Assembly (NCBI GenBank): GCA_947480335.1
Contig: CANKCB010000018.1
Location: forward strand, 1-45,073
Origin: Gammaproteobacteria bacterium
GTDB lineage: Bacteria > Pseudomonadota > Gammaproteobacteria > Eutrophobiales > Eutrophobiaceae
Direction: 5' to 3'
DNA: 45,073 nt
Below, in pieces: positions 1-45,073 of the stretch. The notes under the pieces were generated by a model. The model ran no database searches and had not been told where the DNA came from. It saw only the letters and a program-made list of their open reading frames with translations. The translations under genes and the position numbers were made by a program. The number at the start of each line of letters is the position of its first letter. The stretch's first letter is position 1.

Positions 1-203
1 ATGTGGATCAAATTCGCCTGATTCTGGGTCGATTACATGCATCTACCAAAGCACAAGACATGAATCTGCCCGGTCTGGTTCTACACCCGTTACGGGGAGA
101 TCGCAAAGGTACCTGGTCTGTTAAAGTCAGTGGTAATTGGCGGATCACTTTCAGTTTTGACGGGCCAGATGCTATAAACGTTAACTACGAGGACTACCAT
201 TGA
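1..203 (+). CDS. higB: HigB/RelE-family toxin, 5' end outside the window
   Basis: This is the C-terminal two thirds of a RelE/HigB-type toxin; the reading frame is open to the left edge, so the true start lies outside. Family members are about 90 residues and act as ribosome-dependent mRNA endonucleases. The visible part carries the typical run [20 protein letters not shown] and the closing '[11 protein letters not shown]', both characteristic of HigB. The GTG at base 3 is probably internal. It is followed after 10 bases by an antitoxin gene, the toxin-first order usual for hig loci. Toxin identity is inferred from family resemblance and context. Confidence 0.85.
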
Positions 204-213
204 GGTATTTAAT

Positions 214-501
214 ATGAGAATGCACAATCCACCTCATCCTGGCGAAATATTGCGAGAACTTTGTCTTGCACCATTAGGATTGAGTGTCACGCGCACCGCA
301 GCTGCTCTCGGCGTCAGCCGAAAAACGCTTTCCGCCATTCTGAATGAACGCGCAGGTATCAGTCCTGAAATGGCGATACGTCTGAGCAAGGCTTTTGATA
401 CGACTGCGGAAAGCTGGCTTAATCAGCAGATGCAGTATGATTTATGGCTTGCACAAAAAAATTTGGGAAATATCCAGATTGAACATTTATCAGCGGCGTA
501 A
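214..501 (+). CDS. higA: HigA-family antitoxin (XRE helix-turn-helix)
   Basis: This 95-residue protein has the HigA/VapI signature: an N-terminal HPGEILRE motif, then a helix-turn-helix at roughly residues 28-52 ([20 protein letters not shown]) and a C-terminal '[11 protein letters not shown]' segment. It should neutralise the toxin encoded just upstream and repress the shared promoter. The ATG lies 10 bases after the toxin stop, so the two are probably one transcript. Such modules are common in chromosomes and often move horizontally, but no mobility gene is visible here. Confidence 0.92.
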
Positions 502-707
502 TGAATTGCGCGGACAATTAACTTATCGGGATGACAGCTGCAAGGATAGTCAACTATAGGCTGCCCGAACAATCCTCAGGCTTGTTGAAATTGTAATCGC
601 ATCATCATACACTCGGTGTGGCGTGAAGCTTTTTAGCTTCAACACTGATGGACAGCACAAGCAGTTAAACTAACATCCTGAATGCCACAATCGAAAAAGG
701 TATCAAA

Positions 708-2126
708 ATGTCGCAACTGATCAAACACACCCTTTTTTTAGCGCTTCTGTTTACCTCTCCCTTGTTCGCACAGACGGAGATTGATCCGTTTCCCGAGCCG
801 ATTGAGGCGAACAAGGATGTCATCACCGTTGCCTTTGAAGAGTTTGCGACGATTCCCGACAACAACGGACTTGCTGCACGCCTGATGAGCCTGGTGGATG
901 AGCCCGGGACACAAAGCTTGTTCGTCAACGATATGCGGGGAGTTATCTACAGCGTCAGTTTCGACGGCAAAAATGTGGCGCCTTATCTGGACATTAACGC
1001 CGGAGAATGGGGTATCCCTGTGCAACCCGATGGCAGGGAGCGCGGTATGCAGAGCATTGCGTTCCATCCGCAGTTCAACCAGGCCGGTGCACCCGGCTAT
1101 GGCCGTTTCTATACCTGGCTCGATACCAGCAATACGGATCCGGAACCGGACTTTGTTCCCGGTGGTGGAGACAATACACATGATACGGTGCTGCTGGAAT
1201 GGCAGGCCAAGACACCGGGTGGCCCGACCTACGACGGTGGCCGACCACGCGAGTTAATTCGTCTGCAACAACCGTTTAGAAATCACAACGGTGGACAGAT
1301 TGGTTTTAATCCGACTGCCAAAGCTGGCGATTCCGATGAGGGCTTGCTGTTTGTGGGTGTCGCAGACGGTGGTAGTGGCGGTGATCCGTTCGGTCACGCC
1401 CAGAACCAGAACAGTGTATTTGGCAAGATCTTGCGGATCGATCCGCTGGGTACCAATAGCAAAAACGGCGCTTACGGTATTCCCTCCGATAATGCGTTCG
1501 CTTCGGACGGTGACGACGCTACGCTGGGTGAGATCTACGCTTACGGCGTGCGCAACCCACAACACTTTGCCTGGGACTCAGCCAAAAATCAGATGTTTCT
1601 GACCGATATCGGCCAGAATATCGTAGAAGAAATTGACCTGGTCACGCCGGGTGCAAACCTGGGCTGGAATATCTGGGAAGCCAGCTTCAAATACATAAGT
1701 CGCGGCGGGGTCGGCCTGGATAATCCCAGAGGCGACAAGAACGTCACGTTCCCACTCGCCGAATACGCACACACGGATCCGATTATCCAGGCACGGGCAT
1801 CAGTCACCGGACTTGTCGTCTATCGCGGCAGCGAGATTCCACAATTGACGAACCTTGTATTGTGGGGAGACCTGCCGAGCGGAGAGATCTTTTATCTGAA
1901 TGCAGACAATCTGCCTAACGATGGTCAGGATGGAATCCGCCGTGTGTTGCTGAATGTGGATGGCAAAACGAAAACGCTGCTTGAAGTTATTCAGGACAAG
2001 AACAGAGAGCAAAAACGTGAACCTGTAACCCGCGCAGACCTGCGCTTTGGCGCCGTATCGAATGGGCAGGTGTACATCCTGAACAAAGGCGATGGCGTGA
2101 TTCGACGGCTTGTACCAAACAAGTAA
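708..2126 (+). CDS. secreted PQQ-dependent sugar dehydrogenase (glucose/sorbosone dehydrogenase family)
   Basis: A 472-residue protein with a signal peptide (residues 1-22, ending LFAQ). The rest matches the six-bladed soluble glucose/sorbosone dehydrogenase propeller: RNHNGGQIGFNP in the middle, GVADGGSGGDP, and YGVRNPQHFAWD followed by an EEIDLVTPGANLGW stretch that is typical of the family. It would act in the periplasm with PQQ and calcium. The exact substrate cannot be read from sequence. The ATG is preceded by AAAGG at a normal distance. It stands alone: higBA lies upstream and the next gene is convergent. No PQQ biosynthesis genes are in the window. Confidence 0.85.
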   Translation: MSQLIKHTLFLALLFTSPLFAQTEIDPFPEPIEANKDVITVAFEEFATIPDNNGLAARLMSLVDEPGTQSLFVNDMRGVIYSVSFDGKNVAPYLDINAGEWGIPVQPDGRERGMQSIAFHPQFNQAGAPGYGRFYTWLDTSNTDPEPDFVPGGGDNTHDTVLLEWQAKTPGGPTYDGGRPRELIRLQQPFRNHNGGQIGFNPTAKAGDSDEGLLFVGVADGGSGGDPFGHAQNQNSVFGKILRIDPLGTNSKNGAYGIPSDNAFASDGDDATLGEIYAYGVRNPQHFAWDSAKNQMFLTDIGQNIVEEIDLVTPGANLGWNIWEASFKYISRGGVGLDNPRGDKNVTFPLAEYAHTDPIIQARASVTGLVVYRGSEIPQLTNLVLWGDLPSGEIFYLNADNLPNDGQDGIRRVLLNVDGKTKTLLEVIQDKNREQKREPVTRADLRFGAVSNGQVYILNKGDGVIRRLVPNK

Positions 2127-2143
2127 ATTACGGGGCTGTTAAC

Positions 2144-3358
2144 TTATTTAGCCGTATTCACAAGCCATTGCAGACATCCCTGCCCGGCGGCATAGCCGCT
2201 TGAAAAACAGGCGGTGAGCAAATAGCCACCGGTGGGAGCTTCCCAATCGAGCATTTCACCAACGCAGAATACACCGGGCAGGTTTATCAACATCAGATGC
2301 TCATCCAGTGAATCGAAAGACACCCCGCCAGCCGTGCTAATCGCTTTATCCAGTGGAGCGGTTGCGGTCAAGGTTACGGGTATGTTTTTGATATAAGCCG
2401 CTAGCCGTGATTCTGTAAATTCTGCCTTTGGTACAAACTCGCGTAACAAGCCTGCCTTGACGCCTTTGATGCCAAGGGTCTTTTCCAGATGACTCGCCAT
2501 CGAACGCGACCCACGCGGCCTGGATAACTTTTCATTCAACTGATCTTCGGTTTGATCGGGAGCCAGATCGAGCTGCATCACGGCACATCCTTCGGCATCA
2601 ATTGCATTGCGTAAGATTGCAGAGGCCGCATACACCAGACTACCCTCCACGCCATCTTTGGTGATGATGAATTCACCCTGCTGACGAAAGTCACCCACCG
2701 AAAGCACCACTGACTTGACGGGATGCCCGTCATATTTTTCTTTAAACACTGAACTCCAGTGCACGTCGAACCCGCAATTGGAAGGACGCAAGGGATCAAT
2801 CTTCACTCCGACCTGCTGCAACCATTCGACCCATGCGCCATCCGAGCCGAGTCTGCGCCAGCTGCCGCCACCCAGTGCCAGAATTACGGCATCGGCGTGC
2901 ACACTGACATCACCCTCGGGTGTGAGGAATTGCAGAGACCTGTCGTCACGTATCCCGGTCAGTTTGTGGCGCAGGTGAAAGCGCACACCTGAAGCGTTCA
3001 AGCGTTGCATCCAGGCCCGCAGCAGCGGACTTGCTTTCATTTCGACCGGGAAGACTCGTCCGGAGGTTCCCACAAAGGTTTGTACGCCCAGCCCCTGTGC
3101 CCAGGCAGATAGCTGCGTGGCGCCGAATGTTTTTAACAGCGGTTCGATTTGTGCACGGCGCTTGCCATAGCGTGTGACAAAACTATCAAACGGTTCAGCG
3201 TGAGTGAGGTTTAACCCGCTTTTGCCTGCCATCAAATATTTGCGACCAACAGATGGCATGGCATCGTACACATCCACATGCAGTCCCTGCGCGCTGATGA
3301 TCTCTGCTGCCATCAGGCCTGCAGGGCCACCGCCGATTATTGCTATGGTTTTAGTCAT
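2144..3358 (-). CDS. TIGR03862-type NAD(P)/FAD-dependent flavoprotein (HI0933-like)
   Basis: 404 residues. The N-terminus has a Rossmann FAD motif (IIGGGPAGLMAAEII) followed by the GRKYLMAGKSGLNLTH run that marks the HI0933/BaiN-like flavoproteins and their TIGR03862 subgroup. Near the C-terminus is the second FAD contact, GVFCVGEMLDWEAPTGGYLL. The substrate of this family is unknown. The ATG overlaps the stop of the upstream glycosyltransferase gene by four bases (ATGA), so it is the last member of the arsenosugar-type block and probably translationally coupled. It ends 17 bases from the convergent sugar dehydrogenase gene. Confidence 0.85.
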   Translation of the reverse strand: MTKTIAIIGGGPAGLMAAEIISAQGLHVDVYDAMPSVGRKYLMAGKSGLNLTHAEPFDSFVTRYGKRRAQIEPLLKTFGATQLSAWAQGLGVQTFVGTSGRVFPVEMKASPLLRAWMQRLNASGVRFHLRHKLTGIRDDRSLQFLTPEGDVSVHADAVILALGGGSWRRLGSDGAWVEWLQQVGVKIDPLRPSNCGFDVHWSSVFKEKYDGHPVKSVVLSVGDFRQQGEFIITKDGVEGSLVYAASAILRNAIDAEGCAVMQLDLAPDQTEDQLNEKLSRPRGSRSMASHLEKTLGIKGVKAGLLREFVPKAEFTESRLAAYIKNIPVTLTATAPLDKAISTAGGVSFDSLDEHLMLINLPGVFCVGEMLDWEAPTGGYLLTACFSSGYAAGQGCLQWLVNTAK

Positions 3359-3963
3359 GGTTTCATTTCAGCAGGCAGCCAGGCCAGATCATCGGGTTCA
3401 TCAATATCACGCATCATGGGCAACAGTTTGATGGACCAGCCCAGATCCTGCAAATGTCCCAAGGTCTTGTGAGCAACGGTATCGGTACCCCAATCAATGT
3501 TACTGAATAAAACCGGGTCGAAACGATTCAACCCGAGTGCAACATAGCCACCGTCCACGGTTGGAATCATGACTGCATCATGATCGACCAGTGCCTCGGC
3601 AAGTTGTTGTAAGCTTGAGGCATCCAGTTGCGGGCAATCGGTACCGATCAGGATAATGGCTTCGCCTCCAGTGATAATGCGTTCAGCAGCACGAGCCATA
3701 CGCTCACCCAGATCGCCCTCCCCTTGGTCTGTACATAGCACTGTTTGCGAAATAGCAATTTGTTGCCAGAGTGGATCCTGTGCCGGTGTGCAACATAATT
3801 CGACCGACCCGATGTTTGCCTCTAACGACTGTGCCAGCGCATGTTCCAGCATACGTTGTGCCAGTCTGGCTGCGCCGTCTGCGCCCAAAGCCGGAATCAA
3901 TCGCGATTTAGCCAGTCCGGCACGTGGGGCCTTGGCAAATATGACCAGACGATTCAGTTTCAT
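3355..3963 (-). CDS. TIGR04282-type glycosyltransferase (DUF2064, arsenosugar-associated)
   Basis: 202 residues. It begins LVIFAKAPRAGLAKSRL, the nucleotide-sugar binding start of the DUF2064/TIGR04282 GT-A group, and has the 'ILIGTDCPQLDAS' motif that carries the metal-binding aspartate. Members occur beside the radical SAM protein ArsS and are annotated as arsenosugar biosynthesis glycosyltransferases, although biochemical proof is limited. It overlaps the preceding glycosyltransferase gene by ATGA and the following flavoprotein gene by ATGA, which argues for balanced, coupled expression. Likely cytoplasmic; no signal or membrane segment is seen. Confidence 0.85.
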   Translation of the reverse strand: MKLNRLVIFAKAPRAGLAKSRLIPALGADGAARLAQRMLEHALAQSLEANIGSVELCCTPAQDPLWQQIAISQTVLCTDQGEGDLGERMARAAERIITGGEAIILIGTDCPQLDASSLQQLAEALVDHDAVMIPTVDGGYVALGLNRFDPVLFSNIDWGTDTVAHKTLGHLQDLGWSIKLLPMMRDIDEPDDLAWLPAEMKP

Positions 3964-4637
3964 TTATAGTATTTCGCTAGTTGTTCGGCAGGCACACCGA
4001 TAAAATAGGCCAGGCGCAAAGTCCACATCAATAACATCGTGCGCCAGACTCCTCTCGACTCCCAGCGTCGCCCTGAGGTGGTGACACGAGCTTCCAGACA
4101 AACCGGTCGGGTTATTCTTCTCAGACGGGCACACAGTTCGATATCTTCCATCAACGGTTGATCGGGAAAGCCTCCTGTTCGTTCAAATAAATCACGTTGT
4201 ACAAAAATTGCCTGATCACCGGTGGCGATACCGGTTAAACGTGAACGCAAGTTCATTAGCCTGGCGATAATGGGTAAGAGTAGCGATTGTCCGATAATGT
4301 TGACATCAAAGCGACCCCAGCGATTCCACGCTGACAATGCCTGTTGAATTTGTTGATCCGCATAGTCGGGCAAGCGAGTGTCTGCATGCAGAAATAGAAA
4401 TATCTGGCCGCTGGCCCTACCCGCTCCCGCATTCATTTGTCTGGCCCGGCCTCGGTCTGCATTGATCACAACGTAACCGGCCTGCTGTATTTGATTCACT
4501 GTCTGGTCTGTACCACCACCATCGACAAAAATAATTTCGCAATCACGTTGTGCATACGCGGACAGATGTTCCAGCAAGGAAGGTAACTCTGCCGCTTCAT
4601 TCAGTACGGGCAGAATAATACTTAAGCGGGGTGTCAT
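3960..4637 (-). CDS. TIGR04283-type family 2 glycosyltransferase (arsenosugar-associated)
   Basis: About 225 residues from the ATG at 4637, which overlaps the upstream stop codon in an ATGA. An earlier in-frame start at 4706 would lie inside the upstream gene and lacks family similarity. The protein opens with LSIILPVLNEAAELPSLLEH, a classic GT2 start, followed by IFVDGGGTDQT, 'LFLHADTRLP' (the DXD-like position) and GFPDQPLMEDIELCARLRR. This pattern fits TIGR04283, found with TIGR04282 and ArsS. It would transfer a sugar in the arsenosugar-like pathway. The acceptor is not known from sequence. Confidence 0.86.
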   Translation of the reverse strand: MTPRLSIILPVLNEAAELPSLLEHLSAYAQRDCEIIFVDGGGTDQTVNQIQQAGYVVINADRGRARQMNAGAGRASGQIFLFLHADTRLPDYADQQIQQALSAWNRWGRFDVNIIGQSLLLPIIARLMNLRSRLTGIATGDQAIFVQRDLFERTGGFPDQPLMEDIELCARLRRITRPVCLEARVTTSGRRWESRGVWRTMLLMWTLRLAYFIGVPAEQLAKYYK

Positions 4638-6784
4638 TGCCTGCGCCAGCGATGATAACGCTCCAGCCAGTGCAATACTTTCTGTGGCGCATGATTTCGT
4701 TTCCACAGCCCTGCCACATATTTGTTTGCTTCAGACAAGGTTGGATACGTGTGAATTGTTGACAGGATTTTATTCAGTCCCAATCCCCAACGTATCGCCA
4801 GCACAAATTCGGCCAGCCGTTCACCGGCCTGTTCACCCGCAATCGAAACGCCGAGTATCCGATCCGTGCCCGGTACCGTCAGCACCTTGATAAAACCGGC
4901 TTGCACACTGTCAGCAATCGCACGATCCAGTTCCTGCATCGGATAACGGGTGATTTCATAAGCAATGCCTTTTGAGTTTGCTTCCTGCTCATTCAGTCCT
5001 ACCCGCGCCAGCTCCGGATCAGTGAATGTGGTCGAAGGTATCACGCGATATTCCACCCGAAACTTTCGCAGAGCTCCAAACAGTGCGTTCACGCTGGCAT
5101 GCCAGGCTTGATGAGCTGCAGTATGGGTAAACTGATATGGCCCGGCGACATCTCCTGCGGCATAAATATTCGGATACAGGGTTTGCAGATAGTCGTTGGT
5201 AGTAACCGTACCTTTAACCGGCATGCCCAGTTCCTCCAGACCATAACCACTCAGCCGTGGCACCCGACCGACCGCACAGATCAATGCATCAAAGCCGATA
5301 CGGTGTGTCTGTCCATGTTGTTCAACGACAAGATACTTCTCGCCCGTCTCCACCTCGCAACGTACGGCCTGATGTCCGGTCAGTACAGTGATGCCTTCTG
5401 CAGCAAAGGTTTTTTCTACCAGAGAGGACACCTCAATATCTTCACGCAGCAACAAACGATCTGCTTTTTCGATCTGGGTCACTTGTGAGCCCAGCCGTGC
5501 CATCGCTTGTGCCAGCTCGCAACCTATTGGTCCACCACCGAGGATAAGCAGTCGCGCCGGTGGTGCATCTTGCGTGGCAAAATAGTTCCACACCGTATCG
5601 CTGGTCAGATAACCGGTCTGATCCAGACCAGGAATCGGCGGAACAAAAGGCTGCGCACCGGTGGCAAGCACGATGCTGCGTGTAGTCAGTCGTTGGGTTT
5701 CACCGGTAGCAAGACGAATTTCTACCGTCCACGGATCCAGCAGTCGTGCATGACCTTGCAACACCTCCACACCGAGTCCGGTATAGCGTGCAATACTGTC
5801 ATGCGGTTCGATCTCGCGGATCACATGTTGCACCCGTGCCATGATCTGCCGGAATGAGAACTGTGGATTGCCCGCCTGTAGTCCGTACTGATCTGCATGT
5901 CGGAGTTGATGTGCAACGCGTGCGCTTTTGATCAGCGTCTTGCTCGGCACACAACCATAATTCAGACAATCGCCACCCATTTTGTGTGATTCGATCAGCG
6001 TCACTTTGGCCTTCACAGTCGCTGCGATGTACGCCGAAACCAAACCGGCTGCACCGGCACCGATCACAATCAGGTTGCGATCATATTTGGCAGGTCGTGA
6101 CCAGCGGGCATAGACCTTTTTGTTTCGCCAGTATTCCAGAATTGTTTTTGCCAGCCAGGGCAATAGTGCCAGCAGACCAAAGGCCGTCAGTATCGAACCT
6201 GAGTACAAATCAGATACACTGTTCAGTTGTGCCAGCTGTGTGCCCGCATTCACATAAACGAATGTTGCAGGCAGCATGCCTAGCTGGCTGATGAAATAAA
6301 AACGTGTGGCTGGTATTGGTGTCAGCCCCATCAACAGATTGATCAGAAAAAACGGAAACACCGGAACCAGTCGCAGGCTGAACAGATACAAGCCACCATC
6401 TCGTGCGATACCGTCATTGATAGTGGTTAAACGATTGCCAAAACGTGACTGCACCGTGTCACGCAACAAATATCGCGAAACCAGAAACGCGAGCAAGGCA
6501 CCCAGACTGGAAGAGAACGATACCAGCAATGTTCCCCACCACAGTCCGAACAGTGCGCCACCTGCCAAAGACATGATCAAGGCACCGGGCAAGGACAGGG
6601 CCGCGATGGTCACATACACAACAAAATAGATAACCAGAGCGAGTATGGGAGAGTGATCACATAAAGCCTGTAAACTTGCCTGACCTGCTTGCAGACTCTC
6701 AAAGGTCAACCAGTGGCGGGTATCCAGGAACCAGCCGGCTGCCAGCAGCAACACAATCAGCAACACGACCAGCCATTTTTTCAT
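4634..6784 (-). CDS. fusion of a TVP38/TMEM64 membrane domain with a mercuric-reductase-like disulfide oxidoreductase
   Basis: 716 residues from the ATG at 6784 (ATGA overlap with arsS). Residues about 1-215 form a TVP38/TMEM64 (DedA-like, VTT) membrane domain with several hydrophobic helices and the motif 'RLVPVFPFFLINLLMGL'. From about residue 235 comes a full pyridine nucleotide-disulfide oxidoreductase: FAD motif LIVIGAGAAGLVSAYIA, redox pair GGDCLNYGCVPSK, NAD motif ILGGGPIGCELAQAM, and a dimerisation domain with HTYPTLSEA. The reductase half resembles MerA/dihydrolipoamide dehydrogenase, but there is no heavy-metal-associated domain. Such fusions accompany arsS-type clusters. Substrate unknown; a thiol or metalloid redox role is an inference. 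Confidence 0.88.
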   Translation of the reverse strand: MKKWLVVLLIVLLLAAGWFLDTRHWLTFESLQAGQASLQALCDHSPILALVIYFVVYVTIAALSLPGALIMSLAGGALFGLWWGTLLVSFSSSLGALLAFLVSRYLLRDTVQSRFGNRLTTINDGIARDGGLYLFSLRLVPVFPFFLINLLMGLTPIPATRFYFISQLGMLPATFVYVNAGTQLAQLNSVSDLYSGSILTAFGLLALLPWLAKTILEYWRNKKVYARWSRPAKYDRNLIVIGAGAAGLVSAYIAATVKAKVTLIESHKMGGDCLNYGCVPSKTLIKSARVAHQLRHADQYGLQAGNPQFSFRQIMARVQHVIREIEPHDSIARYTGLGVEVLQGHARLLDPWTVEIRLATGETQRLTTRSIVLATGAQPFVPPIPGLDQTGYLTSDTVWNYFATQDAPPARLLILGGGPIGCELAQAMARLGSQVTQIEKADRLLLREDIEVSSLVEKTFAAEGITVLTGHQAVRCEVETGEKYLVVEQHGQTHRIGFDALICAVGRVPRLSGYGLEELGMPVKGTVTTNDYLQTLYPNIYAAGDVAGPYQFTHTAAHQAWHASVNALFGALRKFRVEYRVIPSTTFTDPELARVGLNEQEANSKGIAYEITRYPMQELDRAIADSVQAGFIKVLTVPGTDRILGVSIAGEQAGERLAEFVLAIRWGLGLNKILSTIHTYPTLSEANKYVAGLWKRNHAPQKVLHWLERYHRWRRQ

Positions 6785-7761
6785 TCGAAGCTTCCGCTGA
6801 AGGCACCGCCACAACTGGAACCACTGCCAGCGGTGCAACCGTAACAATGATCAGCAACACGAATTGGTGCGCCTTGCGGATCGGTGTGCAACAGATCACG
6901 CAAATGCGGACGATTGGTTTTGAATGTCCGACCTGGCATGGCCAGACCAAGCATCTGGTTGAAGTCACAATCGTACAGATAACCTTGCCAGTCGACACTG
7001 ATAAGATTGCGGCACATTACCTGCTCCAGATTCGCTGCAGCATAATTGTGTTTCAGCAAGCTCATATAGTTTTCAAACTGACCTTTGGATATCAGCGTCG
7101 AACCAAAACGCTGGATGGGCATATTGGTCAGCGCATACAGCCGGTTAAACTGGATATCAAAGCGCTTGCCCAGCTCGCGCTTGTAATCGGATTCCAGCTT
7201 GTGCTGGTCAGGCGGTAACACCGGGCCTTGCGGGTTATACACCAGATTCAGTGTCAGACCGGAACCTTCCACACCGTAACCGAGCCGGTTCAGTTCAAGC
7301 AAGCCTGTAATACTGCGTTCAAACACGCCGGTGCCACGCTGCTTGTCCACATTCTCCAGCGAGTAACAGGGCAAGGAAGCGATAATCTCCACCTGTTGTT
7401 CTGCCAGAAAGGCTGCAAGGTCTTCCTGCCCGGGTTCAGACAACACGGTCAGATTACATCGATCTATTACCTGCACACCTTGTTTACGGGCAGATACGAC
7501 CAGTGTACGAAATCCTTCATGCAATTCCGGTGCACCACCTGTCAGATCGAGTGTACCTATACGACGTGCACGGATGACTTCCGGAATCAGTGCCAGCATT
7601 TCTGCATTCATCATTTCGGTACGGGTCGGGCCAGCATTCACATGACAATGCACACAGCTCTGGTTGCATTTATAGCCAAGGTTCACCTGCAGCGTTTCCA
7701 GCGTGTTGCGATGAATTGCGGGAAAGTCTGAAACTTCCAGTAAGGGCAAGGTAGCGTGCAT
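6781..7761 (-). CDS. arsS: arsenosugar biosynthesis radical SAM protein ArsS
   Basis: 326 residues with the radical SAM cluster motif Cys32-x3-Cys36-x2-Cys39 (KCNQSCVHCHVNAGPTR), a 'LDLTGGAPELH' SAM-binding strand, and a Cys-rich tail with CYGCTAGSGSSCGGAF. This combination is diagnostic of the TIGR04167/ArsS family, which attaches the adenosyl-derived carbon to methylated arsenic on the route to arsenosugars. A GAGGAA Shine-Dalgarno precedes the ATG. It starts 71 bases after the bufferin operon's last gene and overlaps the TVP38-reductase gene by ATGA. No arsM methyltransferase gene is in the window, so the pathway is incomplete here. Confidence 0.9.
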   Translation of the reverse strand: MHATLPLLEVSDFPAIHRNTLETLQVNLGYKCNQSCVHCHVNAGPTRTEMMNAEMLALIPEVIRARRIGTLDLTGGAPELHEGFRTLVVSARKQGVQVIDRCNLTVLSEPGQEDLAAFLAEQQVEIIASLPCYSLENVDKQRGTGVFERSITGLLELNRLGYGVEGSGLTLNLVYNPQGPVLPPDQHKLESDYKRELGKRFDIQFNRLYALTNMPIQRFGSTLISKGQFENYMSLLKHNYAAANLEQVMCRNLISVDWQGYLYDCDFNQMLGLAMPGRTFKTNRPHLRDLLHTDPQGAPIRVADHCYGCTAGSGSSCGGAFSGSFE

Positions 7762-7832
7762 GGGTTCCTCGTGTGACTTGTTTTTAATGTCTGTAGTAAT
7801 GCACAGACTATAACAGTGTGCGGACTAACACA

Positions 7833-8300
7833 TCATTTCAAACCAATCAGCCTGTCCACGGACACGCTGCCAGCACCATACCGTAACAGATACGCCAGCA
7901 GGGCCACCCAGAGTATATGGACATTCCAGGCCTCGGGGTAAACAAACAGTTGGATCACGGTGGTCATCGCCAGTAATCCGAGTGCACTCAAGCGTGTGGC
8001 CAGACCCAAAACAATCGCGAGTGACAGGAAAAATTCACCGAATGTGGCCAAATAGGCGGCCAGATCCGATGGTAACAGTGGTACGCGATACTCTTGTGCA
8101 AACAATAAAAACGTGCTCTCGGACAGGTTCCAGAACTTCCAGTTCTGACCGAATAGTTCCCAACCTGAAATTTTGGTCTGGGCCGAACGCCAGAATACCG
8201 AGGAGATAGCAATCCGGATCAACAGTGCTATCAGCCATTCAGGTAACAGTCGCAGTATGGGTTCGACTCGATTGGCCAGGTTACTCAGTATAGTGGGCAT
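7833..8300 (-). CDS. bufD: DoxX-family membrane protein (BufD position)
   Basis: 155 residues with about four hydrophobic segments and DoxX-family features (RIAISSVFWRSAQTKISGW near the start, GEFFLSLAIVLGLATRLSA in the middle). In bufferin operons the fourth gene encodes a DoxX-like membrane protein of unproven role. The ATG lies four bases after the bufC stop. The gene name rests on operon position and family, not on a tested function. The 71-base gap to arsS has no clear terminator, so read-through is plausible. Confidence 0.82.
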   Translation of the reverse strand: MPTILSNLANRVEPILRLLPEWLIALLIRIAISSVFWRSAQTKISGWELFGQNWKFWNLSESTFLLFAQEYRVPLLPSDLAAYLATFGEFFLSLAIVLGLATRLSALGLLAMTTVIQLFVYPEAWNVHILWVALLAYLLRYGAGSVSVDRLIGLK

Positions 8301-8304
8301 ATGT

Positions 8305-9087
8305 TTAACACTCTTCTGGTTTAATCAATAGTCCTGCTGCGAGACTATGGGCGAAGACTTCCGTCGGCAAAAAATCCGGATTGATTTGTTGAACATCCAG
8401 CACCGCCTCGCCCAGTGTCTTGCCTTGCTGCAACGCCGTCAGAAATATAAATGTTTCGCCGGATTCAGGAATAATCATGACTTCCTGTTCCGGTCGGCAG
8501 ACACAAAGAAATTCACCTCCGGCATCCAGATCGATCGTGTCATCATTGGATCTGTCCGGTTGATTAGCCGCCCAGATTCGACTAGCTGGAAATTCCGACT
8601 GCATCAGCCTGACCGAAGGATGCAAGGCAAGACGTGTCTGTGCGAGCTGACTGATGGGTATCGATGCCAGCTCTGTAGTGGTCAACGGCACGCTGTCCTG
8701 TGCATGATAGGACTGATGCCAGGCCAGTTCGAGTCGTGCGACATCAATCAGCCAGCCTAGCTTCTGTGTATGTTCAAATTGTTTCAGGAAATCGGGAAAT
8801 GTGTGTCCCAGATACACCATGGCCGCACGTTCCGGCGGGTTTTGGTGCAGATATACGGAAGCGGTCGCATTAAAAAAATTATCGCCAGTCAGTTTTTTAA
8901 CTACTGGATACAAATCAGCCAGCGCATTGCCGAGCGAATAAAACACATTGTTTCGATGAATATCCAACCGCCGGTTTTTGATCAAGGTTGACTCTCCCTT
9001 GATCAAATCGAGCACCTGCTGGTTATCAGGATCAAACAACGAATCGGAAAACTGCTGCTGCAAGGTACCCAGTAGAGTGTGGTTCAT
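8305..9087 (-). CDS. bufC: DUF2063-family bufferin maturation partner (BufC/HvfC)
   Basis: About 260 residues from ATG 9087, placed one base after the bufB stop; an in-frame start further upstream would lie inside bufB. The N-terminus (LQQQFSDSLFDPDN, 'RLDIHRNNVFYSLGNALADLYP') is the DUF2063/HvfC domain, and a winged C-terminal region ends 'LAAGLLIKPEEC'. Proteins of this family are partners of DUF692/MNIO enzymes and are thought to present the precursor peptide. It is cytoplasmic by sequence. Confidence 0.87.
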   Translation of the reverse strand: MNHTLLGTLQQQFSDSLFDPDNQQVLDLIKGESTLIKNRRLDIHRNNVFYSLGNALADLYPVVKKLTGDNFFNATASVYLHQNPPERAAMVYLGHTFPDFLKQFEHTQKLGWLIDVARLELAWHQSYHAQDSVPLTTTELASIPISQLAQTRLALHPSVRLMQSEFPASRIWAANQPDRSNDDTIDLDAGGEFLCVCRPEQEVMIIPESGETFIFLTALQQGKTLGEAVLDVQQINPDFLPTEVFAHSLAAGLLIKPEEC

Positions 9088-9088
9088 C

Positions 9089-9943
9089 TCAAAACACTTC
9101 CGTACGCATCGGAGCCAGTACACAATTGGCGATATCATTAGCGCGAGTGCCTTCTGCCAACAATATCGGCAATGTCGGCACATCGGTGTCCCATTCAATC
9201 ATGACCGGCAAGCGTCTTGCTGCCCGTTGCAGCACGTGCTCGTGTAGTGCCCACACATCTTCTTTCACGACGGAACCATGATCATCAATCCGGATTTCCA
9301 TTCCGTCTACTTGTTGCACACTGTGACCGGCCAGATGGATCTCACCCACGGCTGCCAGTGGCACACCTTTAATATAATAATGTGGATCCAGACCAAGATT
9401 GGTACAGGAAACATAGATATTATTTACATCCAGCAATAAACCACAGCCGGTCCGGCGTGTCAGTTCGGTCAGAAATTCCGGTTCCGACAGCGTACTGTTA
9501 TTGAAATCAAGATAGCTGGAAGGATTTTCAATCAGTATGTTTCTGCCTAGCGCTTCCTGTACACGCTGGATATTGTCGCTCACAATCGCCAGACTTTCCT
9601 CGTGATACGGCAACGGCAACAGATCATTCAGAAACACATTATTATAGTGACTCCAGGCCAGATGCTCGGACACCTGTGCCGGTTGATAGCGTTTGACCAG
9701 TTCGACCAGCGCCTGCAGATGTTGCTTGTCTATGCCATGCGCCGATCCCAGTGACATGCCTACACCGTGCATCGACAAGGGATAGTGTTCACAAATAGCG
9801 TGCAGATAGTGGTGCGGTGGCCCACCGTTACCCATAAAATTTTCAGGATGGATTTCAAACCAGCCAGTGGCAGGCAGCTTATCCAGTATCTGCCGATAAT
9901 GTACTGGTTTCAGGCTGATACCCGATGTGGCTGGCAAGGACAT
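9089..9943 (-). CDS. bufB: DUF692/MNIO multinuclear iron oxidase that modifies the bufferin precursor
   Basis: About 284 residues from ATG 9943 (9952 is an alternative). It shows the run of DUF692 metal-ligand motifs in order: HPENFMGNGG, 'SMHGVGMSLGSAHG', SEHLAWS, ENPSSYL, LLLDVNNIYVSC, GEIHLAGHS and DDHGSVV. MNIO enzymes use an iron cluster and oxygen to convert peptide cysteines. In bufferins, cysteines become thiooxazole-type heterocycles that bind copper (established for the family, from memory). It lies about 107 bases after bufA, separated by a strong stem-loop, and is tightly coupled to bufC. Confidence 0.92.
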   Translation of the reverse strand: MSLPATSGISLKPVHYRQILDKLPATGWFEIHPENFMGNGGPPHHYLHAICEHYPLSMHGVGMSLGSAHGIDKQHLQALVELVKRYQPAQVSEHLAWSHYNNVFLNDLLPLPYHEESLAIVSDNIQRVQEALGRNILIENPSSYLDFNNSTLSEPEFLTELTRRTGCGLLLDVNNIYVSCTNLGLDPHYYIKGVPLAAVGEIHLAGHSVQQVDGMEIRIDDHGSVVKEDVWALHEHVLQRAARRLPVMIEWDTDVPTLPILLAEGTRANDIANCVLAPMRTEVF

Positions 9944-9980
9944 AATGAACATCAGGTTGGCAGAGGCTAGATCTGTCAGT

Positions 9981-10008
9981 GCTGGCCGGCACAACAGTGC
10001 CGACCAGC
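9981..10008 (-). other. intercistronic stem-loop between bufA and bufB
   Basis: A 12-base-pair stem with a 4-base loop (GCTGGTCGGCAC / GTGCCGGCCAGC on the transcribed strand, one G-U pair). It lies in the gap between the precursor and enzyme genes and has no following U run, so it is not a standard terminator. A role in mRNA 3' protection or in lowering enzyme expression relative to precursor is inferred. Confidence 0.6.
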
Positions 10009-10050
10009 CCGGATTAAAACAGGATCATTCCTGTCGCAGAGTTGACAGGC

Positions 10051-10326
10051 TTATTTCTTTGCTTCAATCGCTGCCAGACTGCCACCGACCAGTTTTTCGC
10101 AGGTGCCGGCCAGAACGAACGTCCAGGCATCGCCTTGAGCATCTGTTTTGCTGGTGCCAGCACAGGTGGTGCCCGGTCCACTTGCGCAATCATTCTTGCC
10201 AGCCTTGGCCACACCATAACATTTTTCAGTGGCAGCCTTGTCCTGGGCTGCAGCACCGTTGGCGACCAGCAATATCGCTGCGGCCAATGCACCGGTGACG
10301 GCCATCGATTTGTTCAGATTCTTCAT
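10051..10326 (-). CDS. bufA: BufA1-family bufferin precursor peptide (DUF2282)
   Basis: 91 residues. A Sec signal peptide spans residues 1-28 (hydrophobic core [12 protein letters not shown], cleavage after AAAQ). The mature part has four cysteines at 36, 47, 55 and 76 in the DUF2282 pattern: [23 protein letters not shown] and [12 protein letters not shown]. This is the precursor of a periplasmic copper-binding ribosomal peptide. It is first in the bufABCD order and is preceded by GAGGATTG as Shine-Dalgarno. Copper or oxidant-responsive control is known for some relatives; no regulator gene is adjacent here. Confidence 0.93.
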
Positions 10327-10380
10327 ACATTCAATCCTCAGTTGGTTTAGTTAGTCATCAGATTACTTGATGTAAGCCTT

Positions 10381-10475
10381 GGTCGTAACAACAACCTCCC
10401 ATGTTACACCCCCTATTATAATCCTGTTTCAACAGAAATATGACAGGCATATTTGAGCTGCCAATGACAGGCATA
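10381..10475 (-). promoter_or_regulatory. candidate bufA promoter with tandem 12-base direct repeats
   Basis: On the minus strand a perfect TATAAT lies at 10415-10420, with no good -35 hexamer. Two direct copies of ATGACAGGCATA (plus-strand sense) lie at 10440-10451 and 10464-10475, 24 bases apart. The nearer copy covers the -35 position, as expected for an activator-dependent promoter. A second possibility is an ECF-type promoter: GTAAC (10407-10403), a 17-base spacer and CGA (10385-10383), reminiscent of the Caulobacter SigF sites that drive bufferin operons. The two are alternatives; neither is proven. Confidence 0.42.
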
Positions 10476-10496
10476 AACAGGAGGTCTGTCCGGGAT

Positions 10497-11306
10497 TTAC
10501 CGGGAAAATGGCATGATCAGCATGCCAGAGAGCCGGTTTACCTGTTCCGGGCTACGTAAGTTCGGCAGCCCGATTGTCATCATTTCATGACCGGCTAATG
10601 GCTTTGCCTTATACGTACCGAACAGATGATCCCAACAAGACAAATTGAATCCAAAATTGCTATTGGTCTCATCGCGTTCAATTGAATGGTGTACCCGATG
10701 CATGTCCGGCGTCACCACCAGCTTACGCAACATACGATCGACATCAACAGGCATTCGCACATTACTATGATTGAACAAGGCGCCGGCATTCAGTAAGACT
10801 TCAAAAATCACGACAGCAATCACCGGTGGCCCGAGTAATAAAATGGCGACAAACTTGATAAACATCGACAGCAGGATTTCAAGTGGATGAAAACGAATTC
10901 CGGTGCTCACGTCATAATCCAGATCAGCATGATGAACCCGATGTATACGCCATAACACTGGCACGGCGTGCACCAGCACATGCTGGGCATAAATGATCAG
11001 ATCCAGTAGCAACACACTAAACATAACAGTCGGAAGCAACCGCAAGTCGAACCGGTTAAACAAGCCCCAGCCCAGTTGTGAAACTGTCAGGGCAAACCCA
11101 GCGGCAGCGGCAGGAAACAGAATCCGTATGAGCACAGTGTTAATCAGGACTATACCCAGATTGGAAGGCCAACGCTGCAACAACGGCAAGGTAGTCAGGC
11201 GACGCGGAGCCAGTGTTTCGAGTATGGCCATTAAAATAAACACCCCAGCAAAACTAACTGACCGTATGGTTACTTCATTTGCCAGTATCCAGTCAGACCA
11301 AGTCAT
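10497..11306 (-). CDS. sterol desaturase / fatty acid hydroxylase family membrane protein
   Basis: 269 residues with several membrane helices and the di-iron histidine clusters of the family: HVLVH, 'WRIHRVHHADLDYD', FHPLE and a late 'DMHRVHHSIERDETNSNFG'. Family members hydroxylate or desaturate lipids at the membrane; the substrate cannot be read here. It is upstream of the bufferin operon on the same strand with a 170-base gap that carries a promoter candidate, so it is probably a separate unit. The start at 11306 gives a normal family length. Confidence 0.85.
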   Translation of the reverse strand: MTWSDWILANEVTIRSVSFAGVFILMAILETLAPRRLTTLPLLQRWPSNLGIVLINTVLIRILFPAAAAGFALTVSQLGWGLFNRFDLRLLPTVMFSVLLLDLIIYAQHVLVHAVPVLWRIHRVHHADLDYDVSTGIRFHPLEILLSMFIKFVAILLLGPPVIAVVIFEVLLNAGALFNHSNVRMPVDVDRMLRKLVVTPDMHRVHHSIERDETNSNFGFNLSCWDHLFGTYKAKPLAGHEMMTIGLPNLRSPEQVNRLSGMLIMPFSR

Positions 11307-11455
11307 TGCATCCCTGCCCTTTATCAGGATTACGAAACTGTGACATAAGTGACAATTTGATTAATACAGTCATGTTCATCGCAGCGTGGGTATTATTCAA
11401 CTATATCATTACATTGATCTTTATCACATGTAGCCAAAATGATCAGTGAAACTGA

Positions 11456-11483
11456 TTGTATAACGCTATTAGTAGCCTATAAT
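11456..11483 (+). promoter_or_regulatory. sigma70-type promoter of the riboswitch-rhodanese transcript
   Basis: TTGTAT at 11456-11461 and a perfect TATAAT at 11478-11483 with a 16-base spacer. Predicted transcription starts near 11490, directly in front of the first base of the SAM-II aptamer. This tight fit supports both calls. Confidence 0.7.
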
Positions 11484-11491
11484 ACCTCGCA

Positions 11492-11544
11492 AGCGCTGAT
11501 TTGATCTCAGATTGCAGGCGCTAAATAAAAGTAGCTAAAGAGAG
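11492..11544 (+). ncRNA. SAM-II (SAM-alpha) riboswitch aptamer
   Basis: The stretch reproduces the SAM-II consensus in order: P1 strand AGCGC (11492-11496), the conserved TGATTTGA, then ATTGCA, the P1 return strand GCGCT (11518-11522), an A-rich linker AAATAAAAG, and the 3' pseudoknot strand GTAGCTAAAGAG. P1 is a perfect five-base-pair helix. SAM-II is a compact H-type pseudoknot that binds S-adenosylmethionine, best known upstream of methionine genes in alphaproteobacteria. There the 3' strand usually overlaps the Shine-Dalgarno. Here it does not: the next start codon is about 165 bases away and a terminator intervenes, which suggests transcriptional control. Confidence 0.86.
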
Positions 11545-11547
11545 TGG

Positions 11548-11593
11548 GCCTGTTCGAGCGTCTAGTATATTACGAGGCTGAACAGGTTTTTTT
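11548..11593 (+). terminator. intrinsic terminator after the SAM-II aptamer (attenuator)
   Basis: Stem CCTGTTC / GAACAGG (11549-11555 with 11580-11586), extended inward by AGCGTC/GAGGCT with one mismatch and followed by seven T's (11587-11593). It lies four bases beyond the aptamer and before the rhodanese gene. It would end transcription unless an alternative fold forms, so it is the likely expression platform. Confidence 0.8.
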
Positions 11594-11709
11594 GTGCCCG
11601 CGATATACTCCTGATATCTCCCGCTTCATCCTGTCGTATCCATAAAAAATAATTTACTTACTGCTGACAGGCGCACAAAATAAGTGTGCATTCATCAGGA
11701 GAATTCATC
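11594..11709 (+). other. leader between attenuator and rhodanese gene
   Basis: AT-rich leader without a convincing reading frame. A small hairpin GCACA/TGTGC (11673-11689) lies just ahead of the AGGAG Shine-Dalgarno at 11697-11701. The remainder of the gene-free stretch to the left (11307-11455) holds no recognisable feature. Confidence 0.4.
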
Positions 11710-12051
11710 ATGGCAAAACAATCTATTTTTTCCGGACTGCTCGCGGCACTGTTAATGATTTTTACCCTGCACACTCCGGCAGCTGAACCGACAGATAAAA
11801 TCTGGATCGATGTGCGCACAGCGGAAGAAAATCAGGAATCGTCGATACCGGGTCACCCGAACATTCTGTACACCGACATCGCTGATAAGATTTCTACGGT
11901 TACCACAGACAAGAATGCCCCAATCTATCTCTATTGCCGAACGGGCAGACGCTCTGGCATTGCCAAGGAAACGCTGGAACAACTCGGCTACACCAACGTG
12001 ACCAATGCCGGTGGAATTGATCAGGTCAGAGAACAATTACATAAACCGTAG
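11710..12051 (+). CDS. periplasmic rhodanese-domain sulfurtransferase (PspE-like)
   Basis: 113 residues from ATG 11710, chosen because AGGAG lies eight bases upstream; an earlier in-frame start at 11686 has no ribosome binding site. A signal peptide covers residues 1-25 (hydrophobic LLAALLMIFTL, ending PAAEP). The rhodanese domain follows: IWIDVRTAEE, the active loop 'IYLYCRTGRRS' with catalytic Cys76, and GYTNVTNAGGIDQV. Small periplasmic rhodaneses move sulfane sulfur, for example to thiols or cyanide. It is the only gene behind the SAM-II riboswitch, an unusual partner for that aptamer. It is followed by a convergent gene. Confidence 0.9.
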   Translation: MAKQSIFSGLLAALLMIFTLHTPAAEPTDKIWIDVRTAEENQESSIPGHPNILYTDIADKISTVTTDKNAPIYLYCRTGRRSGIAKETLEQLGYTNVTNAGGIDQVREQLHKP

Positions 12052-12071
12052 TATTACTGACAACGCTTTGC

Positions 12072-12665
12072 CTACTCAATGACCGGCTTGTCTCCATTCG
12101 GCTGTAACTCAACCAGTCTTTTCTGATAGCCCTCGGCATCACCGTAATCCACAAAAGTATGATAGCGGGAATGTCTGTCCACTACCCTGCTTGCATGCTT
12201 GATTGGACACCAGAACTGCTCGGTACGTGCGGCAACTTCGCGTGTATAGGCCAGCAAACCATTCGCATAACTGCAATATATACAATGCATGCGTTCAAAG
12301 AAGTTAAGGTAATGCAAATGATGACGATCGATGATGATGTAATTTCGACGTTTGACCTTGTTAATCCGGTATAGGGGAAAACAAATTGCCTGGTAAATCG
12401 TGATGCACATATCCAGAAAAGCCAATGGTATGACCATGCCGTATATGAATGGTACTGACAGCATAATTCTGGGACGACTATCCAGCATCCAACGCACCAC
12501 GCTCTGCCTGAACTGTTTCTGGGCATCCTCAATATCTTTTCTGAAACGAATTTTTCCGTCATTCAGACGATGGATCACCTCTTCCTGACTGTTTCGCAAG
12601 CTATCCTCAATCTGGTCTTCCAGCGCGTTAATCTGAGCGAGTAATTCCCTGATTTTGTCATTCAT
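12072..12665 (-). CDS. conserved coiled-coil membrane protein with CxxC motif, function unknown
   Basis: About 197 residues from ATG 12665 (MNDKIRELLAQ). Residues 1-55 are heptad-like and charged, predicted coiled coil. A hydrophobic stretch around residues 68-100 (IMLSVPFIYGMVIPLAFLD and following) is likely a membrane hairpin. The C-terminal half is soluble and rich in His, Tyr and Cys: RHHLHYLNFFERMHCIYCSY, then 'EQFWCPIKHA'. The CxxC plus third Cys and clustered histidines suggest a metal site, but this is inference. I do not recognise a named function. It is convergent with the rhodanese gene and its 5' end faces the TetR gene, so the two may share a promoter region. Confidence 0.75.
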   Translation of the reverse strand: MNDKIRELLAQINALEDQIEDSLRNSQEEVIHRLNDGKIRFRKDIEDAQKQFRQSVVRWMLDSRPRIMLSVPFIYGMVIPLAFLDMCITIYQAICFPLYRINKVKRRNYIIIDRHHLHYLNFFERMHCIYCSYANGLLAYTREVAARTEQFWCPIKHASRVVDRHSRYHTFVDYGDAEGYQKRLVELQPNGDKPVIE

Positions 12666-12748
12666 CTTTATCAGCCTGTCGTGAAGGCAATCCTGCCGGT
12701 GCAAGCCAGTATATGCCACAAAACCTGAAACCCATGTACTAATATTAA

Positions 12749-12763
12749 ACTATACCGTATAGT
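12749..12763 (+). promoter_or_regulatory. palindromic operator in front of the TetR gene
   Basis: ACTATACCGTATAGT is a perfect inverted repeat of seven bases around one central base. It ends six bases before the start codon of the TetR regulator and lies between divergent genes. TetR-family repressors of efflux operons bind such palindromes, so autoregulation is likely. No second copy was seen before the adaptor gene at 13509. Confidence 0.7.
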
Positions 12764-12769
12764 ATATTA

Positions 12770-13435
12770 ATGCAGCAGAATGTGATCAAAACCAAGGGCA
12801 GACCCAAGGATCCTGAAAAGCGTGCCACCATTATGGAAGCGGCTGGCAAATTGTTTCTGGAACAGGGTTATGAGGGCACCAGTCTGGATGCGATTGCCGC
12901 TCGCGCCGGCGTTTCCAAACTGACGGTATACAGCCATTTTAATGACAAGGCAGGATTGTTTACCTGCCTGGTTACCTGCAAGTGCAAGGAATATGCAACA
13001 GGCAATAGCCTGGACGAATTACAACAATTGCCTACCGAACTGGCACTGACTAGACTGGCAGACAATTACATGAAACTGATTCTGAATCCGGATGTGCTGG
13101 CATTTCACCGTCTGATGATTACCGATGCCGGTGATAATCGTGAATTAACTGCTTTGTTTTATGACAGTGGACCCAAGGTTGCCATTGAAGACCTTGCCGG
13201 ATTCCTGGCGGAGTTCACCCGTGTTGGCAAACTACGTATTGAAGATTGCTGGCGTGCCGCTGACCACTTTTTATCGATGCTACGCGGCTATATTTACTGG
13301 CGCGCGCTGCTGAATATCGAGACACAACCCAAACCGCTGCAATTACGTAAACACCTTAATGACTGCGTAGCAGTGTTCATGCGCGCATACGCTACAGAGA
13401 ATGACAATGCAGGCAAGAACAAACGATTGTCATAA
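12770..13435 (+). CDS. TetR/AcrR-family transcriptional regulator of the adjacent RND pump
   Basis: 221 residues. A basic N-terminus (KTKGRPKDPEKRATIMEAAG) leads into the TetR helix-turn-helix at about residues 38-62, with TSLDAIAARAGVSKLTVYSH. The C-terminal ligand domain resembles AefR-like regulators. It is followed on the same strand by an RND adaptor and pump gene, the usual repressor-pump arrangement. A perfect palindrome directly upstream is its probable operator. No clear Shine-Dalgarno is visible because the operator occupies that region, and translation may be weak. The inducing ligand is unknown. Confidence 0.9.
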   Translation: MQQNVIKTKGRPKDPEKRATIMEAAGKLFLEQGYEGTSLDAIAARAGVSKLTVYSHFNDKAGLFTCLVTCKCKEYATGNSLDELQQLPTELALTRLADNYMKLILNPDVLAFHRLMITDAGDNRELTALFYDSGPKVAIEDLAGFLAEFTRVGKLRIEDCWRAADHFLSMLRGYIYWRALLNIETQPKPLQLRKHLNDCVAVFMRAYATENDNAGKNKRLS

Positions 13436-13508
13436 ATCTGCTTAATAATAACAAATAACTGAAATCAACTGTCCGGACGGGCAGTAGAGTAAAAAGGAGA
13501 AGAGGCAC

Positions 13509-14651
13509 ATGTTCAAGAAACTACGTTGGGCGATTGTTGGAACCATGCTGGCACTGCCGGTCATTGCCGGACTGGTCGGGATTAAAATCCTGCAATTCAA
13601 GACCATGGGGGATGCGTTTGCACAAATGGTAATGCCACCCCAACCGGTCAACTCTGCTGAGGTGATTAAACAGGAATCCTTCGCTTCCATCTCTTCGGTT
13701 GGTACGGTCGAGGCCGTACACAGCTCCATAATCACCACCGAGGCGGCAGGCGTTGTACGGGATATCAAGTTCACCTCCGGAACGTTGGTTAAAGCCGGTG
13801 ACATTCTGTTGCAACAGGATATTGTGGTTGAACAGGCACAATTACGGTCTGCTGAAGCCGCCGCCGAGCTGGCTCGAATATCCTACACACGGTCCAAGGA
13901 TCTGGTGGCAAAAAAGACTGTGTCACAAGCTGAACTGGATTCGGCCAATGCCCGAATGAAAGAGGCCGAAGCACAGGTTGAGTATCTGGAAGCAATCATT
14001 GCCAGAAAAACCTTACGGGCACCTTTTGATGGCAAGCTGGGTATACGTAATATCAGTGCCGGTCAATATCTGGATCAGGGTGCCAAGGTAGTCTCGCTCT
14101 ATTCACTGGATCCGGTATATGTGGAGTTTTCGTTGCCACAACAGGATCTGGGAATCCTGGCGGAAGGTCTGAAAATCACGGTCACGACCGATGCCTATCC
14201 TGGCGAACAATTTGAAGGCACGATCACAGCGATCAACCCTGACGTGGATCCGGCAACCCGGAATATTCGTATCCAGGCCACCTTGAACAATGCGGACAAT
14301 CGCCTGCGACCGGGTATGTATGTGACGGTTGAGTTGATTGAGTCAAAAGCACAAGCACTGTTGTTTATTCCTTCAACCTCCGTTATCCATGCCGCACACG
14401 GCGACTCGGTATTTATACTCGAAGAAAGCGCTACGGCCGCCGCTGATGGCAGCAAGCCACTGGTTATTAAACCCAAGCCAATCAAGCTGGGCGTTCGGAA
14501 AGGTGATTATGTGGCTGTGGTGGAAGGTCTGAGTGAAGGTGAAAAAATTGTTTCTACCGGTGTTTTCAAGTTGCAACCCGGAACCCATGTAGTCATTGAT
14601 AACTCGCTGGCCCCGGATTTTTCGTTTACACCGACACCGGACAATACCTGA
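13509..14651 (+). CDS. RND efflux periplasmic adaptor subunit (membrane fusion protein)
   Basis: 380 residues. The N-terminal hydrophobic segment (residues 7-27) acts as signal or anchor. A barrel-sandwich/lipoyl domain follows, with EAAGVVRDIKFTSGTLVKAG, an alpha-hairpin rich in Ala/Glu (about residues 100-160), then 'LRAPFDGKLGIRNISAGQYL' and the beta-barrel with NPDVDPATRNIRIQATL. These are hallmarks of HlyD/AcrA-type adaptors. AAAAGGAG precedes the ATG. The pump gene follows after 38 bases. No outer membrane channel gene is nearby, so a TolC-like protein elsewhere must complete the exporter. Confidence 0.93.
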   Translation: MFKKLRWAIVGTMLALPVIAGLVGIKILQFKTMGDAFAQMVMPPQPVNSAEVIKQESFASISSVGTVEAVHSSIITTEAAGVVRDIKFTSGTLVKAGDILLQQDIVVEQAQLRSAEAAAELARISYTRSKDLVAKKTVSQAELDSANARMKEAEAQVEYLEAIIARKTLRAPFDGKLGIRNISAGQYLDQGAKVVSLYSLDPVYVEFSLPQQDLGILAEGLKITVTTDAYPGEQFEGTITAINPDVDPATRNIRIQATLNNADNRLRPGMYVTVELIESKAQALLFIPSTSVIHAAHGDSVFILEESATAAADGSKPLVIKPKPIKLGVRKGDYVAVVEGLSEGEKIVSTGVFKLQPGTHVVIDNSLAPDFSFTPTPDNT

Positions 14652-14689
14652 TTGAAATTAACTCACACAGATAAAGTGAAGACTGCCCT

Positions 14690-17600
14690 ATGAAAGCATT
14701 TACAGATCTTTTTGTACACCGTCCGGTACTGGCACTGGTAGTCAATATCGTGATCATCATTGCCGGGCTGCAAGCCTGGAACAGTCTCAGCGTGCGTCAG
14801 TATCCACGCAGTGACAACGCTTCGGTTACCGTGGCCACTGTTTACGTGGGCGCCAGCGCCGAAGTGGTAAAAGGATTTATTACTTCCGCAATCGAACGAT
14901 CCATCTCTTCTGCTGATGGTATTGACTATGTTGAATCGAAAAGTCTGCTTGGCCTGTCGCTGGTTACTGCCCGTCTGAAGCTGAATTACGACACGACCAA
15001 GGCACTGGCAGACATTACGGCCAAGGTGAACCAGGTTCGCAACGAGTTACCGGCAGAAGCTGAAGTACCCTCTATCAGTGTGGCATCAGCAGACTCCGAA
15101 CTGGCAGCGATGTATCTGAGTTTCTCATCGGACACGTTATCGCAAAGTCATATCACCGATTATCTGGTACGTTCGACCCAGCCTCGCATAGCCGCACTGA
15201 CCGGCGTGCAACGCAGTGATATTTATGGCGCACGTACATATGCGATGCGAGTCTGGTTGAAACCGGACAAAATGGCCGCGCTGAATATCAGTCCGTCACA
15301 GGTACGATCAGCCATTGCGGCCAACAATTATCTGGCGGCAGTGGGTAGCACCAAGGGTGCTTTCGTACAGGTTAACCTCACGGCCAATACTGATCTGCAT
15401 ACAGCAGAAGAATTCAAGCTGCTGGTTGTACATCAGGAAAACGATACCATTGTCCGGTTGCAGGACGTGGCCGATGTGGAGCTCGGTGCCGAGGATTACG
15501 ATACCGAAGTCCGTTTTAGCGGACAGACCGCCGTGTTCATGGGTATCTTCCCCTTACCGAATGCAAACACCATTGATATGGTCCAGCTGGTACGTGAGGA
15601 AGTCGAATCGATCCGGAAAGATCTGCCTGCCGGAATGCAAGTCAGTGTTGCCTATGATGCGTCTGAATATATCAGCAGTGCCATTCATGAAGTCGTTGCC
15701 ACGCTGACCGATACCTTGCTGATTGTGGTAATCGTCATATTCCTGTTTCTGGGTTCAGTACGATCCGTGCTGGTACCTATCGTCGCTATCCCGGTCTCGC
15801 TCATTGGTTCAATTTTCCTGATGCAGACTTTTGGTTTTACCTTGAACCTGCTGACACTACTCGCCATTGTATTGTCAGTCGGGATCGTGGTCGACGATGC
15901 GATTGTGGTAACAGAAAACGTCGAACGACATATTCGTGAAGGTCTGTCACCATTCAAGGCTGCCCTGCTCGGCGCACGTGAATTAATCGGCCCGGTCATT
16001 GCAATGACCATCACGCTCGCCGCCGTATATACCCCGATTGGTTTGCAAGGTGGTCTCACCGGCACACTGTTCCGTGAGTTTGCACTGACATTGGCCGGTG
16101 CGGTTACGATTTCCGGTATTGTGGCACTGACACTGTCACCGATGATGGCAGCGAATATGTTGCGTGGGAATGAATCGCACGACAAGGGTTTTCGTGCCGC
16201 AGTCAACCGTCGCTTTGATCAGATACAGCATGCGTACGGCAAGATTCTCAACCGCATCATGAACGTGCGTCCGGCAGTCTATGCAATATGGGCCTTGCTT
16301 AGCCTGATGGTCATACCGATGTATATGTTCTCGCCCAAAGAACTGGCACCGCTTGAAGATCAGGGCTTCATGTTCGGCATCATTAACAATGCCGGCAATG
16401 CTTCAGCGGAACAAAAGAGCTTTTTCGGGCGCAAGGTGGAAGAAACTTATTTGTCCATGCCGGAAACTGTGCTGACATTCCAGTTACTGTTCTCACCGTC
16501 GGATCCATTTGCTGCAGCGATGGGAATAGGCGGTTTTGGTGGAATGGTAGTCAAACCGTGGGATCAACGTGACCGTACCATTTCCCAAATCCTGCCTGAA
16601 GTCCAGGGCAAGTTATCGAAAATCACCGGTCTCGAAGTCTTTGCCGCCAGACCACCAGCGCTGCCGGGCGGCGGTAACTTCCCGGTTGAGTTTGTACTGA
16701 CTTCAACCGATGACCCAGCCATCATGCTTGAGAATGCCCAGAAGTTACAGGCAAAAGCAATGGAAAGCGGTCTGTTCTATTTTCCGCCAATGATTGATCT
16801 GAAAATTGATCAATCACAATCTGAAATTGTGATTGATCATCAGAAAGTCGCGTCACTGCATCTGAACAACGCGCAGGTCGGTGCGGATCTGCAATCGGCC
16901 ATCGGTGGCAACTATGTCAACCGCTTCAATATTGATGGCCGTGCCTTCAAGGTGATTCCGCAGATTGCGCGCTCGGAACGACTAAATCCGGAACAGTTAA
17001 CCGACATCTATGTGAGTGGACCCAATAACTCACTGATACCGTTGAGTACCTTTGCCACAATCAAGAACAGCACCGTGCCACGTTCACTGAATCGTTTTCA
17101 GCAACTGAATTCGGTCAGATTATCCGGCATGACAGCACAGCTGGATGAAGCGCTCAAGGTACTGGAAAATGCTTCGCGGGAAATGTTGCCGCCGGGTTAT
17201 ACCTTTAACTACACCGGTGAGTCCCGACAGTTGCGTACCGAGGGCGGGAAATTCCTGCCAGCGATGGGACTGGCCATTACCATGATTTTCCTCGTGCTCG
17301 CCGTCCAGTTCAATTCGTTCCGTGATCCGTTTGTGATCCTGCTGGGTTCGGTACCACTCGCCATGTTTGGCGCATTGATATTCACTGTATTGAAGATGCC
17401 CAATCCGGACATTCCGTACTGGACCAACGGCTGGACCACGACGTTAAATATTTATGCGCAGGTCGGACTGGTAACGCTGGTCGGTTTGATCGCGAAAAAC
17501 GGTATTCTGATTGTCGAGTTTGCCAACAAGCTGCAGGAAGATGGTCATGACAAGTTATCCGCTATCAAGGAAGCGTCGATGACCCGCTTGCGACCGGTGT

Positions 17601-17827
17601 TGATGACTTCGGTGGCAACCATCGCCGGCCATTTCCCGTTAACGCTGGTTGACGGCCCGGGCGCGGCCGCACGAAACTCAATCGGTCTGGTACTGGTTGG
17701 CGGCATGACCATTGGAACTATCTTCACCCTGTTCGTGGTGCCGTCACTGTATATGTTGATTGCAAAACAACGTGACAAAAAGTCTGCAGTAGATATCGAT
17801 GAGGAGCCTGCACTCGCCCACTCCTGA
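14690..17827 (+). CDS. RND multidrug efflux permease (HAE1/AcrB-like)
   Basis: 1045 residues, the usual length for a proton-driven hydrophobe/amphiphile efflux pump. It begins FTDLFVHRPVLALVVNIVII and has the transmembrane helix 4 motif 'VGIVVDDAIVVTENVERH' with the proton-relay aspartates, two large periplasmic loops and a second half with 'VGLIAKNGILIVEFAN'. It works with the adaptor encoded upstream to drive substrates from the periplasm or inner membrane out of the cell. Substrates are not readable from sequence. It is followed by a strong hairpin and a terminator. Confidence 0.95.
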   Translation: MKAFTDLFVHRPVLALVVNIVIIIAGLQAWNSLSVRQYPRSDNASVTVATVYVGASAEVVKGFITSAIERSISSADGIDYVESKSLLGLSLVTARLKLNYDTTKALADITAKVNQVRNELPAEAEVPSISVASADSELAAMYLSFSSDTLSQSHITDYLVRSTQPRIAALTGVQRSDIYGARTYAMRVWLKPDKMAALNISPSQVRSAIAANNYLAAVGSTKGAFVQVNLTANTDLHTAEEFKLLVVHQENDTIVRLQDVADVELGAEDYDTEVRFSGQTAVFMGIFPLPNANTIDMVQLVREEVESIRKDLPAGMQVSVAYDASEYISSAIHEVVATLTDTLLIVVIVIFLFLGSVRSVLVPIVAIPVSLIGSIFLMQTFGFTLNLLTLLAIVLSVGIVVDDAIVVTENVERHIREGLSPFKAALLGARELIGPVIAMTITLAAVYTPIGLQGGLTGTLFREFALTLAGAVTISGIVALTLSPMMAANMLRGNESHDKGFRAAVNRRFDQIQHAYGKILNRIMNVRPAVYAIWALLSLMVIPMYMFSPKELAPLEDQGFMFGIINNAGNASAEQKSFFGRKVEETYLSMPETVLTFQLLFSPSDPFAAAMGIGGFGGMVVKPWDQRDRTISQILPEVQGKLSKITGLEVFAARPPALPGGGNFPVEFVLTSTDDPAIMLENAQKLQAKAMESGLFYFPPMIDLKIDQSQSEIVIDHQKVASLHLNNAQVGADLQSAIGGNYVNRFNIDGRAFKVIPQIARSERLNPEQLTDIYVSGPNNSLIPLSTFATIKNSTVPRSLNRFQQLNSVRLSGMTAQLDEALKVLENASREMLPPGYTFNYTGESRQLRTEGGKFLPAMGLAITMIFLVLAVQFNSFRDPFVILLGSVPLAMFGALIFTVLKMPNPDIPYWTNGWTTTLNIYAQVGLVTLVGLIAKNGILIVEFANKLQEDGHDKLSAIKEASMTRLRPVLMTSVATIAGHFPLTLVDGPGAAARNSIGLVLVGGMTIGTIFTLFVVPSLYMLIAKQRDKKSAVDIDEEPALAHS

Positions 17828-17845
17828 GCCATATGATCCATCACG

Positions 17846-17914
17846 AGCGGCTACAGTCCCAATCAACTACAGACTGTAGCCGCTGATTCATACGGGGATT
17901 CTCCCCATTTTTTT
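17846..17914 (+). terminator. hairpin plus intrinsic terminator after the RND pump gene
   Basis: A perfect 13-base-pair stem (AGCGGCTACAGTC with GACTGTAGCCGCT, 17846-17858 and 17872-17884) is followed by a second GC stem GGGGA/TCCCC (17894-17906) and seven T's. The second hairpin is the likely intrinsic terminator; the first may protect the mRNA 3' end. Confidence 0.8.
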
Positions 17915-17976
17915 CACACTTAAACCGGGTAAAGCTGTTACAGTTTTAGCGTTCTATCCCGGATATAAATAACGCT

Positions 17977-20094
17977 ATGAAACTGTTTTCTGTTCGCGTG
18001 CTGTTACCACTACTGGTATTCACCCTGCCTTTGCTGTCAATGGCACAGTCGATTACACCGACTACGGAACTGCCCGCAGGCGAATCCACTGAAAATGGTG
18101 TGGTCACCTATACTGCCGAATTCCTGCAACGCTACCAGCCCAATACAGCACTGGACATGGTCAATCGGATCCCCGGCTTTACCCTGAACGATGGGGGTGA
18201 TAAACGCGGCTTTGGTGGTGCAGCAGGTAATATGCTGATTAATGATCGACGCCCCAGTGCAAAACAGGATCAGCCATCGGCCATTCTGGGCCGTATTCCA
18301 GCCGATCAGGTTGAACGTATTGAACTGATCCGGGTCAAGGTCCGCGATATTGATTTACTCGGACAGACAGCCGTTATCAATGTGATCCTGAAAGCAGACG
18401 CACCGGCCACGATACGCTGGGAGTCCTATGTTAGATTTAATTTTGATCTCGGAACCACACCCTATATCGCAATGTCGCTGGCAGATCGCTGGCGCGACAT
18501 TGATTTCAATGTTGGTTTTGACTACCGGAATACCACCTACGGTGATCCCGGGGTAATCAGGCGGTTTGACCCGAACGGTACATTGATTGAAATTCGCGAC
18601 GATGCCCACCATGCCTCCGGTCATGACATCGGTGGCTATGTGAATGCATCAACCTGGCTCGGCAAGAACTTTGTCTCGTTGAACGCAAAGGCAATTGATA
18701 TGCCGCGGCTACTCATCACGACGTCTACCCTGTTTCCCCAAAGACCCGTGACGCCATCACGCCAGACTCTGTTCAATACAAAGCGCGACATCCGGATTAT
18801 GGAATTGGGTCTGGACTCGGAAAGAATATTGAGCAGTAACCTGATAGGCAAGGCCATCTTGCTCCTTTCTCGCAACGAAACAGATCCCTCCACCTCCCAG
18901 CAGAATTTCAATACCAGTAGTGTCCAGACGCGTTTTCAGGCTGAAGATGAATTGACTGTTCAGGATGAAGTCATCGGCCGGCTCGAATTCGACTGGGCCG
19001 GATTTGCAGATCATGCTGTACAGTCAGACATTGAATATGCAAACAACACGCTGAAGAACACACTGGTGTTTACCGATGATACCGGTGCTGGACCTGTGTT
19101 GGTGGATGTCCCTGGTGGGAATACCCGGGTTGAGGAACAACGCTGGAATTTTCTGGTGCAGGACACCTGGTCTATGGCTAACCTCGACGTGAATTACGGC
19201 GTCGGGTTTGAGAAGTCCACACTGTCGCAGACTGGCGATGCAGACAAAGAGCGCAGCTTCAATTACATCAAACCTCGCACGGTACTGACTTACTCGCATA
19301 CACCCAAACAACAGACCCGCCTGCGAATTGAGCGAGAGGTATCGCAACTGGATTTTATCGATTTTGTCACGGCGACCGTATTTGAAGATGCCGATTTCAC
19401 CGTGGGCAACCCGGACCTGCAACCGGACAGGACCTGGATTGTCGAACTCAGCCATGAACGGCGTTTTGGTGATATCGGAGTCGTCAAAGTGACAGCGTTT
19501 TATCACAAGATAACTGATGTACTGGATTTACTCCCCTTGTCTGCCACGTTTGAAACAACCGGCAATATCGGTGATGGCACTAAAAAAGGCATTATCCTGG
19601 CAACGACATTGCCACTGGAACCGCTGGGACTGACAGGCGCACGGCTCGACTTCAAGGTACGCTTCCAGGATAGCAATGTTACTGACCCGATCACGGGAGA
19701 GAACCGGACGGTCTCCATCGGCGGCGGATTCAGCGGTGATGTCCTGTTCAATGTGGACACCGATTATGCCTATACCATCAATTACCGACAGGATCTGGAG
19801 GCAGCCAAAGTATCCTGGGGCTGGGGTCTGGCCGAGCGGGGAAAGCGCGTACTGTTCAAGGCGGATGAAATTGACATCAATAATGAGAAGTTTGAAGGCA
19901 CCGCGTTTATCGATACCACACGCTGGTTCGGACTGAAGATAGGTCTTGAAGGAATGAACCTGCTTGATAACCCGCAATCCCGTGATAGAACCATCTACAC
20001 CGCCGCCCGTGGTAAATCACCAGTATTACTGCGCGAACTGCGCAAGGGCGACAACGGCCGCATGGTATTTATAAAGGTAAGTGGATCGTTCTAG
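17977..20094 (+). CDS. TonB-dependent outer membrane receptor
   Basis: 705 residues. A signal peptide (residues 1-23, ending SMAQ) precedes a plug domain with 'TAEFLQRYQPNTALDMVNRI', GGAAGNMLINDRRPS and 'ADQVERIELIRV'. The rest is beta-barrel sequence with alternating aromatic and polar strands, ending in 'MVFIKVSGSF' with a terminal Phe as expected for barrel assembly. There is no N-terminal STN signalling domain. The transported ligand is unknown. It stands alone between the efflux operon and a convergent ridA gene, with no TonB or transport genes beside it. Confidence 0.9.
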   Translation: MKLFSVRVLLPLLVFTLPLLSMAQSITPTTELPAGESTENGVVTYTAEFLQRYQPNTALDMVNRIPGFTLNDGGDKRGFGGAAGNMLINDRRPSAKQDQPSAILGRIPADQVERIELIRVKVRDIDLLGQTAVINVILKADAPATIRWESYVRFNFDLGTTPYIAMSLADRWRDIDFNVGFDYRNTTYGDPGVIRRFDPNGTLIEIRDDAHHASGHDIGGYVNASTWLGKNFVSLNAKAIDMPRLLITTSTLFPQRPVTPSRQTLFNTKRDIRIMELGLDSERILSSNLIGKAILLLSRNETDPSTSQQNFNTSSVQTRFQAEDELTVQDEVIGRLEFDWAGFADHAVQSDIEYANNTLKNTLVFTDDTGAGPVLVDVPGGNTRVEEQRWNFLVQDTWSMANLDVNYGVGFEKSTLSQTGDADKERSFNYIKPRTVLTYSHTPKQQTRLRIEREVSQLDFIDFVTATVFEDADFTVGNPDLQPDRTWIVELSHERRFGDIGVVKVTAFYHKITDVLDLLPLSATFETTGNIGDGTKKGIILATTLPLEPLGLTGARLDFKVRFQDSNVTDPITGENRTVSIGGGFSGDVLFNVDTDYAYTINYRQDLEAAKVSWGWGLAERGKRVLFKADEIDINNEKFEGTAFIDTTRWFGLKIGLEGMNLLDNPQSRDRTIYTAARGKSPVLLRELRKGDNGRMVFIKVSGSF

Positions 20095-20258
20095 CTGCGT
20101 AACTCAAGTCGGAGTTCCTACCGCGTATTGTGCCGATAAGCACGACACTTCCAAGGTTCCATGACATAGATATTGCATCATGATTTCATAATCATGCATT
20201 ATTAAGATTCATATCAATAATCATGGATGATTCAAGGATGAAAGATAACACTTGTACA

Positions 20259-20286
20259 GTAGGGGCACAGCATGCTGTGCCCCTAC
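20259..20286. repeat. perfect 28-base palindrome, GGGGCACAGC family
   Basis: The segment is its own reverse complement: GTAGGGGCACAGCA on the left and TGCTGTGCCCCTAC on the right. It covers the stop codon of ridA (20283-20285). A related copy lies at 25205-25228. It probably serves as a dispersed palindromic unit and might also act as a 3' mRNA hairpin for ridA. Just left, 20170-20230 is AT-rich with small inverted repeats such as CATGATT/AATCATG. Confidence 0.75.
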
Positions 20287-20660
20287 GACCCTGCCCCAAT
20301 CATCGCTATCGCTTCTACCTCAACCACCAGCCCCGGTTGGGCGAGTGCCGTGGTACCAACCATTGTTGAGCAGGGTTTGCGGCCGGGGAAAAATTCGGCA
20401 CGGGCACGGCTGAAGTCGTTGCGGTAAGCAATGTCTGTCAAAAACACGGTGATCTTGACCACATCGTTCATGCTGCCACCGGCGGCTTCGACCAGTGCCT
20501 TGATTTTTCCCAGACAGGATACCGATTGAGTATACGCATCCGCCTTTGCATCTGACGCGATCATGCCGGAAAGGAACAGTTGGTTACCCACCTGCAAACA
20601 GTTGGTGAAGTTTTTGTTATCTGGTTCCGGTGCACCAACGGCGGTAATTTGTTTGATCAT
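20283..20660 (-). CDS. RidA/YjgF-family protein
   Basis: 125 residues with the Rid fold signature: VGNQLFLSGMIASD, 'VVKITVFLTDIAYRNDF', RAEFFPGRKPCSTMVGTTAL and a closing 'VEVEAIAMIG'. RidA hydrolyses reactive imines/enamines made by PLP enzymes. The conserved arginine that follows the Pro in active RidA proteins (as in PARS/PART) appears replaced here by Cys-Ser, so classic deaminase activity is uncertain and a divergent Rid subgroup is possible. It lies downstream of the amidohydrolase gene on the same strand, 163 bases away across a repeat. Confidence 0.88.
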   Translation of the reverse strand: MIKQITAVGAPEPDNKNFTNCLQVGNQLFLSGMIASDAKADAYTQSVSCLGKIKALVEAAGGSMNDVVKITVFLTDIAYRNDFSRARAEFFPGRKPCSTMVGTTALAQPGLVVEVEAIAMIGAGS

Positions 20661-20713
20661 GTTCTGTATTCTCTATCTACACTATGTTCGCCCTGCGGGC
20701 GTAATTTATTTAC

Positions 20714-20788
20714 TGGATTCCCGCTCCGGCTTTGGCTCCGGCGTTGCTCTACCGCCTACATCCATGTAGGCGTACGCGGGAATGACGG
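20714..20788. repeat. dispersed inverted-repeat element (ATTCCCGC ... GCGGGAAT)
   Basis: CTGGATTCCCGC at the left and GCGGGAATGACGG at the right bracket a GC-rich interior with CTCCGGC repeats and a CCTACAT/ATGTAGG hairpin. This type of element is scattered between genes in many proteobacterial genomes. It lies between ridA and the amidohydrolase gene. A transposon remnant or REP-like unit is possible. Confidence 0.6.
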
Positions 20789-20823
20789 GCTACCCTATTC
20801 TTATCCCCTCACCCCCTAATACC

Positions 20824-22587
20824 TCACCCTTTCGGCTTCACCATCAAACTGATCGTATTCGATTCACCACCGACTGGCGGTGGGTTGAACACATTAATAT
20901 TGATGGCGAAATAACCGATGTTGCCGTCCTTTTGATATGGACCGGACGACGCATACGGATTCGGCATGGCACTGGCCACCATTTCTGCCGGCAAATCAAA
21001 TTCAATCCGGCGTGGATCGATAAACCAGGTTTTCACCGAGATACCATTCACTCGTATCAGCGACGTCTGGTGAAAACCACTGCCTTCGATTGCCACACGT
21101 ACGGACGGACTGCCCGCGGTCACAGCAGAAGGAGTAATCGCGCTCAGCACGGGTGCAAAGGTCGAACCGGCAATCGCACGCGGTGGTTCGGTATGACTGT
21201 AATACTCTGGATGTAATTGCAGCGGCACCCAGCGCCCGTCTTTCATCACCTTGTCAATTTGCTGGGTGTTGCGAATATCCTGTAACGGATCGGCTTTTAA
21301 CACAATCAAATCGGCCAGCTTGCCCGCTTCAATCGAGCCGACTCGTGCAGGGCCGCGTTTGTTGCCACGACCTTCCAGCTCTTCGGCTGACCAGCGTGTG
21401 GTGGCCTTGATTGCCTGCATTGGAGACAGACCAGCTTCAACCAGCATCTGCATTTCCTGGTGTAATCCGAGGCCGGGTATCCCGCCGGTGATCGCATCGG
21501 TACCGCCCATAATCTTGCCGCCTGCGTTGATGAAGCGCTTTACGAATTCCTTCACATTACTATAGCCTTCACGAAATTCGGCCATGTCCTGTTCAGGCAG
21601 ATATTTGATGTACGGCAGGCTGCCATAGCGGCTGGAGAAATTCTTGATCTGCCGATGCTTTGCCATCAGGCTGTTGCCAATGCTGTCGGGGAAATAAACC
21701 AGATCCGGATTGCTCAAGGTGACGTAATCGTCCAGTTCGCGTTGTTTTGCATTGACGCTAAGACCACCCCACTCGTATACCAGTGTGGTATTCAGATAGA
21801 CCTGCCTTGAGACGGCATCCTTGATCATTGCATCAAGCTGGTCCCAACGACCGCTCATATGATTCGCCCAGGTAAGGTATTCGCCGCGCTGGAACGCGCC
21901 CAGTTCTTCTGCAGACATCACGGCCTGACCATAGGCCCACACATGTTCAACGATATCCAGACCGTCGTCGATCGCATCGACCGCATTTTCTGCATGACCA
22001 AAGATCATGAACCCGTTTTTGTGCGCTTCTTCAGCAGCAATCTTGTAGGCCTTGCTGATGCCTGCGTTGTGCGTGGGGAAATGCGCAATGTCGGGTTCCT
22101 TTGCCAACCATTCTTTCATGATCTTGCGGATTTCAGCCGGGCTGTCATTCTTGCCAAACGGGGGACGGTTTCCACTGTGAAACAAACGGGGTAGCCCAAA
22201 CGAGCCCTGGCTGTGTTCGCGGGTTTGTTTCGGGACATCAAACAGGGCTACCACGGATGTCACACCATGATACACAAACAACTCGCCCATCCAGTCGAGC
22301 CAGTGTACATGCATATCGATCATGCCGGGCATGATGTAGGCGCCGTTTAACTCGACCACCTGGGCACCTTCGGGCACGGGTGTGTCCATCGGGACGATCT
22401 CACGGATGGTGTTGCCATCAATGATGATGGACTGCCCTTGCAACGGCTTATCGTTGATGCCATCAATAATGGTTGCACCGCGCAATACCAGCGTAGAGGT
22501 TGATTGCGCCTGCACTGAGGTGGTGCAAACCAACAGCATAACAATGACAGAGACAAACAGCTTATAGATAGATGCCTTGCAATTCAT
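20824..22587 (-). CDS. secreted amidohydrolase-family enzyme with C-terminal IPT/TIG-like domain
   Basis: 587 residues. A signal peptide (residues 1-27, ending VQAQ) is followed by an amidohydrolase fold: 'LRGATIIDGINDKPLQGQ', the metal motif GMIDMHVHW, a later 'FGHAENAVDAIDDGLDIVEH', and 'GGTDAITGGIPGLGLHQEM' with the catalytic aspartate region, closing with 'GKLADLIVLKADPLQDIRNT'. It resembles imidazolonepropionase/dipeptidase-like members. The last 110 residues look like an Ig-like IPT/TIG domain ('VAIEGSGFHQTSLIRVNG'), uncommon for this family. Substrate unknown. RidA downstream may handle a reactive product. Confidence 0.85.
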   Translation of the reverse strand: MNCKASIYKLFVSVIVMLLVCTTSVQAQSTSTLVLRGATIIDGINDKPLQGQSIIIDGNTIREIVPMDTPVPEGAQVVELNGAYIMPGMIDMHVHWLDWMGELFVYHGVTSVVALFDVPKQTREHSQGSFGLPRLFHSGNRPPFGKNDSPAEIRKIMKEWLAKEPDIAHFPTHNAGISKAYKIAAEEAHKNGFMIFGHAENAVDAIDDGLDIVEHVWAYGQAVMSAEELGAFQRGEYLTWANHMSGRWDQLDAMIKDAVSRQVYLNTTLVYEWGGLSVNAKQRELDDYVTLSNPDLVYFPDSIGNSLMAKHRQIKNFSSRYGSLPYIKYLPEQDMAEFREGYSNVKEFVKRFINAGGKIMGGTDAITGGIPGLGLHQEMQMLVEAGLSPMQAIKATTRWSAEELEGRGNKRGPARVGSIEAGKLADLIVLKADPLQDIRNTQQIDKVMKDGRWVPLQLHPEYYSHTEPPRAIAGSTFAPVLSAITPSAVTAGSPSVRVAIEGSGFHQTSLIRVNGISVKTWFIDPRRIEFDLPAEMVASAMPNPYASSGPYQKDGNIGYFAININVFNPPPVGGESNTISLMVKPKG

Positions 22588-22739
22588 GATGACTCCCCCC
22601 GAATGTATGTGCTGATTCTAACTGAAGACCGACTGGTCGGGCTACCGATAAGCGATGAGGATTGCTCATTTCCGTCTACGCAGGAATGCAGTAAGATGAA
22701 TTCTCGCAAGCTACGCAACAACCCGACGGAATCCCAACA

Positions 22740-23234
22740 ATGGCCAGAATCAAAAATCCGATTATTATTGATATTGAAGCCTCGGGATTTGGCAGCCACA
22801 GTTATCCGATTGAAGTGGGTATTGCACTTGATACCGATAGCAAATATTGCTCACTGATATTGCGTGATCCGGACTGGACCCATTGGGACACCGAAGCAGA
22901 AAAGGTTCATTGCATTACCAGAGACGTACTGGAAACCCATGGCAAGCCACTGCGCGATGTCGCCACCCATCTAAATGAGTTGCTCGCAGACAAGACTCTA
23001 TATAGTGACGGTTGGGTAGTCGACAAACCGTGGCTGACAACCCTGTTTTATAAAGCCAATATGGAAATGCGCTTTCAAGTCAGTCCGCTGGAAATGATAC
23101 TGTCAGAAACGCAAATGGAACGCTGGCATGACACCAAAGATAAGGTTATTTCCGAAATAAGTGTACAACGACATCGAGCCAGCATTGATGCCTGGATCAT
23201 CCAGGAAACCTACAAACGTACCCTGAACACCTGA
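22740..23234 (+). CDS. DnaQ-like (DEDD) 3'-5' exonuclease family protein
   Basis: 164 residues. It begins IIIDIEASGFGSHSYPIEVG, with the Asp-x-Glu pair of exonuclease motif I, and has a late 'RHRASIDAWII' fitting the H-x4-D motif III of DEDDh nucleases. The middle Asp of motif II may be in 'YSDGWVVDKPWL'. It could act on RNA or DNA; small stand-alone members have no assigned substrate. The ATG has no strong Shine-Dalgarno. The glycerate kinase gene follows after 16 bases, so the two may be cotranscribed. Confidence 0.7.
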   Translation: MARIKNPIIIDIEASGFGSHSYPIEVGIALDTDSKYCSLILRDPDWTHWDTEAEKVHCITRDVLETHGKPLRDVATHLNELLADKTLYSDGWVVDKPWLTTLFYKANMEMRFQVSPLEMILSETQMERWHDTKDKVISEISVQRHRASIDAWIIQETYKRTLNT

Positions 23235-23250
23235 ACCACTCGTTGCAAAC

Positions 23251-24147
23251 GTGATGCTCCGCTGGCAGGAATCCATTCGACAGGAGGCTGATTCAAAGCT
23301 CTGGCAGCAGTTGCAGTGGCAATTACAACAACAGCTGGACCCAACCATTTTACAACCGGGGCTGATAGAGCAATTTTATTTGCCACTGTTTTTTTATCTG
23401 CATGAACAGGTGACCAACAAACGACCGGATTGCTTCATCGTCGGTATCAATGCACCGCAAGGTGGTGGCAAATCCACATTGACCTCCTGGCTGGTCAAAC
23501 TGTTTGACTGGAGCGGATTGCGTGCGGTTACCTTATCTATAGATGACTTTTACCTGACCAGGGCAGAACAACTGCAACTGGCACAGGCACACCCGGACAA
23601 TCCGTATTTGCAACAACGCGGTTATCCGGGAACACATGATATAGCGCTCGGCACATCGATACTGACACAGCTGAAACAGAGTACCGCCCCTACCCTCGCC
23701 TTGCCGCGTTACGACAAGTCCCGGCATCAGGGTCAGGGAGATCGAATTGAAAACGCCTTGTGGCCTGAAGTGCCATTACCTATCGACGTAGTATTGCTGG
23801 AAGGCTGGATGCTGGGGTTTCAAGCGGTGCCCGTGTCCAGTTTGACTGACAGCCACTTGTTACAAATCAACACGCTGCTACAAGACTACACAGATTGGCA
23901 CCGGCATCTCGACAGCTTTATCTATCTGCGCCCGCAGGATTCTAAATACGTAATCGATTGGCGCACCGAAGCCGAGAGTCGAATGAAAGCAAAAGGCTTA
24001 CCGGGCATGTCGGACGAGGAAGTGCGTGCCTATGCGGAGAAATTCCTGCCTGCCTATCAGTTATATGGGCCGGCATTGGCCAGCGAACCATCGATAGCAC
24101 CGTCGTTCTTGCAAATAGTCATCGGAAAAAACCGTCTGCCTGTTTGA
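23251..24147 (+). CDS. D-glycerate 3-kinase (GLYK type)
   Basis: About 297 residues, starting at GTG 23251 or ATG 23254. A P-loop near residues 67-76 (GINAPQGGGKSTL) is followed by 'LSIDDFYLTRAEQLQLAQ', a 'QRGYPGTHDIALG' run and 'LPRYDKSRHQGQGDR', which together mark the plant/cyanobacterial-type glycerate kinase family that makes 3-phosphoglycerate from D-glycerate and ATP. The tail 'KGLPGMSDEEVRAYAEKFLP' is also typical. In a C2-recycling route it would be the last step. It follows the exonuclease-like gene and has no linked glycerate pathway gene beside it. Confidence 0.85.
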   Translation: MMLRWQESIRQEADSKLWQQLQWQLQQQLDPTILQPGLIEQFYLPLFFYLHEQVTNKRPDCFIVGINAPQGGGKSTLTSWLVKLFDWSGLRAVTLSIDDFYLTRAEQLQLAQAHPDNPYLQQRGYPGTHDIALGTSILTQLKQSTAPTLALPRYDKSRHQGQGDRIENALWPEVPLPIDVVLLEGWMLGFQAVPVSSLTDSHLLQINTLLQDYTDWHRHLDSFIYLRPQDSKYVIDWRTEAESRMKAKGLPGMSDEEVRAYAEKFLPAYQLYGPALASEPSIAPSFLQIVIGKNRLPV

Positions 24148-24225
24148 CCGTCAAGTCAGGGGCTTTGACCCGTTTAAAAATTCTGTGTTAGTGTGCGGAT
24201 CAATCCAACGTCATCCGGAGTCACT

Positions 24226-25173
24226 ATGCGCCGTTTATTCAGCCTGCTATTCATCCTGTTGTGTGCTCCAGTCCTGACTGCCCAGGCTCAGACAGTCCGG
24301 GTTGGCGCGATCAGTAATTCCATCAACAACTGGCCCATGTGGGTCGCAAATGCAAAGGGGTTTTTTACCGACGAGGGGTTGAAGGTAGAGCTCATCGTGA
24401 CTGGCGAATCAGAACATCAGCTGGATATGGTCGATGCCGGCAAGCTGGATATATTCCATCAAGCCGCGGATCATTTTGTGCGTGAAATTGAACACGGTAA
24501 AAATTATGTTGTGATTCATACCATTACTCGCGCCGCCAATGATTTGCTCGTCAGGCCGGAAATAAAGTCATACGAGGATTTGCGAGGCAAAACCATCGCG
24601 CTGGATAATCTGCAAACCGGCTACTGGCTTATGTTCAAAAAGGTATTACAGAATCAGGGATTACAACCGGGTGATTATAAGCTGGCAGCGGACTCCGGTG
24701 GACCGGCCAACCGTATCAAGGCTGTGCGGGAAAACCGTGCCCAATTTACTTACATGAACGCGCCGGAAAGCGTCAAGGCGAATCTGGAAGGATTTCCCAT
24801 TCTGACCAACCTGTCTGAGCATTTCCCGGAATTTCCTGCATCATCCATTGGCGCCAAACGGGACTGGGCAGAGGCCCATCGCGAAACCGTCATCAAGTAT
24901 TTACGCGCGTATATTCGTGCTACGGAATGGTTACTGGTTCGTACCAACCGGGAAGAGGCAATTCGTATTGCCGCTGCGATCGGGCACGACACAGATGCCT
25001 TGCCTGGTAGTCTGGATACCTTTATCAAAAACGGCATGGTTCGCAACGGCATCCTTAGCCGCGAAGGCTTCAGGCAAGTGGGGGAATTACTGATAGAGGG
25101 TGGAGTCATTCAGTCAGCCGGCGAGATGGAAAAATATGCTGATCCCTCCTACCAACAGGCGGCTATGCAATAA
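24226..25173 (+). CDS. solitary ABC-type substrate-binding protein (NMT1/SsuA-like)
   Basis: About 315 residues from ATG 24226, with GGAG upstream; an earlier in-frame start at 24193 would spoil the signal peptide. The signal covers residues 1-21 (ending AQAQ). The mature protein begins VRVGAISNSINNWPMWVANA, then 'KGFFTDEGLKVELIV' and 'SYEDLRGKTIALDNLQTGYW', typical of NitT/TauT/SsuA periplasmic binders. No permease or ATPase gene is linked. The ligand is unknown; candidates are aromatic or sulfonated organics or thiamine precursors. Confidence 0.86.
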   Translation: MRRLFSLLFILLCAPVLTAQAQTVRVGAISNSINNWPMWVANAKGFFTDEGLKVELIVTGESEHQLDMVDAGKLDIFHQAADHFVREIEHGKNYVVIHTITRAANDLLVRPEIKSYEDLRGKTIALDNLQTGYWLMFKKVLQNQGLQPGDYKLAADSGGPANRIKAVRENRAQFTYMNAPESVKANLEGFPILTNLSEHFPEFPASSIGAKRDWAEAHRETVIKYLRAYIRATEWLLVRTNREEAIRIAAAIGHDTDALPGSLDTFIKNGMVRNGILSREGFRQVGELLIEGGVIQSAGEMEKYADPSYQQAAMQ

Positions 25174-25204
25174 GAGCAGGAATAACATCCCCTGTATTCA
25201 AACA

Positions 25205-25228
25205 GGGCACAGCAGGCTGTGCCCCTAC
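25205..25228. repeat. second copy of the GGGCACAGC palindrome
   Basis: GGGCACAGC and GCTGTGCCC flank a two-base centre and continue into CCTAC on the right only. It is the same motif as the perfect palindrome at 20259-20286, shortened at the left. It sits between two separately promoted genes. No transposase is near. Confidence 0.7.
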
Positions 25229-25368
25229 ACTTAAAACTGGTATCCCGTCTTGACTGGACTTTGGGAGTCCCTTACCCGGTTTTTCCCCATGACTTGCTTG
25301 ATAAACCCCGCCTGATCTGCCACAGTTTAGCCTTCAGGCTCTGACCTGAACTACAGGGGAGGAATATC

Positions 25369-27198
25369 ATGTTGAAAAAATCCTATTTACTATTCATTAA
25401 TCTGCTTGCCGCCAGTTTAATTCTGGCTGGCTGCTCCGATCAACAAGGTGCTGGAACCGCAGCCAATACCGCACCTGCCGAAACCAAGGTTGAAGCCTCG
25501 ACTCCGGCACCTACTCCGGCCGCAGCTGAACCTGCTCCTGCAGCCACTACCGCAGCCGCCAATTTGGCAACGCCGGAAACAGGTGGTCATACCGGCGTAG
25601 TCGAAGGTGTCATTACCGATGCCTCCGGAAAACCCGTCGCTGGAGCCTTCGTGAAAATGAAGAGCGAAGCACTCAGATTGGGCTTCATGGTTATCAGTCA
25701 GGACGGTGGTAAATACACGATCGACCGCTTGCCCGCAGGCAGCTTTGTCATGCAGAGCGTCGGCGGTGATTTCCAGAGTGATTTGTCTGCTCCGGTTGAT
25801 ATCGTTGAAGGTGCAACACAATCGGTCAATCTGACCTTAAGTGTACAACGCGGTCCTGATTTGCCAGCGGCCTGGCCACGTCGGATACCTGAACGTCTGG
25901 CCACTCTGGAGAGATTGCCTGCTGGTGCCGGCAAGGATCTGATTGCCAAGAATTGCGGCAATTGCCATTCACCGAATCAGGTGGCCGGAGCCAGCAAGTC
26001 AGCTGAAGAATGGGCCAAGACTATAGAAGAAATGAATGGCATGATGAAAGGCGGTGGTCAGCCGGAAATGTCAGCAGCGGATATGAAAACGATGGAGGAA
26101 TATCTGGCAACCAACAACCCGCCGATGCCGGTACCGGATCCAAACAGCCGATTCCCGCATACCTTGTTACAAGGTGAAGCCCGCAATTACCGCGTAGTTC
26201 AGTACGATGTTCCCAATCTGGAATCTGAAACCCATGATGTCGCCGTTGACCCCTGGGGTATAGGCTGGGCCAATCAGCGCATCGGTGGCAAGGTCAGCCG
26301 CTTTGATCCGGTCAGCTATGAGTACACCGAGATTGAGCCGCCACTGCTTGGTGATGCCAAACGTGCGCGTGCGGGTAACCTGCAGATCAATGCTGAAGGT
26401 ATCATGTGGCTGGCAGACCCGTTTTCCAAACGCTGGTTGAGCTATGATATTGCCAATGCTAAATGGACTGACTGGCTGTTCCCCATGGATCCAAAAGAAG
26501 ATCAACTGCCAGGAACAAAAGCGGTTGTTCATTTCAACGGTGGCATAACCGACACCATCCGTGGACCAGTACAAGGTAACAGTATCGTGCTGCATCCGGA
26601 TGGTACTATCTGGATGTCCGGACCTGGTGCCGCCCGTCGACTGGATCCGAAAACCGGCGAATGGAGCACCTGGGATACTCCGACCTGGCTTGCCACCAAA
26701 AAGAACCCCGGTGGATATGGTATTACCGTCGATGGTAAAGGCCGGGTGTGGATGGCGGAAGATGCCGTGGATAAACTGGCACGTTTTGATGCCACCACGG
26801 GTGAAGTCATTGAAGTTGATCTGGAAAAAGGCGCCTATCCGCGACGTATGGATCATGATCCGGATGGCAATGTCTGGGTCGGTCTGTGGGGCGCAAACAA
26901 GATTGCGCGTATAGACAACAACACCGATGAAATGTCGATTATTGAACCACCGATTCCTTACAACGGTGCTTACTCTATCGATTTCGACAAGACGGCCAAA
27001 CTTTTGTGGGTAACGCTGCATACAGTAGACAACATTGCCCGGTATAACCCTGCTTCCAAGGAATGGTTATTACTGCCAATGATGCAGGCTGAAACTGACG
27101 TCAGACGTGTTGAAGTAGATCAGAACCGTACCAATCGTGTCTGGTGGTCCAGCGTTTCATTCAACGCCCGTATCGGTTATCTGGAACTGCTGAAGTAA
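25369..27198 (+). CDS. mosaic lipoprotein: regulatory-like domain, haem c motif, Vgb-like beta-propeller
   Basis: 609 residues. A lipobox (LILAGC, Cys22) follows the hydrophobic start, then a Pro/Ala/Thr-rich linker (residues 35-70). Residues about 76-155 resemble a carboxypeptidase regulatory-like beta-sandwich ('GVVEGVITDASGKPVAGAFV'). A c-type haem site CGNCH lies at 196-200, within a helical segment with a methionine-rich stretch. From about residue 260 to the end is a streptogramin-lyase/SMP-30-like propeller with repeated 'GIGWANQRIGGKVSRFD' style blades. It probably sits on the periplasmic side of a membrane and may couple redox to binding or lysis of a substrate. GGGGAGG precedes the ATG. 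Confidence 0.85.
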   Translation: MLKKSYLLFINLLAASLILAGCSDQQGAGTAANTAPAETKVEASTPAPTPAAAEPAPAATTAAANLATPETGGHTGVVEGVITDASGKPVAGAFVKMKSEALRLGFMVISQDGGKYTIDRLPAGSFVMQSVGGDFQSDLSAPVDIVEGATQSVNLTLSVQRGPDLPAAWPRRIPERLATLERLPAGAGKDLIAKNCGNCHSPNQVAGASKSAEEWAKTIEEMNGMMKGGGQPEMSAADMKTMEEYLATNNPPMPVPDPNSRFPHTLLQGEARNYRVVQYDVPNLESETHDVAVDPWGIGWANQRIGGKVSRFDPVSYEYTEIEPPLLGDAKRARAGNLQINAEGIMWLADPFSKRWLSYDIANAKWTDWLFPMDPKEDQLPGTKAVVHFNGGITDTIRGPVQGNSIVLHPDGTIWMSGPGAARRLDPKTGEWSTWDTPTWLATKKNPGGYGITVDGKGRVWMAEDAVDKLARFDATTGEVIEVDLEKGAYPRRMDHDPDGNVWVGLWGANKIARIDNNTDEMSIIEPPIPYNGAYSIDFDKTAKLLWVTLHTVDNIARYNPASKEWLLLPMMQAETDVRRVEVDQNRTNRVWWSSVSFNARIGYLELLK

Positions 27199-27210
27199 TT
27201 ACACCAATTG

Positions 27211-27247
27211 AAGCGGATCGGCGAACTCGCCGATCCGCTTTTTTTTT
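27211..27247 (+). terminator. intrinsic terminator after the lipoprotein gene
   Basis: A perfect 13-14-base-pair stem (AAGCGGATCGGCG / CGCCGATCCGCTT) with a short loop is followed by a run of nine T's. It serves the plus-strand gene; the convergent EamA gene ends at 27278. Confidence 0.93.
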
Positions 27248-27277
27248 GCCTGCACTATCTAAAGATGTCTATAAATT

Positions 27278-28174
27278 TTATTTCGCCTCTACCGTATCAA
27301 CCCTTTTACGTTGAATGATAAACAGATTGCCGGCAATGATCAGGACAATGCCAGTCAGTTTCGACAGGGTCCAGTGCATATCCTCATACAGTGTCGATAC
27401 CAGTATCGCTACCAGTGGAAACAGTACCGAGATATAGGCCGCTCGTGGTGCACCGATACGATAGATAATGGTCAGATAGGCCCAGAACGCGATCACCGTT
27501 CCGGCTATCGACAAATAGAGCAATGAGTATACATACTCTGGTTGCAGGGAAAATTGCCAGGGTTGTCCGGACAGCAGAATGGCCACCAGCAGGTACAACA
27601 TACCGTAAGTCATGCCCCAGCAATTACAGGTAACCACATCCATGCCACGGGTTTTCAACAAGGCGGCCATCATATTGCCAGATGAGGCCATCAGCGTGGA
27701 CAACAGACTCAATGCCATACCAAAAAAAACGGCATCATTCAGGCTGAGCGCATTGATGTCATCATAAAACAGTGCGACCAGCCCGAGGATACCGAACACA
27801 CTGCCGGCAAGTAGCGCAGGGGTAGGTTTGTCCCGGAACAATAGCCACGAAAACAAGGTATTGAACAGGATCATCAGTGAAAAAATAACAGAGACCAGAC
27901 CGCTGACCAGATACGCGGTGGCGTTATAAACAACCAGATAATTCAGGGAAAACTGTAACAGGCCGAAACCGGCAAACAACAGATGCATGTCACGCCCAAA
28001 GCGGATTTTTGACTGTCTGAACAAGACAATGATCCACATGAGTACAGCGGCAATTACAAAACGGTAAAACACCGACTGCATCGGCGGCACATCTCCGAGT
28101 TGCAGCTTGATGGCGTAGTAGGTGGTACCCCAAATGAGCACGACCATAAAGTAGAGGAGGACTGTCATGTGCAA
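27278..28174 (-). CDS. EamA/DMT-family transporter
   Basis: 298 residues with about ten hydrophobic helices arranged as two EamA repeats. The start 'VVLIWGTTYYAIKLQLGDVP' and 'FYRFVIAAVLMW' are typical of the first repeat; 'LSIAGTVIAFWAYLTIIYRI' and 'FPLVAILVSTLYED' belong to the second. Members export amino acids or other metabolites. Substrate unknown. The start may be ATG 28174 or the second Met at 28168. A small membrane protein gene lies just upstream on the same strand. Confidence 0.88.
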   Translation of the reverse strand: MHMTVLLYFMVVLIWGTTYYAIKLQLGDVPPMQSVFYRFVIAAVLMWIIVLFRQSKIRFGRDMHLLFAGFGLLQFSLNYLVVYNATAYLVSGLVSVIFSLMILFNTLFSWLLFRDKPTPALLAGSVFGILGLVALFYDDINALSLNDAVFFGMALSLLSTLMASSGNMMAALLKTRGMDVVTCNCWGMTYGMLYLLVAILLSGQPWQFSLQPEYVYSLLYLSIAGTVIAFWAYLTIIYRIGAPRAAYISVLFPLVAILVSTLYEDMHWTLSKLTGIVLIIAGNLFIIQRKRVDTVEAK

Positions 28175-28177
28175 TAA

Positions 28178-28459
28178 TTAGAGATCGAAAATGGCTACAA
28201 CCAAATACAACCCTGCCTGAATGACCGGTAACACCAGCCCCACCAGCATGCACTGAACAATCAGTGCTTTACCAACCTTGGCAGATTTACGTAACATCAA
28301 TATCAGATTGATGATAATCGTGAGCGGGATGCCATATACGGCCAGTAGCATCACTCCCAGCCCAACGAACGATCCTCCGCCAGTTCCAAGCTGCATCAGC
28401 GCATAACTGCTAATCAGCTGAAACAGCAAGACACCACCAATATTGAGCAAGTATTTCAT
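28178..28459 (-). CDS. small membrane protein of unknown function
   Basis: About 93 residues from ATG 28459 (MKYLLNIGGVLLF); a TTG at 28528 would add 23 residues. Three hydrophobic segments are visible: LLNIGGVLLFQLISSYALM, VMLLAVYGIPLTIIINLILML and LVLPVIQAGLYLVVAIF, with a Gly-rich turn GTGGGSFVG. No family is recognised. It ends three bases before the EamA start, so the pair is probably one operon. No clear Shine-Dalgarno precedes either start. Confidence 0.6.
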   Translation of the reverse strand: MKYLLNIGGVLLFQLISSYALMQLGTGGGSFVGLGVMLLAVYGIPLTIIINLILMLRKSAKVGKALIVQCMLVGLVLPVIQAGLYLVVAIFDL

Positions 28460-28649
28460 GGCGTGAAGGAAAGGTAATCCCGTTGGAAGTCGTACGTCAA
28501 TTCTCAGCGATACAACAACAGGAATCAAGGATTTGTCTATTACAACAATTGGACACGCAATACCCTGTAAGGCGGTACAATACTGGCAGGAACAGAATCA
28601 ACACAATAATTATGCCTGTTAGCAGGATCCTTACAATCAGAGAATAGCG

Positions 28650-29246
28650 ATGGAAGTGCTTAACTATAAACAAATCGCCAGCGTACTGGCTATCAGCATT
28701 ACTTTCTGTGCCTATTACCCTTATGTACGTACCATTGTTCAGGGGAAAATCAAACCCCATGTATTTACCTGGGTTATCTGGAGCATTACAACCTTTATCG
28801 TTTTTCTGGCCCAGGTAAATAGTCACGCTGGTGCCGGTGCCTGGCCGGTAGGTGTATCTGCCGTCATCACGATTTGTGTTGCATTACTTGCCTATAGCAA
28901 ACGCGCAGACAGTTCAGTTGCCCGAACTGACTGGCTGTTTTTTATCGCGGCGCTAAGCTCACTGCCATTCTGGTATATCACGGCGGATCCTCTCTGGGCG
29001 GTGGTAATTCTGACCATAGTCGACATGCTCGGGTTTGCACCCACTTATCGAAAAGTTTATCGGGACCCATTTGGAGATGATCCCTGGTTCTATGCCCAAT
29101 TCACCGTAAGTCATATTCTGGTGATTGTGGCGATGGATCAGTATTCCATCACAACTACGCTGTTTCCCGTGGCTATGCTGGTGGCATGCCTGTTAATCAC
29201 GGTAATGATACTGGTACGAAGACGGTCGCTGAGCGCAGCTGATTGA
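28650..29246 (+). CDS. multi-spanning membrane protein, PQ-loop/SWEET-like appearance
   Basis: 198 residues with about six or seven hydrophobic helices. The opening 'KQIASVLAISITFCAYYPYV' and 'KPHVFTWVIWSITTFIVFLA', and a later 'TIVDMLGFAPTYRKVYRDPF', resemble the paired three-helix layout with a Pro before a helix end seen in SWEET/PQ-loop proteins, but the match is weak. No function is assigned. The gene is divergent from the small membrane protein gene at 28178-28459. Confidence 0.7.
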   Translation: MEVLNYKQIASVLAISITFCAYYPYVRTIVQGKIKPHVFTWVIWSITTFIVFLAQVNSHAGAGAWPVGVSAVITICVALLAYSKRADSSVARTDWLFFIAALSSLPFWYITADPLWAVVILTIVDMLGFAPTYRKVYRDPFGDDPWFYAQFTVSHILVIVAMDQYSITTTLFPVAMLVACLLITVMILVRRRSLSAAD

Positions 29247-29261
29247 GTGATATTTTGAAAT

Positions 29262-29297
29262 AAAAAAAGGGCAGATCGCCTGTCTGCGATCTGCCCC
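29262..29297 (-). terminator. intrinsic terminator of the 29312-30364 gene
   Basis: Stem GGGCAGATCGC / GCGATCTGCCC (11 base pairs, six-base loop). On the minus strand it is followed by a run of seven T's, so it ends the substrate-binding protein transcript; the same hairpin may slow plus-strand read-through from the convergent membrane protein gene. Confidence 0.9.
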
Positions 29298-29311
29298 GTC
29301 ACTACGGATGT

Positions 29312-30364
29312 TTATTTCTTGTACAGACTATCGATATAGCCGCTCTCGTCCAGTTCCTTTATGTAACTGGAATCATAGAAATGCTCGACCTTGTATTTAC
29401 GCATTTCATGGCTGTCATACAGTTCCATTACCTTCTTGATACCTTCCACGGCCGGGTATGGCTTGCTCGGCAGTTTAGCCGCTTCGTCATAAAACATTTC
29501 CATCAATTCTGGATCGGACATCTGGTACCACTTGCCCATGGTCTTGAACGAAGAGTCCTTGTCATTTTTCAGGATTGAGACGGCTTCAACGGCGGCCTTG
29601 ATAAAACGGCGTGCCAGCTCGGGATTCTTTTCCAGCCAGGGACGGCTCACGGCAAAACCTGAACCTGCAACGGGCAAATGATAATCGAGCAAATCAACAA
29701 TCACCTTGTAACCAGCATCAATGGCCATCGTCGCGTGTAATTCCGGGGCAACAATTGCATCGACATATCCTTTGGTCAGTGCATCCACACCCAGCGCATC
29801 ACCCATCAGGGACAAATCGAAGTTAGGATCCCAACCCATCTTTTTGGCAAACGATACAGCATAGAAATGCGATACCGCACCGACACCGGAATAGCCAATG
29901 CGTTTGCCTTTCAGCTGTTCGGCGGAGTTGATGTCGGTCCGGCCGATAATACGCCAGCGCGATTCAGCATGGGTTGAACCAAGGAACACCGGATCCCAAC
30001 CACCGGCATTCTGAACCAGGTTGACGATAGAAGGTGAGGTACCACAGATACACAGTTCGGTATATTCACCTTTTTCGAGTATGAATTCATCCGGCACGAC
30101 AATACCACTGCGACGGATGATATCGACTGATCCCTGTGTGAACTTGGGGATAATATCAATACCATGCTTTTTGTAGACACCCTTGTCATAGGCAATGATA
30201 AATGCCAGTTTGTTCATCGACACATCGCCCAGCCTCAGCTTCAGCGGTGCAGTTTGTTCCTGTGCAATCGCTACAATTGACAACGATGAAACTATAAAGA
30301 GTAGACCGGCGAGCATTTTGAACACTGCCCTGTATGCCAACCCGTTAGAAGTAAACCTGTTCAT
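29312..30364 (-). CDS. solitary ABC-type substrate-binding protein (NitT/TauT-like)
   Basis: 350 residues. A signal peptide spans about residues 1-34 (MLAGLLFIVSSLSIVAIAQ core). The mature part has 'LRLGDVSMNKLAFIIAYDKG', 'SAEQLKGKRIGYSGVGAVSH' and 'EKNPELARRFIKAAVEAVSI', typical of NMT1/TauA-like periplasmic binders. It is a different subgroup from the binder at 24226. No permease or ATPase is linked. The next gene upstream on the same strand is an aminotransferase, 167 bases away, hinting at uptake of an amino or keto acid, but this is only context. Confidence 0.85.
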   Translation of the reverse strand: MNRFTSNGLAYRAVFKMLAGLLFIVSSLSIVAIAQEQTAPLKLRLGDVSMNKLAFIIAYDKGVYKKHGIDIIPKFTQGSVDIIRRSGIVVPDEFILEKGEYTELCICGTSPSIVNLVQNAGGWDPVFLGSTHAESRWRIIGRTDINSAEQLKGKRIGYSGVGAVSHFYAVSFAKKMGWDPNFDLSLMGDALGVDALTKGYVDAIVAPELHATMAIDAGYKVIVDLLDYHLPVAGSGFAVSRPWLEKNPELARRFIKAAVEAVSILKNDKDSSFKTMGKWYQMSDPELMEMFYDEAAKLPSKPYPAVEGIKKVMELYDSHEMRKYKVEHFYDSSYIKELDESGYIDSLYKK

Positions 30365-30531
30365 GCTAAAACTCCCCTTGATTGAGACAAATGTGTTGAT
30401 TTAAAAACCGGGAGCAATAGTAAAGGCAAATTGCCCACCTTGCCACCACCGATTTCCCCCATATGGATCGAATGCACAACCACATCGAAAACTATCTTTA
30501 TATCAACAACTTGGACCTATTACATCAAAGA

Positions 30532-31653
30532 CTACAAAACTGTCTTCAGTGCACTCAGGCAATACAATACGTTCCGGCTGTTCGCTGAATAACCCATCAA
30601 ACCGATACGCCAGAGCTTGCCCGCGCTCTCACCGAGCCCGGCGCCGATTTCCAGGTTGTACACATCCAGTAATTTTTTGCGCACTGGAGCATCATCGACG
30701 CCGGCAGGAATCCGGATTGCATTTAACTGTGGCAACCGTTCCGGCTCGGGGACAACCAGCTCCAGTCCAAGTTCATCTAGTCCGGCCTTTAAGGCCAGAT
30801 GTTGCGTACGATGACGTGCCCAAGAATTTTCCAGGCCTTCTTCACTGAGAATGACCAGTGCTTCGTGCAAGCCATACAAGGGATTAATTGGTGCGGTGTG
30901 ATGGTAGGCTCGTTTACCACCGTCCCAGTAACCCAGCATCAGATTCATATCCATAAACCAGGACTGCACTTTGGTCTTGCGATTTTTGATTTTTGTCATC
31001 GCCCGTTCGTTGAACGTGACCGGTGACAGACCAGGAATACAGGACAGACATTTCTGGGTGCCGGAATATACGGCGTCCAGTTGCCACTCATCCACTTTCA
31101 GCGGAACTCCAGCCAGCGAGGTAACCGTGTCAACAATCGTCAGGCAGTCATACTGATGGGCCAATGCGGCCAGTGTCGCGGCATCGGTCAATGCACCCGT
31201 AGAGGTTTCGGCATGTACAAATGCGAGGATCTTCGCCTGCGGGTTTGCCTTCAATGCGGCTTCAACCTTGGCAGGATCCACTGCCCTGCCCCAGGGGTCT
31301 TCAACTATGATTGCTTCACCACCACAACGCTGCACATTCTCAACCATGCGTTTACCAAACACACCATTGCAACACACGATGACCTTGTCACCCGGCTCAA
31401 CCAGATTGACAAAGGCGGTTTCCATGCCAGCTGAACCCGGAGCAGAAATGGGAATGGTGACTTCATTTCTGGTCTGGAATGCATAACGCAGCATTTCTTT
31501 CAGCTCATCCATCATTTTGATAAACATTGGATCCAGATGGCCAATGGTTGGACGAGACAGTGCCTCCAGCACGCGTGGATTCACATCAGAAGGACCTGGC
31601 CCCATCAATGTACGTTGGGGTGGATGGAAGGACTGGAATTTGCCGGCGCTCAT
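30532..31653 (-). CDS. PLP-dependent alanine/serine-glyoxylate aminotransferase (class V)
   Basis: 373 residues. It opens '[20 protein letters not shown]', then '[20 protein letters not shown]', '[12 protein letters not shown]', the PLP aspartate in '[15 protein letters not shown]', and the Schiff-base lysine Lys201 in '[14 protein letters not shown]'. This matches AGXT-type enzymes that convert glyoxylate to glycine using alanine or serine. It is divergent from an FMN alpha-hydroxy-acid oxidase gene 171 bases away, which could supply glyoxylate from glycolate. Cytoplasmic. The amino donor cannot be read from sequence. Confidence 0.93.
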
Positions 31654-31725
31654 GGTGCTTTACCTGTAGTTAGAGTTAATGGTTTACGGGCTATTGCCCG
31701 TGAGGACAAACCGTATTATGGGAGT

Positions 31726-31754
31726 TTGACCCGGTATCTTGCAATCAACTATGT
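31726..31754 (+). promoter_or_regulatory. candidate promoter of the alpha-hydroxy-acid oxidase gene
   Basis: TTGACC (31726-31731), a 17-base spacer and CTATGT (31749-31754). The predicted transcript would start near 31761 and favours the ATG at 31825 over the TTG at 31783. A small GGGC/GCCC hairpin lies further left at 31688-31700. Confidence 0.45.
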
Positions 31755-31824
31755 CCTCCATGATACTGTATCCGTTTCTTGATTGTCACAGACAAAACTG
31801 ACGGGCGGGGGTATTACCGATCAC

Positions 31825-32979
31825 ATGTTCATGCGTTTGCAAGATTGCCGAAATATTGCCGATTTTCGCCAACTGGCCAGACAACGTCTGCCCGGCCCGA
31901 TTTTTCATTATATCGATGGCGCCGCCGATGATGAGGTGACTTATCGTCGTAATACGGCGGCCTATGATGACGTGGATCTGGTACCCAGCGTGCTGGCTGG
32001 AGTCGAGAAGATAGATATGTCGACTACCGTGATGGGACAAAAGATCGACATGCCACTATTTCTGGCACCCACCGCCTTGCAACGCCTGTTTCATTCTGAT
32101 GGCGAGATGGCCGTTGGCCGCGCCGCTGAAAAATTTAATACGATATTCGGTGTATCCTCACTCGGCACGGTCAGTATTGAAAAAATCGGCGCCAACATCA
32201 AAACACCCAAATTGTTCCAGCTGTACTATCACAAGGACAAGGGACTCACTCGCAGCATGATCGACCGCTGCAAGGAAAACAATTTTGACGCAATGGCACT
32301 GACCGTGGATACCATCGTCGGCGGCAATCGTGAGCGTGATCTGCATACCGGTTTTACTTCACCACCGCGGCTGACCCTGAAAAGTCTGCTCAGCTTTGCC
32401 ACCCACCCGGCCTGGGCGATCGATTATTTCACGCATGAGAAATTTGAACTCTCACAACTAAAAGGCTATGTAAATGAAGGTACCAACATCGCCATCTCGG
32501 TCGCCGATTATTTCAATACCATGCTGGATCAGTCTATGGACTGGAAAGCGGCGGAAGAAATCAACAAATACTGGGGCAAGCCATTCGCCTTAAAAGGCGT
32601 GATGTCGGTCGCTGATGCCAAACGTGCGGTGGATATCGGTGCGACAGCTATCATGGTGTCGAATCACGGTGGCCGACAGCTGGACGGTTCACGTACACCG
32701 TTTGATCAGCTCGCTGAAATCGTTGATGCGGTTGGCGATAAAATTGATGTGATTTGCGATGGCGGTATCCGCCGCGGCACCCATGTATTAAAAGCCTTGT
32801 CAGTCGGTGCGAAGGCCTGCTCCGGTGGACGTATGTATCTGTACGCACTGGCCGCAGCGGGTCAGGCCGGTGTTGAAAAAGCACTCGGGATCATGAAAAC
32901 CGAAATCGAACGGGATATGAAACTGATGGGTTGTAAATCAGTCAAGGATCTCGGCAGGCATAACCTGAGGTTTAGATAG
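31825..32979 (+). CDS. FMN-dependent alpha-hydroxy-acid oxidase/dehydrogenase
   Basis: About 384 residues from ATG 31825 (MFMRLQDCRNIADF). The N-terminus 'RLPGPIFHYIDGAADDEVTY' and 'DMPLFLAPTALQRLFHSDGE' belong to the glycolate oxidase/lactate dehydrogenase/mandelate dehydrogenase family. The active-site segment 'VSNHGGRQLDGSRTPFDQL' carries the base His281 and the substrate-binding Arg, followed by 'DGGIRRGTHVLKALSVGAKA' for FMN phosphate. Substrate may be lactate, glycolate or another 2-hydroxy acid. It is divergent from the glyoxylate aminotransferase gene, which favours glycolate, by inference. Confidence 0.92.
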   Translation: MFMRLQDCRNIADFRQLARQRLPGPIFHYIDGAADDEVTYRRNTAAYDDVDLVPSVLAGVEKIDMSTTVMGQKIDMPLFLAPTALQRLFHSDGEMAVGRAAEKFNTIFGVSSLGTVSIEKIGANIKTPKLFQLYYHKDKGLTRSMIDRCKENNFDAMALTVDTIVGGNRERDLHTGFTSPPRLTLKSLLSFATHPAWAIDYFTHEKFELSQLKGYVNEGTNIAISVADYFNTMLDQSMDWKAAEEINKYWGKPFALKGVMSVADAKRAVDIGATAIMVSNHGGRQLDGSRTPFDQLAEIVDAVGDKIDVICDGGIRRGTHVLKALSVGAKACSGGRMYLYALAAAGQAGVEKALGIMKTEIERDMKLMGCKSVKDLGRHNLRFR

Positions 32980-33108
32980 ACGGGCAACGTTTACAATACG
33001 TATTTTTTTGATCCACAATAAACACAAGCGGCACAACACAACTTTTATTAACACCACTCCGGACTTCCGGTAATCTCAAATCAGTACAGGTAATTTTGGG
33101 GGACCTCA

Positions 33109-35049
33109 ATGAAACAGTCGTATTCCAGTAACCATCAAACATCAACATATCTTGCATCCAGTCGCTGGTCGGGCGTGACAGCGTTTGTAGTCTTGCTTGC
33201 CGCCTTGCTCGGGGCCAACCCGGCGCACGCAGAAGGATGCGCCTGGCTGGAAAAATACATGGCTCCCATTAAATTACCGGTCGAAGTGTATCCGGTAGCG
33301 CTGGCTGGCCCGGCCCCGGGCGATGTAGAACAACGACTGGTTGGTCCGGATGAATGCAAGATTGTCGGTGACAAGATCATCCAGAACATGCACGGTGTTG
33401 ATTACCGTCAGGTCACCATCGCCATCTCCGGCACCGTGTTTGGATTTGCCCCGGTCAATGCGTTGGCCTTGCCGCCACTGGGTACCGGCGTGCCGGGTGA
33501 AGGACGCGAAAACACATTTTCTGATCATGCCTTTATGTGGCAGACCCAGAGCACGATGGGGCCTTTTACTCCCGGCGTCGGTTACTATAAATATGAAGAA
33601 AAGGACACCCCTACCAGTGTCGAGGTATTGATCCCAAAAAATCCGAAAGACTGGAACGGCATGATGTGGGTACTGGTGCATGGCGCAGGGCGTTTGCCAC
33701 CATTACAGTTTCAGCCGCGTAAACCCGGCCAGTTTAATCGTTACACTGAAACCAGTGAATCAGCCGGTGCACTGATAGACCAGGGTTATGCGGTTGTGTG
33801 GACACGACGTGATGCGGCTATTACGGATGAAGATTCGATGGCTGTGGCCAACACAGTCACGCTGGATGATGGCACTCAACTTGGTGGCAAGGGCAAGCTG
33901 GGCATGGGCTTTAATGACAACCTTGGCCTGATTCGTGATTACACAGTGATCAGCCGTAATTACATTACCGAACAGCTGGGTAAAAAACCGGACCAAATTT
34001 TCTATCGTGGTCATTCAGCGGGTGGTGCGGTAGGACGTACCTTTCTGATGATACGCGGAATGAACACCGATCATGAAGGTCACAAGATGTTTGACGGTTT
34101 TTATCTGGATGATTCTGCCGGTGGTCGTGGCCCGAGTTCCTATTTCTGGGACTCCGAACTGGTGGATGAACATGGCACCTTCAAGCTGACACCTTCCGAG
34201 AAGGACTATCTGGTATTCGCCGGTGAGCAGATGAAATATATGTCTCCGGTGGTTGAAGTCATACACGGTGCCTATAACGGTGGTAACACAGCTACTGTGC
34301 CACGATTGTTTGAACGTGTGCCCGGCACCTATGTTTACTACAAACGTGAAAATGCCCGCATCAACATCGAGAAAGGTCTTGGTGATCTGTGGAAGTCGTA
34401 TGAAATAGCTGGCGTCAGTCATGCCGATGCATCGGCTGAAGCATTCAAACATCCGGAGCTGGCCGCAGACATGGTTGATATCGGTAGCGTCGCCATCAAA
34501 CTGACCCACGCGCTGGTTGACTGGGTGACAACCGGCAAAAAACCACCGGCAACACGTGTCGATGCGTTTGATGTATGGGAACTGGACAAGACCGCCGGCC
34601 CCGCAATACAACTGCCAGAAACGGCCTGCCCACGCGGAGTCTTCAGGGCCTACATGAAACGACCAGATGGTAGCTCGGTCGGCTCGAGCCCTGCCCTGTT
34701 TGTACCTTATCTGACTGAACTGCGTCCGCAGGTGAATGAAGATCAGGATAAACCGGCGGGCTTTAAGGAAGAGTGGCTGGAACCACTGGATCGCAATGGC
34801 TATCTGGTAGATATGGAAGGCAGCGGTCATCGCATGACCCGCCCGACTATTCAGCAGATGTGGCATATCCGATACAGTGCCGGGATGAAAACCGGAATTC
34901 TGAAACCATATGAAAAACTGACACAGAAAAACTATTCAGCCTGCGTCGCCGGGGTCGCCAATAGTCTGAATGCAGACGGCTTACTCACGGATGAAGCCCG
35001 TGACTGGTATATCGACAAGGCGAAGACCGACTTTATCGGTAACTATTAA
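33109..35049 (+). CDS. large secreted alpha/beta hydrolase
   Basis: 646 residues. A long signal peptide (about residues 1-42, core 'TAFVVLLAALLGANPAHA') precedes a mature enzyme with 'WVLVHGAGRLPPLQF', a nucleophile elbow GHSAGG (Ser303) and a late 'DMEGSGHRMTRPTIQQMW' that may hold the catalytic His. It resembles the alpha/beta hydrolase_10-type periplasmic esterases; tannase- or polyester-oligomer-like activity is possible but unproven. GGGGG precedes the ATG. It follows the alpha-hydroxy-acid oxidase gene after 129 bases, so release of a hydroxy acid from an ester that then feeds the oxidase is a reasonable guess. Confidence 0.82.
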   Translation: MKQSYSSNHQTSTYLASSRWSGVTAFVVLLAALLGANPAHAEGCAWLEKYMAPIKLPVEVYPVALAGPAPGDVEQRLVGPDECKIVGDKIIQNMHGVDYRQVTIAISGTVFGFAPVNALALPPLGTGVPGEGRENTFSDHAFMWQTQSTMGPFTPGVGYYKYEEKDTPTSVEVLIPKNPKDWNGMMWVLVHGAGRLPPLQFQPRKPGQFNRYTETSESAGALIDQGYAVVWTRRDAAITDEDSMAVANTVTLDDGTQLGGKGKLGMGFNDNLGLIRDYTVISRNYITEQLGKKPDQIFYRGHSAGGAVGRTFLMIRGMNTDHEGHKMFDGFYLDDSAGGRGPSSYFWDSELVDEHGTFKLTPSEKDYLVFAGEQMKYMSPVVEVIHGAYNGGNTATVPRLFERVPGTYVYYKRENARINIEKGLGDLWKSYEIAGVSHADASAEAFKHPELAADMVDIGSVAIKLTHALVDWVTTGKKPPATRVDAFDVWELDKTAGPAIQLPETACPRGVFRAYMKRPDGSSVGSSPALFVPYLTELRPQVNEDQDKPAGFKEEWLEPLDRNGYLVDMEGSGHRMTRPTIQQMWHIRYSAGMKTGILKPYEKLTQKNYSACVAGVANSLNADGLLTDEARDWYIDKAKTDFIGNY

Positions 35050-35235
35050 TACTGACGTTACTGCGGACAACTTTCAGGGTCGATGTGGTTAATCAGCCGC
35101 CACTCAGCCCTGAATGCTATACTTAAGGTCAGCCCACCGGATTAACACCTACAAAGCGAATGGAAGACACTGAAAAACTCGCCGTACTAATTGATAATGC
35201 ACAGCTGTAAACATTCTTATTCTGGAGAGACTGTT

Positions 35236-35742
35236 ATGCTAAAAATGCATCATGCCACCCTACTCTGCATACTGTTCCTGACGCTTTCAGGCACTGCAAC
35301 AGTACAGGCAATTGATATCGGGGATAGTGCTCCAAACTGGGTATTAAAAAATGCGGGGGGGGTTGACACGGATTTTTACCGTGACTCAGTCAATAAGGTT
35401 ACCGTGTTGATCTACTGGGCCACCTGGTGTCCGTATTGCAAATCACTGATGCCACATTTACAACTGGTGGCCGATCTGTACCGTGACCAACCGGTCCGGT
35501 TTTATGCCATGGACATCAAGGAAACCGCTGATCCGATCCGGTATATGCAAGAGGCCGGTTTCAGCTTTGAATTGATCCAGAATGCGGATGCCACCATGGA
35601 GCCTTATGGAGTACGAGGCACGCCGAGTGTGTTTGTGATCGACCGGAACCATCAGGTCGTTTATCGCAGGATACCGGACACCTCTGATGAGGAGGTAAAG
35701 GTTGCTGTCCAATTGGTCATTGATACTGCATTAAAAAAGTGA
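35236..35742 (+). CDS. periplasmic TlpA/ResA-like thioredoxin-fold protein
   Basis: About 168 residues from ATG 35236, which has GGAGAG upstream. A signal peptide covers residues 1-25 (LLCILFLTLSGTATVQA). The thioredoxin fold shows 'WATWCPYCKSLMPHL' with the Cys65-x2-Cys68 redox pair, and the cis-proline segment 'YGVRGTPSVFVIDRNHQVVY'. It probably reduces periplasmic disulfides, as in cytochrome c maturation. The CPYC active site is less reducing than typical ResA. A DUF2892 protein gene follows after 78 bases. Confidence 0.88.
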   Translation: MLKMHHATLLCILFLTLSGTATVQAIDIGDSAPNWVLKNAGGVDTDFYRDSVNKVTVLIYWATWCPYCKSLMPHLQLVADLYRDQPVRFYAMDIKETADPIRYMQEAGFSFELIQNADATMEPYGVRGTPSVFVIDRNHQVVYRRIPDTSDEEVKVAVQLVIDTALKK

Positions 35743-35820
35743 TAATCGGATATCAATTTACTCGCGGGATTGTCGGGCGTATGGTCAGTATCATAACCAT
35801 CCATAAAACAGGAGGATGTT

Positions 35821-36015
35821 ATGAAACATAATGTAGGTAATGCAGACCATATTTTCAGGATAGTCGCTGGGCGCACCATCATAGCTACCGGGATCTATAT
35901 TCACTCCTGGTGGGGAGCCATAGGCATCATACCATTGACTACCGCGGCCTTCAGATTTTGTCAGGCCTACTTTCCATTTGGCTTGACCACCTGCAAGACT
36001 GACCCGGCGCCCTGA
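35821..36015 (+). CDS. DUF2892 (YgaP-like) inner membrane protein
   Basis: 64 residues with two short hydrophobic segments (GRTIIATGIYIHSWWGAIGI and the following IPLTTAAFRFC) and the DUF2892 signature start 'NADHIFRIVAGRTIIA' and tail 'FRFCQAYFPFGLTTC'. The family is often fused to or encoded beside rhodanese domains, and its conserved cysteines suggest sulfur or redox chemistry at the membrane. GGAGG lies at ideal spacing before the ATG. It is probably cotranscribed with the thioredoxin-like gene upstream. Confidence 0.9.
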   Translation: MKHNVGNADHIFRIVAGRTIIATGIYIHSWWGAIGIIPLTTAAFRFCQAYFPFGLTTCKTDPAP

Positions 36016-36081
36016 ACAGGTGCAGGCTACCGCGTAAATTCAGTCATCTACAGGCCGGTTTATGTACTTGCCCGTTTAAAA

Positions 36082-36096
36082 ATGCAAAATTTGCAT
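36082..36096. promoter_or_regulatory. 15-base palindrome upstream of the DUF3014 gene
   Basis: ATGCAAAATTTGCAT is a perfect inverted repeat of seven bases around one central A, 59 bases before the start codon. It may be an operator for the DUF3014 gene; no regulator is linked. Confidence 0.35.
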
Positions 36097-36154
36097 ATCG
36101 TTTGACCATTTTCTGATCTAGAATCAGCCATCAATTTCCCTATGTAGTGAGCGT

Positions 36155-36967
36155 ATGAATAGATTCTTGATACCGGTTGTCATCATTCTTGTCATGGTTG
36201 CAGGTTATCTAGCAATCAGCACGCGTAAGCAGGACACTACGCCTGTGCAGGTGCAAATTGAACTGCCACCACAGGTAAAACAGGAACAACAAGCCGTTAA
36301 GCCTCCAGAGCCCAAATTTGTTGTGCCTGAACCGCAGGTACAGGCAGAACTGGCCAAACCCTTGCCGGTACTGGACGAAAGCGATCAGGTGGTTGAGCAG
36401 GAATTCAATGGTCTGGTTAATGGTGATACCGGGCTGGCACAACTTTTGATGTTCAAGGCGTTCATCCGCAATTTTGTCGTCATCGTCAACAATATGACTT
36501 TGTCAAAAATACCGCTGAAATACCAGTTTTTCCACGCGCCTGCCGGCACTTTCCAGGTCAAAAGCGATACGCCGGAAACACGCTTTATCGATCCGCAAAA
36601 TTATAGCCGTTACCTGCCACTGGTTCGGCTAGTAGCTGCAATAGATATGGATAATCTGGTTAGTGTGTATGTTTACCTGTACCCGCTGTTCCAGACAGCC
36701 TATGAGGAAATGGGCTATCCGAACCGCTATTTTAATGACCGTCTGGTCGAGGTGATTGAGCATTTACTGGAAACACCAGAGGTACCAGATCCAATAGTGC
36801 TGGTTCAGCCAAAAGTCTACTATCAGTTTGCCGATGCAGATTTGGAAGCCCGCTCTGCCGGCCAAAAGTTGCTGATCCGTACTGGTCGCGAAAATGCGGC
36901 CCTGCTGAAACTAAAACTGAAGGATTTGCACGCAAAACTGACGTCCCTGAAGGGGCTGGATAAATAA
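36155..36967 (+). CDS. DUF3014 membrane-anchored protein
   Basis: 270 residues. A single N-terminal helix (FLIPVVIILVMVAGYLAI) is followed by a Pro/Gln/Val-rich linker (residues 30-75) and a globular DUF3014 domain with 'LMFKAFIRNFVVIVNN', 'NYSRYLPLVRLVAAID' and 'YPLFQTAYEEMGYPNRYFND'. The domain is conserved in gammaproteobacteria but has no known function. It should face the periplasm. A palindrome lies upstream. It is followed after 151 bases by a molybdenum hydroxylase operon with its own Shine-Dalgarno. Confidence 0.87.
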   Translation: MNRFLIPVVIILVMVAGYLAISTRKQDTTPVQVQIELPPQVKQEQQAVKPPEPKFVVPEPQVQAELAKPLPVLDESDQVVEQEFNGLVNGDTGLAQLLMFKAFIRNFVVIVNNMTLSKIPLKYQFFHAPAGTFQVKSDTPETRFIDPQNYSRYLPLVRLVAAIDMDNLVSVYVYLYPLFQTAYEEMGYPNRYFNDRLVEVIEHLLETPEVPDPIVLVQPKVYYQFADADLEARSAGQKLLIRTGRENAALLKLKLKDLHAKLTSLKGLDK

Positions 36968-37118
36968 TAATTCACTGGCGGCCCTCCGCCCGTTCGATTT
37001 CCCCGGACTTTGCTGCATTAGGCATTATAAGTGGTGTGCTGCCTCCCCCTGTCCACGTTGAAACTGTCCATTCCTTGTGCAACACTGGTCACCATTATCG
37101 CTACGGAGGAAGGTTCAG

Positions 37119-37619
37119 ATGCCCGATCTATCGCTGGAAGTAAACGGCAAGACACTGCCGGTCAAAGACGTAGACCCGTCAACCCCGTTGTTATGGGTGT
37201 TACGTGATCATCTTGGATTGGTAGGTACCAAGTTCGGTTGTGGCGGTGGATTCTGTGGTGCTTGTACCGTCCAGCTGGATGGCAAACCGATACGCTCCTG
37301 CTCCGTCACCGTTTCCTCTGCGGTCAACGGTAAAATCACTACCATAGAAGGTCTGGCCAGTGTAGACAATGTACTGCATCCGTTGCAACAGGCCTGGATT
37401 GAACTCGACGTCGCCCAATGTGGATATTGCCAGGCCGGTCAGATTATGTCGGCAGCGGCACTCTTGAGTAAAAATCCGAAACCAACTGACGCGGATATTG
37501 ATGACGCCATGAGTGGCAATATCTGTCGTTGTGCAACCTATACCAGAATACGTAAGGCAATCCATACAGCGGCAGACAAACTGGCCGCGTTGAGTACTGA
37601 GATTGGAGGTGTGGTATGA
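37119..37619 (+). CDS. small [2Fe-2S] subunit of a molybdenum hydroxylase (IorA-like)
   Basis: About 166 residues from ATG 37119, with GGAGGA upstream. The plant-type ferredoxin cluster site is '[18 protein letters not shown]', and the second [2Fe-2S] site is '[16 protein letters not shown]' with '[16 protein letters not shown]'. This is the electron-transfer subunit of the xanthine dehydrogenase family, of the isoquinoline 1-oxidoreductase or aldehyde dehydrogenase type. Its stop overlaps the start of the large subunit by ATGA, so the two are translationally coupled. Confidence 0.94.
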
Positions 37620-39865
37620 ATTCGATCATGCTGCATGACATAATCAATGAGGCGGAAATGCAGCACGGCCCGCTGGCACTGGATATCCGCCAGATTTCTC
37701 GCCGCACCTTTCTGCAGCTGACCGGTATTGCCACAGGCGGTTTGATACTCGGCTTCTCACTGCGTTCAGAAGCAAACCCGGTTACCCCGGCGGCGGCTAA
37801 TGAATTTGTACCGAATGGATTTGTGCGTATTGATACCGATGGCAAGATTACCCTGTACGCAAAGAATCCGGAGGTAGGTCAGGGTGTAAAAACCTCGCTG
37901 CCCATGATGATTGCCGAAGAACTCGATGCGAACTGGGATGACATACAGATCGTACAGGCCCCAATCAATGAAGCTTATTATGGTCGACAATCTGCAGGTG
38001 GCTCGCAATCAACCCCGACTAGTTGGGATATTTGTCGGCAAGCAGGTGCCGTGACCCGATCATTACTGGTCACAGCCGCAGCCGCACAATGGAAAGTGCC
38101 TGGAGCTGAATGCACAACGGATTCAGGCAAGGTGTTGCATCAGGCCAGCGGACGCAGTCTGGGTTATGGTCAACTGGTAAACGACGCCGCCAAACTGCCT
38201 GTACCGGATCCAAAAACCGTGACCTTGAAACAGCGTCAGGACTACAAACTGCTCGGCAAACGCATCAGTGGTGTCGACAACCGCAAGATTGTTACTGGCC
38301 AACCCTTGTTTGGGATTGATACGGTATTGCCAAACATGTTGTATGCCGCTTACCAGAAATGTCCGGCCACTGGTGGAAAAGTGATTTCAGCCAATCTGGA
38401 TGAAATCAAGGCGCTGCCCGGTATCAAGGATGCCTTTGTACTCGAAGGCAATGACACCGTCACCGAGCTGATGCCTGGTGTGGCGATATTGGCCACGTCT
38501 ACCTGGGCGGCATTTAGCGCGAAGAAGCAGTTAAAGGTCAAATGGGATGAATCCAATGCGTCCAAAGACAGCTGGAGCGCAGCGATCAACAAGGCTGGTG
38601 AACTTGCCAAATCTCCCGGTGTAGAGACACTGGCCAGCAGCGGCGATATCAATATAGCGTATCAACAGGCCAAACACGTACAGGAAGCCTGGTACTCCTA
38701 TCCGTTCATACCGCACGCACCGATGGAACCACAGAACTGTACAGCCTGGGTACGTGATGGACGGGCTGAATTCTGGGCCCCGACCCAGCGTCCCCAGGGC
38801 GGCATCACCAGTGTGTCCAAGATGCTGGGACTAACCGAAGACAAAATTGAAGTCCACCAGATCCGTGGTGGTGGTGGATTCGGTCGACGACTGATGAATG
38901 ATTACATGTGTGAAGTGGCGGCGATTTCGGCCAAAGTCGGTGTGCCGGTCAAACTGACCTGGACCCGCGAAGACGATATGCAGCATGACTTCTACCGGGT
39001 GGGTGGCTTTCATGCACTTAAAGGCGCTGTGGATCCGTCAGGCAAGCTATCCGCATGGGAAGATCATTTCATCACCTTTACCGATGGCACTGGCAAACCA
39101 ACCTCGGGTGGCAACATCAATGAGGAAGAGTTCCCGTTGTTACTGGTCAATAACACCCGCCTGACGCAGACCATGATGCCGTTGAAGGTGCCCACCGGCC
39201 CCTGGCGCGCGCCGCGCTCGAACAGTATTGCTTTTGCCGTGCAATCATTTATTAACGAACTGGCAGTTGCCGCCGGGCGCGATCATGTGAACTTTCTGCT
39301 CGACATTATGGGTGAGCCACGCTGGTTGAAACCGGATGATATCAATTCAATCAATACAGGTCGTGCTGCCGCCGTGATCAAGCTGGTCGCGGAGAAATCC
39401 GGCTGGGGCAAAACATTGCCCAAAGGCCATGGACTTGGACTGGCATTTCATTTTAGCCATGCCGGTCATGTGGCCGAAGTCGCTGAAGTAAGCGTCGATG
39501 CAAACAAGAAACTGACTGTGCATAAAGTCACGGTGGTCGCTGACGTAGGTCCAATCATTAATATGAGTGGAGCCGAGAACCAGTGTCAGGGCGCTGTGAT
39601 TGATGGATACAGTACAGCTCTTGGGCTGGGATTGTCGATTGAAAATGGTCGCATCCAGGAAACCAACTTCAACCAGTATCCGATCCTACGCATGAAAAAT
39701 GCACCGGTAGTCGCTGTGCACTTTATTGAAAGCGAATTCAATCCGACCGGATTGGGTGAGCCGGCATTGCCACCAGCTGCTCCAGCCATCTGTAATGCCA
39801 TCTTTGCCGCTTGCGGTATCCGCGTACGCGAGCTGCCTTTGACTAAGTCCGGGTTTACTGTCTAG
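37616..39865 (+). CDS. molybdopterin-binding large subunit of a molybdenum hydroxylase (IorB-like)
   Basis: 749 residues. Residues 24-45 carry a twin-arginine-type sequence ([16 protein letters not shown]), so the enzyme is probably exported folded with its small subunit. The cofactor domains show '[20 protein letters not shown]', '[19 protein letters not shown]' and the C-terminal '[19 protein letters not shown]' with the catalytic Glu. No FAD subunit gene and no cytochrome partner is linked, as in isoquinoline oxidoreductase-type two-subunit enzymes. Substrate may be an aldehyde or N-heterocycle. A 32-base palindrome lies just after the stop. Confidence 0.92.
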
Positions 39866-39873
39866 CCCAGTCC

Positions 39874-39905
39874 CTCAGGGGACAGATTTAAATCTGTCCC
39901 CTGAG
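39874..39905. repeat. perfect 32-base palindrome, GGGGACAGATTT family
   Basis: CTCAGGGGACAGATTT followed by its exact reverse complement. The core GGGGACAGATTT/AAATCTGTCCCC is a dispersed palindromic motif in many gammaproteobacteria, often linked to REP-type transposases elsewhere. It lies nine bases after the molybdenum hydroxylase stop and could also work as a 3' mRNA hairpin; it has no T run. Confidence 0.75.
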
Positions 39906-39974
39906 CTGTTTAAACTAGCCGCATCCAGATGCGCACGCTAGAATAGCCTCTGACAATTTTCACTGCGGGGCAAC

Positions 39975-40586
39975 ATGTCTGACAATTTCCATACTGTAGC
40001 CACCCAACTGGTTGAGGCCGGGCGTGCCCTGCATGAACTGGGTATGGTACCTGCGACCAGCGGTAATTTTTCCGCCTTGCTGGACAATGGTCATATTGCC
40101 ATTACCGTGTCCGGCCGACACAAGGGCAAGCTGACCACTGATGACATCATGATCCTGAATCCGGATGGTTCGGCAATGGATCAGCGTAAACCCTCTGCCG
40201 AAACTGGACTGCACCTGCAACTCTACAAACGGTTTCCGTCAGTCCGAGCCATACTGCATCCACATTCACGCGCAGCGACCCAAACCGCCGCGATGACAAA
40301 AGACAAAATTGTGTTACAAAATTATGAATTATTGAAAGCGTTTGGTGGTATCAATACCCATAAAACCAAGATGCTGGTGCCGATTTTTGATAATGATCAG
40401 GATATCAACCGTCTGGCCGGTGTAGTGGAATCCTACATGCAGGCCAATGAACCAATCCAGGCCTATATTATCCGTGGACACGGATTTTATTGCTGGGCAG
40501 AATCAGTGGAGGCGGTGTTACGCCACTGCGAGGCACTCGAATTTCTGTTGCAATGTGAATTTCAAACGACCGGGTTGACCCGGTAA
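39975..40586 (+). CDS. mtnB: methylthioribulose-1-phosphate dehydratase (methionine salvage)
   Basis: 203 residues of the class II aldolase family. It shows 'HELGMVPATSGNFSALLDNG', 'GRHKGKLTTDDIMILNPDG', the zinc-ligand run 'RAILHPHSRAATQTAAM' and a late 'YIIRGHGFYCWAESVEA'. It dehydrates methylthioribulose 1-phosphate to the diketone intermediate. GCGGGG precedes the ATG. It leads an mtnB-mtnD-mtnC operon. The upstream enzymes (MTA phosphorylase, MtnA isomerase) are not in the window. Confidence 0.94.
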   Translation: MSDNFHTVATQLVEAGRALHELGMVPATSGNFSALLDNGHIAITVSGRHKGKLTTDDIMILNPDGSAMDQRKPSAETGLHLQLYKRFPSVRAILHPHSRAATQTAAMTKDKIVLQNYELLKAFGGINTHKTKMLVPIFDNDQDINRLAGVVESYMQANEPIQAYIIRGHGFYCWAESVEAVLRHCEALEFLLQCEFQTTGLTR

Positions 40587-40601
40587 CATCAGGAGACACC
40601 G

Positions 40602-41165
40602 ATGACGGTACTGAGTATTTATAATGACGATGCCAGCGGCCAGCCGGAACACATCCGGAAATTTGAGGACATTGCCAGTCGGTTGGGCAGTGTCGGCGTA
40701 TTGATTGAACGCTGGGGAGCGGGCAAAAAATTGAGTGAAAATGCGCAATCCGAGGAAGTGCTGGCCGCCTATAAGGACTCCATTGATCGTCTGAATAAAA
40801 AATACGGTTTCAAGTCAATCGATGTGGTCTCGCTCAGACCGGATAATCCCAAGCGCGAAGATATGCGCAAGATGTTTCTCACCGAACATCTGCACCGGGA
40901 TTTCGAGATCCGCTTCTTTGTCGATGGTCGTGGCCTGTTCTACCTGCATATCGATGGCAAGATCTATTGCATACTGTGCGAAAAGGAAGATTTGATCTCG
41001 GTACCGGCCAATACCACACACTGGTTTGACATGGGTACGGCACCGGATTTCAAGGCCATCCGTCTGTTCACCACAGACAATGGCTGGGTAGCTGAATTCA
41101 CTGGCAGTGATATATCCACACGTTTTCCGAGTTTTGATGATTATCTGAAACTGGTAGGCGCGTAA
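40602..41165 (+). CDS. mtnD: acireductone dioxygenase (methionine salvage)
   Basis: 187 residues of the cupin-type ARD family. The metal site is in 'LTEHLHRDFEIRFFVDGRG' (His-x-His and Glu) and the distant His in 'VPANTTHWFDMG'. It oxidises acireductone to the keto acid precursor of methionine when iron is bound, or makes CO when nickel is bound. The gene starts 15 bases after mtnB with AGGAGA upstream. Confidence 0.95.
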   Translation: MTVLSIYNDDASGQPEHIRKFEDIASRLGSVGVLIERWGAGKKLSENAQSEEVLAAYKDSIDRLNKKYGFKSIDVVSLRPDNPKREDMRKMFLTEHLHRDFEIRFFVDGRGLFYLHIDGKIYCILCEKEDLISVPANTTHWFDMGTAPDFKAIRLFTTDNGWVAEFTGSDISTRFPSFDDYLKLVGA

Positions 41166-41174
41166 ATACTGCAC

Positions 41175-41852
41175 ATGATTCGGGCGATCATCACCGATAT
41201 TGAAGGCACGACCACATCCATCAGTTTTGTCTATGACGTGCTGTTTCCGTATGCGCGTGAACAAATGGCAAACTTTATTCGTACACATCGAGAAGATGAA
41301 ATCGTACGCACGCAACTGGCGTTAATCTGCAATGAGGCTGGCAAGCCACTGGAAGAAGAACTCGCCATTGCCCAGCTGCTGACGTGGATGGATGAAGATA
41401 AAAAAATTACACCACTGAAAACCCTGCAGGGGCTGATCTGGCAACACGGCTATGATCAGAGCCATTTCAAGGGTCACCTTTATGAAGATGTGCCCCGTAA
41501 TCTGCGTCAATGGCATCAGCTGGGCATCCAGCTCTATGTGTATTCTTCCGGTTCAGTTCAGGCGCAAAAACTGTTATTCGCTAATACCGCCTGGGGCGAT
41601 CTGACCGGATTGTTCTCCGGTTATTTTGATACCCGCATTGGCAATAAACGTGAGCGCGAATCTTACCTGCACATCATTCAGGATACCGGCTTTGCTCCGA
41701 ATGAAATCCTGTTCCTGTCCGATATTGAACAGGAACTGACTGCCGCCGCTCAGGCCGGTATCCGGACATTATTGCTGGTACGTGACGGTGACAAGCCGGC
41801 AGGCGAGTTTGCACAGGTCAGCAACTTTGATCAGATTGAGCTACCCGCCTGA
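41175..41852 (+). CDS. mtnC: acireductone synthase / enolase-phosphatase (methionine salvage)
   Basis: 225 residues of the HAD superfamily. It opens 'IITDIEGTTTSISFVYDVLF' with the D-x-E nucleophile motif, then 'LYVYSSGSVQAQKLLF' and 'ILFLSDIEQELTAAAQAG'. One enzyme carries out enolisation and dephosphorylation, linking MtnB and MtnD. It begins nine bases after mtnD. Together the three genes recycle the methylthio group of S-adenosylmethionine by-products to methionine. The 182-base gap to the next gene shows only a weak hairpin (CTGATTC/GAATCAG) and no T run. Confidence 0.95.
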   Translation: MIRAIITDIEGTTTSISFVYDVLFPYAREQMANFIRTHREDEIVRTQLALICNEAGKPLEEELAIAQLLTWMDEDKKITPLKTLQGLIWQHGYDQSHFKGHLYEDVPRNLRQWHQLGIQLYVYSSGSVQAQKLLFANTAWGDLTGLFSGYFDTRIGNKRERESYLHIIQDTGFAPNEILFLSDIEQELTAAAQAGIRTLLLVRDGDKPAGEFAQVSNFDQIELPA

Positions 41853-42034
41853 CCGCCAAGCGGTACTGATAATCTATGGCGATTCAGACAAATTATTGAC
41901 CTGTTGGCTGCTGATTCCTGCCAGAATCAGGGTGCAAGTCACAAAATAATTATAAAAATCAGTGTATTATTATTTCGGTAGACTGATGTGGTTTAACAGC
42001 CAGATAGACGGTAATACGGACTGCCACGGTTGAA

Positions 42035-43279
42035 ATGTTTCTCACACCACTACGAAAACTGATCGTACCTTGCAGCCTGATACTGGCCTCTATACTGTTA
42101 CGCCAGTACGTCCCTGAACTGCCAGCGGTTTATCTGCAGTTGGTTATCCTGTTACCTTATCTGAGCCTGGGACTAGCCCTGATTCTCTGCGTGTTCTTTC
42201 ACCTTTCACGCTTGTTTGCCGCCTCGCTGGTCATATTATGCGCCTACTTTTTGATACAGACCCATTTGCAAACATCGCTACAGGACGACTTATCCTTATT
42301 ACTGTACGCCTCCATCAGTTTTGTCATTCCCACCACGATACTGATGTTGCAGTTATTACCGGAACGCGGACTGAACAATCTGTATGGCTTTATGGTCGTT
42401 TCGATCATACCGCTGCAAGTGGCAGCCATGCTGCTAATCTATCTACTGGTTCCGGTCGAAACCCTGGTTAATTTCATCAGGCAGGATCTGCCGCTGCATC
42501 CATTCGATTCCTACATGATGTCACTCGCTATCAGTGCCTGTTATCTGCTGGTATGGATCGTCGGCTTGGTGTAATTAATCCGTCACAACGAAGAGACGAT
42601 GGCGGCTCTCACCGGCGTATTGGGTTTTAGCTGTATCTCGTTTGCTCTGTTTGACTAGCCTTACATCTCAACCGTGATGTTCAGCGGCTGCGGTATCAGT
42701 CTGATTACCAGCCTGTTAAACAACTCCTACAGCATGGCCTTTCAGGATGAACTGACCGGATTGCTCGGACGGCGCGCCCTGAATGACCGTATGAAAGGCC
42801 TGGGCAGACAGTATGTAATCGCCATGATCGATGTGGATCATTTCAAGAAATTCAACGACACCTACGGTCATGATACCGGCGATGATGTGCTGAAAATGGT
42901 CAGCAAAAAAATCGGTGACGTGGGTGGAGGCGGTATTGCCTATCGCTATGGCGGCGAAGAATTCTGCGTGCTGTTCCCGGGCAAAATAGCCGATGATTGC
43001 ATACCGTTCCTTGAACTGATCCGTAAAAGAGTGGAAAATCATAAAATGATTGTCAAAAACGTCAAGCACCGGCCAAAATCAGCTGAAACCGGTCATAAGC
43101 GCCGTGGACGTCGTGCAGGTTCATGCACAGAAATAACCGTCTCAGTAACCATCAGTATAGGAGTGGCAGAACGCAATGAAAATCTCAACCGGACAGATGA
43201 AGTGCTGAAAGCAGCCGATTCGGCACTCTATATTGCCAAACATGACGGTCGTAGCTGCCTGCGTATATCGGAGGCATGA
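42035..43279 (+). pseudogene. diguanylate cyclase with membrane sensor, interrupted by two in-frame stops
   Basis: One reading frame covers an N-terminal membrane region (about six helices, 42035-42571), a stop TAA at 42572-42574, 27 sense codons, a second stop TAG at 42656-42658, then a GGDEF domain to 43279. The segment between the stops (LTGVLGFSCISFALFD, then PYISTVMFSG after the TAG) reads as normal family sequence, so the stops are probably nonsense changes in a once intact gene. The GGDEF part keeps 'AMIDVDHFKKFNDTYGHD' and the active-site RYGGEEF, and has no RxxD inhibitory site. An ATG at 42674 has no ribosome binding site, so separate expression of the cyclase is doubtful. Confidence 0.8.
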
Positions 43280-43692
43280 TGATTAAAGTATTCTGTTACT
43301 TGTTAAATTCTGGCAAATTTCCGTCAATGAAAAGCCTGGGTGGTTTAGCCTGTTTATCCTTACTGATCCTGTTGACCGCTTCTCCAGCTGCAGTGGTACA
43401 GGCGGCTCCCAGTGGTTCAGATTTGTTACAGGCCTGTACTCAATCAATGAAACACGGATTTGATGACATGGTAGGCAAGATGTGTACCTGGTATGTCACT
43501 CCCTGCGACTGCAAGATAGATAAAGGAATTCCATTGGTCTGTTTGCCCGCAGAAATTCCAACAGAAACGCTGGCGGGTATTGTGATTGATGGTTTGAAGG
43601 CACAACCGGAATTACAACAACTGGATGCAACACGGGCCGCTGCAACAATCCTGTCGGCTAAATATTCCTGTGGGCAAGGGCAGCTAGAATAA
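43279..43692 (+). CDS. secreted Rap1a/Tai-like small protein
   Basis: About 137 residues. GGAGG lies four bases before the ATG at 43279; a later ATG at 43327 would give a tidier signal peptide (LACLSLLILLTASPAAVVQA). The mature part follows the Rap1a/Tai pattern: DLLQACTQSM, 'KMCTWYVTPCDCKI', 'VCLPAEIPTETLAGIVIDGL', 'PELQQLDATRAAATIL' and a final YSC. Named relatives are immunity proteins against type VI amidase effectors, but most family members are orphans like this one, with no secretion genes nearby. It overlaps the end of the broken cyclase gene. Confidence 0.75.
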   Translation: MIKVFCYLLNSGKFPSMKSLGGLACLSLLILLTASPAAVVQAAPSGSDLLQACTQSMKHGFDDMVGKMCTWYVTPCDCKIDKGIPLVCLPAEIPTETLAGIVIDGLKAQPELQQLDATRAAATILSAKYSCGQGQLE

Positions 43693-43774
43693 CGACAAGC
43701 TGGCATGCCTGATAAACCCACTGATGAATTTCTCTACAGGCAATTCCCGATACTACAAATAATTCAACCTGACT

Positions 43775-44290
43775 ATGGATCCATTTCCTGTTAAGGCAGA
43801 TAACATCTTTTACATGACACCGGGCATCAACCTGCGCCGGGAACGTATCAAGGAATCGATTGCCGGTAGCCAGAAAACCATCGTCTTCACCTCATCTCCC
43901 GGTGCAGGAAAATCCACGCTGGCAGACTATCTGGAATCCCAGCCGGAATCCAACCAGAAAATCTGTCTGGTACAGGTAGACGATATTTTTAATCTAGCAA
44001 ATATTCTGGCACAAGTGAATGAAATCCGTGGCAATAGCTGGTATCGCTCCCAACCATATACCTACTATACCTCGCAGTTGATCGCGGGCAGCCGTATTGA
44101 AAACGTGGTGAGAATTCTGGAAGACGTACCAGGTATACACGCAGAACTGTCCGATCATGTGAAGTACACGCCTTCCGGCAAGCCACGTTATATGATTTTT
44201 TATGATCTGTATGCTGACAAGGCCGCTGCCGATGCAGCTATATCCAGTGGGCCTGCAGGCGGTGAACCCCTTGTCACGTTCAATCGGTAA
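43775..44290 (+). CDS. miniature P-loop protein with SPOR-like C-terminus
   Basis: 171 residues. A Walker A motif 'TSSPGAGKSTLADYLES' lies at about residues 40-56, but only some 20 residues of P-loop-domain-like sequence follow. The C-terminal 80 residues ('YYTSQLIAGSRIENVVRIL' and 'GKPRYMIFYDLYADKAAA') resemble a peptidoglycan-binding SPOR domain of DamX-type proteins. The usual AAA ATPase is about 250 residues, so this looks like an internal deletion product or a very short family. No membrane helix is visible between the halves. The function is unknown and expression is uncertain. Confidence 0.6.
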   Translation: MDPFPVKADNIFYMTPGINLRRERIKESIAGSQKTIVFTSSPGAGKSTLADYLESQPESNQKICLVQVDDIFNLANILAQVNEIRGNSWYRSQPYTYYTSQLIAGSRIENVVRILEDVPGIHAELSDHVKYTPSGKPRYMIFYDLYADKAAADAAISSGPAGGEPLVTFNR

Positions 44291-44388
44291 CATCACCGAC
44301 GAAATAGACACCGTAAAACTCCCTGCACTGCAATAGTTAATCTGTGATAGCTGGCTGGTAGAGAATTTCTTGTGACACTGTAGGCGCG

Positions 44389-44562
44389 CTAGAAACTGCG
44401 GATGGAGTTGACCACCATCACCAAAGATATCAGCATGATGGTTACGACGATACCAGTCATCAACCTGGCCTTCATCGACAAGCTAGAATCCTTTTGCAAA
44501 CAACAATGTTTGAATTTCTTGCCACTACCACAATGACAAGGCTCATTACGACCAGTATGCAT
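44389..44562 (-). CDS. 57-residue SEC-C motif protein with C-terminal membrane helix
   Basis: The frame starts ATG 44562, preceded by GGGGGT at proper spacing, and ends with TAG at 44389. The N-terminus is a SEC-C zinc-binding motif, GRNEPCHCGSGKKFKHCC, with the usual C-x-C-x8-CC spacing. It is followed by a short linker and one hydrophobic helix (LMTGIVVTIMLISLVMVVNS). SEC-C motifs occur at the end of SecA and in many small proteins, where they bind zinc. A stand-alone motif tethered to a membrane is unusual. No function is assigned. Confidence 0.72.
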   Translation of the reverse strand: MHTGRNEPCHCGSGKKFKHCCLQKDSSLSMKARLMTGIVVTIMLISLVMVVNSIRSF

Positions 44563-44627
44563 ATTGTTACCCCCGGTTGTTAGCGATAAGCAAAGTAAAG
44601 ACTTCTATTTTTTAAAAAGATAATTGA

Positions 44628-44941
44628 TTATCGTTTGGTCTCAAGAAAGTTTATCGCCTCGGTAATATAGGTATCAAAGCAATCAAAAGCATGGTTACCA
44701 CCTTCTTCAATAATCTGCTTGCATCCGCGGTATTTTTGCACTGCCTGCCGGTAATCCAGCACTTCGTCCCCGGTCTGCACCAGCAACATATATTTTTCAG
44801 GCAAGCGAATGGCCGGCGTATCAGACAATTTGAAACCGGCAATATGATCTTCTGTTAACTTATAAGTATCATCAGTATGATAGTTTTTCAGGCCAGTATT
44901 GATATATTTTTGATTGAATAAACTGGCGGTCTCTAAATTCT
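44628..44941 (-). pseudogene. yqiA: 3' fragment of a YqiA-family esterase, cut by an insertion sequence
   Basis: About 103 codons of a YqiA-like esterase survive: 'LPEKYMLLVQTGDEVLDYRQ' followed by 'GCKQIIEEGGNHAFDCFDTY' with the catalytic His in NHAF. A normal YqiA has about 190-200 residues, so the N-terminal half with the nucleophile serine is missing. Reading outward, the frame meets TAG at 44940-44942, exactly where the left end of an IS30-like element begins. The fragment cannot be an active enzyme. Confidence 0.75.
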
Positions 44942-45073
44942 AATGCAACACCTTTAGTATGAACAGGAGTATATCAAACGAGGTGTTGAACAATGAGAAA
45001 TTATCATCGACTTAACCTGTCAGAACGGGAAGTGGTCGCATTGCATTATCATTCTGGCATGAGTATCCGGGAC
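44942..45073 (+). mobile_element. left end of an IS30-like insertion sequence
   Basis: The end carries GCAACACCT (44945-44953), which can pair with AGGTGTTG (44981-44988) just before the transposase start. It interrupts the yqiA fragment on its left. The element continues beyond the window, so its other terminal repeat and the target duplication cannot be seen. Confidence 0.6.
44993..45073 (+). CDS. transposase N-terminus, probably IS30 family (partial)
   Basis: 27 codons from ATG 44993 to the edge. The start MRNYHRLNLSEREVV and the following 'ALHYHSGMSIRD' resemble the N-terminal helix-turn-helix of IS30-type transposases (Leu-Ser-x-x-Glu-Arg then a Gly-x-Ser-Ile-Arg turn). The DDE catalytic core lies outside the window, so the family call is tentative. 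Confidence 0.55.
   Translation, partial: MRNYHRLNLSEREVVALHYHSGMSIRD

Follow-up and report, generated by a model that had tools for sequence, protein, structure and literature searches.

A SAM-II leader before a PspE-like rhodanese gene in a gammaproteobacterial genus: possible SAM control of rhodanese

The stretch of DNA analysed here ("the window", 45,073 nucleotides of a gammaproteobacterial genome, G000) carries a SAM-II aptamer and an intrinsic terminator ahead of a gene encoding a PspE-like rhodanese. The pairing is real and rare, and its leader resembles that of metZ. A search of other genomes, proposed by the first-pass annotation, found the same aptamer-terminator-rhodanese order in G001, a genome of the same genus, the two rhodaneses being 69% identical. 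Control of the rhodanese by SAM is plausible, judging from the sequence, and a duplicated SAM-II attenuator acting on the gene is the best single reading of the locus, to which we give about an even chance of being right.

The aptamer matches the Rfam family RF00521 (SAM_alpha, or SAM-II) with 35.5 bits, at an E-value of 2e-6 in a search of 501 bases (11300-11800) and of 2.3e-6 with the whole genome as search space. The Rfam gathering score of this family is 36 bits, and the rhodanese leader, 0.5 bit short, is therefore missed at that threshold, where the window yields no match at all, although it is still far from chance. The shortfall may be of little weight, since 20 of the 41 metZ leaders of the family also remain below 36 bits. 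The covariance model thus returns a significant match that sits just under the curated cut-off. The orthologous leaders of G004 and G001 reach 29.3 and 26.6 bits, respectively. The consensus blocks GAUUUGA, UUGC, and GCUAAAG are all present and identical in the three orthologous leaders, in each of which P1 can pair; the near-consensus SAM-II aptamer claimed at first is supported. The Rfam structure line shows no P2; a candidate UCUC/GAGA pseudoknot pairing is seen in the rhodanese leader by eye only. G000 as a whole holds two RF00521 matches, this leader and a classical SAM-II leader of 41.5 bits before a gene which we take to be metZ. Between the terminator and the rhodanese start, cmscan of 11300-11800 detects no second aptamer (SAM-V or SAM-II) up to an E-value of 1.

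The promoter proposed upstream of the aptamer stands in its position, although its -35 hexamer has only three of six consensus matches and it is absent from a scan requiring nine of 12 hexamer matches. P1 starts about where transcription is expected to begin. The terminator announced after the aptamer is well supported: the region 11540-11596 folds at -19.2 kcal/mol, and none of 200 shuffles is as good (z -2.83). An automated terminator scan lists none in the leader, a probable result of its upper limit of eight bases per loop. The whole leader (aptamer plus terminator) of G000 is not unusually stable in a fold model that leaves out pseudoknots (z -1.23); 25 to 29 of 200 shuffles are as good for the three rhodanese-type leaders, with 25 both for G000 and for the metZ leader. 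The 15 apical bases of the terminator are identical (15/15) in G000, G001, and G004, whereas metZ terminator loops vary in the same genomes. The apical palindrome CTAGTATATTACGAG was considered as a protein operator and rejected, the pattern CTNGTANNNTACNAG being no commoner than its reversed control (15 versus 17 in five genomes; 3 versus 1 in G003 alone). A palindrome, CTAGTANNNTACTAG, also lies between genes that are presumably ispA and folE2 in G000, G001, G003, and G004 (L119:958, L121:1451, L122:1521, and L125:1310). These sites were likewise rejected as an explanation, as they do not account for the leader.

Table 1. Features of the rhodanese locus (positions in the window).
Feature	Position	Strand	Evidence
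Fatty acid hydroxylase family gene, divergent, syntenic anchor of the leader	10497..11306	-	Pfam PF04116
Promoter: TTGTAT (11456-11461), 16-base spacer, TATAAT (11478-11483)	11456..11483	+	Identical hexamers and spacing in 3/3 orthologous leaders
SAM-II aptamer	11483..11559	+	RF00521, 35.5 bits, E 2e-6; fold
P1 helix of the aptamer	11492-11497 / 11517-11522	+	Rfam alignment, fold
Aptamer core blocks GATTTGA, TTGC, GCTAAAG	last block 11534-11540	+	Rfam consensus alignment
3' strand of P1, possibly an alternative antiterminator strand pairing with GTTCGAGCGTCT (11552-11563)	11516..11526	+	Duplex energies
Intrinsic terminator: outer stem 11547-11555/11580-11588, apical part 11562-11576, T-run 11587-11593 (seven T)	11547..11593	+	Fold, z -2.83
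Candidate second promoter TTTACT-N17-CAAAAT	11653..11681	+	Hexamers and spacing shared with G001; no more than 8 of 12 matches
PspE-like rhodanese, N-terminal signal sequence (by eye), CRTGRRSG loop	11710..12051 (coding 11710-12048 plus stop)	+	Pfam PF00581

The rhodanese stands alone after the terminator, as had been annotated, with an AGGAG at 11697 and a Pfam Rhodanese match of 43.6 bits; its signal sequence would direct it to the periplasm. The solved structures nearest to it by E-value are 6mxv, with two rhodanese matches, and PspE (2jtq). Like the latter, a thiosulfate sulfurtransferase and its sequence relative, it has a single rhodanese domain. It differs in scoring below the cut-offs of both NCBIfam PspE models, with 84.5 bits against 102 for NF007627 and 75.8 against 126.3 for TIGR02981, and is therefore named PspE-like only; no psp genes were identified beside it among the eight proteins scanned. 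Further upstream, positions 6781-10326 of the window hold a gene cluster of DUF2282, MbnB/TglH/ChrH, DUF2063, and radical SAM/DUF3641 proteins (Pfam), which we take to resemble known metal-related peptide modification clusters.

A gammaproteobacterial background, presented at first as surprising for SAM-II, proves ordinary. At an E-value of 1e-3, 45 of the 53 family genomes have SAM_alpha matches (23 over the cut-off), as have 118 of the 369 genomes sampled from the class (31 over the cut-off) and none of 14 control genomes. The tmRNA of G000 (ARAGORN) is of the ordinary form with the tag ANDDNYALAA, which fits a gammaproteobacterium: alphaproteobacterial tmRNAs are split, and gammaproteobacterial tags have a typical look. 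An Rfam tmRNA match has no discriminating power by itself, as 14/14 control genomes also have one, and no 16S match was found in the G000 assembly. In the accessible parts of the literature, SAM-II is listed in gammaproteobacteria by Barrick and Breaker (PMC2258182), is given as most common in alpha-, beta-, and gammaproteobacteria in a paper of 2009 (PMC2704228), and has SAM_alpha targets in two alphaproteobacterial lineages in a 2014 survey (PMC4239095). Taxonomic oddity is therefore rejected.

What is rare is the target. The 53 SAM-II places of the family comprise 41 before metZ, two before a rhodanese (G000 and G001), and ten others: four before a 551-residue protein, three with a second aptamer-like stretch and small frames, one before a small frame (G005), one at a contig end (G009), and one, in G004, with no gene. 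The 551-residue protein, preceded by SAM-II and a terminator at L064, L065, L081, and L088 (G052, G054, G053, and G051, all of one genus), belongs to the sulfite/nitrite reductase family, an identity that comes from scanning the first 400 residues of one of the four, below model cut-offs, the rest being alike by eye; it may be a sulfur-assimilation target. With 41 metZ and four reductase places, cis control of sulfur genes is the rule in the family. Nine extra places found with a leader model include three metZ and no rhodanese. Of 130 places outside the family, 40 class loci were used, 27 of which hold a MetZ/MetY relative and, again, none a rhodanese. Single class loci are read by eye as metK, metF, metX, or metN, and one CysB-like start is an NCBIfam match below cut-off. 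By tblastn (E 1e-3), a rhodanese is thus found at two of 102 SAM-II places (2/53 in the family, 0/9 extra, 0/40 in the class), with only 234 bases in G009 and 690 bases in G005 available from the aptamer start. Within the literature searched, no paper linking a SAM riboswitch to a rhodanese was found.

Double arrangements are also seen in the family. At L069, L106, L067, and L062 (G064, G056, and G024), SAM-II and a terminator are followed, by reading, by a second aptamer-like stretch and then small proteins; only that of L062 is supported by Rfam, as a SAM-V of 38.7 bits, below the cut-off of 41. G064 holds two near-identical copies of this unit, each close to a frame that reads as an IS3-type orfA. 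At L107, L109, L137, L146, and L158, SAM-II and a terminator precede a second SAM-II-like aptamer (by reading), with unexpected or uncharacterised genes downstream, one of them read as an AAA-type ATPase. Such loci recall the tandem SAM-II/SAM-V and SAM-II/SAM-II riboswitches (PMC9481103), which, in the accessible part of that paper, share SAM-II with a terminator with the rhodanese leader and differ from it by their second aptamer.

Over the aptamer, the CCTG with which the terminator arm starts, and the T-run, the rhodanese-type leader can be aligned with its metZ counterpart in the same genome, of which it looks like a diverged duplicate. It shares with the metZ leaders of the family the aptamer core, the layout, and the type of terminator outer stem, and differs from them by its target (a rhodanese or, in G004, nothing) and by the loss of the antiterminator arm. 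This arm, CUUUAGC, which can pair with GCUAAAG, is exact at 44 of 53 family places and has one mismatch at two; all three rhodanese-type leaders have UUCGAGC instead. The loss is not unique, the arm being missing as well in three of the 41 metZ leaders (G022, G058, and G067) and in G005. Twelve leaders, ten of metZ and two before the reductase, were chosen for folding. In the truncated transcript, GCUAAAG is fully paired in 12/12 of them and in 0/3 of the rhodanese type, where two to five of its seven bases pair. The advantage of the terminator over the best antiterminator amounts to 10.7-11.6 kcal/mol in the rhodanese type, versus 3.3-8.9 in the 12 others, so that the rhodanese-type terminator may act at any SAM level. 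For the duplex of GCUAAAGAG with the terminator arm, three metZ leaders give -8.7 to -9.6 kcal/mol, a value reached by 2, 0, and 0 of 500 shuffles, and the rhodanese type gives -4.5 kcal/mol, reached by 141 to 146 of 500.

A candidate alternative partner is the 3' strand of P1, which would form with GUUCGAGCGUCU a duplex of -11.3 kcal/mol in G000, -14.6 in G001, and -10.6 in G004, energies also reached by 20, 13, and 100 of 500 shuffles, respectively; in G004, a T to A change has put a mismatch into the helix. When the whole aptamer is allowed as partner, 192 (G000), 131 (G001), and 290 (G004) of 500 shuffles do as well. This pairing is thus at best moderately unusual, and is moderate evidence compatible with cis control.

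The same leader is found at the same locus in three of the five genomes of the genus (G000, G001, and G004), each time pointing away from one shared neighbour, the fatty acid hydroxylase gene; in G002 and G003, this gene lies in a different neighbourhood and the leader is missing. A model (R1) built from the three leaders scores 128.1 (G001), 126.4 (G004), and 123.5 bits (G000) on these, its own building sequences, and the best match after them, out of 62 in the family, has 62.7 bits. MetZ is 96% identical between G001 and G004, 83-85% between G000 and these two, and 73-77% for G002 and G003, which stand apart; the leader therefore arose most simply before the first three split. A pattern scan of public genome contigs for further orthologues, possibly not covering the window's own records, matched only G004 and G001 contigs, and a scan of viral contigs gave no match. 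Between G000 and G001, seven of 103 leader bases differ, against 56% of the fourfold-degenerate sites of the rhodanese gene and 58-64% of those of the metZ and hydroxylase genes. Between G001 and G004, three of 103 bases differ, against 28-31% of the fourfold sites in three genes.

In G004, the promoter, aptamer, and terminator are almost unchanged, and neither a rhodanese nor any other co-directional gene follows before the convergent neighbour. The leader is succeeded by a spacer of 53 bases, after which comes the end of a convergent gene that reads as a photolyase; in G001, the rhodanese fills that gap. The sole rhodanese match in G004 is a different protein on another contig, with 37% identity. 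The locus comes from a single MAG assembly and may be misassembled. At a fourfold rate of 0.28, the probability of three or fewer differences in 103 bases is 2e-11 under neutrality since the split of G001 and G004. Assuming half of the divergence on the G004 branch, neutrality over only its last part gives P values of 0.068 at 0.4 and 0.022 at 0.5; a gene loss within the last 40% or less of that branch is compatible with the conservation of the leader, if constraint ended with the loss.

In the reading that we prefer, a duplicate of the metZ leader would have come to stand ahead of a periplasmic PspE-like rhodanese in a genome ancestral to G000, G001, and G004, and would be transcribed from its own promoter. 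Binding of SAM would stabilise the aptamer and let the downstream hairpin end transcription, keeping the rhodanese low when SAM is plentiful. The GCUAAAG/CUUUAGC antiterminator being gone, the 3' strand of P1 would pair with the 5' side of the terminator when SAM is absent, the most likely alternative if a switch exists. Cis control is favoured by the order kept in G000 and G001 despite their divergence at fourfold sites, and by an alternative duplex stronger where the rhodanese is present than in G004 with its mismatch. Against it count the leader kept in G004 without a gene, the terminator advantage, the moderate shuffle statistics, and a promoter-like pair after the terminator. A second promoter within 11594-11700 that supplies most of the rhodanese mRNA had been named beforehand as refuting the control of the rhodanese by the leader, and what is found there is a weak candidate, whose -10 hexamer begins 34 (G000) and 32 (G001) bases before the start codon. 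Only 0.75% of 2000 shuffled G000/G001 pairs share such a site, in a test designed after the pair had been seen in the alignment; some promoter-like site of that strength occurs in 49% and 22% of single shuffles, and G000 itself has another.

The leader could instead be a free-standing, SAM-binding small RNA of ~105 nt (11490-11593) with its own promoter and an always-strong terminator, acting in trans through its hairpin, the rhodanese being transcribed from the candidate second promoter. We regard this as rather unlikely, and doubt still more that it is an autonomous SAM-responsive regulator derived from a duplicated SAM-II, for which the rhodanese would be dispensable and separately promoted. 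The strong constraint on the G004 leader suggests an independent function, and the absent metZ-type antiterminator arm, the invariant apical sequence, and the hexamer pair shared before the rhodanese all point the same way. The constraint, however, is measured over the whole time since the G001/G004 split and not since the gene loss, and the case draws on three genomes, in only one of which, G004, the leader is retained without the gene. A search of the five genus genomes for a trans target of the 15-base loop (up to two mismatches) gave no convincing shared site, the sole recurrent one being the palindrome before the presumed folE2, which is present also in G003, a genome without the RNA. A precedent exists in S. 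meliloti, where, in the accessible part of the report, terminated SAM-II RNAs accumulate and the metZ leader yields the ~100-nt sRNA RZ, with a trans function raised but untested there (PMC9373788). Like the RNA proposed here, RZ, RA1, and RA2 are discrete RNAs of ~70-110 nt from SAM-II leaders (PMC9373788). They stand before metZ and metA, and that part of the report describes no gene-less copy, unlike the case of G004 (PMC9373788).

The same missing arm and large terminator advantage would also suit an ordinary duplicate with little function left, in which the terminator is constitutive, SAM is irrelevant, and the rhodanese was recently lost from G004. With G000 as outgroup, the alignment places one leader change on the G001 branch and two on the G004 branch, one of the latter in the terminator region, which fits an onset of drift. 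The RF00521 scores, which fall to 29.3 and 26.6 bits in G004 and G001, also speak for this reading. The few differences between the G000 and G001 leaders are unlike idle sequence at such fourfold divergence, and we hold a relic to be improbable.

Should the RNA act by itself, it would answer the question raised for RZ in S. meliloti, in the accessible part of that report, as to a trans job of terminated SAM-II RNAs (PMC9373788), and G004, where the locus has no downstream gene to confuse the result, would offer a natural test case. If, as we prefer, the RNA controls the rhodanese, the level of SAM would be tied to periplasmic sulfane sulfur handling, through a target absent from the remaining 100 SAM-II places that were checked.
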